A stretch of DNA of 46,291 nt, from the IMG/VR virus record IMGVR_UViG_3300046313_000158, positions 1-46,291 of that record. The stretch is one strand, 5' to 3'. The stretch comes from a virus. Under the pieces are notes generated by a model. It made no database searches. It saw only the letters and a list, made by a program, of their open reading frames with translations, and was not told the origin of the DNA. This document shows positions 1 to 46,291 of this stretch, piece by piece (within the stretch, counting starts at the first letter, position 1; the number at the start of each line of letters is the position of its first letter). Made by a program: the position numbers and the translations under genes.

Positions 1-50
1 AATCGAGATACATATAATGAGAGTCTTGTCATTCGTTGGCAAGATGTTAT

Positions 51-129
51 TCCGCAGAATCCGAGCTAGGTGCACGGACTTGACTGTTAATCAATGATTA
101 GCTGGGTTCGAACCCCAGATGCAGAGCCA
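51..129 (+). tRNA. tRNA-Asn (GTT), degenerate
   Basis: A tRNA fold can be drawn. The D-stem is TCCG/CGGA with loop features A14, G18G19 and A21. The anticodon loop CTGTTAA gives anticodon GTT. The T-arm is CTGGG-TTCGAAC-CCCAG, with discriminator G and an encoded CCA. The acceptor stem has two mismatches (third and seventh pairs), there is no normal residue 26, and the anticodon stem has only four good pairs. It may therefore be a decaying or structurally unusual tRNA. It lies 9 bases before the next tRNA. Confidence 0.6.
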
Positions 130-138
130 AAATTTAAT

Positions 139-214
139 GCCCTTCTAGCTCAGTTGGTAGAGCAGCACATTAGTAATGTGAAGGTCACGTGTTCGAATCA
201 TGTGAGGGGCACCA
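139..214 (+). tRNA. tRNA-Thr with anticodon AGT
   Basis: A full cloverleaf is visible. Acceptor GCCCTTC pairs with GAGGGGC (one G-U). The D-arm is GCTC/GAGC. The anticodon loop TTAGTAA gives AGT. The variable loop is AGGTC, the T-stem ACGTG/CATGT, the discriminator A, and CCA is encoded. The loop context resembles bacterial tRNA-Thr (TTGGTAA), with G34 replaced by A. An A34 threonine tRNA is unusual in bacteria, where Thr tRNAs normally carry GGT, TGT or CGT. Confidence 0.88.
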
Positions 215-219
215 AAAAT

Positions 220-750
220 ATGTATAAAATTGTAGAAAATTTATTAACTGAAGAACAGCAAAATCTTTTAGAGGCATCTGTTCTTAATGCTAACACTCAG
301 TGGATATTTAATAGGTTCTCAGCCTACACGAGTAATGCATATAATGTTAGCGACGAAGCTAAGAGAAATATAAGTTCGTTTCGCCACCCTGTTTATCAAA
401 ATGGTAAAATGTTGGATCGTGAAATGTATGATGTGTTTAAGATAGTCCCAGAAAAGTTAGGTGCTACTAGGATACACAATATGATATGTCAACTACAGTT
501 AGTTACTGCAGGTGTTAATCCTCCGATTAAACATGTAGATTTACCAAACTTTCCGACTCCATACTACAGTGCTGTTTATTATATAAACGAAAGTGATGGA
601 CCAACAGTTCTGTATAATCCAGATGGTAGTGAGTTGGTTAGATCAGAACATAAACGTGGTAATGTTATCGTGTTTGATGGTAACCTTCAGCACCATGGAT
701 CCAAACCAACCACTGATATTAGGTGTATAATGAATTTTTGTTTCGAGTGA
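220..750 (+). CDS. 2OG-Fe(II) oxygenase
   Basis: A 176-residue protein with the iron-binding facial triad of 2-oxoglutarate dioxygenases. H105-V-D107 lies in a PPIKHVD context, the distal histidine is H158 or H159, and R168 is the likely 2OG-binding arginine. The segment after the first motif (SAVYYINESDG) matches the usual strand that follows HxD in phage prolyl-hydroxylase-like proteins. An upstream in-frame ATG at 94 would run through both tRNAs, so ATG 220, five bases after the tRNA-Thr CCA, is preferred, although no clear ribosome site precedes it. The substrate is unknown. It is one of at least eight, probably nine, such genes in the window. Confidence 0.8.
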   Translation: MYKIVENLLTEEQQNLLEASVLNANTQWIFNRFSAYTSNAYNVSDEAKRNISSFRHPVYQNGKMLDREMYDVFKIVPEKLGATRIHNMICQLQLVTAGVNPPIKHVDLPNFPTPYYSAVYYINESDGPTVLYNPDGSELVRSEHKRGNVIVFDGNLQHHGSKPTTDIRCIMNFCFE

Positions 751-751
751 T

Positions 752-1228
752 ATGGCAAAGAAATATCTAAAATATTTTGTTACTAGAGAAGACCAAAAGT
801 TAACTGATGGTTTTGTAGATTACATGGTAAACTTTCCAGAGCATAAGCATCTGTTTAATACCATGTCTGTTCACACATGGCATCTATACGAGATGATTCA
901 AGATGCGTTCTACTGTAACTGGCCAAATACCAACTTCAAAAAATACTTCGTGAGCGCAGAACCAGTTTTGATTCACAGTAATACAAGAGTGACTGATAGT
1001 CGTGACCATGAATACTTTGGTGTGTTGTTTGCAAATCCGAATGTAAATAAACTATCTTTCTCAGTAGATGGCCAGACTCAAGAGATCGAGTTGAATGATC
1101 CAACTATTCTAATATCTCCGCACCATAAAGAAGAATTTACTGTCACTTGTGATGGGCAACCACTTCTTATGATTCTTATTAGAATACATTCTTCATTGCG
1201 TGAAGAAGAAAATTGGATACCATTCTAA
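752..1228 (+). CDS. hypothetical protein
   Basis: A 158-residue protein starting one base after the previous stop. I do not recognise the family. The second half (about residues 70-150) alternates hydrophobic and polar residues with turns, and holds SPHHKEEFTVTCDG followed by a hydrophobic strand. This pattern would fit a small beta-sandwich or cupin-like fold, but no metal-binding motif is convincing. It sits between two oxygenase genes and is translationally coupled to the next gene, so it is probably part of the same transcription unit. Confidence 0.7.
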   Translation: MAKKYLKYFVTREDQKLTDGFVDYMVNFPEHKHLFNTMSVHTWHLYEMIQDAFYCNWPNTNFKKYFVSAEPVLIHSNTRVTDSRDHEYFGVLFANPNVNKLSFSVDGQTQEIELNDPTILISPHHKEEFTVTCDGQPLLMILIRIHSSLREEENWIPF

Positions 1229-1584
1229 TGGCTCATGAGTTAGACATAGAACATATAGCGTCAAGAATATCTGATGGTGATAGCATTTCGCTTGGTGTTG
1301 ATTCTATAATTGTAGATAACAAAGTAGTTTATAACCTTTCTGTTGTTGTGAGAGTTCAGAAAACTAAAGTTGCTTTAATTTGGACTAAAGATATCGAAGA
1401 TGATATCACTGATGAGTTATACAGAGATATGTACGAGTTGAACTTACTATCATCTTTGTATAAAAATCTGTACTACTGCATCAAACAAAATGATGTTTCG
1501 TTCTCTGTTAAGATACACAAGAATTGGTTCAATCGATTTAAGTATGAACCAAGAAACACAAAACTTAAGATAGATAAATTATGA
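1228..1584 (+). CDS. hypothetical protein
   Basis: A 118-residue protein. ATG 1228 overlaps the previous TAA as TAATG, which favours this start over ATG 1213, fifteen bases upstream. The protein is strand-rich and acidic in the middle (KDIEDDITDEL) with a basic C-terminus (NTKLKIDKL). Family not recognised. It overlaps the next gene by four bases, so it belongs to the same coupled operon. Confidence 0.65.
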   Translation: MAHELDIEHIASRISDGDSISLGVDSIIVDNKVVYNLSVVVRVQKTKVALIWTKDIEDDITDELYRDMYELNLLSSLYKNLYYCIKQNDVSFSVKIHKNWFNRFKYEPRNTKLKIDKL

Positions 1585-2243
1585 TAACAGACATCAAAGT
1601 TCTTGATAATTTTTACACACAACCAGATTATATACTTGGATTGGTTAACGAATTTCCTATTTCTGGTTGTGGTACTGGAAACAGAAGTATTAGTCTAGAG
1701 ATGATGAGTAAGCCTACATTTGATGGAGTAAAGAATGCTCTTTGTTCTATCCATGGTGTTGATCCTAATAAGATTAAACTGACTACCTTCTTTATGGAAC
1801 ATCAGTACAACGATGTAGACGAACTGTTTAATGTTTCGACTACTCATATGGACGGTAAGAATCCAGATGTTTGCAGAGCAACAGTTGAAGAATACAGAAT
1901 GGCGTTTTGTGGGCAAATTTTACTCACACCAAACCCAGATCCAGAATCTGGAGTAACAATACATAGATTCAAAGATCATATTGATTGGGATGAACAAGAA
2001 ATTGTCAAACGATGTATTGACGAATATACAATTCCAGGTGAGTTGTATCGTGCAGGTAAGATAGACTTACAAGAATTTAAGCGTATGCGTAAAGAACACG
2101 ACGACAACTTCGACTTGACATGTGAAGTAAAGAACGTGTATAATAGAATGGTGTCGTGGAAGGGTGGTACTCTTCATGGACAACGAATAACTAAATCTGT
2201 ACCAAAGAAACTCAATCAGTATTTCTTTGCTGAGTGGTTATAG
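1581..2243 (+). CDS. putative 2OG-Fe(II) oxygenase-like protein
   Basis: A 220-residue protein that begins like the neighbouring oxygenases (MITDIKVLDNFYTQPD). It carries H89-M-D91 as a possible HxD metal motif and a C-terminal GGTLHGQR segment that could supply the distal histidine and arginine. The spacing between these is longer than in the other oxygenases here, because a charged helical insert lies at about residues 130-175. It resembles phage proteins described as prolyl-hydroxylase-like, but the assignment is weaker than for the others. It overlaps the preceding gene by ATGA. Confidence 0.6.
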   Translation: MITDIKVLDNFYTQPDYILGLVNEFPISGCGTGNRSISLEMMSKPTFDGVKNALCSIHGVDPNKIKLTTFFMEHQYNDVDELFNVSTTHMDGKNPDVCRATVEEYRMAFCGQILLTPNPDPESGVTIHRFKDHIDWDEQEIVKRCIDEYTIPGELYRAGKIDLQEFKRMRKEHDDNFDLTCEVKNVYNRMVSWKGGTLHGQRITKSVPKKLNQYFFAEWL

Positions 2244-2251
2244 GAGTAAGT

Positions 2252-2422
2252 ATGAGTGATGGTGGTAAAGGCGACAAACGTCGTCCAGAAGATAAAGATA
2301 AATGGGACAACGGATACGATGCTATCTGGGGTAACAAAAACAAACAGAATTCCGAGGCAGAAGAAAAGCTGACTCGAAATAATGATGAGACCCAAGAGGT
2401 CTTACAAAACATGAGTCGGTAG
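2252..2422 (+). CDS. small charged protein, MSDGGKGD... type
   Basis: A 56-residue, strongly charged protein beginning MSDGGKGDKRRPED. Small phage proteins with a GGKGxxxRP start are common; their function is unknown. ATG 2252 is preceded by TAGGAG at the right spacing, which chooses this start over the in-frame ATG at 2234 that lies within the previous gene. The stop codon TAG (2420-2422) lies inside the tRNA-Trp acceptor and D region, so gene and tRNA overlap by ten bases. Confidence 0.75.
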   Translation: MSDGGKGDKRRPEDKDKWDNGYDAIWGNKNKQNSEAEEKLTRNNDETQEVLQNMSR

Positions 2423-2489
2423 TTCCAATTGGCAGAACGATGGTCTCCAAAACCATATGTTGGGGGTTCGAATCCCTCTCGGCTCGCCA
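2413..2489 (+). tRNA. tRNA-Trp (CCA)
   Basis: A clear cloverleaf. Acceptor GAGTCGG pairs with TCGGCTC using G-U pairs. The anticodon stem is ATGGT/ACCAT with loop CTCCAAA, anticodon CCA. The T-arm is GGGGG-TTCGAAT-CCCTC with one wobble pair, the discriminator is G and CCA is encoded. Its 5' ten bases also encode the end of the upstream small protein. Confidence 0.92.
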
Positions 2490-2495
2490 AATATT

Positions 2496-2569
2496 GCGGG
2501 ATTAGTTTAATGGTAAAACTACAGATTTCCAATCTGTTGTTGAGAGTTCGATTCTCTCATCCCGCTCCA
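2496..2569 (+). tRNA. tRNA-Gly (TCC)
   Basis: A standard fold. The acceptor GCGGGAT pairs with ATCCCGC. The anticodon stem is ACAGA/TCTGT with loop TTTCCAA, anticodon TCC. The T-arm is GAGAG-TTCGATT-CTCTC, the discriminator is T and CCA is encoded. It decodes GGA and GGG glycine codons. Confidence 0.93.
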
Positions 2570-2599
2570 ATTTTTTTAATGAGGTGAAAGAGGTGTAAT

Positions 2600-3082
2600 A
2601 TGCGTAAAATCGATATCGATGAAGTTAAAGCATTCATCGAGACTCAAAGTCCAGAAACTAAAATCTACATCGGTGGAGATTCTGAACGATTTAATATTGG
2701 TAAAGACTGGTATGCAGATTACACACTTGCTGTTGTTGTTCACATTGATGGTAAACACGGCTGCAAGATTTTCGGTGAAGTACAACGTGAACGTGACTAC
2801 GATCAAAAGAAGAATCGTCCACGTATGCGTTTGATGAATGAAGTTTATAAAATTGCTGAATTGTATCAAAAGCTACATGACGTTTTGGAAGACAGAGAAG
2901 TGGAAGTCCACTTAGACATCAACCCAAACGAAATGCATGGTAGTTCTTGCGTAATCAACGAAGCAACTGGCTACATCCGTGGTATGTGCAACGTGATTCC
3001 TTTGGTTAAGCCAAACGCATTCGCTGCATCTTACTGCGCTGATAGAATGAAACACATCTTGTCTAATCGCAAAGCAGCATAA
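2600..3082 (+). CDS. RNase H-fold protein, DUF458/YkuK-like
   Basis: A 160-residue protein resembling the DUF458 (YkuK) family, which is predicted to have a ribonuclease H-like fold. Visible hallmarks are the first strand with acidic residue and glycines (YIGGDSER), the central acidic strand VHLDINPNE, and the C-terminal VKPNAFAASYCADR segment. Family members lack an established biochemical role. The start follows a strong purine-rich site (GAGGTG repeated). A strong promoter for the structured RNA region begins six bases after its stop. Confidence 0.78.
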   Translation: MRKIDIDEVKAFIETQSPETKIYIGGDSERFNIGKDWYADYTLAVVVHIDGKHGCKIFGEVQRERDYDQKKNRPRMRLMNEVYKIAELYQKLHDVLEDREVEVHLDINPNEMHGSSCVINEATGYIRGMCNVIPLVKPNAFAASYCADRMKHILSNRKAA

Positions 3083-3087
3083 AGTGC

Positions 3088-3116
3088 TTGACTTGCAAGA
3101 CTAGATGATGTATAAT
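3088..3116 (+). promoter_or_regulatory. sigma-70-type promoter for upstream RNA
   Basis: TTGACT, 17-base spacer, TATAAT. No open reading frame with a ribosome site follows for about 500 bases, so this promoter should drive a non-coding RNA. The spacer starts with TTGCAAG, a motif shared with other promoters in this window. Confidence 0.85.
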
Positions 3117-3122
3117 TTAGTT

Positions 3123-3400
3123 TGAATTGGGATGATTGCAGCATATTAAACAATACTGCACTAAGAGTAGTTTCAACAGGAGGAAACGTCGTAAGGCGTC
3201 ATAACTGAAACTAGGCTGGAAAGACTATTGCATGCTCTTATGCCTTGGAACCCCTATTAGGAGTTCGATAGTTACACCCGAATGTGTACCAAGTTGCCTG
3301 AACTTGTCAGGCTATACCAGCGAACTGGACGATTCTCGTGGGGCTAAACCGAAAGGAACACGATGGTTTAAGTAACCAAAATTATTTACCCGTTCATCCC
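3123..3400 (+). ncRNA. structured non-coding RNA upstream of Ro-like gene
   Basis: No credible coding frame. Structure visible from the bases: a TGCAG/CTGCA stem (3137-3141 with 3156-3160); an 8-bp helix TAGTTTCA/TGAAACTA (3168-3175 with 3206-3213) closing a loop that contains ACAGGAGG; a hairpin GCCTGA/TCAGGC (3296-3301 with 3307-3312); and an H-type pseudoknot near the 3' end, TCGTG/CACGA (3336-3340 with 3359-3363) interleaved with TAAACC/GGTTTA (3345-3350 with 3365-3370). It has its own promoter. Position next to a Ro60-like gene suggests a Y-RNA-like partner; that is inference. Ends are approximate. Confidence 0.6.
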
Positions 3401-3410
3401 GTTATTTTTG

Positions 3411-3439
3411 TTGACTTTATTGTATGTGTGAAGTATAAT
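3411..3439 (+). promoter_or_regulatory. sigma-70-type promoter for Ro-like gene
   Basis: TTGACT, 17-base spacer, TATAAT. It would start a transcript near 3446 with a leader of about 190 bases before the Ro-like start codon, or serve as a second promoter after the upstream RNA. Confidence 0.85.
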
Positions 3440-3445
3440 AGAGTT

Positions 3446-3636
3446 TCGTTAGGTTAGGTTCAGCAAACAATTCTTAGGATCTCGTATCCACCAAGGACTG
3501 ACGATGGATACGCTGAGAGTTCGCTCTCTCCCCCACCGTCTAATGAGTTTTTCGATTTTCTCATGAAAAACAAAAAAGTAGGAAACTAACCTGTTGTTTT
3601 TAGGCAAATCTCGCCTGTTATGTGAAAGAAATTTAT
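3446..3636 (+). promoter_or_regulatory. structured 5' leader of Ro-like gene
   Basis: A leader of about 190 bases without a gene. It folds into clear local hairpins: CGTATCC pairing with GGATACG, GAGAG-TTCG-CTCTC, and an ATGAG/CTCAT stem around a T-rich loop, followed by an A-rich stretch. It could regulate the downstream gene or be an additional structured RNA. No known riboswitch class is recognised. Confidence 0.45.
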
Positions 3637-5064
3637 ATGAACACTTTTGTTAATGCCGTTGTTAATCAAGAAGCACGTACCGAAAATGGTATGCTTGCTC
3701 GTAAGTCCACTGCCAATGCTCTTGTAGACCTGTTCTTCAAAGCTGGCGCATCACGTGGCAAGAACATCACCCGAGAATTCACTGCTGCTCTAGTAGAAGA
3801 TCAAGACCTTGCCTTGCGCTTGGCTTTGTGGCTACGTGACGCACGTGGTGGTGCTGGTGAACGTGAATTGTTTCGTCAAATCATGGTTCAATTAGAAAAC
3901 ACTCGTCCAGATCTAGCTGCAAAGTTGCTGGCGAAAGTGCCAGAAGTTGGTCGTTGGGATGACTTGTTTGTCTTCAAGACTCAACCTCTGAAGGCACAAG
4001 CCTACACTATGCTTGGTGACGCTCTGCGTGCGAAGAATGGTCTGGCTGCAAAGTGGACTCCACGTAAAGGTGAGACTGCTCGAGAAATCCGTGAGTTCTT
4101 CGGTATGTCACCTAAGTTCTACCGTAAGTCTTTGGTCGAAATGACTAAAGTGGTTGAACAAAGCATGTGTGCCAAAGAATGGGACGAAATCAACTTCTCT
4201 CATGTTCCATCTGTTGCTCACGCACGTTACAAAAAGGCTTTTGGACGTAACACTTCAAAGTACGCTGAGTACGTGACTGCGTTGGTAAAGGGTGATGACC
4301 CAAAGGTGAAGGTAAATGCTGGTGCAGTATTCCCATACGATGTGTTGAAGGGTGTTATCGGTTCATACCGTAACAAGTTCAGCGCAAACGAATTGGTAGT
4401 TGTGCAAAAGCAATGGGAAGCCATGGAAAACTTCATCGGTGACGCTAACGTGTTGCCATTGGTGGACGTTTCTGGTTCAATGTCTTGCCGTGCAGGTGGT
4501 GCTGACTCCAAGTCTGTGACTACTTGTATGGACGTTGCGATCTCTCTGGGATTGTACGTTGCCGACAAGAACAAGGGTAAGTTCAAGGATACATTCCTGA
4601 CTTTCTCTGGCGAACCAGAACTGTTGCACCTGAAGGGTAACATCGTTGAGAAGTGTCAACAAATGTCATCTTCTAACTGGGGTATGAACACTAACTTGGT
4701 TAAGGCTATGGACAAGATCCTTAGTGTTGCTAAGTCTGGTCAAGTCCCTCAAGAAGAAATGCCAGAAATGCTTCTGATCATGTCAGACATGCAATTCGAT
4801 CAATGTGCTCGTTTCGACGACACTGCGATGAAGATGATGTCTCGCAAGTTCGAAGACGCAGGATACGAACTGCCAAAGATCGTGTTCTGGAATCTTAACG
4901 CTAAGGACAACGTCCCAGTTAAGTACGATACACGTGGTGTGGCTTTGGTATCTGGGTTCAGCCCAGCTATCATGGTAGCGGTTCTTGGTGGAGACACTGA
5001 GCAATTCACTCCAGAAGCAATCATGCTGAAGGCATTGATGAATCCACGTTATGACTTGGTTTAA
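3637..5064 (+). CDS. Ro60/TROVE-like (DUF2828-like) VWA protein
   Basis: About 475 residues. The N-terminal two thirds is helical and holds WLRDARGGAGERELFR and VGRWDDLF, typical of the HEAT-like ring of Ro60/TROVE and the related DUF2828 proteins. The C-terminal third is a von Willebrand A domain with an intact MIDAS: DVSGSM, a threonine in GMNTNL, and an aspartate in IMSDMQFD. Ro proteins bind Y RNAs and misfolded RNAs. The gene is flanked on both sides by structured non-coding RNA regions, which is how bacterial Ro genes and their Y RNAs are usually arranged. ATG 3637 is preferred over GTG 3622. Codon usage looks like the neighbours. Confidence 0.78.
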   Translation: MNTFVNAVVNQEARTENGMLARKSTANALVDLFFKAGASRGKNITREFTAALVEDQDLALRLALWLRDARGGAGERELFRQIMVQLENTRPDLAAKLLAKVPEVGRWDDLFVFKTQPLKAQAYTMLGDALRAKNGLAAKWTPRKGETAREIREFFGMSPKFYRKSLVEMTKVVEQSMCAKEWDEINFSHVPSVAHARYKKAFGRNTSKYAEYVTALVKGDDPKVKVNAGAVFPYDVLKGVIGSYRNKFSANELVVVQKQWEAMENFIGDANVLPLVDVSGSMSCRAGGADSKSVTTCMDVAISLGLYVADKNKGKFKDTFLTFSGEPELLHLKGNIVEKCQQMSSSNWGMNTNLVKAMDKILSVAKSGQVPQEEMPEMLLIMSDMQFDQCARFDDTAMKMMSRKFEDAGYELPKIVFWNLNAKDNVPVKYDTRGVALVSGFSPAIMVAVLGGDTEQFTPEAIMLKALMNPRYDLV

Positions 5065-5089
5065 CCTAGTCGCTTAGGGACGGGCGCAT

Positions 5090-5115
5090 TGTCTGGTGTG
5101 CGTAATCACCAGACA
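5090..5115 (+). terminator. 9-bp perfect hairpin after Ro-like gene
   Basis: TGTCTGGTG pairs perfectly with CACCAGACA around an 8-base loop, 25 bases after the stop codon. There is no following T-run, so it may be a processing signal or mRNA 3' end stabiliser, or the first element of the downstream RNA, rather than a classical terminator. Confidence 0.5.
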
Positions 5116-5258
5116 CTATAATTCAGTATACTTTTAGTCAAATAACAGGCATAGCCAGCCGTGGCAAGACCTAGTGAGTTAAGGGAGTCATGACCCATAC
5201 AAGAGTGAGGTAATGGTTACAGGAGGTGACATCTTCTGGAAGTATATTGAATTATGGT
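5115..5258 (+). ncRNA. Y-RNA-like RNA closed by a 23-bp end helix
   Basis: Bases 5115-5137 pair continuously with 5236-5258: 23 pairs including four G-U. This brings the two ends together around a loop of about 98 bases. Inside are short hairpins, including GCCA-GCCG-TGGC, GTAA-TGG-TTAC and a GGGAGTCATGACCC element. Long end-to-end pairing with a structured internal loop is the general plan of Y RNAs. The internal loop shares ACAGGAGG with the RNA upstream of the Ro-like gene. No coding frame competes. I see no promoter of its own, so it is probably processed from the Ro-like transcript. Assignment as a Y RNA is inference. Confidence 0.55.
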
Positions 5259-5455
5259 ATCTAACCAGAAGGCTCAAACGTGGAGTGCCTTGCGAAAGCT
5301 AAATGTATGTTGTTTCTAGAGCAAACTACAACAACTCTTTGGCAGTTATCGGACTAAACTGCCACTATATAAAAACATATTGAGCTTGGGAGTCGTACTC
5401 CGAGTCGTTTCAGATAAAAATAGTCTAGGTTTGTTAGCACACTTAGAATAATTGG
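5259..5455 (+). other. structured non-coding region
   Basis: About 200 bases without a gene. Consecutive hairpins are visible: AAGGC/GCCTT (5269-5273 with 5287-5291), GC-GAAA-GC beside it, TGTTGT/ACAACA (5308-5313 with 5328-5333), a perfect 8-bp TGGCAGTT/AACTGCCA (5340-5347 with 5357-5364), and GGAGT-CGT-ACTCC. It is either the 3' domain of the preceding RNA or a separate RNA. No T-run terminator is present. Confidence 0.45.
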
Positions 5456-5473
5456 CAGTATGTTTCTATATGG

Positions 5474-5481
5474 TATAAATA
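5474..5481 (+). promoter_or_regulatory. T4-type late promoter candidate
   Basis: TATAAATA, the exact T4 late-promoter consensus. Placed at -13 to -6, transcription would start at 5487, the first base of the chosen ATG, giving a leaderless message. A gp33-like late co-activator is encoded at 42954, so late promoters are expected. A single 8-mer is weak evidence alone. Confidence 0.4.
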
Positions 5482-5486
5482 CATTT

Positions 5487-6215
5487 ATGAAAACTTATAG
5501 CGTACAATCATTCGACGATTTAATCCCAGATGATCTCCGTTGGAGAGTCTGGGATTACATCCAACGACAAACTTTCCATGCAACTCGCAAGGATGTCTCA
5601 TATCCAGAACCTGGATCTGTAATCTACTACAAACCAATCGACAACAAAAAAGAGTATCTTGACGATACTATACCTTCTATCAATAACCAATACATGCATC
5701 GTTGCGTCTTTGGATTACGTGGTGAAGGTCATCCTGTTATCCAAGAGTTGTGGAATGATATCAACTCTAAACTTGGAAACAAATATGTTATTGATGGTGA
5801 TACAGAAGGAATGGCTGACCCAAAGCTAAGACCTAATGCATATTCTCTTTGCTATGTAAATGCACAACCGAATGAAACTATTAAACGTTCTCATGCAATA
5901 CATAGAGATACAATTGATTTAAGCAATACCAAACATCATACAATTTTATACATAGCTAATCTTCAGTGGTATCCAACTTGGATGGCAGAGAATGTGTTTT
6001 ATAGTGATGATGACACAACGGGTGATAATCAACAATTTCAAAGAGGTTATGGGCAATCAAGAGAATTTGGAGTTGGTTATCCATATGCAATAGTATCGCC
6101 AGTTGCAGGCAGAGTTATTGTATATGATGGAAGAGCTTTACATACAACAAAGCCTACTGCACCATGGGCAGATCAAATGCGCTATGCTGTAGTTTTCAGA
6201 GTTAGAGAAGTATAA
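5487..6215 (+). CDS. 2OG-Fe(II) oxygenase
   Basis: A 242-residue dioxygenase. The iron site is H139-R-D141 with distal H219, and R232 is the likely 2OG-binding residue. The core includes HTILYIANLQW after the first motif and AGRVIVYDGRALHT around the second. It is the first of five adjacent oxygenase genes. ATG 5487 (MKTYSVQ) is preferred over ATG 5460 because the first nine residues of the longer form look non-conserved and a late-promoter-like TATAAATA would lie inside it; neither start has a good ribosome site. The substrate is unknown. Confidence 0.8.
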   Translation: MKTYSVQSFDDLIPDDLRWRVWDYIQRQTFHATRKDVSYPEPGSVIYYKPIDNKKEYLDDTIPSINNQYMHRCVFGLRGEGHPVIQELWNDINSKLGNKYVIDGDTEGMADPKLRPNAYSLCYVNAQPNETIKRSHAIHRDTIDLSNTKHHTILYIANLQWYPTWMAENVFYSDDDTTGDNQQFQRGYGQSREFGVGYPYAIVSPVAGRVIVYDGRALHTTKPTAPWADQMRYAVVFRVREV

Positions 6216-6229
6216 CGGAACCCCAACAT

Positions 6230-6916
6230 ATGAGTATGACAGACAACGGTAAGAAAACCGTCCTTGTTAATAATGGACAAGAAACAATACATGAGTTATG
6301 GTCAACACCAATTGGTGTCTCTCGTCCATTCTCTCAGGATTTTATTGAACAATTGAAAGATGACGTGCGTAAGTATGTCCTACCAAGAGCACAAAAGAAT
6401 AGTGTTGATGTTTGGAGTTTACCTGACTTGCCAGACACTATGTTAGAAGTTCAGAAAAAGAAATTAGAATTAGCTGAGAAGACATTGACTCTGCATTCTG
6501 AGATGCCATTACCACCAATGCGCATTGCCAAAGGTTATTTCAGACACATCCACGCCGATGTGGAGTATAGAATCACTCCACATCACCATGGTTCTACTTT
6601 AGGTGTTGGTGTATTCTATATTAATCTTAATAATGATAATCCAGGGAACATGGTTTTTATCGATCCACGTGGCGGAGTTAATTATAACAACCAGTTTAGT
6701 CCATTCAAACGTCTGCGATTAGAAGAAGGTATGTTGGTTGTGAGTCCAGGTTATTTGATTCACTTTATTGAACCTACTGATTACCACAAGCCAGTTTATC
6801 AAGAGCGTATTCTTATTGTGTCAAACATCCACAGAATGTACGAAGATTGGGTTAATGTATTAAAAAATGCAGATAATGAAAAGATGATCAAGAATATGGG
6901 TGGCAGCGAAACGTGA
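6230..6916 (+). CDS. 2OG-Fe(II) oxygenase, HxH variant
   Basis: A 228-residue protein of the PF13759/TIGR02466 type, where the first metal motif is followed by GxGVFYIN. Visible features are PHHHGS at 118-122, a distal histidine at H178 (GYLIHF) and R193 as a possible 2OG contact. The acidic ligand of classical HxD is replaced by histidine, as in this subfamily as I remember it. A long helical segment at residues 35-90 precedes the barrel. Two close ATGs (6230 and 6236) could start it. It overlaps the next gene by GTGA. Confidence 0.75.
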   Translation: MSMTDNGKKTVLVNNGQETIHELWSTPIGVSRPFSQDFIEQLKDDVRKYVLPRAQKNSVDVWSLPDLPDTMLEVQKKKLELAEKTLTLHSEMPLPPMRIAKGYFRHIHADVEYRITPHHHGSTLGVGVFYINLNNDNPGNMVFIDPRGGVNYNNQFSPFKRLRLEEGMLVVSPGYLIHFIEPTDYHKPVYQERILIVSNIHRMYEDWVNVLKNADNEKMIKNMGGSET

Positions 6917-7524
6917 TTAAGATTATTGATAACTTAATCACTCCAAGATATGCCGATGCTATCGAAAGAGATATGGTTGATACATTACAATATTCGTATT
7001 TAAGACATACTTCAACTGATTTAAAATATGGTGAGTATCTAGGAGAACTTTACTCTGATAATAATGTAATGGACTGTGGGCAGTTTTCTTCACCAATATT
7101 TGATGCTGAAGTTAATCACTGCCATCCATTCTACTTTGAGTATATTAAACCACTAATTTACTCATTAGAAGATAAAGTTCCAGAATTTAGCATTACTGGT
7201 ATCTGCAGAATCAAGTCTAATATTTTAACTAAACAGAACTTACCTGATACCCATTATAATATTCCACATCATGATGGTTCAGATAAATGTTATTCTATGA
7301 TTTATTATACACAAGATAGTGATGGTGATACATTTTTATTTAATGAGTTCTTTACTATGGGTGAACCGCACCCAAATAAACTAACTGTTAATCAGAGAAT
7401 AAAACCTAAAAAGAATCGTGCTGTCATATTCCAGTCGAACAGATATCACGCCTCTTCTAATCCAGTGATACATAAAGATAGAATCATATTAAATTTCGTG
7501 TTCGAAGCCTATGCAAATAATTGA
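6913..7524 (+). CDS. 2OG-Fe(II) oxygenase
   Basis: A 203-residue dioxygenase beginning with GTG that overlaps the previous TGA. The iron motif is H119-H-D121 (IPHHDGS), the distal histidine H179 (NRYHASS) and R190 the 2OG contact. The strand YSMIYYTQDSDGDT after the first motif is the same as in its downstream neighbour (AILYLNDSDGDT), suggesting duplication within this cluster. The substrate is not predictable from the sequence. Confidence 0.8.
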   Translation: MIKIIDNLITPRYADAIERDMVDTLQYSYLRHTSTDLKYGEYLGELYSDNNVMDCGQFSSPIFDAEVNHCHPFYFEYIKPLIYSLEDKVPEFSITGICRIKSNILTKQNLPDTHYNIPHHDGSDKCYSMIYYTQDSDGDTFLFNEFFTMGEPHPNKLTVNQRIKPKKNRAVIFQSNRYHASSNPVIHKDRIILNFVFEAYANN

Positions 7525-8155
7525 TAACTTTTTTCCAGAAGATAAATTCAAAGAATTACAAGATCTAATTCTTGGACCAGCCATGCCATGGTATTATATT
7601 CCAAATATATCTGTTCCAGATTGGTTAAAGGTAGAAGACCCACTAGCAGTAGAAACAGATGCCTTGCAGTGTTTACTGTTCGATCGTCCAAGAAATTATA
7701 TTAGCGAAGAATATGGTATTCTTGAGGAGTATTTCTATAACATGATGATAAAGTTAGGATATCCGCAAGAAAACTTATTAAGGGTACGTGCTGCGATGAA
7801 ATGGCCAAAGATTGGCGTTGGAGCAGAAACCTATAATATACCACATATCGATTCACCAGCAGCCCATAAAACTGCCATATTGTATTTAAATGATAGTGAT
7901 GGTGATACAAGATTATTCCACCAGATACAAAAACCGATTAATTGCACTCCACTTTGTAAAGATTCTACAGAAGAAGAAAAAACTAATTATGCGAGCAACT
8001 TCACCCGTAGTGGGTTCACAATAAAGCATTCTATCCCACCAAAGGCTAATCGTTTACTTATATTTGATGGTATGCAGTATCATACTGCAGGGCATCCAGT
8101 GAATAGTAATAGAAGAGTTATCCTTAACATTAACATAGTAGATACAGGAAAATAA
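7511..8155 (+). CDS. 2OG-Fe(II) oxygenase
   Basis: A 214-residue dioxygenase overlapping the preceding gene by 14 bases. The iron site is H112-I-D114 (IPHIDSP) with distal H191 (MQYHTAG) and arginines R201/R202. An insert of about 30 residues at 135-165 separates the two halves of the barrel. Its start (MQIIDNFFPED) and the shared SDGDT segment make it the closest visible relative of the gene at 6913. Confidence 0.8.
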   Translation: MQIIDNFFPEDKFKELQDLILGPAMPWYYIPNISVPDWLKVEDPLAVETDALQCLLFDRPRNYISEEYGILEEYFYNMMIKLGYPQENLLRVRAAMKWPKIGVGAETYNIPHIDSPAAHKTAILYLNDSDGDTRLFHQIQKPINCTPLCKDSTEEEKTNYASNFTRSGFTIKHSIPPKANRLLIFDGMQYHTAGHPVNSNRRVILNINIVDTGK

Positions 8156-8156
8156 A

Positions 8157-8354
8157 ATGACAGAAGAAATCAAACCAATGACATTCGCCGACAAGTGGCA
8201 CGCAGAGAAACTACTAAAGCGTACTAAAAAGAAAGCACGCAAGCAACTACAACAAAAAGGTTTTAGTAAAGGCGAAGCCACTAAACTGGTTAAGCAGTCT
8301 GTTAATCGAATTGCTGCTCGTCCAACTAATCGTGGCGCTGGGCGTGGTGGATAA
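8157..8354 (+). CDS. small basic protein
   Basis: A 65-residue, very basic protein: two lysine/arginine-rich helices (residues 12-32) and an Arg/Gly C-terminus (RPTNRGAGRGG). It begins one base after the previous stop and its TAA overlaps the next ATG. The composition suggests nucleic-acid binding, but no known domain is recognised. Its position between two oxygenase genes may be only transcriptional. Confidence 0.65.
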   Translation: MTEEIKPMTFADKWHAEKLLKRTKKKARKQLQQKGFSKGEATKLVKQSVNRIAARPTNRGAGRGG

Positions 8355-9004
8355 TGATTTACGATTTACAATATATTAGTAAATCAAAATATCTACCATC
8401 TATTACAGTTAGACTGGGTAAGACAGTATTAGATTCTGATGCTACTGCTGGCTTATCCAAGATAGTTTTAGCAGAAGAACCTAATATTATTAAGAATGTT
8501 CGATCAACAGATGAGAATGATGATCAAGAATGGCTGACAGGTAAACTCTGGTCTTATAATTTTCTGGATTTTGATTACCCAGAAGTGACAGTGCTTAAGA
8601 GTTTTATAAAAGATTCTTATGAAGAGTATGCTAAAAGCTGTGGTTATAAATCAGAACCTGTTTACGTTCAATGCTGGGCGAATGTTATTAGAAATAATGG
8701 CAGACGTATAACGCCACATAATCACGCCAGCGCACACTCAAACGCACCACACGAGTATTCTAATATTTCTGGTAATATATGCATTCAAGCTGATAATACT
8801 AAAACTTATTATGAGAACCCATTCTTAAAGTATAATTCTATTGGTATTGATAACGTATCTGGAGAACTGTTTATGTTTCCATCACATATGATACATTGGA
8901 CTGATACGAATGAATCCGAGACCCCTAGAATTAGCATAGCATTTGATCTAATCACCCAAGAAGTGTATAATATGATTGATAATCATAACTATCGGTTGTT
9001 GTAA
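8354..9004 (+). CDS. 2OG-Fe(II) oxygenase, HxH variant
   Basis: A 216-residue PF13759-like protein. TPHNHA (H122, H124) with a following SGNICIQ strand provides the first metal motif. H178 or H181 (SHMIHW) is the distal ligand and R192 in PRISIAFD the probable 2OG contact. It closes the five-gene oxygenase block and is followed 20 bases later by a hairpin terminator, so the block from 5487 is probably one operon. Confidence 0.77.
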   Translation: MIYDLQYISKSKYLPSITVRLGKTVLDSDATAGLSKIVLAEEPNIIKNVRSTDENDDQEWLTGKLWSYNFLDFDYPEVTVLKSFIKDSYEEYAKSCGYKSEPVYVQCWANVIRNNGRRITPHNHASAHSNAPHEYSNISGNICIQADNTKTYYENPFLKYNSIGIDNVSGELFMFPSHMIHWTDTNESETPRISIAFDLITQEVYNMIDNHNYRLL

Positions 9005-9024
9005 CACTTTCGTTTTCCAAGAAT

Positions 9025-9050
9025 AACCCTACCAAGTGTAGGGTTTCTTC
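9025..9050 (+). terminator. Rho-independent terminator
   Basis: AACCCTAC pairs with GTAGGGTT around a five-base loop and is followed by a T-rich stretch. It lies between the oxygenase operon and the next promoter. Confidence 0.75.
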
Positions 9051-9059
9051 ATTTAGTGG

Positions 9060-9088
9060 TTGTCTTTCTTGCAAAGCTACTGTATAAT
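9060..9088 (+). promoter_or_regulatory. sigma-70-type promoter
   Basis: TTGTCT, 17-base spacer containing CTTGCAA, TATAAT. It drives the small genes at 9113 and following. Confidence 0.83.
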
Positions 9089-9112
9089 AGAGTCATCTGC
9101 TTAGGAGAACGA

Positions 9113-9238
9113 ATGAAATACGTGCTGATTACAAAGACTGGTCGAGTGATGTGTTTTTACGTTAAGGCTGTTGCTGAATTGTATCTCTCCATCAATGGTG
9201 GAGTTATTTGTTGTGAAGAAATCGAGGAGATGGTATGA
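9113..9238 (+). CDS. small hypothetical protein
   Basis: A 41-residue protein starting at ATG 9113 after AGGAG. It is the first gene behind a strong promoter. The sequence (KYVLITKTGRVMCFYV...) suggests a short beta-hairpin followed by a helix; two adjacent cysteines occur near the C-terminus. Not recognised. Overlaps the next gene by ATGA. Confidence 0.65.
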   Translation: MKYVLITKTGRVMCFYVKAVAELYLSINGGVICCEEIEEMV

Positions 9239-9450
9239 AGTATCGTGTGATTGTTAATGGTGTGTCGTTCTATTCAACAGCTACTGCCATCAAACGTGGC
9301 GTGGGTGATTCTATCGCAGTAAATGCAGCTGTCCGTCTCTGTGCTGAAGAAATGGGCGACAGCCTTGGACTCGGCAAGACCTTCGTCTTCTACGATAACA
9401 AAATGAACAAGTCGTCATTCGACGTACAAATTTCAAAGGTAACAAAATGA
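9235..9450 (+). CDS. small hypothetical protein
   Basis: A 71-residue protein coupled on both sides by ATGA overlaps. It has predicted strands at each end (KYRVIVNGVSFYS and SSFDVQISKV) around a central helix. Not recognised. It shares the promoter at 9060. Confidence 0.65.
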   Translation: MKYRVIVNGVSFYSTATAIKRGVGDSIAVNAAVRLCAEEMGDSLGLGKTFVFYDNKMNKSSFDVQISKVTK

Positions 9451-9941
9451 TTCGCTGGATCGAGAACGTAAGTAAGGACGCTGTGCGTAATGGCCATCAC
9501 TTTGATGCTGGTCCAAACGCCATGCTGATCCAAATTGGAGACCCAGCGTCTACGTTCCCTACACCAAAGTTCCCATTCAAAGTGGTGTCCCGTCACTTTG
9601 AGTTTCTCGATGCTGAGAACGATGGTTCATTCCCAGAAGAATGTCTCATCAGTGATGCAGACGCTCAGGAATTGGTGGACTTGCTCCAATACGCCATGGA
9701 CAATTCAATGAATGTAGTTGTCCACTGCCATGCTGGAATCTGTCGAAGTGGTGCTGTGACTGAAGTGGCTACACTGATGGGCTTTACGGCTACTGAGCGC
9801 CTACGAATCCCGAACATGCTTGTCAAGCACAAGATGATGAAGGTTCTGGGCTTGACTTACGACTCCGATGAGCCATCCCAAGTGGTGAATGGCGTCGTAA
9901 CCACTGGTGGTATCGTAGTGCCTGTAGGAGACTGGGAATGA
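9447..9941 (+). CDS. dual-specificity/tyrosine phosphatase-like protein
   Basis: A 164-residue protein with the cysteine-phosphatase P-loop HCHAGICRSG: C94 is the nucleophile and R100 the phosphate-binding arginine (C-x5-R). The preceding helix and VVVHCH strand fit the dual-specificity phosphatase fold. Such phage enzymes could act on phosphoproteins or on phosphorylated RNA or sugar substrates; this one cannot be assigned. The general-acid aspartate is probably one of the acidic residues at 55-70. It is coupled by ATGA overlaps to both neighbours. Confidence 0.78.
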   Translation: MIRWIENVSKDAVRNGHHFDAGPNAMLIQIGDPASTFPTPKFPFKVVSRHFEFLDAENDGSFPEECLISDADAQELVDLLQYAMDNSMNVVVHCHAGICRSGAVTEVATLMGFTATERLRIPNMLVKHKMMKVLGLTYDSDEPSQVVNGVVTTGGIVVPVGDWE

Positions 9942-10054
9942 AGTGGTACGATTATCTAAAGAGCACTAAGAGTGTAACAGCTGGGGAAGATCTGGCTGAC
10001 TCTATTGCCCTTATTGTCGTCATGGCTTTAGTTTGTGTGGTTGTCTTCATGTAA
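9938..10054 (+). CDS. single-span membrane microprotein
   Basis: A 38-residue protein. After a charged N-terminus (KWYDYLKSTKS) it has one hydrophobic segment of about 17 residues (IALIVVMALVCVVVF). It overlaps the phosphatase stop by ATGA. Probably an inner-membrane microprotein; the function is unknown. Confidence 0.6.
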   Translation: MKWYDYLKSTKSVTAGEDLADSIALIVVMALVCVVVFM

Positions 10055-10056
10055 AT

Positions 10057-10085
10057 TTGACTTGCAGACGTATCTGGAATAAGAT
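10057..10085 (+). promoter_or_regulatory. promoter for NAD salvage operon
   Basis: TTGACT, 17-base spacer starting TTGCAG, then TAAGAT, a weaker -10. It precedes the NMN adenylyltransferase and NAMPT genes. Confidence 0.65.
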
Positions 10086-10142
10086 ATATAAACAAAGAGT
10101 CTGGTAGTCAGACTCTAAAATGAATTCTTAGGAGCTAAGAAA

Positions 10143-11117
10143 ATGAAATCAGGAATCTTCATCGGACGTTTTCAACCCGTCCATCAAGGACATGTCCACG
10201 CACTGGGCATTGCCGCTTCTCAAGTAGAGAAACTCTACATCCTCGTTGGTTCTGCGAATCAATGTCGATCAATCAAAAACCCTTGGACATTCCAAGAGCG
10301 TGTACAGATGTTGCGTAACAAATTGCGTAATGCTAACATCTCCAACTACGAAATTCTCCCACTAAACGACTATCGTTACTCAGATTCTCAATGGATGTCT
10401 GATGTGCGTGCCACTGTTGACCACTATGACATGGGTGTACCAACCTTGTTTGGCCACATGAAAGAAGGTAACAACTATCTCACATGGTTCCCAGACTGGC
10501 CATTCAAGAGCATTGAGTCACAGTACAACGTAAACGCTACCGCTGTTCGTCAACGAATGTTTGATCTGAAAGATCCAGACATGCCAGAAACTGTTCAGGC
10601 TGATTATGCATTCTATGAGAAAGAGAAGGTAACCTTTGCAAACTATCCATTCCCAGAAACCCTCAACTTCAACTGTTCCGATGCCATCCTTGAATGTCAA
10701 GGACACGTCCTTCTTATCCAACGGAAGTTTGCGCCTGGGGCAGGAGCTTGGGCTTTACCTGGCGGGTTCAGGAACAGGAACGAGTCCTTTTTGGACTGCG
10801 CTATCCGAGAACTGCAAGAAGAAACCAACGTAAGAGTACCAGAAAAAGTTCTGCGTGGCTCTATCGTAAAGACTGAATTGTTCGATGACCCAACTCGTTC
10901 ATTTGGTATTCCCCGAAACACTATGGCTGTGTATATGAGAATCAACCCAAATCCTGATTTCTCGTTGCCACGTGCCAATGGTGCAGACGATGCTGCTTTG
11001 TGTAAGTGGGTGCCACTCACTGATGCACTGAATACAATTCAGATGTATGACGACCACAAAGACATCTTGTCAAAAGTAACTGGTGTTAACCCAATGCCAG
11101 CATTTTCAAAACTGTAA
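10143..11117 (+). CDS. nadM: bifunctional NMN adenylyltransferase-Nudix hydrolase
   Basis: A 324-residue two-domain protein. Residues 1-165 form a nucleotidyltransferase: GIFIGRFQPVHQGH holds the HxGH motif that binds ATP, and NVNATAVR is the ISSTxxR-like site. Residues 180-320 form a Nudix hydrolase with a complete Nudix box (GG-x5-E-x7-REL-x-EE). The enzyme joins NMN and ATP to make NAD+; the Nudix part is expected to cleave ADP-ribose-type compounds. It lies 16 bases before NAMPT, and together they form a two-step nicotinamide-to-NAD+ pathway. In other phages such pairs (NARP2) counter NAD-depleting immunity. It resembles the NatV protein of large vibriophages. Confidence 0.9.
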   Translation: MKSGIFIGRFQPVHQGHVHALGIAASQVEKLYILVGSANQCRSIKNPWTFQERVQMLRNKLRNANISNYEILPLNDYRYSDSQWMSDVRATVDHYDMGVPTLFGHMKEGNNYLTWFPDWPFKSIESQYNVNATAVRQRMFDLKDPDMPETVQADYAFYEKEKVTFANYPFPETLNFNCSDAILECQGHVLLIQRKFAPGAGAWALPGGFRNRNESFLDCAIRELQEETNVRVPEKVLRGSIVKTELFDDPTRSFGIPRNTMAVYMRINPNPDFSLPRANGADDAALCKWVPLTDALNTIQMYDDHKDILSKVTGVNPMPAFSKL

Positions 11118-11133
11118 AGATTAGGAGCTAATC

Positions 11134-12531
11134 ATGAAACTCGCAAAATCAATTATCTTGAACACCGACAGCTACAAAGTGAGTATGTTCAAACAATATC
11201 CTGCTGGCACAACTGGCGTTTATTCTTACATCGAATCTCGTGGTGGTCAATACGATCGCACACTGATGTTCGGTCTTCAAGCGTTTATTAAGGAGTATTT
11301 ACTTGACCCCATCACACAAGCCGACATTGATGTTGCAGATGAGATTCTTACAGCCCACGGCGAGCCATTTAATCGTTCGGGGTGGCAATACATCCTTGAT
11401 ACGCACAAAGGCTACTTACCTCTCGTCATTCGTGCTGTACCTGAAGGCTCTGTGGTGCCTGTCTCGAATGTACTGGCGACTGTCGAAAACACAGACCCAG
11501 AATGTTTCTGGCTGACAACTTATCTGGAAACTGCATTGCTCCGTGCCGTATGGTATGGTACAACTGTGGCAACCCAGTCTTATACTATCAAGCAAGTGAT
11601 TGCTGAATATTTGGAGAAAACTGGTGATCCATCTACTATTGATTTTAAGCTGCACGATTTTGGTGCTCGAGGTGTTAGCAGCATGGAGTCTGCTGGCATT
11701 GGTGGGGCGGCTCACCTCGTCAACTTTATGGGCTCTGATACTATCACTGGCGTCCTCTATGCTCGTGAGTATTACAACGGTGGCATTGCTGGTTTTAGTA
11801 TCCCTGCAGCAGAGCACAGTACAATCACTTCTTGGGGTCGTGCTGGTGAAGTAGATGCATACCGTAACATGCTGAAGCAATTCGGTCGTGAAGGTTCTAT
11901 CCTTGCTGTTGTGTCTGATAGCTATGACGTGTACAACGCTGCAGAGAAACTCTGGGGTGAAGAACTGCGTGACGAAGTTATCGCAAGTGGTGCCACTGTT
12001 GTGATTCGTCCTGACTCTGGTGACCCTGTTGTTGTGAACCGTAAGTTGATCGAGATCCTTGGTCAGAAGTTCGGTTACACTACCAACGCCAAAGGATTCA
12101 AAGTGTTGAACAACGTTCGCCTGATCCAAGGTGATGGTGTGAACGAATTGTCTATCCGTTCCATCCTTGGTGCCTTCATGGCAATGGGTTGGTCTGCTGA
12201 TAACATTGCGTTCGGTATGGGTGGTGCATTGCTCCAGATCGTCAACCGAGACACACAACGATTCGCTATGAAGTGTTCGTCTATCCAGATCAATGGCGTG
12301 TGGCAGGATGTCGTAAAAGACCCTGTAACCGACTCTGGAAAACGTTCTAAAGGTGGTCGAGTGACTCTGTGGCAGTCTGGTGGTGAGTTCGCTTCTGGCG
12401 TCCGTCCACCTTCTGGTTGGACTGATCGAGGCTTTGGAGGCTGGACAGAGGCTATGCAGACCGTGTTCCGTGATGGCCAGATCATCCGTGAATACGACTT
12501 CGCAGAGGTTCGAGCTAACGCTAAAAAGTAA
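11134..12531 (+). CDS. nadV: nicotinamide phosphoribosyltransferase (NAMPT)
   Basis: A 465-residue protein of usual NAMPT length. It opens with ILNTDSYKVSMFKQYP, and has LHDFGARGVSSMESAG (catalytic histidine region), VSDSYDVYNA, VIRPDSGDP and IQGDGVNELS, all classical NAMPT segments contacting phosphoribosyl pyrophosphate and nicotinamide. It converts nicotinamide to NMN, which the upstream gene adenylates to NAD+. A purine-rich site (TTAGGAGC) precedes the ATG. A strong hairpin follows the stop, so the pair forms a discrete operon. Confidence 0.95.
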   Translation: MKLAKSIILNTDSYKVSMFKQYPAGTTGVYSYIESRGGQYDRTLMFGLQAFIKEYLLDPITQADIDVADEILTAHGEPFNRSGWQYILDTHKGYLPLVIRAVPEGSVVPVSNVLATVENTDPECFWLTTYLETALLRAVWYGTTVATQSYTIKQVIAEYLEKTGDPSTIDFKLHDFGARGVSSMESAGIGGAAHLVNFMGSDTITGVLYAREYYNGGIAGFSIPAAEHSTITSWGRAGEVDAYRNMLKQFGREGSILAVVSDSYDVYNAAEKLWGEELRDEVIASGATVVIRPDSGDPVVVNRKLIEILGQKFGYTTNAKGFKVLNNVRLIQGDGVNELSIRSILGAFMAMGWSADNIAFGMGGALLQIVNRDTQRFAMKCSSIQINGVWQDVVKDPVTDSGKRSKGGRVTLWQSGGEFASGVRPPSGWTDRGFGGWTEAMQTVFRDGQIIREYDFAEVRANAKK

Positions 12532-12547
12532 ACCTAAAGTTTACTTA

Positions 12548-12576
12548 GAAAGACCCCACACGAAGTGGGGTCTTTC
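12548..12576 (+). terminator. strong hairpin terminator
   Basis: A 12-bp perfect stem: GAAAGACCCCAC pairs with GTGGGGTCTTTC around a five-base loop. The T-run lies within the stem end and is weak after it. It closes the NAD salvage operon. Confidence 0.78.
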
Positions 12577-12586
12577 AATTTAGTTG

Positions 12587-12615
12587 TTGACACTTTTGCA
12601 GATCGGCTGTATAAT
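12587..12615 (+). promoter_or_regulatory. sigma-70-type promoter
   Basis: TTGACA, 17-base spacer with TTTTGCAGATCGGC, TATAAT. Almost ideal. It drives the genes from 12647 to 14313. Confidence 0.87.
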
Positions 12616-12646
12616 AACTACAGTTGATTAGGAAAGAAAGACCCAA

Positions 12647-13036
12647 ATGTATACCTTTAACCCTCTGGCTACCATCCCCGCTGACCATACTGGATTCGGT
12701 ATTATCGTCGGTCTCTGCATCTTTATCACCCTCGTTGTGTTGATGAATGAAGCTGAGTTATTCTTTCATTGGTTCTTTGTAGCTACTGTCACTTGTGTCC
12801 TTGCTTATTTCGTTTCGTATAGCTGGACTGATCAGACTCCAAAGACATTCGTGAATGAGAAGGTTACTGCTACATTCGTCGGGTTCGAAGCTGAAGGTTA
12901 CAAAGAAAAGTCTGGTAAGAGTTACGTTGACAAACACTACACTTATGTGGTGTATAATGTAAATGGTAGTAACGTCTTGCTGTCTGCTAGCACTGGTCAG
13001 ACTTACCCACAAACTGCAATCCTGTACAAGAACTAA
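12647..13036 (+). CDS. membrane protein, two transmembrane segments
   Basis: A 129-residue protein with two hydrophobic segments (about residues 17-33 and 40-58) followed by a soluble domain of about 70 residues with strand-forming repeats. Probably an inner-membrane protein with a cytoplasmic or periplasmic C-terminal domain. Family not recognised. First gene behind the 12587 promoter. Confidence 0.7.
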   Translation: MYTFNPLATIPADHTGFGIIVGLCIFITLVVLMNEAELFFHWFFVATVTCVLAYFVSYSWTDQTPKTFVNEKVTATFVGFEAEGYKEKSGKSYVDKHYTYVVYNVNGSNVLLSASTGQTYPQTAILYKN

Positions 13037-13045
13037 GGAGTTATC

Positions 13046-13270
13046 ATGAGTGAAGGTTATAACACTGCTGAAGAAGCCATCCAAGCTGGTATTGATGCTG
13101 GTGGCGTGGAAGAGTTTGACGGTCAAAACTGTATGGACTACGATGAAGAAGTAGTCTGCGATGGTTGGGATGGAGTGGATCGTCGTTGTGACTGTGGTAA
13201 TCGTCGTGTCAGCTGGGAAACTGGTCAATACGATAATGGTAAATTCTACGCATATGGCGTGGCTTATTAA
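13046..13270 (+). CDS. acidic Cys-containing small protein
   Basis: A 74-residue acidic protein with four cysteines, the last two as CDCG, preceded by aspartate-rich sequence (MDYDEEVVCDGWDGVD). It could bind a metal but the spacing matches no known finger. AAGGAG precedes the start. It lies between the membrane protein and the RNA ligase in the same transcript. Confidence 0.65.
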   Translation: MSEGYNTAEEAIQAGIDAGGVEEFDGQNCMDYDEEVVCDGWDGVDRRCDCGNRRVSWETGQYDNGKFYAYGVAY

Positions 13271-13281
13271 GGAAATTGAAA

Positions 13282-14313
13282 ATGCGTAAACTTGCTACTA
13301 TTCGTCGTATTGATGAACTGAACCCCATCGAAGGTGCAGACAAAATCGAAGTTGCTGTTATCGGTGGTTGGAAGGTCGTGGCTCAGAAGGGTCTCTACGA
13401 AGTTGGTGACCTTGCTGTGTACTTCGAGATCGACTCTTGGATCCCGACTGAACTTGCTCCATTCCTGTCTAAAGGTAAAGAGCCACGTGAGTTCGAAGGC
13501 GTAAAGGGTGAACGACTGCGCACTATCAAACTGCGTGGCCAACTGTCTCAAGGTCTGCTGATGCCGTTGCGTGAGATCAAGTCTGACTTTCAAATGGATG
13601 CATTTGTTGAAGGTGACGACCTAACTGAGATCCTTGGCATCAAGAAGTGGGAAAAGCCAATGAACGCACAACTTGCTGGTGTGTGTAAGGGTAACTTTCC
13701 GTCTCTGATTCCAAAGACTGATCAAGAGCGTTGCCAGAACCTGAAGAAAGAAATCGTTGCTGCCAACGAAGCTGGTCTGAAGTTCGAAATCACTGAGAAG
13801 CTGGAAGGCTCTTCAATGACTGTGTACCAGATCAAAGGTGAGTTTGGTGTCTGCTCTCGTAACATGGATCTGAAAGAAACCGAAGGTAACTCTTTCTGGG
13901 CTACTGCTCGTAAAGATGGCATCCAAGAAAAGATGATGGCTGTTGATGAGTACTGGGACTTTGCTATCCAAGGTGAGCTGATTGGACCAGGAATTCAAGG
14001 CAACATCTACAATCTGAAGGAATGCGAGTTCCGTGTGTTTGATGTGTACAACATCCAAGCTGGTGAATACCTGCTGCCACAGGCTCGTCGTCGTCTGATC
14101 GAGCAGATGGGTCTGAAGCATGTGCCTGTGCTTGCACATACTGCTGATATGTACGACACTCTTGGTCTGACTGACATTCCACAACTGCTTGCATTCGCTG
14201 AAGGTAAGTCTCTGCTTGGTGATACTGAGCGTGAAGGTATCGTATTCAAGCAAGTCGATGGTGGTATGTCTTTCAAGGCTATCTCTAACAAGTATCTGCT
14301 TGGTGAAAAGTGA
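13282..14313 (+). CDS. ATP-dependent RNA ligase, Rnl5/DraRnl-like
   Basis: A 343-residue protein with a covalent nucleotidyltransferase motif EKLEGSS, K173 being the AMP-accepting lysine. Downstream are FGVCSRNMDL (motif III-like), IQGELIGPGIQGN (motif IIIa/IV region) and EGIVFKQ (motif IV), ending with FKAISNKYL (motif V). The N-terminal domain of about 130 residues before the adenylation domain is the architecture of the Deinococcus RNA ligase family rather than T4 Rnl1 or Rnl2. It seals RNA nicks. Possible roles are repair of tRNA cleaved by host defences or joining of the structured RNAs encoded here; both are inference. Confidence 0.85.
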   Translation: MRKLATIRRIDELNPIEGADKIEVAVIGGWKVVAQKGLYEVGDLAVYFEIDSWIPTELAPFLSKGKEPREFEGVKGERLRTIKLRGQLSQGLLMPLREIKSDFQMDAFVEGDDLTEILGIKKWEKPMNAQLAGVCKGNFPSLIPKTDQERCQNLKKEIVAANEAGLKFEITEKLEGSSMTVYQIKGEFGVCSRNMDLKETEGNSFWATARKDGIQEKMMAVDEYWDFAIQGELIGPGIQGNIYNLKECEFRVFDVYNIQAGEYLLPQARRRLIEQMGLKHVPVLAHTADMYDTLGLTDIPQLLAFAEGKSLLGDTEREGIVFKQVDGGMSFKAISNKYLLGEK

Positions 14314-14342
14314 TTGACTTGTAACGTAGTCTGTAGTATAAT
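14314..14342 (+). promoter_or_regulatory. sigma-70-type promoter
   Basis: TTGACT, 17-base spacer beginning TTGTAACG, TATAAT. It begins immediately after the RNA ligase stop codon and drives the AAA+ gene. Confidence 0.85.
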
Positions 14343-14367
14343 TTTGGTATTGATTTAAGGAATTTGA

Positions 14368-15420
14368 ATGTCTCACTTTATTCGTAATGGTAATATGTAC
14401 TCTGTTGTGTCAGAGGAAGCAATGGATCTGCAGCCAACGTTGCCTGTCGGTAATTACACCGTCAAACGCAACGAGATGACTGGTCAGTTCTTCTTGGAGA
14501 TGGTGGACTCGTTCCCCCAAGTTCCAAAGTTGTATGGCAATACAACTCGACACGCAGATCGTATCTTGAATACATTCTTCGATCGTCCTAACTCTACTGG
14601 CATTATGCTGAATGGCGAGAAGGGTTCTGGCAAAACTCTGTTGGCCAAGACTCTGTCCATCGAGGCTGCAAAGGTTGGTGTACCAACTATCATCATCAAT
14701 GCTCCATGGACTGGTGATGCATTCAACAAGTTCATGCAGGACATCGAGCAGCAATGTATCATCTTGTTTGATGAGTTCGAAAAGGTTTATGATAACGATC
14801 AACAAGAAGCTGCACTGACCTTGTTGGATGGTGTGTTCCCTTCTCGCAAGTTGTTCATCCTGACTTGTAACGACAAGTGGCGTGTCAATGAGCACATGCG
14901 TAACCGTCCAGGTCGTATCTACTACATGATCGACTTCAAAGGTTTAGACTCTGGTTTCATTCGTGAGTACTGCGATGAACGTTTGGACAATAAAGAATAC
15001 ATCGAAAAGATCGTGGAAATCGCTGCTCTGTTCGAGCAATTCAACTTTGACATGCTGAAGGCATTAGTGGAAGAAATGAATCGCTACAACGAATCACCAC
15101 AAGATGCATTGACCATGCTGAACGCTAAACCAGAGTTCAACAATGTTGGTGAGTTCTCTTGCAAGCTGATTGTTGATGGTGAGGAAGTTAAAGGTGCAGC
15201 CAAGGGTTCTTGGAAAGGCAACCCACTGACTGGTACTATCTACTTTGAGTGGGATCCAGAACCAGAGAACGACGACTCTGAGTGGAAAGACTTGACCTTT
15301 ACACCCAACCACATTGTAAAGGTCGATGCAAGTGAAGGACGCTTCATCTACGAAATGGACAACGCTATCTGTGTTGTAACACGTAACAAAAGTGCTGGCT
15401 ACAACTACTTGGCTCTGTGA
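14368..15420 (+). CDS. AAA+ ATPase
   Basis: A 350-residue protein with Walker A GEKGSGKT (83-90), Walker B IILFDEFE (131-138), a sensor-1 asparagine in LTCND and an arginine-rich RNRPGR segment as the likely arginine finger. The C-terminal part from about residue 250 is strand-rich and not typical of AAA+, perhaps a substrate or partner domain. The target is unknown. AAA+ proteins often work with von Willebrand-domain partners, and a Ro-like VWA protein is encoded 9 kb upstream; a link is only a guess. Confidence 0.83.
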   Translation: MSHFIRNGNMYSVVSEEAMDLQPTLPVGNYTVKRNEMTGQFFLEMVDSFPQVPKLYGNTTRHADRILNTFFDRPNSTGIMLNGEKGSGKTLLAKTLSIEAAKVGVPTIIINAPWTGDAFNKFMQDIEQQCIILFDEFEKVYDNDQQEAALTLLDGVFPSRKLFILTCNDKWRVNEHMRNRPGRIYYMIDFKGLDSGFIREYCDERLDNKEYIEKIVEIAALFEQFNFDMLKALVEEMNRYNESPQDALTMLNAKPEFNNVGEFSCKLIVDGEEVKGAAKGSWKGNPLTGTIYFEWDPEPENDDSEWKDLTFTPNHIVKVDASEGRFIYEMDNAICVVTRNKSAGYNYLAL

Positions 15421-15429
15421 TAAATACCC

Positions 15430-15458
15430 TTGCCTTGCAATGAGGCTTGGGGTATAAT
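15430..15458 (+). promoter_or_regulatory. sigma-70-type promoter
   Basis: TTGCCT, 17-base spacer beginning TTGCAATGAGG, TATAAT. A GATAAATA element just upstream (near 15418) could be a late promoter, at low confidence. Confidence 0.78.
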
Positions 15459-15484
15459 TAACTTATCTAAACTTGGAAATTTTT

Positions 15485-16165
15485 ATGAAGAAAATTCTTT
15501 CTGTTCTTGCAATTAGTATGATGCTTGTTGCTGGTTATGCTGATGCCAAAGGTGGTGGCTCGTCTGGTGGGCATGGCGGTGGCGGCGGTGGAGGTCGTTC
15601 CAGTGGTGGCTTCTCGTCATCTGGTTCTGGTGGCTCTCGCCCGAACGTTGCCGCTGCTCCATCTCGTCCGTCGGCTGCTCCAGCTACTGCACCTGCACCT
15701 GCTGCTCCACAGACACGAACTACAACTACTACATCTACGACTACAACTCGCACTGCTGGTGGCGGTATGGTTGGTGGTGGTATGATGTACGGTGGTATGG
15801 GCATGGGCTTTGGTTATACCAACGGTCTATTGACTGGTTTGATTATCGGTAATATGATGCATCCACACAATACTGTTGTCTATAATGGTGGTGGTTACAG
15901 TGGCAATGCGCTCTTGTATCCTGATGGTCGTGTTGTGAACCAACAAGGCTACCAAGTTGGTACATACCAGAATGGTCAGTTTAATTCAGTGAACGGTGGT
16001 ATGGTTGCGCAACGTGCTCCAGCTGATGCGTTGAATCATGCTCCGCAAGTTGCACAGCCCGTGATCATTCAGAAAACTGGACCATCTGCTGGTGAAATTA
16101 TTGGTATGATACTGCTTGGTGTCATGATTGTTCTCCTTGTTATTATTTTGATTGGAATGCTATAA
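15485..16165 (+). CDS. secreted/membrane Gly- and Thr-rich protein
   Basis: A 226-residue protein. It has a signal peptide (MKKILSVLAISMMLVAGYADA), a glycine/serine-rich stretch (residues 22-50), a Pro/Ala linker, a threonine run (about residues 75-90), and a glycine/methionine-rich hydrophobic segment. A soluble part with GGGYSGNALLYPDGRVV follows, and then a C-terminal membrane helix (EIIGMILLGVMIVLLVIILIG). It appears to be exported and anchored by its C-terminus. Function unknown. Its TAA overlaps the next ATG. The start at 15485 follows GGAAATTTTT. Confidence 0.72.
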   Translation: MKKILSVLAISMMLVAGYADAKGGGSSGGHGGGGGGGRSSGGFSSSGSGGSRPNVAAAPSRPSAAPATAPAPAAPQTRTTTTTSTTTTRTAGGGMVGGGMMYGGMGMGFGYTNGLLTGLIIGNMMHPHNTVVYNGGGYSGNALLYPDGRVVNQQGYQVGTYQNGQFNSVNGGMVAQRAPADALNHAPQVAQPVIIQKTGPSAGEIIGMILLGVMIVLLVIILIGML

Positions 16166-16515
16166 TGTCTACTCTACTTGTTATCTTTTTCGTTCTGTTG
16201 ATCACTGTTATCATCGTTGCACTTATTAGGAATTCTTCTATGTACCACCCTTTCGACTCTTACGAAGACGAAGTTACCACAACTACAACTACTACAACCA
16301 CTACTATTGTTGACACACCTGTCGCTGCACCTGTCGCTGCTCAGCAAACAATGGGTCTGAATATTAATGGGTTCCCAATTGTCGGTATGATCCAACGCCA
16401 GTTCGAAGGTACTACACCATTCGTTATCGACCCAGTGGATAATGATAAAGTGTTCTTGAATACAACTGACGACATCTATGAAGATGGTGCTGGTAAATGG
16501 TGGGGTCTGCAATAA
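16165..16515 (+). CDS. membrane-anchored Thr-rich protein
   Basis: A 116-residue protein with an N-terminal membrane helix (LLVIFFVLLITVIIVALI), a run of ten threonines (residues 39-48), an Ala/Pro linker and a C-terminal soluble domain ending GKWWGLQ. The layout (membrane helix plus threonine tract) echoes the preceding gene, suggesting that the two products interact or derive from shared sequence. Function unknown. Confidence 0.7.
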   Translation: MSTLLVIFFVLLITVIIVALIRNSSMYHPFDSYEDEVTTTTTTTTTTIVDTPVAAPVAAQQTMGLNINGFPIVGMIQRQFEGTTPFVIDPVDNDKVFLNTTDDIYEDGAGKWWGLQ

Positions 16516-16922
16516 ACCTTAGAGATGCCTTCTTTGTACTCCACGTCACGTTACCTTCTGGTTTTGAAATCAAAGTACCGTGCCGTGGATACAATCTAAA
16601 GTCATGGAAGGCATTTGAAGACAGACTGGGTGGTACATACGAAGTTGAGGAAATCAACGAACGAATTTACAATCACTTAATGCTTGGAGATCCAGACGAA
16701 TGTCTATCACCCTTACCTGTGGACACAAAGTCCAAGACACCGAAGAGTGCTACGAAGCAGCCACGAAAGAGTGGACCATCAACGAAGAAGGTTGGTGTAA
16801 AGCCGTTGCCTACAAAAGCGTCTGCAAAGACTGCTACGAAGAGTATAAGAAAAACGACGCCATCCTCTCCAGCGAAGCCGAAGAGTTCGACTGGCTCCAC
16901 AACAAGGAAGAAGACTAAATGA
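16497..16922 (+). CDS. hypothetical protein with overprinted basic tail
   Basis: A 141-residue protein. Residues 1-68 look like an ordinary folded domain (VTLPSGFEIKVPCRGYNLKSW, DRLGGTYEVEEI). From about residue 68 the protein becomes a Lys/Ser/Thr/Pro-rich tail. Almost all of that tail is encoded by the same bases as the zinc-binding gene 16700-16918 in another frame. It starts 19 bases inside the previous gene and its TGA overlaps the next ATG. The folded part supports a real gene; how much of the tail is functional is open. Confidence 0.62.
   Translation: MVGSAINLRDAFFVLHVTLPSGFEIKVPCRGYNLKSWKAFEDRLGGTYEVEEINERIYNHLMLGDPDECLSPLPVDTKSKTPKSATKQPRKSGPSTKKVGVKPLPTKASAKTATKSIRKTTPSSPAKPKSSTGSTTRKKTK
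16700..16918 (+). CDS. zinc-binding small protein, TLTCGH type
   Basis: A 72-residue protein beginning MSITLTCGHKV and containing C-x2-C (VCKDC) about 35 residues later, with aromatic and acidic residues between. This pattern of CGH followed by KSVCKxCY is common in small phage proteins and suggests a zinc-binding fold. The coding frame lies wholly within the tail-coding part of the gene starting at 16497. Its TAA is immediately followed by the next ATG. Confidence 0.72.
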   Translation: MSITLTCGHKVQDTEECYEAATKEWTINEEGWCKAVAYKSVCKDCYEEYKKNDAILSSEAEEFDWLHNKEED

Positions 16923-17413
16923 AGTTAGCAACCCTATCAGAATACGCCAAGCATAAGGATGGCACTTACGTTGCTCTAGAGATGAGTGAAACGACAATGG
17001 ATCTGCTGGATCACTTTGTTGAGGCTAATCTTGGTCTTGATGAACGTGTCACTAAGAATTCGTATCACATCACTGTAATCTACTCTCGCACACCAGTGCC
17101 TGATGCAGAGAAACTCTCTCGTAATTACAATGTGAGTGCCACTGCTGTTGGCTATGAAATGTTCGACACTAAGGATGGTGGTAAGTGTTTGGTTATGCGA
17201 GTTGAGTCTGCTGATGCTCGTGCGTTAAATAACACTCTTGGTGCAATGGGTGCCACAAGTGACTACGATTCGTACAAACCGCACGTTACTCTGGCATACA
17301 ATATTACTCAGGATATCGACCCTGCAAATCTGCCACTACCAAAGTTTCAGTTGGTGTTTGACCACCTGCATGTTGCTCCACTAGATCCACAGTTTACTCC
17401 AGCAAACAAATGA
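16919..17413 (+). CDS. acb1: 2H phosphoesterase, Acb1-like anti-CBASS protein
   Basis: A 164-residue protein with two HxT motifs, H50-I-T52 (SYHITVIYSR) and H122-V-T124 (PHVTLAYN), the catalytic pairs of 2H phosphoesterases. The segments between (VGYEMFDTKDGGKCLVMRV and LGAMGATSDYDSYKP) closely follow the remembered layout of T4 gene 57B (Acb1), including the spacing of about 70 residues between motifs. Acb1 cleaves the cyclic oligonucleotide signals of CBASS defence. Alternative: a LigT-like RNA 2',3'-cyclic phosphodiesterase. It overlaps both neighbours by four bases. Confidence 0.8.
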   Translation: MKLATLSEYAKHKDGTYVALEMSETTMDLLDHFVEANLGLDERVTKNSYHITVIYSRTPVPDAEKLSRNYNVSATAVGYEMFDTKDGGKCLVMRVESADARALNNTLGAMGATSDYDSYKPHVTLAYNITQDIDPANLPLPKFQLVFDHLHVAPLDPQFTPANK

Positions 17414-17802
17414 TTGTGATGCATATCCAGCATCTAGCCAAGAAAGAACCAACTCTCACGGCTAATGCATATCTTAAAACTACTACAGAAACTGAATTGT
17501 ATGGTTTCTCAGTAGAAGAACTAAAGAAAGAAATGGCGCAACAGGACTTGCACCATTATGACTCTGGTCCATTTAAGATTCGTACAAGGATAACGCAGAA
17601 CGAAAACAATTCTAGTCTGGAAGAGTATATCGAAGTTGATGAATCTCTTTTTCCAGATATGACTCTGGAAAATTGCTGGTACATAATGCGTGCATCTAAA
17701 CTGGAAGAAGCTGTATATTATGGTGGTGCCAAGTTCAGAGTGTTCCAACGAAAGTATTTGAAAGACCACTACACAACTGTTTGGGAAGCATATTATGAAT
17801 GA
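17410..17802 (+). CDS. hypothetical protein
   Basis: A 130-residue protein, coupled by ATGA to the Acb1-like gene. Charged helices dominate the first half; aromatic strands follow (GGAKFRVFQRKYL). Not recognised. Its place directly behind an anti-defence gene makes it a candidate for a related role, but nothing in its sequence shows this. Confidence 0.65.
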   Translation: MIVMHIQHLAKKEPTLTANAYLKTTTETELYGFSVEELKKEMAQQDLHHYDSGPFKIRTRITQNENNSSLEEYIEVDESLFPDMTLENCWYIMRASKLEEAVYYGGAKFRVFQRKYLKDHYTTVWEAYYE

Positions 17803-18160
17803 TACATTGATCCTTATTGCTCTGCTATTCACTAAACACTTTGTGGTGGACTTTCCACTGCAGACTAAGTTTCAGTGGAGTAACAAAGGTACGTATGGAC
17901 ATGTGGGTGGTATCCTTCATGCTGCGTTCCATGGCATGGGTACTTGGGTTTGTTTTGTTTGGTATGCACCAGAAGCTGCGATCTATCTGTCGTTCATCGA
18001 TATGGTTATCCACTATCACATCGACTGGGCTAAGATGAATCTGAATGCCAAGATGGGTTGGGGTGCCAACACTCATGAACAGTTCTGGTGGTTGCTTGGT
18101 TTGGATCAATTCCTGCATGCTATGACTTACGTTGGCTTGGTTGCTCTGGTAACAGTATGA
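17795..18160 (+). CDS. DUF3307 integral membrane protein
   Basis: A 121-residue membrane protein matching the DUF3307 pattern: KHFVVDFPLQ at the N-terminus, then YGHVGGILHAAFHG and VIHYHIDWAK, with three or four hydrophobic helices. The conserved histidines and aspartates lie in or near the membrane and may bind metal. The family is widespread in bacteria and phages without a known function. It overlaps both neighbours. Confidence 0.8.
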   Translation: MNDTLILIALLFTKHFVVDFPLQTKFQWSNKGTYGHVGGILHAAFHGMGTWVCFVWYAPEAAIYLSFIDMVIHYHIDWAKMNLNAKMGWGANTHEQFWWLLGLDQFLHAMTYVGLVALVTV

Positions 18161-18582
18161 GTCATGTGTTCGTAATCGCTGGCACGTTTGACCAAGCCAG
18201 ACAGTACATCTCTAAAAAGAGATCAGAGTATCTTCGGTCTGGTGAACCTCCACTGTTGATGCCAAACTATCTTGCCGTGACAGATGTAAGACATCTTAAA
18301 GGTATCCGTGATCCACATGGTGTATTCATCGGCACTTGGAAAGATAGACTGGACATCTACGATATTATCCAAACTTTGGCTCTTTCTTGGACTGGTGAGA
18401 ACAAAGTACTTAATCGGATGCTTCGAGAGACACCTCTGCCTAGGAGACCAACTCCAAGACTAAAACCAGAAGAAGCAGTGAATGCAGCAGCTGCTATGCT
18501 TGCCAAAGAGATTGATAAAGAAGTATTAAACATAGCGATGAAAGAATCGAAACAATGGACGATGTTACCCCTGAAACCGTAA
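18157..18582 (+). CDS. hypothetical protein
   Basis: A 141-residue protein starting at ATG 18157 within an ATGA overlap. The N-terminal half (VFVIAGTFDQARQYI and NYLAVTDVRHLKGI) alternates strands and helices in a Rossmann-like way and contains a short GTW segment; the C-terminal half is a Pro/Arg linker followed by an alanine-rich helix. I have seen similar small phage proteins but cannot name a function. Confidence 0.65.
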   Translation: MSHVFVIAGTFDQARQYISKKRSEYLRSGEPPLLMPNYLAVTDVRHLKGIRDPHGVFIGTWKDRLDIYDIIQTLALSWTGENKVLNRMLRETPLPRRPTPRLKPEEAVNAAAAMLAKEIDKEVLNIAMKESKQWTMLPLKP

Positions 18583-18584
18583 AG

Positions 18585-18887
18585 ATGTGGAAGAAGCCAG
18601 TTCTTATTCATGGCTATCGTCTGCAACAAACTTGCTCTGCTTGTCCAGAGCAGTACGACGTATACGCTGGTGAAGAACAAGTTGCTTACTTTCGTTTACG
18701 CCATGGACACTTCTATGCTGCAGTACCAGACCATGGTGGTGAAATCGTTTATCAAGCAGATCCTGATGGCGATGGTATCTTTGAAGATAATGAACGTTTT
18801 CGTTATCTGAGAGAAGCCATTCTTGCTGTTCAAGAGTATTACATCAATCGTAAGTGGGACAAGGATGACTATGAAGAAAATTACTAA
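18585..18887 (+). CDS. hypothetical protein with C-x2-C motif
   Basis: A 100-residue protein. ATG 18585 (MWKKPVLIHGYRLQQ) follows the previous stop by two bases; an alternative ATG at 18555 would add ten residues. CSACPEQYDVY gives a C-x2-C pair, and later strands (YFRLRHGHFYAAVP) include histidines, which could complete a metal site. A DPDGDGIFEDNE stretch resembles a calcium loop but is single. Family not recognised. Confidence 0.65.
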   Translation: MWKKPVLIHGYRLQQTCSACPEQYDVYAGEEQVAYFRLRHGHFYAAVPDHGGEIVYQADPDGDGIFEDNERFRYLREAILAVQEYYINRKWDKDDYEENY

Positions 18888-19143
18888 GATTATTACATTC
18901 TACGATGATGGTACATTCACTGAGGCAACTCCATCTCTAGGACCAGTGAATCCACCAGTGCCAAATACACCTTGGAATCCATCGATGCCTTACCAACCGA
19001 TTCAACCAAAGAATCCATATGGTCCAGCGTATCCTTGGGAGCCACCATACACTATCTGGTGTAAGACTGCAGATGGCACAGTACAAGAGATGACACTGAC
19101 TAGTCCGATTGTTGCACAGACCACAGGAGACACTAATGTTTAG
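18871..19143 (+). CDS. proline-rich small protein
   Basis: A 90-residue protein. A short strand-rich start (KKITKIITFYDDGTF) is followed by a proline-rich centre (residues 21-60; several PxxPxxP patterns with Trp and Tyr) and another strand pair at the end. The middle is probably extended and may bind another protein. Start chosen from AAGGATG spacing. It overlaps its neighbours. Confidence 0.65.
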   Translation: MKKITKIITFYDDGTFTEATPSLGPVNPPVPNTPWNPSMPYQPIQPKNPYGPAYPWEPPYTIWCKTADGTVQEMTLTSPIVAQTTGDTNV

Positions 19144-19216
19144 ACAATTACTCTCTGAGATTATCAGAGGCTATCTCGAGGAGATGAAAAATGACAATAA
19201 CACTAACGTGCTGTGA
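19136..19216 (+). CDS. microprotein
   Basis: A 26-residue reading frame beginning within the end of the previous gene, with an amphipathic helix (FRQLLSEIIRGYLEEM). GGAG lies eight bases upstream. It overlaps the next gene by 26 bases, so it may be real or a translational-coupling device. Confidence 0.42.
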   Translation: MFRQLLSEIIRGYLEEMKNDNNTNVL

Positions 19217-19361
19217 GTGCACTGAACCTGCAGTGTGGGTTCGCTCTACACAATTTGCTGGTGACCATCCATACTGCGAACACCATGCAAAGCAACAATC
19301 AGACTTTGAAGATGAGCCTGATTCTTACTGTTACTGGTACAAAGTAGATGCTGACAAGTGA
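19191..19361 (+). CDS. Cys-rich zinc-binding-like protein
   Basis: A 56-residue protein with CCEC near its start and YCEHH later, a possible C2-CH or C4 metal site, and an acidic C-terminus. GAGGAG precedes the ATG. This small treble-clef-like pattern (CCEC...YCxxH) is often seen in phage small proteins. Function unknown. Confidence 0.62.
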   Translation: MTITLTCCECTEPAVWVRSTQFAGDHPYCEHHAKQQSDFEDEPDSYCYWYKVDADK

Positions 19362-19647
19362 TATAAGGTTCGACGTATACGAATATGCCATCGGTGGTAA
19401 GATGGTAGTTGGTCGTGCCAGAATGTCTTATGAATGGAAGACTCTATTGGAAGATGGAGATCCAGACGCCAGAGATAAGTTGAAGGCTGAGTTGATCCAT
19501 CAGATGGCAGACTACATGCTAAAGAATAAGCTGGTGGAGTTTACATATCAAGACGATATCGCTACTGGTGATAAGATGGTTGCTTGTCGTGCTTATCTGG
19601 CTCCAGACTCTCAAGTTAAGATTATTCGATCCACTATTAAAATATGA
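19348..19647 (+). CDS. hypothetical protein
   Basis: A 99-residue protein with an alpha-beta pattern: strand DVYEYAIGGKMVVGRARMS, a central charged helix (about residues 40-60), and closing strands (MVACRAYLAPDSQVKII). Not recognised. ATG 19348 overlaps the previous gene by 14 bases. Confidence 0.65.
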   Translation: MLTSDIRFDVYEYAIGGKMVVGRARMSYEWKTLLEDGDPDARDKLKAELIHQMADYMLKNKLVEFTYQDDIATGDKMVACRAYLAPDSQVKIIRSTIKI

Positions 19648-19805
19648 ACAAAGCTAATCTACTGGCTGGTGCCGACCAACAAGAAGACGACACGATTCCA
19701 TACGAACTATCTACTCGAGAGAAGTATGATGAGTTTGTTGCCAAGCGTAACTACCACTACACTACAGAATGTCCAAGTGAGGAAGAAAATGCAACCAAAG
19801 ACTAA
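19644..19805 (+). CDS. small hypothetical protein
   Basis: A 53-residue charged protein, coupled to the previous gene by ATGA. One helix (STREKYDEFVAKRN) can be seen. Not recognised. It overlaps the next gene by 17 bases in another frame. Confidence 0.55.
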   Translation: MNKANLLAGADQQEDDTIPYELSTREKYDEFVAKRNYHYTTECPSEEENATKD

Positions 19806-19962
19806 ACCAATTCCAGTTCGACAAAAGAAGCTAACCAAGGAAGAATTCCTGATTCAATGGGTGTTGACTCGTGCAGCATTCCGTGAAGACTTTTCTGGTA
19901 CTGCAGCTGCTCGTGCAGCAGACGATGTATGGAATGAAATTCAAAGGCTTGCCGCAAAATGA
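19789..19962 (+). CDS. small basic helical protein
   Basis: A 57-residue protein, basic at the N-terminus (QPKTKPIPVRQKKLTKEEF) and then helical and alanine-rich. GAGGAAGAA precedes ATG 19789 at the right spacing, supporting this start over earlier codons. Not recognised. Confidence 0.62.
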   Translation: MQPKTKPIPVRQKKLTKEEFLIQWVLTRAAFREDFSGTAAARAADDVWNEIQRLAAK

Positions 19963-20144
19963 TGACACTATTCGCAGTACTGACAATTGTATTCATCGTT
20001 GTCACCGTTTACATTAGTATGGCGTTTGCTTCATTCTGTCGCCGTAAGTTCCACTGGGATGAAGCTGGTGTTACTTTTCTAATGCTTGGCATCTTGTGGA
20101 TTTTCCCATTCACTGTTGCTTACGACATGGGTTGGATTCGATGA
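19959..20144 (+). CDS. membrane protein, two transmembrane helices
   Basis: A 61-residue protein with two hydrophobic helices (LFAVLTIVFIVVTVYISMAF and TFLMLGILWIFPFTV) joined by a basic loop (CRRKFHWDE). Inner-membrane protein of unknown function, coupled at both ends. Confidence 0.68.
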   Translation: MMTLFAVLTIVFIVVTVYISMAFASFCRRKFHWDEAGVTFLMLGILWIFPFTVAYDMGWIR

Positions 20145-20482
20145 AGGTAATCATTGCTGGTGGTCGTGACTACCATAACTACGAAACTCTTCTGGAAGCA
20201 GTCACTGAGGCTCAGTTCGATATTACTACTGTAGTGTCTGGTGGAGCCGTTGGTGTTGATGCTCTTGGAGAACGATACGCTGAAGAGATGAATAAAACTC
20301 TCAATGTGTACGAAGCTGACTGGGCTACGCATGGTCGTGCTGCTGGTCCAATTCGTAATCGCAAGATGGCAGAGAATGCAGAAGCACTCATTGCTATCTG
20401 GGATGGACAGTCACGTGGTACTAAGAATATGATCGAGACTGCCACTAAGAAAGGATTGTTAGTGTATGTCAAACGAATCTGA
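20141..20482 (+). CDS. SLOG-domain protein, DUF2493-like
   Basis: A 113-residue protein with the SLOG/DprA-like nucleotide-binding fold: MKVIIAGGRDY at the start, VVSGGAVGVDALGERYA as the central glycine-rich loop, and a closing GTKNMIETATKKGLLVYV. DUF2493 proteins are thought to bind nucleotide-derived ligands. In this window it lies 2.7 kb from an Acb1-like nuclease and 8 kb from NAD salvage genes, so a role with nucleotide signals is possible but unproven. Start set by the ATGA overlap. Confidence 0.8.
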   Translation: MKVIIAGGRDYHNYETLLEAVTEAQFDITTVVSGGAVGVDALGERYAEEMNKTLNVYEADWATHGRAAGPIRNRKMAENAEALIAIWDGQSRGTKNMIETATKKGLLVYVKRI

Positions 20483-20717
20483 GGTAATCAAAGACATCAT
20501 TCGTCGTGCCAACGCTAAGGTCAAACTGATTCGTAAGCACCAGAAAGAACTTCAGGAGATATACGATCAATGTAACCACCATGGCACAGTGGAAGAAAAG
20601 AGTCGATACTTTGGTGGCTCTTACACTGATACATCCCACACTACGTATTGGAATCAGTGCACTGTCTGCGGTAAAAAGAGCGAAGATGTCGTGAAAGACC
20701 ACGGATGGTACGGGTAA
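20466..20717 (+). CDS. zinc-binding small protein
   Basis: An 83-residue protein with a helical N-terminus (DIIRRANAKVKLIRKHQKEL) and a C-terminal CNHHG ... C-x2-CGK pattern that could bind zinc. It overlaps the SLOG gene by 17 bases and is the last gene before a terminator. Confidence 0.67.
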   Translation: MSNESEVIKDIIRRANAKVKLIRKHQKELQEIYDQCNHHGTVEEKSRYFGGSYTDTSHTTYWNQCTVCGKKSEDVVKDHGWYG

Positions 20718-20738
20718 TCCTTTAGGTTTACTTTTAAT

Positions 20739-20763
20739 AACCCCACCTTGCGTGGGGTTTTGT
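20739..20763 (+). terminator. Rho-independent terminator
   Basis: AACCCCAC pairs with GTGGGGTT around a five-base loop, with TTTTGT across and after the stem end. It closes the run of genes from 15485. Confidence 0.85.
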
Positions 20764-20773
20764 CATTTAGTTG

Positions 20774-20801
20774 TTGTCTTTCTTGCAATCTGATGTATAA
20801 T
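20774..20801 (+). promoter_or_regulatory. sigma-70-type promoter
   Basis: TTGTCT, 16-base spacer with CTTGCAA, TATAAT. Nearly identical in its first 15 bases to the promoter at 9060. Confidence 0.83.
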
Positions 20802-20822
20802 AGATGCATCTGATAAGGAAAT

Positions 20823-21119
20823 ATGATGTTTAACTTCTTCAAAAGCAAACCAAAGACCCCAGTGATTCCAGCCTCCATGCGTGGCTATCGCTACACCTGC
20901 TCTTGTGGCGAGCACACTGATCTGGAGTGGTGCCCGAAGTGTAACATCCGTAACACTTACAAGTGGAAAGGCTCTGTTGGTCCAGCCCCTAAGACTCGTT
21001 CTACAGCCTCTACAACGTCCTCTAGCGACTCTAGCTTCATCGCTACAACCGACTCTTTTAGCTCTTCTAGCGACTGCTCTAGCTCTTCAGATGGTGGTTC
21101 TTGCGGAGGTGGCGAATAA
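20823..21119 (+). CDS. zinc-ribbon protein with Ser-rich tail
   Basis: A 98-residue protein. Residues 24-45 hold CSCGEHTDLEWCPKC, a C-x-C ... C-x2-C zinc ribbon. The last 40 residues are almost all Ser/Thr/Asp, ending GGSCGGGE. AAGGAAAT precedes the tandem ATGATG start. The serine tail is probably disordered and may be a target for modification. Its TAA overlaps the next ATG. Confidence 0.68.
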   Translation: MMFNFFKSKPKTPVIPASMRGYRYTCSCGEHTDLEWCPKCNIRNTYKWKGSVGPAPKTRSTASTTSSSDSSFIATTDSFSSSSDCSSSSDGGSCGGGE

Positions 21120-21346
21120 TGGAATACGTCGTCGTACACCTCTCTCCGAACTACAAATGTGCCCATGAGGACGATGCTCCCATCCTCTTCGAATCTGACT
21201 GTCTGGCTCAGGCTATCACCTACTCATCCAAGCGTTGGGACTCCGAGAAGGTCGATATAGCCGTTTATCAGCCTCGTACAGAGGGTTATCGCCAGATCAA
21301 TCGTCACCCTGCTCGGGACGCTAGAGGGCGTTTCGAGGCTCGATAA
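21119..21346 (+). CDS. hypothetical protein
   Basis: A 75-residue protein starting at ATG 21119 (TAATG overlap). N-terminal strand (EYVVVHLSPNYKC), central helix and a basic C-terminus (PARDARGRFEAR). The final DARGRF segment resembles short Arg-rich tails in many phage proteins. Not recognised. Confidence 0.62.
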   Translation: MEYVVVHLSPNYKCAHEDDAPILFESDCLAQAITYSSKRWDSEKVDIAVYQPRTEGYRQINRHPARDARGRFEAR

Positions 21347-21380
21347 TAACCCTCAAAATTGTAGGTTATCCAGATACTTG

Positions 21381-21409
21381 TTGTCGTAGTTGCAAATTGG
21401 CTGTATAAT
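21381..21409 (+). promoter_or_regulatory. sigma-70-type promoter
   Basis: TTGTCG, 17-base spacer with GTTGCAAATTGGC, TATAAT. The 12 bases from the -10 onward (TATAATAACTACAG) match the promoter at 12587. Confidence 0.82.
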
Positions 21410-21434
21410 AACTACAGTTGATTAGGAGAATGAA

Positions 21435-21581
21435 ATGCGTGTTACTTTTAGATTGGTTCGTATCGGTGAAGTGTTTAACTGCAATGGTAACACTTACATT
21501 AAGAAGTCCACTCGGACTGCTCTGATGCTCTCTGCTCACCTTACGTTCTACTTCAGCCAGACTGACGACTGCACCATCTAA
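21435..21581 (+). CDS. small phage protein, GEVFNCNGN type
   Basis: A 48-residue protein containing IGEVFNCNGNTYIKKSTRTA and a C-terminal FYFSQTDDC. This pattern (GxxFxxNG...KKSxRTA) recurs in small phage proteins of unknown function. Start after TTAGGAG. Confidence 0.72.
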   Translation: MRVTFRLVRIGEVFNCNGNTYIKKSTRTALMLSAHLTFYFSQTDDCTI

Positions 21582-21590
21582 GGAATCAAA

Positions 21591-21794
21591 ATGAAAATCG
21601 AATCTATGTTTTATATCGCTCTTGGTACTGTGGTTGATGAGATTGAAAAGTCAGATGCCTACAAAGGGTTTGTCGAGTTGGCAGAAACCACAGATGAAGC
21701 TAATCGATATGCTCGTCGTGCTCTGAAGTACAAGACTAAGGCTATCGTTGGATTCGATCGTGAGATGGATCGTCTCGTAAAGGAATACAAATGA
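21591..21794 (+). CDS. small helical protein
   Basis: A 67-residue, mostly helical, charged protein. AAGGA precedes the start. No known domain. It overlaps the next microprotein by ATGA. Confidence 0.62.
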   Translation: MKIESMFYIALGTVVDEIEKSDAYKGFVELAETTDEANRYARRALKYKTKAIVGFDREMDRLVKEYK

Positions 21795-21871
21795 TTAACG
21801 CTAAAGAGTTTCAGGAACAATTGGAATGGTTTTGGTTGTTTTGCCAAGAAGAATCATGGAGTGAAGAATGA
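21791..21871 (+). CDS. microprotein
   Basis: A 26-residue frame with an aromatic helix (EQLEWFWLF) and acidic end, linked by ATGA overlaps at both ends. The exact coupling suggests that it is translated; function unknown. Confidence 0.5.
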   Translation: MINAKEFQEQLEWFWLFCQEESWSEE

Positions 21872-22083
21872 CTACTGTTGCACAAATGATTGAGTGGATG
21901 AAGACAATCCCACAGGACGCTGAGGTTGAGTGTGGTGTGGAAGTGACCAGCGGATACAGCACCTACATGAATATGGTACCTGTCGATATCGAAGCCTGTG
22001 GAGTGTTTGACTACAATGATGAAAAGTACCGAGAGTACCCAGCAGTATTTGGTAAGGTTATCATTCAGATCCGAGGAGAATAA
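21868..22083 (+). CDS. hypothetical protein
   Basis: A 71-residue acidic protein beginning MTTVAQMIEWMKTIPQDAEVE. Phage and plasmid proteins with this start (a helix followed by PQDAEV and strands) are common and unassigned. Coupled to the preceding microprotein. Confidence 0.68.
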   Translation: MTTVAQMIEWMKTIPQDAEVECGVEVTSGYSTYMNMVPVDIEACGVFDYNDEKYREYPAVFGKVIIQIRGE

Positions 22084-22084
22084 A

Positions 22085-22309
22085 ATGAGTATCGTTAATG
22101 AAGTAATGAAAGACTCCGATATCGTATTCGAGGAAACTATTGGTGGTGTGCCCATTGCTCTGCTGTCTATGGATGACATGCACTGTTTCGCTGAGAATTT
22201 GATCTTTGAAGTTATCCGTGGGTTGCGTGCAGCCTATGGACCAGACGACTGCGTACCCATCGAGGAGATCGAAGCCCACCTGCAAGAGAAATTTGGACTA
22301 GACGTATGA
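22085..22309 (+). CDS. hypothetical protein
   Basis: A 74-residue acidic protein. ATG 22085 follows GAGGAGAATAA, the end of the previous gene, which supplies the ribosome site. Strand then helices; not recognised. Confidence 0.63.
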   Translation: MSIVNEVMKDSDIVFEETIGGVPIALLSMDDMHCFAENLIFEVIRGLRAAYGPDDCVPIEEIEAHLQEKFGLDV

Positions 22310-22485
22310 CCAAACAACAATTCATAGACCACTACATTTGCACGTTCTTGGCTAGTTATATGGCTGGGAACTACGACGATGACTGTATGAATGGTCATCC
22401 AAACGAACCATACAACCACCAACCAGTGGAAGACGCTATCTTCTGTGCTGAACGTGCATGGACTAAACTCGAGGAATTCAAATGA
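22306..22485 (+). CDS. small hypothetical protein
   Basis: A 59-residue protein coupled by ATGA at both ends. Tyrosine-, asparagine- and aspartate-rich in the middle (AGNYDDDCMNGHPNEPYNH), with a closing helix. Not recognised. Confidence 0.6.
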   Translation: MTKQQFIDHYICTFLASYMAGNYDDDCMNGHPNEPYNHQPVEDAIFCAERAWTKLEEFK

Positions 22486-22721
22486 AATACATCATACTGC
22501 TATCGTTGTTTCTGGTTGGTTGTAAGCCTGATGCCGAAGAACGTGTTTACTCAGTGCTACCAGAAGAACTAAAAGACTGCAGATTCTTTCGTCTGACTGA
22601 TGAATTTTCGAACACAATCACAGTGGCTCGCTGCCCCAACTCAAGCACCACTGTTAAGATGCACAATAAACAATCAACTACAAGCGTGGTTATCGACGGT
22701 GTGGAGTATACTAAAAAGTAA
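22482..22721 (+). CDS. small lipoprotein
   Basis: A 79-residue protein with a lipoprotein signal: MKYIILLSLFLVGCKPD, lipobox LVGC, cleavage before Cys14. An Asp at +2 after the next residue does not clearly decide inner or outer membrane. The mature part has two more cysteines. Phage lipoproteins often block superinfection or help lysis; neither is shown here. Confidence 0.75.
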   Translation: MKYIILLSLFLVGCKPDAEERVYSVLPEELKDCRFFRLTDEFSNTITVARCPNSSTTVKMHNKQSTTSVVIDGVEYTKK

Positions 22722-22766
22722 ATCGAAAGTATTACATAAGTTTTGAGGGTTATTATCAGAAAGTTG

Positions 22767-22794
22767 TTGTCTTTCTCTTAGACTGGTGTATAAT
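22767..22794 (+). promoter_or_regulatory. sigma-70-type promoter
   Basis: TTGTCT, 16-base spacer, TATAAT, followed by AGAGTCATCTGATAAG as at other promoters in this set. It starts the run of genes from 22821. Confidence 0.82.
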
Positions 22795-22820
22795 AGAGTC
22801 ATCTGATAAGAAAGAACGAA

Positions 22821-23096
22821 ATGCGAAATCCACTAGACTATATCCCACACCTGATCCTTGGTTGCTTTATCGCTATGCCCATCTTTCTCGTGGTGGTTGC
22901 TATCGATCAAGGCTTTGGTAGCGATACAGTCTTGGATACGTTCGCAGGTCAGAAATCAGTTTGTACTCATTATCAGTATAATAACTCCCTGAAGCACACC
23001 CAATGTATGGGCTACAAGTCAGTGCCTGCTACCTGTAACAAGGTCGAACACACTGGTCCAGTCTTTGGCACTTTCACTAACACCCGTTGCGAGTAA
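22821..23096 (+). CDS. membrane-anchored Cys-rich protein
   Basis: A 91-residue protein with one N-terminal membrane helix (LILGCFIAMPIFLVVVAI) and an external domain carrying four cysteines (CTHYQY, QCMGY, TCNKV, and the last residue pair RCE), probably disulfide-linked in the periplasm. Family not recognised. Confidence 0.67.
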   Translation: MRNPLDYIPHLILGCFIAMPIFLVVVAIDQGFGSDTVLDTFAGQKSVCTHYQYNNSLKHTQCMGYKSVPATCNKVEHTGPVFGTFTNTRCE

Positions 23097-23100
23097 TACT

Positions 23101-23352
23101 ATGTCCATGATCTATACTGTCCGTGATAACCTGATCAACACAATCAAGGGTAAAGAAGAATACTTGGTTAAGATGCAGACCAAAGCCATCAAAGCCGAGG
23201 ACAACGCCAATATGGCTGCTGCCTTTGCCACTATCGAGTTCTTAAGGATTAACATCGCCGAACTCAAAGTTATCCTGTTCGACGTGGAGCAGTGCTGCGA
23301 ACAATACAACCTGATGAGTTGGGAAATCAACCCAGAACGGATGGGACAATGA
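23101..23352 (+). CDS. helical hypothetical protein
   Basis: An 83-residue protein that is almost entirely helical with alternating charge (a likely coiled coil over residues 8-70). It has two adjacent cysteines (EQCCEQ). Start ATG 23101. Overlaps the next gene by ATGA. Confidence 0.63.
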   Translation: MSMIYTVRDNLINTIKGKEEYLVKMQTKAIKAEDNANMAAAFATIEFLRINIAELKVILFDVEQCCEQYNLMSWEINPERMGQ

Positions 23353-23543
23353 AACTACGATATTTCACGATACAAAATAAGATCAATGCTGAAGTGGTTC
23401 GAGCATATGCACATGAGAATCAACTACCCACTATGGAAGCAAAACGACTCTTGGAAGAGAAGTCTGCCACCGTCCTACAGTACTGGGATGGTCACGCTGA
23501 GCAATGGATAACAGTACCCTACGTTACGGAGTATAGAGAATGA
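23349..23543 (+). CDS. hypothetical protein
   Basis: A 64-residue protein: strand, helix (PTMEAKRLLEEKS), then strands (ATVLQYWDGHAEQWITVPYV). The end resembles a small phage family with VLQYWD...W. Coupled to the HFGVEE gene series that follows. Confidence 0.63.
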   Translation: MKLRYFTIQNKINAEVVRAYAHENQLPTMEAKRLLEEKSATVLQYWDGHAEQWITVPYVTEYRE

Positions 23544-23764
23544 ACGAACGAATCAATGAACTGGCCATCCAAGCAGGTGGTGTTTGGCAGGGTGGCTATG
23601 TTGAACAGGCCAACGGTGATAGTGTCTACACAGAACACAAGTTTGTTCACGGTGGCGACATGGATGTAGAACAATTCGCCCGTTTGCTAGTGAAAGAATG
23701 TTGCGATGTAGTTGATTACAACAATGCTCGGGCAATCGTTAATCATTTTGGAGTTGAAGAATGA
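23540..23764 (+). CDS. MNERI...HFGVEE family protein, copy 1
   Basis: A 74-residue protein with the family start MNERINELAIQAGG, a central VEQFARLLVKECCDVV helix and the end NHFGVEE. The family is common in T4-like phages and its function is unknown. The DNA coding the final GVEE (GGAGTTGAAGA) doubles as the ribosome site of the next gene. Confidence 0.78.
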   Translation: MNERINELAIQAGGVWQGGYVEQANGDSVYTEHKFVHGGDMDVEQFARLLVKECCDVVDYNNARAIVNHFGVEE

Positions 23765-23931
23765 GTGAAGAATATAAACTTACCACAGACGTTGATATGA
23801 ACACTGTCCCAGCACACGTCACTGTAGAAGATATAAAGTATTTTGAGGATAAAGTAAAGCGAAATCCCTGGGATAACAAGGCTCAACTACAGTTGGCATC
23901 GATTAAGAAACATTTCGGAGTTGAAGAATGA
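23761..23931 (+). CDS. HFGVEE family protein, copy 2 (divergent start)
   Basis: A 56-residue protein sharing only the C-terminal KKHFGVEE with its neighbours; the N-terminus (MSEEYKLTTDVD) is unrelated. Presumably a recombinant or eroded copy in which the tail, and therefore the ribosome site for the next gene, was kept. Confidence 0.65.
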   Translation: MSEEYKLTTDVDMNTVPAHVTVEDIKYFEDKVKRNPWDNKAQLQLASIKKHFGVEE

Positions 23932-24176
23932 ACGAACGAATTAACAGTTTGAGACTTGATGCTGGAATATCGCAACTCAAAGATGATCCAAGATTAGTAG
24001 TAGTTGACCGTGAAGGTAATGTAATTGATCCATTGATCGGTTTGGAAAAGTTCGCCGAGTTGATTGTTAGGGAATGTGCTAATTTTGTTGAGAACATTTT
24101 TGATGACGATGGTGGACACGCCCCTTGCGAAGATTATGCAAAGGGGATTAAGAAACATTTCGGAGTTGAAGAATGA
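23928..24176 (+). CDS. MNERI...HFGVEE family protein, copy 3
   Basis: An 82-residue full-length family member: MNERINSLRLDAGI start, core KFAELIVRECANFVEN, end KKHFGVEE. It is closest to copy 4 in the core. ATGA overlaps on both sides. Confidence 0.78.
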   Translation: MNERINSLRLDAGISQLKDDPRLVVVDREGNVIDPLIGLEKFAELIVRECANFVENIFDDDGGHAPCEDYAKGIKKHFGVEE

Positions 24177-24427
24177 ACGAACGAATTGAACAACTTGCTA
24201 GACAGGTTGACGCTGGATACATTCCTCGTTATGATATGTGGCAGATGGATTCAGAAACAGTGCAAAAGTTCGCCGAGTTGATTGTTCGGGAAGTGTGTGG
24301 GATGATGGAGCAGGCTGAGGATGACGCATATCATTGCTTTGAGCCCAGCGAACGACCTACGGAATATATCGAATGGTTGCGAGATTGGCAAGAAAGATTT
24401 ACAAAACATTTCGGAGTTGAAGAATGA
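24173..24427 (+). CDS. MNERI...HFGVEE family protein, copy 4
   Basis: An 84-residue full-length member: MNERIEQLARQVDAG, core KFAELIVREVCGMMEQ, end TKHFGVEE. An insert with FEPSERPTEYIEW follows the core. ATGA overlaps on both sides. Confidence 0.78.
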   Translation: MNERIEQLARQVDAGYIPRYDMWQMDSETVQKFAELIVREVCGMMEQAEDDAYHCFEPSERPTEYIEWLRDWQERFTKHFGVEE

Positions 24428-24648
24428 CATACGGCGACTACAAATATATCATACCATATCCAGAATCATATAAAGATAGATTTGCCTGGACTGATCATAC
24501 TAATAAATTAAAAGAAATGTCAAATTGGGTTAGCGAACAAAAGTGGGACCATTGGGGAAGCGAAAAAACTCCCGATGGGTTTGGATTTTGGTTCAGTATT
24601 GAAGAAAATTATATTGCTTTCAAAGAACATTTCGGAGTTGAAGAATGA
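24424..24648 (+). CDS. HFGVEE family protein, copy 5 (divergent start)
   Basis: A 74-residue protein that keeps only KEHFGVEE at the end. The rest is Trp/Tyr-rich (DYKYIIPYPESYKDRFAW) and unrelated to copies 1, 3 and 4. ATGA overlap with both neighbours. Confidence 0.65.
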   Translation: MTYGDYKYIIPYPESYKDRFAWTDHTNKLKEMSNWVSEQKWDHWGSEKTPDGFGFWFSIEENYIAFKEHFGVEE

Positions 24649-24875
24649 TGTGGGACGATGAAGAGCCGACACAGGAAGAACAGAATGCTGAGTACCTGCA
24701 GCAAAATCCAGGCATTGAATCTGGACTGTGGTCAGAGTGGGTCTGCGTAGTATGTGGATGGGATAAGATACCGAATCCAACCCAAGAGGAATGGACTCGT
24801 CTAAGAGCTAACTTCTATCATGGGAAAGCACCAATAGAATCAGTGGCTGAACTAAAGAAGATGAGAGAAGAATGA
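24645..24875 (+). CDS. hypothetical protein with C-x2-C motif
   Basis: A 76-residue acidic protein starting at tandem ATGATG behind the last HFGVEE repeat. A WVCVVCGW segment gives a C-x2-C pair; no second pair is seen. Not recognised. Confidence 0.63.
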   Translation: MMWDDEEPTQEEQNAEYLQQNPGIESGLWSEWVCVVCGWDKIPNPTQEEWTRLRANFYHGKAPIESVAELKKMREE

Positions 24876-25189
24876 ACCTAATTAAAACACACAAAATCAA
24901 CCCTGTCTACATTAGACCAGGAGATTCAATGCATCTCCACTATAGCTATCAAGAGGAAGCCGATGGTCCATACATCTCTAAACATCTAAAGATGGACGTA
25001 TTCGATGAGCCAATGACTATTGATACAGTGCATGTCTATCGAACAGAGAGTGGTGAGTTCGGTCTAAAGGCTGGTCGTGCTCTGATCATGGGAGAGGACG
25101 ATGGAACATATAAAGACCTACCAATAAGCAAAGGTTATACTCAACTAATTGGTGGAAGGAAGACACGAGATGAGAAAATCAATCCGTAG
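24872..25189 (+). CDS. hypothetical protein
   Basis: A 105-residue protein dominated by strands (PVYIRPGDSMHLHYSYQEE, MTIDTVHVYRTESGEFGL), suggesting a small beta fold. Not recognised. It overlaps the next gene by 20 bases. Confidence 0.63.
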   Translation: MNLIKTHKINPVYIRPGDSMHLHYSYQEEADGPYISKHLKMDVFDEPMTIDTVHVYRTESGEFGLKAGRALIMGEDDGTYKDLPISKGYTQLIGGRKTRDEKINP

Positions 25190-25313
25190 CCATGGACCAT
25201 ATGAGAATCATCTCTGGTATCCGATAGTGGTTAGAGCGAATGGCGTGAGTCAGATCGTGGAGATGTCGGGTGTAGAGATGAACCTGTGGCGTGCTTATAT
25301 AGGCAGCATCTAG
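25170..25313 (+). CDS. small hypothetical protein
   Basis: A 47-residue protein. GGAAGGA precedes ATG 25170. Mixed strand pattern (HLWYPIVVRANGV). Not recognised. Confidence 0.55.
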   Translation: MRKSIRSHGPYENHLWYPIVVRANGVSQIVEMSGVEMNLWRAYIGSI

Positions 25314-25371
25314 GATGTGGTGGACGAGCACGGCTAAATAGCAGGTTTAGGTGTTAATGAGCTAAAAGTAT

Positions 25372-25659
25372 ATGGCATATAAAGAAAAAGACTGCAAGAA
25401 ATGTGGCGTCAAGCATAAAAAGCGTGGGGAATATTGCAGTCGCAGCTGTGGTAATGGTCGTGTGTGGACTGATGCTATGCGTGAAGTGTTTCGCCAGAAG
25501 CAAACTGAGTTCATTACTGGTGATTCCGACACAGCTGAAGAAGCCCGATGGCGTATCAACAACCACGAAGAGCCTGAACCAGTCGCTCCTATTCGTACAC
25601 AGAATTCACTAGAAGTCAACCAATTTGTGCAAGATGGTGATCTATGGTCTGAAGTATAG
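25372..25659 (+). CDS. zinc-finger-like protein
   Basis: A 95-residue protein beginning MAYKEKDCKKCGVKH with a second cysteine pair in YCSRSCGNGR: a C-x2-C ... C-x3-C treble-clef-like finger. The rest is acidic. A CTAAATAG element about 40 bases upstream may be a late promoter. Function unknown. Confidence 0.68.
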   Translation: MAYKEKDCKKCGVKHKKRGEYCSRSCGNGRVWTDAMREVFRQKQTEFITGDSDTAEEARWRINNHEEPEPVAPIRTQNSLEVNQFVQDGDLWSEV

Positions 25660-25693
25660 CGGACTATAGCGATCTGCAACTTGCAAATAATAG

Positions 25694-25722
25694 TTGACTA
25701 ACAGTTGACTTTATGGTATACT
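25694..25722 (+). promoter_or_regulatory. sigma-70-type promoter
   Basis: TTGACT, 17-base spacer, TATACT. A second TTGACT lies ten bases further on and could compete. Confidence 0.7.
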
Positions 25723-25754
25723 CACTGTGTGAGTGGATGATAAGGACTAGAGTG

Positions 25755-25910
25755 ATGTATACGATTGTTAAAGCCTACAAGATGAGTGAACGAACTGGTC
25801 TCGATGTGTTCGATGGATGGGATATCTACTGTGGTGATAACTGGTGCCAGCGTTACTGGACTAAGCGAGAGTGTGTCTCTGCCTTGTTAGCTGAAGGAAT
25901 AACCCTCTAG
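25755..25910 (+). CDS. small hypothetical protein
   Basis: A 51-residue protein with ATG 25755 after AAGGACTAGAGTG, preferred over earlier ATGs that lie at or before the promoter's start point. Trp/Tyr/Cys-rich centre (VFDGWDIYCGDNWCQRYW). Not recognised. Confidence 0.58.
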   Translation: MYTIVKAYKMSERTGLDVFDGWDIYCGDNWCQRYWTKRECVSALLAEGITL

Positions 25911-25926
25911 TCTCTGTGGTTATCGA

Positions 25927-25955
25927 TTGTCTCTAGTAGTTCCCTGATGTATAAT
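25927..25955 (+). promoter_or_regulatory. sigma-70-type promoter
   Basis: TTGTCT, 17-base spacer, TATAAT, directly after the previous stop. Confidence 0.8.
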
Positions 25956-25973
25956 ACTTCTTTTGGAGTGAAC

Positions 25974-26111
25974 ATGGACTATATCGAACTTTCAGAACTT
26001 TTAGAATTTTTGGCCGACCTCACCGTGGACGCCCCCGATTTTGAGACCGCCCGATCCGCTTTAAGTCTTCAGGTAAAACTTATGGATTACTATTTTCCGT
26101 CCCGACCATAA
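25974..26111 (+). CDS. small acidic protein
   Basis: A 45-residue protein after TTGGAGTG. An acidic helix (MDYIELSELLEFLADL) followed by a second helix and a basic end. Not recognised; alone behind its own promoter. Confidence 0.6.
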   Translation: MDYIELSELLEFLADLTVDAPDFETARSALSLQVKLMDYYFPSRP

Positions 26112-26144
26112 CCCCTAAAGACTGAGGGTCTTTCAAAAAAGCCC

Positions 26145-26173
26145 TTGTCTTTAATCTTGCGATCGGCCATAAT
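26145..26173 (+). promoter_or_regulatory. sigma-70-type promoter
   Basis: TTGTCT, 17-base spacer with CTTGCGATCGGC, CATAAT. It drives the second AAA+ gene. Confidence 0.75.
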
Positions 26174-26206
26174 AACTCTATTGTGATTAGGAAAGAAAGA
26201 AATACG

Positions 26207-27091
26207 ATGACTACAGTGACTTTTGATGGTACAAACTACGTGGCTAAAGTGGGTTCGAAGACTATTAAGTCTTACTCCAAAGCCTATGTTGAACGCAAAG
26301 TAAAAGCTATGGCAGGTGATCTGGAAGAAGCCATGGTTGTGGCCACTGAAAAGTCTAATCGTTTCGACATCAATACCCGTTTCGGTTTCGTGGAAAAGCT
26401 GGTAACAATGGTTGCAACTGGTGTTCAACCTAGCGCTGTGATCACTGGTGAAGGTGGTCTCGGTAAGACTTACACTGTGACTAAAACTCTCGCTGAGAAT
26501 GGTTACACTGACATCTCTGACTTGGCTGAGTTCGAAGTTGGTAGCATCATCAATGCTCGCAAGTGTTTCACCACTGTTAAAGGTTACTCGACTGCCAAAG
26601 GTCTCTATCGTACCCTGTTCGAGAACAACAAGTCCATCATTGTGTTCGATGACTGTGATGCCGTGTTGAAGGATCCAGTGGCTCTGAACCTGCTCAAAGG
26701 TGCCTTAGACTCTTACGGTAAACGCATCATCTCTTGGAATGCCGATATGCGTGACGACGATCTCCCTCGCTCCTTCGAGTTCACTGGTCGTGTTATCTTC
26801 ATTAGCAACATGGACCAGTCTCGTATCGACCAAGCCATTCGTAGTCGTTCGATGATGATCGACCTGTCTATGACTCTCGACCAGAAGATCGATCGTATGG
26901 AGCACATCGCTCTGTCTACTGAGTTCTTGCCAGAGTACGATAGCAAGGTCAAGACCGATGCACTCTCCTTAATCCGTGAGATCAAGGACGACTGTAAAGA
27001 AGTGTCCTTGCGCACACTAATCGCTGTGTGTAAGATCCGTGCTTGTAACAAAGACTACAAAGACCTTGCTACATACATGTTGACTTGCTAA
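26207..27091 (+). CDS. AAA+ ATPase
   Basis: A 294-residue protein with Walker A GEGGLGKT (81-88), Walker B SIIVFDDCD (143-151), a sensor-1 asparagine (FISNMD) and an arginine finger in IRSRSM. The N-terminal 60 residues (VTFDGTNYVAKVGSKTIKSY) form a separate small strand-rich domain. The substrate is unknown. Placed among early-type genes behind its own promoter. ATG 26207 is chosen from the GGAAAGAAAG purine stretch upstream. Confidence 0.83.
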   Translation: MTTVTFDGTNYVAKVGSKTIKSYSKAYVERKVKAMAGDLEEAMVVATEKSNRFDINTRFGFVEKLVTMVATGVQPSAVITGEGGLGKTYTVTKTLAENGYTDISDLAEFEVGSIINARKCFTTVKGYSTAKGLYRTLFENNKSIIVFDDCDAVLKDPVALNLLKGALDSYGKRIISWNADMRDDDLPRSFEFTGRVIFISNMDQSRIDQAIRSRSMMIDLSMTLDQKIDRMEHIALSTEFLPEYDSKVKTDALSLIREIKDDCKEVSLRTLIAVCKIRACNKDYKDLATYMLTC

Positions 27092-27126
27092 TCCCCTCAA
27101 GTACTGGTGGTTATTCCCGCTAGTGC

Positions 27127-27154
27127 TTGTCGAGATTGTAAATTGCTGTATAAT
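27127..27154 (+). promoter_or_regulatory. sigma-70-type promoter
   Basis: TTGTCG, 16-base spacer with ATTGTAAATTGC, TATAAT; similar to the promoter at 21381. Confidence 0.78.
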
Positions 27155-27177
27155 AGGTACAACTTAGGAGAATGAAC

Positions 27178-27336
27178 ATGATTCGTGTGATACTAGGATT
27201 TTTCTTGGTGTTTGGTAGTGTTGGTGGTATGGAGAATGCTGGCAATGATGTATCGCTGATTCCGTTAATGGTAGTGGCTATGGTAGGATTAGCTTTGATG
27301 TATTTTGGAGTAGAAAAGATCAACGGTCGAAACTGA
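27178..27336 (+). CDS. small membrane protein
   Basis: A 52-residue protein with two hydrophobic segments (MIRVILGFFLVFGSVGG and IPLMVVAMVGLALMYFGV). I recall similar two-helix proteins in other myoviruses; function unknown. TTAGGAG precedes the start. Confidence 0.68.
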   Translation: MIRVILGFFLVFGSVGGMENAGNDVSLIPLMVVAMVGLALMYFGVEKINGRN

Positions 27337-27486
27337 AAATCTGTATTGAAGGGACTCCTCCCCTTCTATCGAAAACGGTATACTACCCCTCCCCCTTTTT
27401 CTAAGCGTATTGAAACCAACACTCCGAAAAAATGCGCCCGAGAAATTTTTTGTGTGAAAACCCTTTTTGTAACTAAGGACTTAACT

Positions 27487-27660
27487 GTGTCAACCTTCTC
27501 TCTGCTCCAAGCTGAATACATCCATCACGCTAAACTGGCTCGTCGTCGTGCCCGTCGTAGCGCACGCAAGGAATCCTTGGAGATTCTTACTGCTCTTAAA
27601 GCTGCATCTACTCGTCTTTCCTCTAAGGAATTCGTGGCTCTTTTCAATAAGTTAGTCTAA
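27487..27660 (+). CDS. small basic helical protein
   Basis: A 57-residue protein starting at GTG 27487 after AAGGACTTAACT. Residues 15-28 are arginine-rich (KLARRRARRSARK), followed by a leucine/alanine helix, which suggests nucleic-acid or membrane-surface binding. The preceding 150 bases hold C- and A-rich sequence with a GAAGGG/CCCTTC hairpin near 27348 but no convincing gene. Confidence 0.6.
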   Translation: MSTFSLLQAEYIHHAKLARRRARRSARKESLEILTALKAASTRLSSKEFVALFNKLV

Positions 27661-27670
27661 GGGATTCCTT

Positions 27671-28276
27671 ATGAAATTCGACTCTTATCTCGACCTAGTC
27701 TCTGATTACTTCTTTTCCTCTAAGATGCCATCAGATTACACTAAGGAACAACAGCAGACTCTCGATCTAGCCGTGGATGTTTTAACGACTCATCCTACTG
27801 GTGGTAAGTTCGTGGAGCGGTTAATCCGTCACCGTTATTCTCTACGGGACGACGGTACTATTCATGGCTGGGATGGTTGGGATGGTGAGACTCCTGTGGA
27901 GATTAAGACCGAGACTATCAATTCCTCCAAGAAACTTAATTGCGAAGGCAGCTTTAGCACACATACGGATAACTCGGAGCGTAAACGGGATATCTTTCTA
28001 AAGCATAGACCACACCTTTATTCTGTGGGTGTTCACGATGTATCGGGTAAGTGCATGTATGTAATGAAGACTGATACGGCTAAGTTAAAGAAGACTGCAC
28101 TCTTGTTTGAACGACTGGATGCTAATTCTCCTAGAATTAACTTTTCCCACTGGAAAGATAATAAGGATTCTTACGAGATTCTCTATAAGTATCAAGAGTT
28201 AGTTCGTTATGCTCATTGGGCGTTTAATGGTGACCTTGGTACGGTTCTTGGTTATCGTGCCATGGTGGAGGTTTAA
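27671..28276 (+). CDS. putative PD-(D/E)XK-type nuclease
   Basis: A 201-residue protein. Around residues 60-80 it has IHGWDGWDGETPVEIKTE, a D...E-x-K arrangement on a strand, the hallmark of PD-(D/E)XK nucleases. Preceding helices carry a conserved-looking KFVERLIRHRY. If right, it could be a host-DNA-degrading or branch-cutting enzyme. The motif alone is modest evidence; the rest does not match a family I can name. Confidence 0.55.
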   Translation: MKFDSYLDLVSDYFFSSKMPSDYTKEQQQTLDLAVDVLTTHPTGGKFVERLIRHRYSLRDDGTIHGWDGWDGETPVEIKTETINSSKKLNCEGSFSTHTDNSERKRDIFLKHRPHLYSVGVHDVSGKCMYVMKTDTAKLKKTALLFERLDANSPRINFSHWKDNKDSYEILYKYQELVRYAHWAFNGDLGTVLGYRAMVEV

Positions 28277-28277
28277 T

Positions 28278-28373
28278 ATGTTGGCTCTATTCGGTTTCTT
28301 TATGGCTGTGGCTTACCATGCTCCATTCTGGGTGTTCTTGGTAGGATTCCTGTGTCTATTGATAGATTCGTAA
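28278..28373 (+). CDS. membrane microprotein
   Basis: A 31-residue hydrophobic protein (ALFGFFMAVAYHAPFWVFLV), one or two membrane spans. GGAGG lies just upstream, within the end of the previous gene. Function unknown. Confidence 0.52.
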   Translation: MLALFGFFMAVAYHAPFWVFLVGFLCLLIDS

Positions 28374-28397
28374 TTTCCGTTCCCTAGGAAGATAGAG

Positions 28398-28475
28398 ATG
28401 TTGTATTGGATCATGCGTGCGGTTGAGATGATTACTTGTATTCATATCATAGCAGGTATTTGGAGGCATTGGTAA
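28398..28475 (+). CDS. membrane microprotein
   Basis: A 25-residue hydrophobic frame (MLYWIMRAVEMITCIHIIAG) whose TAA overlaps the next ATG as TAATG. AGGAAGATAG precedes it. Coupling supports translation, but a frame this short is uncertain. Confidence 0.42.
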   Translation: MLYWIMRAVEMITCIHIIAGIWRHW

Positions 28476-28651
28476 TGACGGGACATAACTTTAATCGAAA
28501 GCTGAATACGGTGGGGATGTTCCTGTACTGTGGTCGATGTGGTCTAGTTAAGCTAGGTAATCGGGCAACTAACAAGGCTATTAGTCGTGGATGTGATGGT
28601 GCTCGAGATCTAGATGATGAGCAATATTTGAAGTTAAAGGGTAAGAAATGA
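28475..28651 (+). CDS. Cys-containing small basic protein
   Basis: A 58-residue protein with YCGRCG (C-x2-C) and one later cysteine; basic N-terminus. A partial zinc finger is possible. TTGGAGG precedes ATG 28475. Overlaps the next gene by ATGA. Confidence 0.62.
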   Translation: MTGHNFNRKLNTVGMFLYCGRCGLVKLGNRATNKAISRGCDGARDLDDEQYLKLKGKK

Positions 28652-29196
28652 AAAAAGTTCCTGATCAAGTTTACGTGGTTTCTCAGAATCGACCTGAGAC
28701 TGAGTATACCAAAGATCCTGTAACTGGTGTTTGGTCCACTAAGAATGTGACAGACCATAATTTCGGTTTCCTGCATCCACATGAACCTACTAAGGCTACA
28801 GACGCTAAACGTAAAAGCACTCAGCATTCTTGGGCTTATCATGGGATGTATGAAAAGAATGGTGAGTTCTGGGAGCGTGGTACTGATTGGAAATATGATC
28901 CAGTGACGACTAAACACAGTAGCGTTCCATATGATCGTCCGATTGATCCACTCTATGCACCCAGAGTTTGGGATAATGTTCCAATGAGTGATTTCAAGAT
29001 TATCGATACAGTTAATCGCTATCGTGGTAATAAACTGTTCAAGGTGTTGGATCCTCGTGGTGTAGAGTTCGAGATTACTGTTCAGTCGTTGTATCATCTC
29101 TTGCAAGAAAGCACGGTACGTAACGGTGTCATCCTAGACGAATGTGTATGGATGAAAGGTAAAGACTTGGTAGTTGCTAGGAGTTTGGTGCAATGA
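28648..29196 (+). CDS. hypothetical protein
   Basis: A 182-residue protein. The first 110 residues are polar with many Trp, His, Tyr and Pro (HNFGFLHPHEPTK, SWAYHGMYEKNGEFWERG). The last 70 look like a compact domain (FKIIDTVNRYRGNKLFKVLD, FEITVQSLYHLL). Not recognised. Coupled at both ends. Confidence 0.68.
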   Translation: MKKVPDQVYVVSQNRPETEYTKDPVTGVWSTKNVTDHNFGFLHPHEPTKATDAKRKSTQHSWAYHGMYEKNGEFWERGTDWKYDPVTTKHSSVPYDRPIDPLYAPRVWDNVPMSDFKIIDTVNRYRGNKLFKVLDPRGVEFEITVQSLYHLLQESTVRNGVILDECVWMKGKDLVVARSLVQ

Positions 29197-29348
29197 GGAA
29201 TCTAACAATTGAGCGTATCACCCTTTTTATGCAGGAATATCCAGATCTAATGGTAGAGCTAGATATATCTCCTGACGAGTTGGATAATTTGTCCAACAGG
29301 GAATTACTAGACCTATTGGTCGAATGCGTGGAGATTATCTGTGAGTGA
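29193..29348 (+). CDS. small acidic protein
   Basis: A 51-residue acidic, helical protein (ELDISPDELDNLSNRELLDLLVECVE), coupled by ATGA to the previous gene and overlapping the next by eight bases. Not recognised. Confidence 0.58.
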   Translation: MRNLTIERITLFMQEYPDLMVELDISPDELDNLSNRELLDLLVECVEIICE

Positions 29349-29541
29349 ATTTAAACCTATTAGTGCTGATGATATGGCTCGTTGTTGGTGTGGTCGATCT
29401 ACAACCAACTTGTGTGACGGATCACACACGTTTACGGACGAACAGTGGGCTGAGATTAACTATGATTTTAAAGATGTGAAAGAAGGGTCTGCTTCTGAAT
29501 CTTGGTTAAAGAAAACCGACGATTATTATACGAAAGAATAA
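29341..29541 (+). CDS. CDGSH-type iron-sulfur protein
   Basis: A 66-residue protein with CWCGRSTTNLCDGSH at residues 15-29. This matches the CDGSH motif (C-x-C ... S ... C-D-G-S-H) that holds a 2Fe-2S cluster through three cysteines and one histidine. The gap between the serine and the third cysteine is one residue shorter than usual and lacks the common proline. Known members act in iron or redox handling. Start GTG 29341 follows GGAG. Confidence 0.68.
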   Translation: MSEFKPISADDMARCWCGRSTTNLCDGSHTFTDEQWAEINYDFKDVKEGSASESWLKKTDDYYTKE

Positions 29542-29542
29542 T

Positions 29543-29695
29543 ATGACTGATGAAGAAGCATTAGCCAAGTATACGGCTATGCAAGAGTATTTCGGTGAAT
29601 TGCCAAACTTTGAACACCACCCTCGCCAGTTTGCGTATTATGTAAAACTTTACGACTACCGTAATTCAATGCTTGACAAAAACTCAGAAGTGTAG
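29543..29695 (+). CDS. small acidic protein
   Basis: A 50-residue protein, helical and aromatic (YTAMQEYFGELPNFEHHPRQF). The promoter for the following gene lies inside its last codons. Not recognised. Confidence 0.6.
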   Translation: MTDEEALAKYTAMQEYFGELPNFEHHPRQFAYYVKLYDYRNSMLDKNSEV

Positions 29696-29701
29696 TAAAA
29701 T
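29673..29701 (+). promoter_or_regulatory. sigma-70-type promoter
   Basis: TTGACA, 17-base spacer, TAAAAT, embedded in the end of the preceding gene. It drives the metallophosphoesterase gene. Confidence 0.78.
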
Positions 29702-29721
29702 AAACTTTTATGGAGATGAAA

Positions 29722-30654
29722 ATGAAAATCGGTATCTGCTCCGACCTACACTTAGAGTTCGGCGATGTAAACATTAAAAATACAGACAACGTGGATGTAC
29801 TCATCTTGTCTGGGGATATCCTTGTCGAACGTGACTTGGATATGTACGACCGTCGTCAAGAAGAATTAGGTTTTGCTCGTGCCCGTTCTCAACGTTTTCA
29901 TGACTTCTTTTCACGTGTTTGTTTTCAGTTCCCACATGTAATCTACGTTGCTGGTAACCATGAGCACTATCATGGTGACTTTGCCAAGACTATCCATGAG
30001 TTAAAGCGCAAGCTGGCACATCACACTAATCTTCATATCTTGGATCGAGAAGTCTTTGATTTGGGTGATGTTCGTTTCATCGGTTCTACCTTGTGGACTG
30101 ATATGAACAAAGAAGACCCAATCACTCTCCATGCTATGAAGCGTATGATGAATGATTTTCGTTGCGTGGAAAACAGCAACCATGTGGTAAACTACAGAGC
30201 AGACGTTCTGAAAGATAAGCCAACTGGAATGACTGATGAAGAATTCTTGATGTTGCCTACAAGTGAACGATTCAAGACTGTATTCAAGACTCGTACTGCT
30301 ACCTTCTCTCCAGAAGATGCAGTTGAAGAACACCGTAAGTGTTTGGAATACATCAGCTTTATGACTTCAGAAACTCCAGCTTGGAAATCTGTAGTGGTTG
30401 TTGGCCATCACACTCCATCTCATACATCTTGCCATCCTCGTTATAAGGATGACCAAGTAATGAATGGTGGATACCACAGCGACTTGTCTGAGTTTATCTT
30501 GGATCGTCCAGCTATTAAATTGTGGACTCATGGTCATACCCATGAAGCATTTGATTATATGATTGGTGATACTCGTATTGTTTGTAACCCACGTGGCTAC
30601 ACTGGATACGAAGAAATCGCTGATAACTTTACATTGAAAGTAGTAGAAGTATGA
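29722..30654 (+). CDS. calcineurin-like metallophosphoesterase
   Basis: A 310-residue protein with all metal-binding motifs of the family: SDLHLEF (D-x-H), LSGDIL (GD), AGNHEHYHGD (GNHE), VGHHTPS and THGHTHEAFD (GHxH). It should be a two-metal phosphodiesterase or phosphatase; the natural substrate could be a nucleotide or nucleic acid. Of three close ATGs, 29722 is chosen because GGAG lies six bases upstream of it. Coupled to the next gene by ATGA. Confidence 0.88.
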   Translation: MKIGICSDLHLEFGDVNIKNTDNVDVLILSGDILVERDLDMYDRRQEELGFARARSQRFHDFFSRVCFQFPHVIYVAGNHEHYHGDFAKTIHELKRKLAHHTNLHILDREVFDLGDVRFIGSTLWTDMNKEDPITLHAMKRMMNDFRCVENSNHVVNYRADVLKDKPTGMTDEEFLMLPTSERFKTVFKTRTATFSPEDAVEEHRKCLEYISFMTSETPAWKSVVVVGHHTPSHTSCHPRYKDDQVMNGGYHSDLSEFILDRPAIKLWTHGHTHEAFDYMIGDTRIVCNPRGYTGYEEIADNFTLKVVEV

Positions 30655-30842
30655 GCGCAATTAAGTTAGTCTCTGAATATATCGGAGAAGAAAACAATCG
30701 TAGTGCCAGTGTTTATAAAGACTTGGAGACTAAGGAATACAAAGTCTCTATTCGAAATGAATCTGGTACTTACTTTACTGCAATGTTTGATGTTATTGAT
30801 GATGCAGAAGACTATGCAGAGAATTGGGTGATGAACAAATGA
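30651..30842 (+). CDS. small hypothetical protein
   Basis: A 63-residue protein: three strands (VYKDLETKEYKVSIRNE) and a helix (DDAEDYAENWVMNK). The C-terminal DDAEDxAENWV is common in small phage proteins of unknown role. Coupled at both ends. Confidence 0.7.
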   Translation: MSAIKLVSEYIGEENNRSASVYKDLETKEYKVSIRNESGTYFTAMFDVIDDAEDYAENWVMNK

Positions 30843-31171
30843 GTACGTACACTCCAGATCGTTGGATGGTAGTTTCTATCACTAACAATGCTAAAACTCA
30901 CTATCGTGTTTTTGGCTCTTGGGGTGGTGGTTATCTCAATGGCGACTCATGGAAATTAAACTCAGGTATTACTAAGGCTACTCTCGTTGATGGTGTATAC
31001 CACTTCGAGGGTAGTTCTGGTTCTGTCTACGAATGCCGTAAACGTTCTTATGGTGCCACTGGTTATACTTGGGGTATTCTCGATGGGATGATTAAACGTG
31101 CTGCAGATGATGGAGCACTTATTCAGATTCTAGAAGAAGATACAGACTTCTTGGAATTACCTTATGAGTAA
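30839..31171 (+). CDS. hypothetical protein
   Basis: A 110-residue protein starting at ATG 30839. Strand- and glycine-rich with many aromatic residues (YRVFGSWGGGYLNGDSWKLN). It ends with an acidic stretch. I recall similar proteins in cyanophages; function unknown. Confidence 0.7.
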   Translation: MSTYTPDRWMVVSITNNAKTHYRVFGSWGGGYLNGDSWKLNSGITKATLVDGVYHFEGSSGSVYECRKRSYGATGYTWGILDGMIKRAADDGALIQILEEDTDFLELPYE

Positions 31172-31346
31172 GACTAAAATTAAATTAAGCTGGACAGTTA
31201 TTCTTGAAGAAGCAGACGATGGTAGTGGTGATTTAATTATGCCATTCCCTGATGATTTTCTCAAAGAAGCTGGTTGGGTAGAAGGCGATATACTTGAGTG
31301 GATAGATAATGAAAATGGATCATATTCACTCAGGAAACGAGAATGA
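31164..31346 (+). CDS. AbrB-like swapped-hairpin protein
   Basis: A 60-residue protein. The segment DLIMPFPDDFLKEAGWVEGDILEWIDNE fits the SpoVT/AbrB swapped-hairpin pattern (strand, PxxFL helix, GWxxGDxL strand). Related small phage proteins occur in cyanophages. It may be a DNA-binding regulator, but the basic residues expected for DNA contact are few. Confidence 0.68.
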   Translation: MSKTKIKLSWTVILEEADDGSGDLIMPFPDDFLKEAGWVEGDILEWIDNENGSYSLRKRE

Positions 31347-31486
31347 CACAACTTGAACTACAACTGGAAGATATCGAAGAAGCTGTCTTAGCTTTAATGA
31401 TACGCATTAATACAATCGAACATGAAAATGAAAATCTACGACAAGAAAATAAAGAGTTGCGATGGCGACTCTCAGAACAAGACTAA
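31343..31486 (+). CDS. small coiled-coil protein
   Basis: A 47-residue protein with a heptad pattern through almost its full length (LQLEDIEEAVLALMIRINTIE, then NENLRQENKELRWRL), so a dimeric coiled coil is likely. ATGA overlap upstream and TAATG overlap downstream. Confidence 0.65.
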   Translation: MTQLELQLEDIEEAVLALMIRINTIEHENENLRQENKELRWRLSEQD

Positions 31487-32046
31487 TGCCTGAATTATAT
31501 AATGTATTCCCCAAACCCATTCTAATTGAACGTGGTATTTTACTAGACAAATTAGAATGTTATGAACAACGGGTAAATTTTCTAAAACAAACTAATCGTG
31601 GTTCTCCACGTAATGATATAGTGTCAAATATGTCATTTCAGTCAGAACCGTTTCTACAAGAAGATAACACGTTCACTGAATTGATATCTGAAATTTATAA
31701 AAATTCTAATTTTATGTTAGAATCTTTTGGTTATAAGTTTCTAAGAAACACTATTAAAATAACTAACATGTGGGCAGTTTACTACAATAATGGTGAATTT
31801 GTATATCCACATGTACATCCAGGTTCTTTCTTATCTGGTGTTTATTATATAAAAGGTGCTGGTAACATCACATTTATGGATAAACTTGATTCCATGACTA
31901 GAAACGATACCGAATCAGAAATATACACTCCAGTCAAACATTTTTCTTGTGATACTGGTACCATGCTTATTTGGAAAAGTGATATACTCCATGCAACCCA
32001 ACCAGCAACTGATTTAAAAGTTGCTATTTCTTTTAATTTATCATAG
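31486..32046 (+). CDS. 2OG-Fe(II) oxygenase, HxH variant
   Basis: A 186-residue PF13759-like protein. The motif PHVHPGSFLSGVYYIKG (H109, H111) is the signature of this subfamily; distal H169 (DILHAT) completes the site. The position usually occupied by arginine in the closing strand is lysine (TDLKVAISFN). It is far from the main oxygenase block but shares the fold. TAATG overlap sets the start. Confidence 0.8.
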   Translation: MPELYNVFPKPILIERGILLDKLECYEQRVNFLKQTNRGSPRNDIVSNMSFQSEPFLQEDNTFTELISEIYKNSNFMLESFGYKFLRNTIKITNMWAVYYNNGEFVYPHVHPGSFLSGVYYIKGAGNITFMDKLDSMTRNDTESEIYTPVKHFSCDTGTMLIWKSDILHATQPATDLKVAISFNLS

Positions 32047-32054
32047 GAAATAAC

Positions 32055-32432
32055 ATGAGCAAAACATTTACAGACGTATCAGTCTTTCTACGTGCAGTCG
32101 GACAGGATATTCCATCATCTCCACAGCAAACTGTCTCTGATCAAGCAGAATTGTATAAGAAATTGATTAAAGAAGAAGTTACAGAGTTCTGGGCTGCTGA
32201 AGCAGCCTCTGATGGCGTTGAAGAAATTGATGCGTGCTTTGATATGATGTGGGTTATCATCGGATATATGAAATCTCGTGGTTGGGATTGTGAAAATATC
32301 TGGGATGAGGGCGCAAAATCCAATTTATCCAAGATTGACCCGAATACTGGGCTTGTTCGTCGACGTGAAGACGGCAAAATCTTGAAACCAGAAGGTTGGA
32401 CACCACCTGATTTTACAAAATTTGTGAAATAA
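32055..32432 (+). CDS. MazG-like nucleotide pyrophosphohydrolase
   Basis: A 125-residue all-helical protein with the metal-binding pattern of MazG-type enzymes: KEEVTEF, then VEEIDACFD (E-x-x-E and E-x-x-D helices). A C-terminal segment of about 40 residues (DPNTGLVRRREDGKILKPEGW) is typical of the phosphoribosyl-ATP pyrophosphohydrolase-like phage group. It should hydrolyse nucleoside triphosphates and may affect nucleotide pools or alarmone levels. Confidence 0.82.
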   Translation: MSKTFTDVSVFLRAVGQDIPSSPQQTVSDQAELYKKLIKEEVTEFWAAEAASDGVEEIDACFDMMWVIIGYMKSRGWDCENIWDEGAKSNLSKIDPNTGLVRRREDGKILKPEGWTPPDFTKFVK

Positions 32433-32433
32433 G

Positions 32434-32462
32434 TTGAATTTTCGTGAAATTTGAAGTAAAAT
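32434..32462 (+). promoter_or_regulatory. promoter giving leaderless message
   Basis: TTGAAT, 17-base spacer, TAAAAT. The -10 ends seven bases before ATG 32469, so the expected start point is at or next to the A of the ATG. Confidence 0.65.
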
Positions 32463-32468
32463 AACAGT

Positions 32469-32972
32469 ATGATTACACTTTATCTTGATATGGACGGTGT
32501 CCTTGCCGATTTTCACAAGGAATATGACAAATATGACCCAGAACGTGAGGATCGCAAGAAGTTTCGATCAGCTGTTTTGGATCATAACATCTTTGAGGTG
32601 CTGGATTTTATGCCAGACACTCAAGAATTGCTGAATCACGTGTCAAAACTGCAAGGCATCAACGTTGAGATTCTTACTTCAATGGGTACTCATGATCCAT
32701 TCCAAGGTGAATCTGCTAAACGACAGAAAATGAAGTGGCTGGATAAATTTAATATCCCATACAAAGCAAATTTCGTTCGTAACAAAGAAGAAAAGGCTCA
32801 ATACGCCACTGCAACTTCTATTCTTATTGACGACAGCATTGGTTGTATCACTCCATTCAGAGAAGCTGGTGGTTATGGCATTCACCACACTAATGCTAAA
32901 GATACCATCGATCAATTAAATTCTACATTAAACCAAATTCTTACGTTAGAAATATTGCGTAAACACGGATGA
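32469..32972 (+). CDS. HAD-type 5'(3')-deoxyribonucleotidase
   Basis: A 167-residue protein with the HAD motifs: LDMDGVLADF (nucleophile D7 and D9), LTSMG (motif II), a conserved lysine in KANFVRNKEEK and SILIDDSIG (motif IV). It matches phage 5'(3')-deoxyribonucleotidases, which remove phosphate from deoxynucleotides. No ribosome site lies upstream; the message is probably leaderless. Confidence 0.85.
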   Translation: MITLYLDMDGVLADFHKEYDKYDPEREDRKKFRSAVLDHNIFEVLDFMPDTQELLNHVSKLQGINVEILTSMGTHDPFQGESAKRQKMKWLDKFNIPYKANFVRNKEEKAQYATATSILIDDSIGCITPFREAGGYGIHHTNAKDTIDQLNSTLNQILTLEILRKHG

Positions 32973-33256
32973 ATGATATTTTACTAAACACATTTGGATG
33001 GATCAAAGATGATTATCGAAGCCACCCTGTTCGATTTATTGTTGAGTTGCTTGCTTGGACTATTAGCATTGGCTGCAGTATCACGATGGCAACAACAGTC
33101 CCAAATCCTCCTTTACTCGTATTATATCCTATCTGGATCAGTGGCTGTGCTCTTTATGCTTGGGCTGCTTACACTAGGAAATCGTTTGGGATGTTGGCTA
33201 ACTACTTCTTGTTAGTCACAATTGATTGTATTGGTTTATTCAGAATGGTGTTTTAA
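32969..33256 (+). CDS. membrane protein, three transmembrane segments
   Basis: A 95-residue protein with three hydrophobic helices after a short amphipathic start (FGWIKDDYRSHPVRFIVELL). Phage proteins with this start and helix layout are frequent in T4-like phages; function unknown. Coupled to both neighbours (ATGA and TAATG). Confidence 0.72.
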   Translation: MNDILLNTFGWIKDDYRSHPVRFIVELLAWTISIGCSITMATTVPNPPLLVLYPIWISGCALYAWAAYTRKSFGMLANYFLLVTIDCIGLFRMVF

Positions 33257-33534
33257 TGCAATTAACTTTAAATAGTAAACAAATTTATGTAACTCCACAA
33301 ATGCATACTCCACCAGCAATGCCTGTGCAGTTTGTTAAACCATTTTCATATGATTTTCGTGTTGCAGAACATTTAGACGCTAATAATAATGTTGAACGTG
33401 TTGGATTGCAAGTTCAAATTTACGAACACGATGAGTATGGAGTAGGTATTGTCCGTCTAGGATGGATGGACGTTCCTCGTGTTAAATTGAAAAATGGTGT
33501 TGTTTGGGCACCAGATTTTGGCACAACCCCTTGA
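33256..33534 (+). CDS. hypothetical protein
   Basis: A 92-residue protein of alternating strands (LTLNSKQIYVTP, ERVGLQVQIYEHD, VGIVRLGWMDV). Probably a small beta sandwich. Not recognised. The promoter for uvsE overlaps its stop. Confidence 0.65.
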   Translation: MQLTLNSKQIYVTPQMHTPPAMPVQFVKPFSYDFRVAEHLDANNNVERVGLQVQIYEHDEYGVGIVRLGWMDVPRVKLKNGVVWAPDFGTTP

Positions 33535-33559
33535 CTTTTTTGTAAAGTTGTAGTATAAT
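33531..33559 (+). promoter_or_regulatory. promoter giving leaderless uvsE message
   Basis: TTGACT, 17-base spacer with TTGTAAAG, TATAAT. Only six bases separate the -10 from ATG 33566, so transcription should start on or next to the start codon. No ribosome site is present. Confidence 0.82.
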
Positions 33560-33565
33560 TATAGT

Positions 33566-34603
33566 ATGACTACACTACACACACCCAAAATTGGTTTTGC
33601 TTGCAAATGGATTGACACCCTCGAACAAGTCGATGGCATTGGTCCAAAAGACGGTGCCAAACAATACAGTACTGGCACCACAACTGTTGCTTGGCTCGGT
33701 CGACAGTCCAAAGATGTTGCTGAACAAAAGCTGTTTGACCTAACACGTCAAAATCTTCAACACACACTTAACCTAGTTAATAAAGTTGCTGGCTTACCTG
33801 TCGGTCTACGCATGGTTCGCCTTTCCAGCGAGATCTTGCCAGTGTACACGCACAAAGACTGGTCTTACTTTTACAAACGACAAGATGTATTATCTGTCTT
33901 GGCATATGGTTTCAATAAAATCGGCGAAGCTGGTCGTGCAAGTGGTGTTCGCTTGTCTTTCCATCCAGGTCAGTTTACTGTACTTGCGTCAGAAAACGAT
34001 GGTATCGTAAACAACTCTATCGATGAGTTTGAGTATCATGCTGATATGGTTCGCATGATGGGATATGGTAAGACATTCCAAGACTTTAAAATCAACGTAC
34101 ATATTTCTGGTAAGCGTGGTCCAGAAGGTATTCGTGCAGCGTATAAACGTCTTTCTACTGTAGCACAAAATTGCATCACAATCGAAAACGAAGAAAATGC
34201 TTGGGGTCTTGATTCTTCTCTAGAATTAACAGACTTGCTACCAATTGTACTTGACGTTCATCATCACTGGTGTCGTGAAGGTGAGTGGCTTGATCCAACA
34301 GATGACCGTGTCCAACGTGTTATCGATTCTTGGCGTGGTGTTCGTCCAACTATGCATTATTCTCAGTCACGTGAAGATTATCTCATCGATCATGCAGCTG
34401 ACAAACAGCCAGATATGGCTGTGCTAAAAGATATGGGCTACAAAAAGTCTAAATTGCGTGCACACTCAGATTTTTACTGGAACACTGCATCGAATGATTG
34501 GGTGTTAGGTTATGTTCCAACACATGATATTATGTGCGAATCAAAAGCAAAAAACTTGGCAAGTTTTGCTCTATATGAGGCTTCACAGAAATTAGCGTCA
34601 TAA
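33566..34603 (+). CDS. uvsE: UV damage endonuclease UvsE/UvdE
   Basis: A 345-residue protein with the TIM-barrel motifs of UV endonucleases: KIGFACKW at the start, RMVRLSSEI, LSFHPGQFTVLAS, INVHISGKRG, ITIENEEN, VLDVHHHWC and PTMHYSQSR, supplying the histidine, glutamate and aspartate metal ligands. It nicks DNA 5' to UV photoproducts. The full family length is present. Leaderless promoter placement is described separately. Confidence 0.93.
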   Translation: MTTLHTPKIGFACKWIDTLEQVDGIGPKDGAKQYSTGTTTVAWLGRQSKDVAEQKLFDLTRQNLQHTLNLVNKVAGLPVGLRMVRLSSEILPVYTHKDWSYFYKRQDVLSVLAYGFNKIGEAGRASGVRLSFHPGQFTVLASENDGIVNNSIDEFEYHADMVRMMGYGKTFQDFKINVHISGKRGPEGIRAAYKRLSTVAQNCITIENEENAWGLDSSLELTDLLPIVLDVHHHWCREGEWLDPTDDRVQRVIDSWRGVRPTMHYSQSREDYLIDHAADKQPDMAVLKDMGYKKSKLRAHSDFYWNTASNDWVLGYVPTHDIMCESKAKNLASFALYEASQKLAS

Positions 34604-34606
34604 ATA
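34599..34606 (+). promoter_or_regulatory. T4-type late promoter candidate
   Basis: CATAAATA followed 12 bases later by AAGGAGA and the start of the lysis-related gene run from 34624. One mismatch from TATAAATA. Confidence 0.4.
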
Positions 34607-34623
34607 AAAACAAGGAGACCTTT

Positions 34624-34872
34624 ATGCCAACGTATGTATTTCGCAACAAAGAAACAGGCGAACAATTTGAACAAGTTATGCGTATGTCTGAACTTGATCC
34701 GTTTAGAGAAGCTAACCCACAGTTGGAAACTGTTATCCAAGCAGTGGCGTTTGGTGATCCAACCAAACTTTCATCAACACGCAAATTTGACACTGGATTC
34801 AAGGAGGTACTACAACGAATCCACGAAAAGACCCCTGGAAGTCAATTAGAAAAATCGTCATCTCAACTATAA
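34624..34872 (+). CDS. FmdB-like small protein without zinc ligands
   Basis: An 82-residue protein starting MPTYVFRNKETGEQFEQVMRM, as in FmdB-type putative regulators, but the cysteines that bind zinc in that family are absent. This cysteine-less form is common in T4-like phages. Function unknown. AAGGAG precedes the start. Confidence 0.75.
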   Translation: MPTYVFRNKETGEQFEQVMRMSELDPFREANPQLETVIQAVAFGDPTKLSSTRKFDTGFKEVLQRIHEKTPGSQLEKSSSQL

Positions 34873-34881
34873 GGAAAACTT

Positions 34882-35007
34882 ATGGCTACCAAGCGAAAAC
34901 CCACCATCAATAAGAAGGGTAGAATTATTAAACCGAAAACGCTAACGCAGAAGACAAAGGCTGCAGCGACAAGAAAACACAATAAAATTTCTGGTAAAAC
35001 AAAATAA
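34882..35007 (+). CDS. small very basic protein
   Basis: A 41-residue protein, about one third Lys/Arg (MATKRKPTINKKGRIIKPK). AAGGAAAACTT precedes the ATG. Its composition suggests nucleic-acid binding; no known family. Confidence 0.58.
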   Translation: MATKRKPTINKKGRIIKPKTLTQKTKAAATRKHNKISGKTK

Positions 35008-35015
35008 GGAATCCA

Positions 35016-35783
35016 ATGGCTCGTGCACCAGCAAAACAAAAACCTATAGATAATGTACAAATTGAGCCGAAAACAAAACAAACAAATAATCACTTAAGAC
35101 TAAGACTTGATGACTTAAAAACGTTTGACCCATTAACCAATAACCAAAAGTTATTTTTTGATTCATACAAACGTGGTGATTATTTCGTGGCACTTCATGG
35201 TGTCGCAGGGACAGGAAAGACCTTCTGTGCTTTATACAAAGCAATTGAAGAAGTGTTAGATAAATCAAATCCATTCGATAAGATTATTGTAGTGCGTTCA
35301 GCAGTGCAAGGTCGAGAGATTGGTCATCTTCCAGGTGATGTTAATGAGAAGATGGAAATTTATGAACAACCATATCGTCAAATTTGCGAGACTTTATTTG
35401 GTCGCAAAGACGCATGGGATAGATTAGAAGAGCAAGGACATATTCAGTTTATCTCTACCTCGTTTATTCGTGGTATGTCATTCGATGATGCTATCATTAT
35501 TGTTGACGAGATGCAAAACTTGACATATGAAGAGATTGATACCGTTATGACTCGTGTCGGTTATCGATCTAAAATTTTATGGTGTGGTGATTATCGCCAG
35601 ACAGACTTGACAAAACGTAAAAGCGATGTTACTGGAATTTTAAAATTCTTTGACATTGCGCAACACATGAGTGCTTTTACCCGTATTGAGTTTACTGTTG
35701 ACGATATCGTGAGATCTTCTCTCGTTAAGGAATATATTTTGGCTAAACTAAGATATGAGGACTACGATGAAAAGAAAAAATGA
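35016..35783 (+). CDS. phoH: PhoH-like ATPase
   Basis: A 255-residue P-loop protein. A basic N-terminus of about 35 residues is followed by Walker A GVAGTGKT (62-69), RSAVQGREIGHLPGD, and Walker B AIIIVDEMQN, then VGYRSKILWCGDYRQTDL. These are the standard PhoH motifs. The family is common in phages; an RNA helicase or RNA-processing role is suspected. Overlaps the endolysin gene by ATGA. Confidence 0.88.
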   Translation: MARAPAKQKPIDNVQIEPKTKQTNNHLRLRLDDLKTFDPLTNNQKLFFDSYKRGDYFVALHGVAGTGKTFCALYKAIEEVLDKSNPFDKIIVVRSAVQGREIGHLPGDVNEKMEIYEQPYRQICETLFGRKDAWDRLEEQGHIQFISTSFIRGMSFDDAIIIVDEMQNLTYEEIDTVMTRVGYRSKILWCGDYRQTDLTKRKSDVTGILKFFDIAQHMSAFTRIEFTVDDIVRSSLVKEYILAKLRYEDYDEKKK

Positions 35784-36400
35784 TAACCGCAGACCAATTC
35801 AAGCATTTATTCCCTCGTGCTCAAGATCCAGAATCTTGGGCGACTTCGATGAACGAAGTATTTCCGACTTACGATATTAACACTCCAGAACGTGTTGCTG
35901 CTTTCTTAGCGCAATGTGGTCATGAGTCTGGTGGTTGGACTGTTTTTGAAGAAAATCTAAACTACTCTGCGCAGGGGTTGAATAGTATCTTCAGAAAGTA
36001 TTTCCCTACAATTGAAGAAGCTACGCCATATGCTCGCAAGCCAGAAATGATTGCTAACAAAATCTATGCGAACCGCATGGGTAATGGTGGTCCAGAATCA
36101 GGAGATGGATATCGTTTCCGTGGGCGTGGACCAATTCAATTAACTGGTCGTGCGAACTATACGGCATTTGCTAAGGAAATGTTCGAAGACTGGGAGAACG
36201 TAGTACAAAACCCAGATTGGGTTACAGCAGATCGTGACTTTGCTTTGATGTCAGCTATTTGGTTCTGGAATAAGAACAAGTTGAATGTTCAAGCAGACAG
36301 CGGTGACATTAAACTAATGACTAAGAAAATCAACGGTGGTTATATTGGTCTTGAAGATCGCATTAAACACTATAATGAGGCTATGCACCTACTTACATAA
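35780..36400 (+). CDS. GH19 (chitinase-like) endolysin
   Basis: A 206-residue glycoside hydrolase family 19 protein. CGHESGGW holds the catalytic glutamate (E49), with a second acidic residue near E58. RGRGPIQLTGRANY is the characteristic substrate-binding segment, followed by FALMSAIWFWNKN. There is no signal peptide, so release would depend on a holin. It cleaves peptidoglycan for lysis. It is one of two wall-degrading genes here. Confidence 0.9.
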   Translation: MITADQFKHLFPRAQDPESWATSMNEVFPTYDINTPERVAAFLAQCGHESGGWTVFEENLNYSAQGLNSIFRKYFPTIEEATPYARKPEMIANKIYANRMGNGGPESGDGYRFRGRGPIQLTGRANYTAFAKEMFEDWENVVQNPDWVTADRDFALMSAIWFWNKNKLNVQADSGDIKLMTKKINGGYIGLEDRIKHYNEAMHLLT

Positions 36401-37053
36401 TGAAAAACTTTATACATCATGACTTTGCGAAACTTGTACGTGATACAAGACCCGATGGAAAAAGAACATATCTGACTCCATCGGGTTTTTCGTATCCAAG
36501 CGTAACAACAATCACAGGACAAGCAACAGCAGAAGGTATTGCCAAGTGGCGACAGAGAGTTGGCGAGGAAGAAGCTAATCGAATCTCTGGCAGAGCATCG
36601 GCACGTGGCACTCGGATTCACCAGTACTGTGAAGATTATCTGCGAGGAAACGTATTCGAAGCTGATATGTTTGATTTGGAGATGTTTAACTCTATCAAGT
36701 TCTTACTGGATGATATTGATAACATTCACTGTTTAGAAACTCCACTCTACTCTGACCACTTACAGGTTGCTGGAACAGTTGATTGTATTGCTGAGTTTCA
36801 AGGTAAGCTAACTGTTATTGATTTTAAGACAGCAAGCAAACCGAAAGATAGAGAAGACATTTATCATTACTTTATGCAGTGTGCAGCTTATGCTGTTGCA
36901 TTTGAAGAACGCACTGGTATTCCTATTGGTCGTCTCGCAATTTTAATGGCGGTTGAAAATGATGATCCACGTTGGTTTATTGAGAAACGTGATAACTGGA
37001 TTGGTCCATTCCGTAAACTGAGATTAGATTATAAGAATAAAAAAGGTATTTAA
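36400..37053 (+). CDS. RecB/Cas4-like PD-(D/E)XK nuclease
   Basis: A 217-residue protein with the full core of RecB-family nucleases: RGTRIHQ (H74), LETPLYS (E113), VAGTVDCIAE (D128), LTVIDFKTA (D141 and K143) and a Q in MQCAAYAVA. It resembles the mitochondrial genome maintenance exonuclease/Cas4-like single-domain group. A role in recombination or end processing is likely. It starts one base into the endolysin stop. Confidence 0.87.
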   Translation: MKNFIHHDFAKLVRDTRPDGKRTYLTPSGFSYPSVTTITGQATAEGIAKWRQRVGEEEANRISGRASARGTRIHQYCEDYLRGNVFEADMFDLEMFNSIKFLLDDIDNIHCLETPLYSDHLQVAGTVDCIAEFQGKLTVIDFKTASKPKDREDIYHYFMQCAAYAVAFEERTGIPIGRLAILMAVENDDPRWFIEKRDNWIGPFRKLRLDYKNKKGI

Positions 37054-37536
37054 GTGGAACAAATCGTAGTAGTACCGAATGTAATAACTAATGAAATGTG
37101 TGCTCAGCTAATAGCAGATGCAAACTTTTCTAATACCAGTTCAGCACCACCAGCATTCGACTATAAAGATTATAATAACCTAGAACGACGACCAATGAAT
37201 GAACATAGTATCGTTAAGTATCTGGCAGAAACTTTTAAGTGGAACGTAGAGAATGCTCCGATAATTTGGTATCGTAAAGGATCATCAAATACATTACACT
37301 GTGATAACTCTATCATTAAAGATGGAGAAATTATCAAGATTACTGAATGGACGTACTCTGTCATTATATTCTTAAATGACAATTTCTCTGGAGGTGAACT
37401 TGTTTACCCGAATCAAGGTCTTACCGTAAAACCAACAATTGGAACTATGGTTGTTGCACCAGCAGGAATTGACTATCCGCATTATGTGACTGCTACTTCT
37501 TCAGATAGATATGTATTAGTGTTGAGATTAATTTGA
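37054..37536 (+). CDS. 2OG-Fe(II) oxygenase
   Basis: A 160-residue dioxygenase starting with GTG immediately after the previous stop. Iron site H82-C-D84 (LHCDNS), distal H143 (YPHYVT), and R152 (SSDRYVLVLR) as 2OG contact; YSVIIFLNDNFSGGELVYP is the typical central segment. It is the shortest and most canonical oxygenase of the set. The tmRNA promoter overlaps its last codon. Confidence 0.85.
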   Translation: MEQIVVVPNVITNEMCAQLIADANFSNTSSAPPAFDYKDYNNLERRPMNEHSIVKYLAETFKWNVENAPIIWYRKGSSNTLHCDNSIIKDGEIIKITEWTYSVIIFLNDNFSGGELVYPNQGLTVKPTIGTMVVAPAGIDYPHYVTATSSDRYVLVLRLI

Positions 37537-37561
37537 CACACAACTTTTTATAATGTATAAT
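37533..37561 (+). promoter_or_regulatory. promoter for tmRNA
   Basis: TTGACA, 17-base spacer, TATAAT: the best consensus promoter in the window. The transcript would start near 37568, just before the acceptor piece of the tmRNA. Confidence 0.88.
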
Positions 37562-37570
37562 TATTGATAT

Positions 37571-37965
37571 TGCTGTATGAAGCAAAGAGAAAAGTGTTCT
37601 GGACGGGGGTTCGACTCCCCCCATCTCCACCAAAAGTAATCACCGAAGTGACTAGGAATTAAAGCGGTCATCGAGTTAGAGGTTCCAGAAGAAACAGCTG
37701 GGTAAGAAGTGTATACAGCCTCCTTTAACCGACCACTGAGGCGAGTGGTTGAGAATGCAACGATTACTTTTGATGGGGATGCCATGGTTTCGACAGAGCA
37801 ACAAGTAAACAAGTGGACAGCACGGGAATGTGAAACCCGTAGGATTGGGGTAACTCGGTCGAAGAAGCAAAAGAAGTAAATGCAAACGACACAGTCTACG
37901 CATTAGCAGCCTAAACGCTGCTTAGGGTTTCGGTAGGTTTCCTCGTAACAGAATAACCTACCAAC
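37571..37965 (+). ncRNA. ssrA: circularly permuted two-piece tmRNA
   Basis: The acceptor piece comes first. Its T-arm is GGGGG-TTCGACT-CCCCC (37605-37621), then CATCTCC, A and CCA end at 37632. The coding piece starts at 37775 with GGGGATG, which pairs with CATCTCC to rebuild the 7-bp acceptor stem, followed by the usual GGTTTCGAC. A P2 helix forms between CAGAGCA of the coding piece and TGTTCTG (near 37596) of the acceptor piece. The tag frame (37882-37914) begins at a GCA resume codon and encodes ANDTVYALAA then TAA. The 142-base linker is closed by AAAAGTAATC pairing with GATTACTTTT and should be removed by processing. A GGTAGGTT/AACCTACC hairpin follows the tag. The 3' end is approximate. 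Permuted tmRNAs occur in alphaproteobacteria, some betaproteobacteria and cyanobacteria; the short tag fits the beta type. Confidence 0.93.
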
Positions 37966-38039
37966 TTTATTATGCCAGCCACATACTGTGCCAGCCATAT
38001 AATTTTAACTTAATTAAAATTTTAGGAAAATAAAATAAA

Positions 38040-38612
38040 ATGAAATTGAAAATGTTAGTAGCTGCATTATTGGTAGCTGGTTCTTCTATCGCAAGCGCAC
38101 AGTCTTCTATGACTGTAGGATATGCCTTACAAGACGACGTTAGTCCAGCCGTGCAAAAGCACGTTAATTCTTTGCGAGTTCAAACACGATTGTTTAGTAA
38201 CGTTGATGGTGACCTTGGTATCTCTGCAACTACTGCAGACGTAGCAAATACTATCACGAATCGTTATGAAGCAGGTTTGACATATAGCCAACCCTTGACA
38301 TCATGGTCTTCTGCTGCTGTTCGTGCTGCTTATGGTTATAAACAGTCTTCTGGTAAAGCAGAATTTAACTATTACTCTGTAGAACCATCTGTTTCTATTA
38401 AGACACCAGTTGAAGGTTTGTCTGCTAAAGTTGGTTACCGCATGCGTGATGCCGTAAACCCATCTACTCTAGCTGCTGATCAAAACAACACAGTTCGTTA
38501 TCAAGTTGCTTATGCATTGACTAAGCAAGATCGAATTGCTGTTGGTTATGATATCCAACGTGGTGATAGTGCGAACAAAACTATCGCATTGAACTACACA
38601 CGAGGTTTCTAA
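38040..38612 (+). CDS. outer-membrane beta-barrel protein
   Basis: A 190-residue protein with a signal peptide (MKLKMLVAALLVAGSSIASA, cleavage after ASA) and a mature part of alternating amphipathic strands (NRYEAGLTYSQPLTSWSSAA, VRYQVAYALTKQDRIAVGY). It ends in aromatic-x-x-x-Phe (NYTRGF), the outer-membrane assembly signal recognised by BamA. At about 170 mature residues it could be an 8-stranded barrel. A phage-encoded outer-membrane protein may change receptor access after infection; this is inference. Confidence 0.78.
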   Translation: MKLKMLVAALLVAGSSIASAQSSMTVGYALQDDVSPAVQKHVNSLRVQTRLFSNVDGDLGISATTADVANTITNRYEAGLTYSQPLTSWSSAAVRAAYGYKQSSGKAEFNYYSVEPSVSIKTPVEGLSAKVGYRMRDAVNPSTLAADQNNTVRYQVAYALTKQDRIAVGYDIQRGDSANKTIALNYTRGF

Positions 38613-38876
38613 ATGAACGTTACTCCATTGAAGGATAGAGTTCTCGTCGCAGAGAACAAACGTGAGAACACTACAGAATCTGGTATTGTCTTACAGGGTG
38701 CAGGTTTCGATCAATCGAAGTCTGGTACTGTTTTAGCCATTGGTCCAGATGTCACAGATGTTAAAGTTGGTGATGTGATTTATCTGGAATGGAATAAAGC
38801 AGCAGTGGTCAAAATTGGTGATGCACAACGTGTTATTATCAAACAAGAGAACATTGTTGCTGTCTTAGAACAATGA
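38613..38876 (+). CDS. groES: GroES-like co-chaperonin
   Basis: An 87-residue protein: MNVTPLKDRVLVAENKRE, the mobile-loop region TTESGIVLQG, then KSGTVLAIGPDV, VKVGDVIYL and a closing IIKQENIVAVLE. These are the standard segments of Cpn10. It should cap GroEL, replacing or adapting host GroES for folding phage proteins, as T4 gp31 does. It is closer to bacterial GroES than gp31 is. Starts right after the outer-membrane gene stop. Confidence 0.92.
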   Translation: MNVTPLKDRVLVAENKRENTTESGIVLQGAGFDQSKSGTVLAIGPDVTDVKVGDVIYLEWNKAAVVKIGDAQRVIIKQENIVAVLEQ

Positions 38877-39385
38877 ACGTTGCTGTCCTCTGCAATGGTC
38901 CAAGCAGAGTAGTCTTTCGAGACTCTCTGGCTTATGATTATGTTATCGGGTGTAACGTTCCTTGGACTGTGGTCGATGCCACAATTATAATGGACACTAA
39001 TGTTGTTGACTCATGGGCTGGCGACTTTGAACTAATTAAAGTCCCAGCCTTCTTTTCAACGAAGGCATGGATGAGAACTGATGAAATGAGGATTAGAAAA
39101 TATCTTCATGATAATAATCGGTTCGCTGGACTAATTGATGGTCCATATCCCAGTGCTGGACACTTTGCTGCTTTAGTTGCTATCCAAAAAGGTGCTGCTA
39201 AACTAGATATATTTGGTTGTGACTCTATGTTCGAGCAGTCTGTCATTAGTTATAGCGATACGCTAATCAATGGAGCCAACGAATATTTCCAAGCCCAGCG
39301 GGTTGAAAATTGGAGAACTGCTTGGAAAACTCTCCAAGAAGGTTATCCAGAAGTAAGTTTCAATTTTATAAAGGATTCAAAATGA
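38873..39385 (+). CDS. Rossmann-like NGPS-family protein
   Basis: A 170-residue protein opening with NVAVLCNGPSRVVF, a Rossmann-type glycine loop, followed by YDYVIGCNVPW, GPYPSAGHFAALVAIQKGA and LDIFGCDSM. Phage and bacterial proteins with this NGPS start are related to DUF115/glycosyltransferase-like or pterin-kinase-like groups; the exact reaction is unknown. It is coupled to groES by ATGA overlap. Confidence 0.66.
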   Translation: MNVAVLCNGPSRVVFRDSLAYDYVIGCNVPWTVVDATIIMDTNVVDSWAGDFELIKVPAFFSTKAWMRTDEMRIRKYLHDNNRFAGLIDGPYPSAGHFAALVAIQKGAAKLDIFGCDSMFEQSVISYSDTLINGANEYFQAQRVENWRTAWKTLQEGYPEVSFNFIKDSK

Positions 39386-39561
39386 AACAATTGTTAGTAT
39401 TGATTGCTGTTACATTCAGCTTATCTACATTCGCCATTGAAGTTGCTAAGGCACCAACTGGCCAAACCAATTGTGTAACTAAAGACAAGAAGGGTAACTG
39501 CCCTCCAGCACCTAAGTCACCAAAGCCAACCCCAAAGAAAAAGGCTGAAGAAAAGAAGTAA
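39382..39561 (+). CDS. small secreted Lys/Pro-rich protein
   Basis: A 59-residue protein with a signal peptide (MKQLLVLIAVTFSLSTFA) and a basic, proline-rich tail with two cysteines (CVTKDKKGNC). It may be periplasmic. ATG 39382 overlaps the previous TGA. Function unknown. Confidence 0.65.
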   Translation: MKQLLVLIAVTFSLSTFAIEVAKAPTGQTNCVTKDKKGNCPPAPKSPKPTPKKKAEEKK

Positions 39562-39640
39562 TTCTTTTCCTAAATAATAGACTAGCCTGACGGTGCTAGT
39601 ACACAGAAACCGTCAATTTCACACAAACACAGGAGACATT

Positions 39641-39919
39641 ATGTCAAATCTAAACCCGTTCGAACTTCGCCTCGAACTATTAAAAATGGCGAAAGATATG
39701 CTTGTTGAAGAATACTACGGTAAGAAAGAACAAGTATCAAATGATTGGCAGGTAAGAGTAGATAGTGCTCGCCATGCAGGTGCTGTTCCACCAGAACACC
39801 CAGTAATGCCAACATATCCAACCGAAGCAGATGTTGTCGCAAAGGCAACGCAGTTAAATGCCTTCGTATCGCAAATCCCCCAAGCTACACTAGAAAAGAC
39901 TAGCAAAAAGTCCACCTGA
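39641..39919 (+). CDS. small conserved T4-like phage protein
   Basis: A 92-residue protein starting MSNLNPFELRLELLKMAKDML; similar openings (NPFELRLELLKMAKE) are remembered from marine T4-like phages, where the protein is unassigned. CAGGAGAC precedes ATG 39641. A CTAAATA late-promoter-like element lies 70 bases upstream (near 39570). Confidence 0.75.
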   Translation: MSNLNPFELRLELLKMAKDMLVEEYYGKKEQVSNDWQVRVDSARHAGAVPPEHPVMPTYPTEADVVAKATQLNAFVSQIPQATLEKTSKKST

Positions 39920-39932
39920 TCAGGGATCGGTC

Positions 39933-39958
39933 AGAGGGTTCACACACCCTTTGATTTT
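39933..39958 (+). terminator. weak terminator-like hairpin
   Basis: AGAGGGT pairs with ACCCTTT (one G-U) around a six-base loop, followed by GATTTTAA. It lies between two genes. Confidence 0.45.
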
Positions 39959-39978
39959 AACCATTTAAGGAGATAATT

Positions 39979-40494
39979 ATGCGCTCATACCGTATATACA
40001 TTCCACTCATATTATTATCGTTAAGTTTATTGCTTGTTGTTAAGTCAACATTCATTGAAACAATAGACCTTCGTGTTCAGTTGTCCCAGTTGACTCTTGA
40101 ATCGCAGCAACAAGTAAAATGTCTTGCTGACAACATTTATCATGAGGCTGGGTTTGAGCCAGAAGATGGTAAAGTTGCTGTTGCTATGGTAACATTCAAT
40201 CGCCTGCAAGACTCACGGTATCCAAAAGATATTTGCTCTGTAGTGAAACAAAGAGTAAGATCAACTTGTCAGTTCTCTTGGTTCTGCCAACATAAGATAG
40301 CTGCAAAGAATGAGACAGTTTACGAACAAGCCATGCAAACTGCTCTTCGAGTTTTCGCTAATTACGAAACTACACCAGACATCACTAAAGGTGCTCTGTT
40401 TTATCATGCTGATTACGTTAACCCTCGTTGGCGTGGTCTAGAAAAAACTACTGTTATCGGTAGACACATATTTTATAAAGAAAGCGAAAAATAA
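39979..40494 (+). CDS. SleB-type cell-wall hydrolase
   Basis: A 171-residue protein. A hydrophobic N-terminal segment (IYIPLILLSLSLLLVV) acts as signal anchor. The hydrolase domain holds CLADNIYHEAGFEPEDGKVAVAMVTFNR, CQFSWFC, and LFYHADYVNPRW, the marks of the SleB/CwlJ family. It should cleave peptidoglycan in the periplasm, in addition to the GH19 endolysin. Confidence 0.85.
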   Translation: MRSYRIYIPLILLSLSLLLVVKSTFIETIDLRVQLSQLTLESQQQVKCLADNIYHEAGFEPEDGKVAVAMVTFNRLQDSRYPKDICSVVKQRVRSTCQFSWFCQHKIAAKNETVYEQAMQTALRVFANYETTPDITKGALFYHADYVNPRWRGLEKTTVIGRHIFYKESEK

Positions 40495-40495
40495 C

Positions 40496-41053
40496 ATGAT
40501 GCAAAAAATGAATCTTCAATTGAAGGAAGAAAGCTCTAAACATGCGTTCTATCTGATGATGGAAGAAATTTCACTCAATACGGTTAAGGGTGCTGTTGAG
40601 TGGATCTTTGAAGCAAACTTTGGTGAAGAAAAACCAGAGTTGTTGAACTTGATTATTACATCTCCAGGTGGTGACTTGAATGCTGCGTTTGCGTTGATTG
40701 ACGTTATGCGTGGTTCTTCTATTCCAGTACGAACAATTGGTCTTGGCCAAATTGCTTCTGCAGGACTTATGATTTTCATCGCTGGTGACAAGGGTATGCG
40801 TATCTTGACACCGAACACTTCTATTCTTTCTCACCAGTACTCATGGGGTGCTTTTGGTAAGGAACACGAATTGTTCGCAACTGTTAAAGAATTCGATCTT
40901 ACCACTAAGAAGATGACTGCTCACTATAAAAAGTGTACTGGTCTTTCAGAAAAACAAATTCGGGACGTGCTCTTGCCACCACAGGATATTTGGTTGAGTC
41001 CAGCCGAAGCTAAAAAGTTAGGAATCTGCGATGACGTTAAGGAACTTTCTTAA
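40496..41053 (+). CDS. clpP: ClpP-like serine protease
   Basis: A 185-residue protein with a complete ClpP triad: S88 (GQIASAG), H113 (LSHQYS) and D164 (PPQDIWLSPAEA), and the oxyanion-loop SPGGDLNAA. Length is close to bacterial ClpP without a propeptide. It would form the proteolytic barrel for ClpX or ClpA. With a phage tmRNA 2.5 kb upstream, tagged peptides could be degraded by a phage or mixed protease; T4-like phages may also use ClpP relatives as prohead proteases, but the triad and sequence here are ClpP-like. Confidence 0.9.
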   Translation: MMQKMNLQLKEESSKHAFYLMMEEISLNTVKGAVEWIFEANFGEEKPELLNLIITSPGGDLNAAFALIDVMRGSSIPVRTIGLGQIASAGLMIFIAGDKGMRILTPNTSILSHQYSWGAFGKEHELFATVKEFDLTTKKMTAHYKKCTGLSEKQIRDVLLPPQDIWLSPAEAKKLGICDDVKELS

Positions 41054-41063
41054 AGAATTCAAT

Positions 41064-41276
41064 ATGAATAATAATGTTTGGACACTATCAGTTTTGATTG
41101 GAGTGTTGTCTATTGTTGGGGCTGTGACTTTCTATCACTACTCTGCTCTAAAGTCAATGGAAAATAACATTGCGACTGCTGTAGCAAAGGGTATCGATCC
41201 ACTCGCAGTTCGATGTGCTTACGGCAACTCCCATGATAACATCTGTATAGCCTACGCTGTAACCGTGAAAAAGTAA
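41064..41276 (+). CDS. single-span membrane protein
   Basis: A 70-residue protein with one N-terminal membrane helix (TLSVLIGVLSIVGAVTFY) and a small outer domain with two cysteines (RCAYGNSHDNIC) likely to form a disulfide. Function unknown. A terminator follows its stop by about 20 bases. Confidence 0.67.
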   Translation: MNNNVWTLSVLIGVLSIVGAVTFYHYSALKSMENNIATAVAKGIDPLAVRCAYGNSHDNICIAYAVTVKK

Positions 41277-41293
41277 ACCTTTGGTTTTCCACT

Positions 41294-41325
41294 AATACCC
41301 CTCAAGTTCTGAGGGGTATTTTTCC
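41294..41325 (+). terminator. strong Rho-independent terminator
   Basis: AATACCCCTCA pairs with TGAGGGGTATT, an 11-bp perfect stem with a five-base loop, followed by a T-run. It ends the tmRNA-clpP region. Confidence 0.9.
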
Positions 41326-41363
41326 TTGTAGAATCAACAACTTACGATACCTCCAGAAAGTTG

Positions 41364-41392
41364 TTGTCTTTAATCCAAGATTCAGCGATAAT
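41364..41392 (+). promoter_or_regulatory. sigma-70-type promoter
   Basis: TTGTCT, 17-base spacer, GATAAT. It drives the Gp88-like gene and followers. Confidence 0.75.
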
Positions 41393-41422
41393 ATATCTAA
41401 TGAATCGAGAAAAGGACGTGAA

Positions 41423-42118
41423 ATGACTCTACTGACTGTTGGAAACCCAAAGCTGCTCAAAGGTACTAAGAAGGGTTATTTGTCTTCTGTCCTCCACTTC
41501 GCTCCAGCTGACTTGTCTGGTAAAGAAGTCTGTCCAAAGCGTACTGCAGGTTGCACAGCTGCTTGCTTGAACACCGCTGGTCGTGGCGGTATCTTCAAGA
41601 AGGGTGAATCTACCAATGTGATTCAACAAGCACGTATCCGTAAGACTAAGGCATTTTTCGAGAATCGTCAAGAGTTTCTCAATGAGTTGACTCTTGAGAT
41701 TGTCAAGACAATCAAGAAGGCTGAGAAGCAGGGGTTGATTCCAGTGTTTCGTCTTAATGGCACTTCTGACTTGGCATGGGAAAAGTACGAAGTTGCTGAA
41801 GGTAAGAACATTTTCCAGATGTTTCCAGATGTTCAGTTCTATGACTACACGAAGATCAACAATCGTAAAGTCAAACACATCCCCAACTATCACCTCACTT
41901 TCAGTAAGGCTGATGGCAACGATATGGATGTGCGTATCGCTCTTTCCAATGGTATGAATGTCGCTGCAGTTTTCCACAGCGTGCCAGAGACTTATCTTGG
42001 TCGTGAAGTTATCAATGGCGATGAAACAGACTTGCGTTTCCTCGATCCAAAGGGTGTTATCGTTGGCTTGAAGGCTAAGGGTAAAGCTAAGAAAGACACG
42101 ACAGGTTTTGTAGTATGA
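41423..42118 (+). CDS. Gp88-family phage protein
   Basis: A 231-residue protein opening LLTVGNPKLLKGTKKGYLSS, then CPKRTAGCTAACLNTAGRGG with a cysteine cluster (C-x6-C-x3-C), and later PVFRLNGTSDLAWE. This is the pattern of the Gp88 family found in many phages. The cysteines suggest a metal or iron-sulfur site. Function is not established. Confidence 0.82.
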   Translation: MTLLTVGNPKLLKGTKKGYLSSVLHFAPADLSGKEVCPKRTAGCTAACLNTAGRGGIFKKGESTNVIQQARIRKTKAFFENRQEFLNELTLEIVKTIKKAEKQGLIPVFRLNGTSDLAWEKYEVAEGKNIFQMFPDVQFYDYTKINNRKVKHIPNYHLTFSKADGNDMDVRIALSNGMNVAAVFHSVPETYLGREVINGDETDLRFLDPKGVIVGLKAKGKAKKDTTGFVV

Positions 42119-42459
42119 TTTACCACACCACTCCAATGAAGTCCAAGAAACGTAAACCAAACGCTAAACAACGTGAGTTGGATAAATCTTGGGCTGACCT
42201 TCTTAAGAAGTATGAACCAAAGAAGCCTCTAGCAGTCGCTAAGGATGCTGGTCTTTCATACTCACTTGGCATACCTGCTGGTCGGGAGACCCCTAAGCTG
42301 CCGAGTCGTTCAACTGCTGGTGGGAATGCCAGCTGGCGTCCCAATCCAGTCTACACAGGCGATAAGATTAAAGGTATTGGTACAATGCATAAAAGCAATG
42401 CTGTACCAGTGTTTAGTGACGAAGAAGCTCATGATATTGCAACAATGAGGAGAGGTTAA
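42115..42459 (+). CDS. conserved phage protein, YSLxxPxGRETPK type
   Basis: A 114-residue protein. Its centre YSLGIPAGRETPKLPS and end VYTGDKIKGIGTMHKSNAVPVF recur in many phage proteins that commonly lie beside Gp88-type genes. No function known. Basic N-terminus. Coupled by ATGA and ATGG overlaps. Confidence 0.78.
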   Translation: MIYHTTPMKSKKRKPNAKQRELDKSWADLLKKYEPKKPLAVAKDAGLSYSLGIPAGRETPKLPSRSTAGGNASWRPNPVYTGDKIKGIGTMHKSNAVPVFSDEEAHDIATMRRG

Positions 42460-42704
42460 TGGAACCGAAAAAACTTCTAAAGATTCGCCTAATGCCAGAT
42501 GGTACTTGGCAGAATGTATATGTACAGGATTCTGATATGGATCGCTTAGATGCATTCTTATTGGAAGAAATTCAAAGACAAACTAGAATGTCTCGACGAG
42601 AACGTATCCAAAAGAAGGCAGAAGATTACATCGAAGAAGCCTTAGCTATGTCTGATTATGAAGAGTCTAAGATTGTCCTCTCTCATATCATGAATCTGAA
42701 ATAA
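42459..42704 (+). CDS. hypothetical protein
   Basis: An 81-residue, charged, mostly helical protein (LEEIQRQTRMSRRERIQKKAE) after a strand-rich start. Start overlaps the previous stop by one base. Not recognised. Confidence 0.63.
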   Translation: MEPKKLLKIRLMPDGTWQNVYVQDSDMDRLDAFLLEEIQRQTRMSRRERIQKKAEDYIEEALAMSDYEESKIVLSHIMNLK

Positions 42705-42707
42705 ACC

Positions 42708-42736
42708 TTGCCTTGCAATATAAACTGGAGTATAAT
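42708..42736 (+). promoter_or_regulatory. promoter upstream of replication/late block, leaderless layout
   Basis: TTGCCT, 17-base spacer starting TTGCAATA, TATAAT. The -10 directly abuts ATG 42737; an in-frame ATG at 42743 sits at the expected start point. Confidence 0.78.
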
Positions 42737-42961
42737 ATGGATATGGACTTGATTACTAAATACAATACCCTGCTCTCTGAGCGCATGAAGATGGATAAAT
42801 TCTTCACTATGTTCTTAGACAAATTTGAACGTAAGATGGATCCAGAACGTACCGATACGCCTATCTGGAAACTCTACAAACAAAAGCATAAAGAATATGG
42901 ACAACTTTGTCAAGAAATTAGAAACACTAACTACTACATACAGCGACAAGCCAATGTTTAA
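42737..42961 (+). CDS. helical hypothetical protein
   Basis: A 74-residue helical protein (DLITKYNTLLSERMKMDKFF, then WKLYKQKHKEYGQLCQEI). The first ATG touches the -10 box, so translation may really begin at the second ATG, 42743, on a leaderless message. It overlaps the gp33-like gene by eight bases. Confidence 0.62.
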   Translation: MDMDLITKYNTLLSERMKMDKFFTMFLDKFERKMDPERTDTPIWKLYKQKHKEYGQLCQEIRNTNYYIQRQANV

Positions 42962-43169
42962 GACAGCCAACGAATTCTCTCTACATATTGAATCAATCGT
43001 TCGAGATAAACGTCTTAATTACATGGATGCTGTTCTTTATTACTGTAAAGAAAACTTTCTGGAACCTGCGGATGTATCATCGCTTATCAACAAGTCATTG
43101 AAAGATAAGATCGAGATGGATTTTCGTGAGTTGAATTATTTACCAAAACAAGCTAAACTAGACGTGTAA
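42954..43169 (+). CDS. 33: gp33-like late-transcription co-activator
   Basis: A 71-residue protein. IVRDKRLNYMDAVLYYCKENFLEPADVSSLIN followed by LKDKIEMDFRELNYL matches the pattern of T4 gp33 (a helical RNA-polymerase-bound protein that links gp45 clamp and late promoters), although it lacks the longer N-terminus. Location next to gp59 and gp32 is as in T4. A role in late transcription is expected. Confidence 0.78.
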   Translation: MFKTANEFSLHIESIVRDKRLNYMDAVLYYCKENFLEPADVSSLINKSLKDKIEMDFRELNYLPKQAKLDV

Positions 43170-43174
43170 AACAT

Positions 43175-43786
43175 ATGGATGGTTTCAAAGCATACCGTTA
43201 TTACCTAGCTATCAAACTGCATTTTACGACTGAAAAATTTAACGTCTTCGAAAGTCGAGGTAATGTTAAAGGCACTCGTGAGGCGTTCAATGCTCGTAAT
43301 GACAGATATATTTTCGAAAAACTTGCAGGTAAGTTTGATACCGACAGAGACATAATTCAGTTTTTTGTATCAAACTTTGCTTATGGAAATGGCAATGCAA
43401 TTTACGAAGGTAAGACAGCTGAAGATAATCTCGTTGAGTGGAGTAGACGTAAACAAGCTATCACTCAAATTTTTATCGATGACTTGGCTAAATTGCTGTC
43501 ATACATAGAAGTGAATAAGCTACCAAGCAGCTCAGTGTTAAATTTTGTTGAAGATGAATATCCAGTCGCACTGAAGTTATTCATCGGAGGACAAATAAGT
43601 ATAGAAACACTAAACATCTTAGAAGATTACCATCCTATTGTTGAACACTGGAGTCAAAACTCTGCTGTGAAACACATATGGAGCGATGAACTGTTACGAA
43701 TTAAAAAGTTGACTGGGTTCGTTAAGTATAATAAGATTAAGGCTAGTCGAGTTTTCACACACTTCATGGAAGAAATTGCAGAGTAA
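43175..43786 (+). CDS. 59: gp59-like helicase loader
   Basis: A 203-residue protein matching T4 gp59: AYRYYLAIKLHFTTEKFNVF near the start (T4 KLYLMIKQHMNGKYDV), NARNDRYIFEKLAGKF, FFVSNFAYGN, and a later ETLNILEDYHPIVE. It loads the replicative helicase gp41 on gp32-covered DNA at forks. Length is close to T4 gp59 (217). Confidence 0.88.
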   Translation: MDGFKAYRYYLAIKLHFTTEKFNVFESRGNVKGTREAFNARNDRYIFEKLAGKFDTDRDIIQFFVSNFAYGNGNAIYEGKTAEDNLVEWSRRKQAITQIFIDDLAKLLSYIEVNKLPSSSVLNFVEDEYPVALKLFIGGQISIETLNILEDYHPIVEHWSQNSAVKHIWSDELLRIKKLTGFVKYNKIKASRVFTHFMEEIAE

Positions 43787-43790
43787 TACA

Positions 43791-44006
43791 ATGGGTAAGA
43801 CTTACACTCAATCGAAGCGATTCGATGACGAATTTGGTGGGCGTTCAGGGAAACCTGCCAAACATAGCAGCGGTAAAAAAACTGGTGGTATGAGAACGCT
43901 AAATAGTTATGTTGAAGAAGATTATGATATCAACGTCGAAGATTTCGATGATGAGTTTGAATTAGACGATCAGATTTCAATACAACACAATACTAATACA
44001 AAGTAA
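43791..44006 (+). CDS. small bipolar charged protein
   Basis: A 71-residue protein with a basic N-terminal half (KPAKHSSGKKTGG) and a strongly acidic C-terminal half (EEDYDINVEDFDDEFELDD). It lies between gp59 and gp32, where T4 has no gene. Function unknown; the acidic tail recalls that of gp32 and could compete for the same partners. Confidence 0.65.
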   Translation: MGKTYTQSKRFDDEFGGRSGKPAKHSSGKKTGGMRTLNSYVEEDYDINVEDFDDEFELDDQISIQHNTNTK

Positions 44007-44022
44007 ATACTAAGGAAAATAT

Positions 44023-44934
44023 ATGGATATCCAAAAACTACGTGCTATGCGCAACTCTGACTTTGGTGCTATTTCTAGCGCATTCGAAAAAGTCGCAAAT
44101 CCCCAAACTGAAACCAAGTCATACAACGACGATCGTTACTGGCGTCTCGAAGGTGACAAAGCTGGCAATGGTACTGCCACTTTGCGTTTCCTCCCACGTG
44201 TAGAAGGCGATGAACTCCCATGGGTTCGTTTGTTCTCTCACGGGTTCCAAGGTCCAACTGGTAAATGGTACATTGAAAATTCTCTGACCACTCTTGGCGA
44301 GAATGACCCTGTCGGTGAATTGAATACTACGCTATGGAACTCTGGTTCTGAATCCAACAAAGAAATTGCACGTAAGCAAAAGCGTAAGCTGAGTTTCACT
44401 GCAAACGTCTTGGTTGTGTCTGATCCAAAACACCCAGAGAACGAAGGCAAGGTATTCTTGTTTAAGTTCGGTAAGAAGATCTTTGATAAGATTATGGACA
44501 AGGCTCGCCCAACTTTCGAGGACGAGAAGCCACTGAACGTGTTTGATTTGTGGGAAGGTGCCAACTTCAAGATGCGTATGCGTAAGAAGGACGGTTATGC
44601 TAACTATGACGAATCTGCATTCATGGAGCCTTCTGCTGTTTCTGACAACGAAGACAAACTGTTGGCTATCGTTAATGCGCAACACAAGCTGTCTGAATTC
44701 ACAGACCGTAAGAACTTTAAGTCTTACGACGAGTTGAAGAAGAAGTTGAATGAAGTTTTGTCTGGTGATTCTTTTGCGCCTAAGAGTGCTGCTGAAATTG
44801 CTGATGAACCACGTTCTGCACCAGCACCTGCTTTTACTACTAAAGCAGCACCATCACCAAAGTCTGCTGTCTCTAACCAAGACGACGACGAAGATGTGAT
44901 GTCTTATTTCCAGAAGATTGCCAACGACGAGTAA
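44023..44934 (+). CDS. 32: gp32 single-stranded-DNA-binding protein
   Basis: A 303-residue protein of T4 gp32 length and layout. The basic N-terminal cooperativity region lies at residues 1-20. The core matches T4: GKWYIEN, LSFTANVLVVSDPKHPENEGKVFLFKFGKKIFDKI, LWEGANFKMRMRKKDGYANYDESAF, and LSEFTDRKNFKSYDEL. An Ala/Pro linker and an acidic tail (DQDDDEDVMSYFQKI-like) follow. The zinc-binding cysteines of T4 gp32 are all absent; there is no cysteine in the protein. It coats single-stranded DNA during replication, repair and recombination. Confidence 0.95.
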   Translation: MDIQKLRAMRNSDFGAISSAFEKVANPQTETKSYNDDRYWRLEGDKAGNGTATLRFLPRVEGDELPWVRLFSHGFQGPTGKWYIENSLTTLGENDPVGELNTTLWNSGSESNKEIARKQKRKLSFTANVLVVSDPKHPENEGKVFLFKFGKKIFDKIMDKARPTFEDEKPLNVFDLWEGANFKMRMRKKDGYANYDESAFMEPSAVSDNEDKLLAIVNAQHKLSEFTDRKNFKSYDELKKKLNEVLSGDSFAPKSAAEIADEPRSAPAPAFTTKAAPSPKSAVSNQDDDEDVMSYFQKIANDE

Positions 44935-44954
44935 TCAATTCTGCGGAATGATTA

Positions 44955-44980
44955 ATGGGAGCCTTGAGCTCCCATTTTTA
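44955..44980 (+). terminator. terminator between convergent genes
   Basis: ATGGGAGC pairs with GCTCCCAT around a five-base loop, followed by TTTTTA on the plus strand. It ends gp32 transcription and lies at the stop of the minus-strand gene, so it may act on both. Confidence 0.85.
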
Positions 44981-46291
44981 TGCTTGTCGTAAACGACTAT
45001 CAGCGTACCTGTTAACAGATGAATCCTGATTTCGAATCGGCGCTCGAATGATCTGGTTCTGTGTAGTATTGTTATTTACTGGTGCATTAACTATGTTAGA
45101 ACCACCAGATTGTTTCTCAGGTAACGATGCACCAGCATTATCAGCAGATTTTTGTTCAACAGTAGACGCCGATGTTGGAGCAGGTGCTTCTGGTGATTTA
45201 GAACCACCTTCACTTTTGAATGGATAGAATGGACCAACACTAACTTCTCCAGTTAGCTTGGAATCAAATAATTTAATCTTAGGAATTCCAATAGCAGATA
45301 AAGCAGACATTAATCCATCTTTAGCTGATGTCAGGAATTCCATAAATGGTGTAACAACGTGTTCACCAATCCAAGAACTAAAGTCACCAATAACTTCTTT
45401 GATGGCATCCTTATCGAATAGACCAAACGTTAAGAAGTCCACGATACCAGCTAGACCAGCAATAAGTGCCTTACCTATACTGCCTGTTTTCATATACTCA
45501 TCGAAGCCATCTGTAATACCTTCGAATAGAGATCCAACGATCATACCAATAGCAAAGATTTTACCCAAAGCCTTGAGAATATTCATCGGGCTAAACATAG
45601 TCTTTATAGCAGTCATGAAGCCTTCACCCAAGAATCCAGTGATCGTATCCATTAAACCACCACCACCAGATGCTTTTTCTGGTTTAACTTTCTCAACTCC
45701 GCCAGTCTTACCACCAAGCCCGTCTCTGATTTCTTCTAGAAGTTTAAGTTCTTTTTCTTGAACTTTGGCAGCTTCCATTTGAGACTCTTGTGCTTCGCCA
45801 GCATTTAGAGGCATAACTGGAGTTGGAGAGAATTGATTTGTTGCCACATCATGTGAACCATACTTGTCGGTCAACTCGTTACGTTTAGACAGTAGAGCAG
45901 CACCACCTTTAGTAGTAGCCATCTGTTCTTCAGACATGCCTGTTGCTCTTTTAAACTTACCAATTTCTTGTTCGTGTGCTTTAATTTGTTTAGCAGTTTG
46001 GTATGCACCTTCTGCATTGGCATTACTTGTATCACCGCCAATAAGACGTTGCTTTTCTCTGAACTCGCTTTTAGCGATGGCTTTATTAAATACTCCACCA
46101 ACGTTTAGAGCACCCATCACAGTACGCCCTAAACCACCAGTCTTAAGGCTTAGCTTTTCTTGAATACCTTGCTTCTTTGCACTAAGGCTAGCACCCATCT
46201 CTTGGAATACGTTACCTTGAGTTTTCATTGTCTGGGCTAGGTCTGCGATATTAGCAGCTTCAACACGCCACTCACGTTCGTAGTCTTCTTG
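44978..46291 (-). CDS. putative virion/membrane protein, 5' end beyond window
   Basis: The only substantial minus-strand gene. The frame is open through the right edge (another 21 codons before the internal ATG at 46228), so the true start lies outside. It has coiled-coil segments (AAKVQEKELKLLEEIRDGL), Gly-rich joints and two or three hydrophobic helices (LGKIFAIGMIVGSLFEGI, IAGLAGIVDFLTFGLF). The tail is Asn-rich, ending NQIIRAPIRNQDSSVNRYADSRLR. Similar tails are remembered from structural proteins of T4-like marine phages. A tail or baseplate-associated role is possible but not shown. Confidence 0.68.
   Translation of the reverse strand, partial: QEDYEREWRVEAANIADLAQTMKTQGNVFQEMGASLSAKKQGIQEKLSLKTGGLGRTVMGALNVGGVFNKAIAKSEFREKQRLIGGDTSNANAEGAYQTAKQIKAHEQEIGKFKRATGMSEEQMATTKGGAALLSKRNELTDKYGSHDVATNQFSPTPVMPLNAGEAQESQMEAAKVQEKELKLLEEIRDGLGGKTGGVEKVKPEKASGGGGLMDTITGFLGEGFMTAIKTMFSPMNILKALGKIFAIGMIVGSLFEGITDGFDEYMKTGSIGKALIAGLAGIVDFLTFGLFDKDAIKEVIGDFSSWIGEHVVTPFMEFLTSAKDGLMSALSAIGIPKIKLFDSKLTGEVSVGPFYPFKSEGGSKSPEAPAPTSASTVEQKSADNAGASLPEKQSGGSNIVNAPVNNNTTQNQIIRAPIRNQDSSVNRYADSRLRQA

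Follow-up and report, generated by a model that had tools for sequence, protein, structure and literature searches.

What does a phage do with a tmRNA of its own, and does it matter that the gene lies upstream of one for a protease? The repeated adjacency of ClpP genes to phage two-piece tmRNAs raises a testable idea, namely that phages seize tagging and proteolysis together. We addressed this question at a locus in a 46,291-nucleotide stretch of an IMG/VR virus record, hereafter called the window.

The window encodes a circularly permuted tmRNA

A sequence-only reading of the window had proposed a phage-encoded circularly permuted tmRNA. This was borne out by ARAGORN, which called a permuted tmRNA at 37540-38005 with the tag ANDTVYALAA, and by two Rfam covariance models, both scoring above their curated cut-offs and both with the acceptor piece encoded 5' of the coding piece. 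The tmRNA_permuted model (RF04321) matched at 37571-37914 with 119.9 bits (cut-off 47, E 5.6e-23), and beta_tmRNA (RF01850), the clade-specific model retained for this RNA, matched at 37519-37969 with 88.7 bits (cut-off 84, E 1.5e-25). The proposed acceptor piece, T-arm, CCA, GGGGATG/CATCTCC pairing, P2, tag and GCA resume codon were all found, with nearly the same coordinates, and the promoter that had been described as near-perfect turned out to be a full sigma-70 consensus, 10 nt 3' of which the RF04321 match begins (Table 1). When the window tmRNA was searched by blastn against INPHARED phages, the T-arm region alone gave matches. Rfam detected no glutamine riboswitch in the window (one is present in Melnitz).

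Table 1. Features of the tmRNA-ClpP region, in window coordinates
Feature	Position	Strand	Evidence
2OG-Fe(II) oxygenase-like protein, upstream neighbour of the tmRNA	37054..37536	+	Pfam PF13640, 28.4 bits (cut-off 27)
Sigma-70 consensus promoter: TTGACA (37533-37538), 17-nt spacer, TATAAT (37556-37561)	37533..37561	+	12/12 consensus matches
Acceptor piece, tRNA-like part: P2 3' strand, T-arm, acceptor 3' strand, CCA	37594..37632	+	ARAGORN 3' tRNA domain; RF04321 alignment
CATCTCC, acceptor 3' strand	37622-37628	+	ARAGORN; RF04321 alignment
CCA end of the acceptor piece	ends 37632	+	
Spacer (intervening sequence), 142 nt	37633..37774	+	closed by AAAGTAATC/GATTACTTT; structured insert common to L044 and L100
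Coding piece, 5' part: GGGGATG acceptor 5' strand with G.U pair, D-loop, P2 5' strand	37775..37801	+	ARAGORN 5' tRNA domain; pair counts
GGGGATG, start of the coding piece	37775-37781	+	
Tag reading frame ANDTVYALAA with GCA resume codon and TAA stop	37882..37914	+	ARAGORN
3' hairpin GGTAGGTT...AACCTACC, end of the coding piece	37932..37962	+	fold; aligns to the beta_tmRNA 3' hairpin
190-aa protein with signal-peptide-like start, downstream neighbour of the tmRNA	38040..38612	+	
GroES/Cpn10 co-chaperonin homologue	38613..38876	+	Pfam PF00166, 59.2 bits (cut-off 21.1)
Viral ClpP protease subunit, triad Ser88-His113-Asp164	40496..41053	+	Pfam PF00574, 98.9 bits

The gp32 protein of the window is closest to those of Melnitz and HTVC008M (about 52% identical), and the window phage is aquatic and T4-like. 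Downstream of the tmRNA, the 190-aa protein, probably an outer-membrane barrel, had no Pfam or PHROG match; a permuted tmRNA lies close to the gene in each of its 12 viral relatives. The GroES homologue is found in only part of the relatives. Elsewhere in the window, positions 3622-5064 encode a 480-aa protein with DUF2828 and DUF7788, for which PHROGs gives an RNA-binding annotation, and positions 10143-14313 hold a NAD-salvage pair (a nicotinamide phosphoribosyltransferase and a cytidyltransferase/NUDIX protein), then an RNA ligase downstream. Since SmpB was confined to three of 50 phage records, which are near-identical 271-kb jumbo phages (L182, L194 and L203), the window phage, represented by a 46-kb fragment, probably uses host SmpB. 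The same three jumbo phages combine an ARAGORN call of a standard-form tmRNA with SmpB and ClpP.

Pairing is conserved by compensatory changes

Base pairs were counted in 131 distinct phage permuted tmRNA sequences, including that of the window. Every acceptor and T-stem pair was standard in these sequences and the P2 pairs were standard in 95-100% of them, although ARAGORN itself selects for pairing, so that the variety of pair types rather than the percentage paired is the informative evidence. Acceptor pair 5 occurs as A-U, G-C or C-G, T-stem pair 2 as GC, CG, AU or UA, and P2 pairs 6-7 in several types; compensatory changes were found at acceptor pair 5, T-stem pairs 2 and 4, and P2 pairs 3-7. 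The G.U at acceptor pair 3, the alanine identity feature read by alanyl-tRNA synthetase, is invariant (131/131). Neither a want of tmRNA-model matches nor a loss of pairing among related phages was thus encountered.

Together with the complete tag frame, the consensus promoter and the wide conservation, the compensatory changes speak against a captured tmRNA that does not work or that serves as a decoy sequestering host SmpB, a reading that we consider very unlikely even though phage DS6A has a tRNA-like domain only, able to inhibit host tmRNA (PMC4131195; PMC11915505), and two loci, L083 and L089, keep the coding piece only. In these two loci the coding piece (tag ANDNYAPFEIALAA) stands at the usual place, at L083:7114 and L089:1434, and the acceptor piece was not found in the contig; the coding piece may be a remnant, part of a split gene, or the user of an acceptor piece from the host.

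Phage permuted tmRNAs are widespread and probably form their own lineage

Phage tmRNAs had been taken to be rare in the sequence-only reading, with few or no permuted ones known. This view is contradicted by a survey that found a tmRNA in 402 of 18,146 phage genomes and 53 two-piece structures, 50 of them from aquatic samples (PMC9004378), by the 143 distinct permuted phage tmRNAs that we collected as a small sample from IMG/VR, and by five phage isolates scoring above the RF04321 cut-off (Melnitz, HTVC008M, Synechococcus phage BUCT-ZZ01, Sinorhizobium phage Phosso and Stenotrophomonas phage DLP6). The window RNA itself is of a kind known before from aquatic phages; what seems new is its setting and its spacer.

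In an unrooted tree built on the joined pieces with the spacer left out, in which many forks are open, the window belongs to a supported phage clade (99/97) that comprises 27 phage rows plus one isolate, and 25 bacterial beta sequences form a separate supported clade (99/99), with which the window tmRNA does not group. Phage tags differ from one another in their central residues (SVY, AQF, NVF, ELF, TVY) and mostly keep the AND start and the ALAA end, whereas the sampled beta-bacterial tags are near-uniform, mostly ANDERFALAA. The AND start is the contact on the SspB/ClpA side, and the ALAA end that on the ClpX side.

The earlier suggestion of capture from a betaproteobacterial-type lineage holds in part. 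Retention of the clade-specific beta_tmRNA model favours it, and an ancient capture from such a lineage is possible; a recent one is not supported, because the phage clade stands apart from the bacterial clade and the tag differs from ANDERFALAA. In the best explanation, the window tmRNA comes from a phage tmRNA lineage long separate from the bacterial ones. It is no more than a conjecture that the host has a beta-type tmRNA.

A divergent viral ClpP is encoded downstream of the tmRNA

ClpP is the protease subunit that destroys tmRNA-tagged proteins, and in the window its gene lies 2.5 kb downstream of the tmRNA. Judged from its sequence, the protein is a divergent viral ClpP: its Ser88, His113 and Asp164 are invariant in 27 relatives, PDB ClpP chains are matched by phmmer, and its score with the bacterial equivalog model TIGR00493 is 59.4 bits, below the cut-off of 308.6. 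At least 519 viral relatives were found. The N-terminus is shortened, which, with scores that fall well short of the NCBIfam cut-offs for clpP equivalogs, makes docking to ClpX uncertain; the AlphaFold model is of low confidence (pLDDT 53).

Head maturation, unrelated to tmRNA tags, was weighed as another role for this protease, given that ClpP-related head-maturation families have entries in both PHROG and NCBIfam. However, the NCBIfam head-maturation model scored 58.6 against a cut-off of 120, the gene lies outside any capsid gene cluster in the window, and near-full-length relatives encode a gp21-type prohead peptidase (PF03420) separately, on which ground a function as the prohead protease was rejected. 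A head-maturation role is highly improbable, and the viral ClpP, not being needed for that step, is probably degradative.

To describe the linkage of the two genes, two samples were used. The first, selected by ClpP, comprised 39 distinct loci with at least 3.5 kb of upstream sequence, and a permuted tmRNA was present upstream on the same strand in 38 of them: in 37 it was called by ARAGORN 1,048-2,882 nt away, and in L051 it was found by covariance model. L083, also selected by ClpP, has the coding piece of a permuted tmRNA only. The second sample comprised 64 loci with enough flank, picked by tmRNA motifs regardless of ClpP; here ClpP lay within 4 kb downstream on the same strand in 26. This placement just upstream of a viral ClpP, found almost always among the relatives, seems to be a new aspect.

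Alternatively, the tmRNA may boost ribosome rescue by itself, with ClpP as an accessory gene that has no part in this and stays nearby because one hypervariable region has passed down its gene order. Part of the linkage does reflect the common ancestry of the loci, and intervening genes (GroES, the outer-membrane-like protein) come and go. Moreover, ClpP is not required for a permuted tmRNA, since Melnitz and HTVC008M have the tmRNA without ClpP, and in BUCT-ZZ01 and Phosso both genes are present but far apart. On the other hand, tmRNA and ClpP stay in company as the intervening genes change, and the permuted tmRNAs of L132 and L365 also adjoin a ClpP-like gene, from a second and distant family (28% identical). 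We regard the unlinked reading as rather doubtful, though a serious contender, and the case for functional coupling of the tmRNA to the viral ClpP, as argued from linkage, as evenly balanced.

The spacer is enlarged and in relatives carries ORFs or tRNA-like sequence

Phage spacers are mostly 50-240 nt long, compared to 25-43 nt in bacteria, where the single outlier, L302 with 239 nt, seems to be a miscall. The window spacer folds at -35 kcal/mol (z -1.74, a weak signal), and a search of its interior with Rfam, at E up to 5, found no known RNA. Its structured insert is shared with L044 and L100 and is present in only four IMG/VR stretches. Between L044 and L100, whose contigs come from one and the same metagenome, the insert is identical over 138 nt despite different coding pieces and tags, which suggests exchange of spacers between phages.

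Fifteen spacers measure 130 nt or more, and in 8 of these an ORF takes up at least 85% of the length, against a mean of 0.04 and a maximum of 1 after shuffling of the interiors. One of these ORFs, of 62 aa, occurs in four contigs, each with a permuted tmRNA around it. The spacer ORFs, which begin right after the 5' stem arm, are those of L029, L151 and L360 (62 aa), L070 and L142 (41 aa, homologous), L107, L172 and L349; those of L029, L151, L360, L070, L142 and L172 stop at the TGA of the 3' arm. Other spacers, closed by the spacer stem, contain tRNA-like sequence (L206, L336 and L351; ARAGORN, relaxed threshold) or a T-arm (L380). In Melnitz (L400, 45984-46436), the tmRNA spacer has an unannotated ATG-started frame with GGAG upstream, running into the coding piece. 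No report of genes or tRNA-like sequences nested in a tmRNA spacer was found in the open-licence papers searched, and such nested genes appear to be unreported. Enlarged spacers, some of them gene-bearing, suggest a use for a piece normally thrown away in maturation.

Proposed function

The best reading, and a probable one, is that of a functional permuted tmRNA that would tag stalled peptides with the help of host SmpB and pass them to host ClpX and to host ClpP, viral ClpP or both. Host RNase P and 3'-processing enzymes would excise the spacer and the two pieces would pair; host alanyl-tRNA synthetase would charge the RNA, and host SmpB and EF-Tu would bring it to ribosomes that stall in the course of infection. 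The peptide left on such a ribosome would gain ANDTVYALAA and be degraded by host ClpX with host and/or viral ClpP, and the phage would thereby free ribosomes and clear truncated proteins during mRNA destruction.

It has also been speculated for Melnitz that host proteins receive the phage tag and are then proteolysed, so that their amino acids can be recycled (PMC9004378). An ALAA-ending tag and a ClpP of its own would suit bulk proteolysis, but the peptides that tmRNA tags are those on stalled ribosomes rather than completed host proteins, and the selective mechanism is without support, which leaves this proposal improbable. Beyond tagging by the window tmRNA, we tentatively extend the picture, with somewhat less than an even chance of its being right, to a large group of aquatic T4-like phages. 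These may carry a tag-and-degrade module made of a two-piece tmRNA with its own tag and a dedicated ClpP acting on that tag, and may use the excised spacer to house exchangeable cargo, be it small genes, tRNA-like RNAs or structured RNAs.

Comparison with known systems

The bacterial beta-type permuted tmRNA (RF01850) has the same gene order as the window and also a 10-residue tag ending in ALAA. It differs in its spacer (25-43 nt in 28 sampled sequences, against 142 nt), in its tag (mostly ANDERFALAA, against ANDTVYALAA) and in its separate tree clade. Stenotrophomonas phage DLP6 and its relatives share a permuted phage tmRNA with the window (136.8 bits with RF04321 in DLP6), but the DLP6 tmRNA has a short spacer and the tag ANDDSFAPMAIAA. 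The host, Stenotrophomonas, is expected to have a one-piece tmRNA. In the DLP6 record (L404), the permuted tmRNA is absent from the annotation.

The tmRNAs of mycobacteriophages and Bacillus phage G have the standard gene order, without permutation. They are phage-borne like that of the window, but one-piece (PMC4131195). Melnitz and the pelagimyophages are related T4-like aquatic phages that, like the window, have a permuted tmRNA (PMC9004378). The Melnitz tmRNA carries the tag ANDNYVPVDYALAA, is described as alphaproteobacterial-like (PMC9004378) and adjoins the late-transcription coactivator in a genome without ClpP, whereas that of the window carries ANDTVYALAA, retains the beta_tmRNA model and lies upstream of a viral ClpP.
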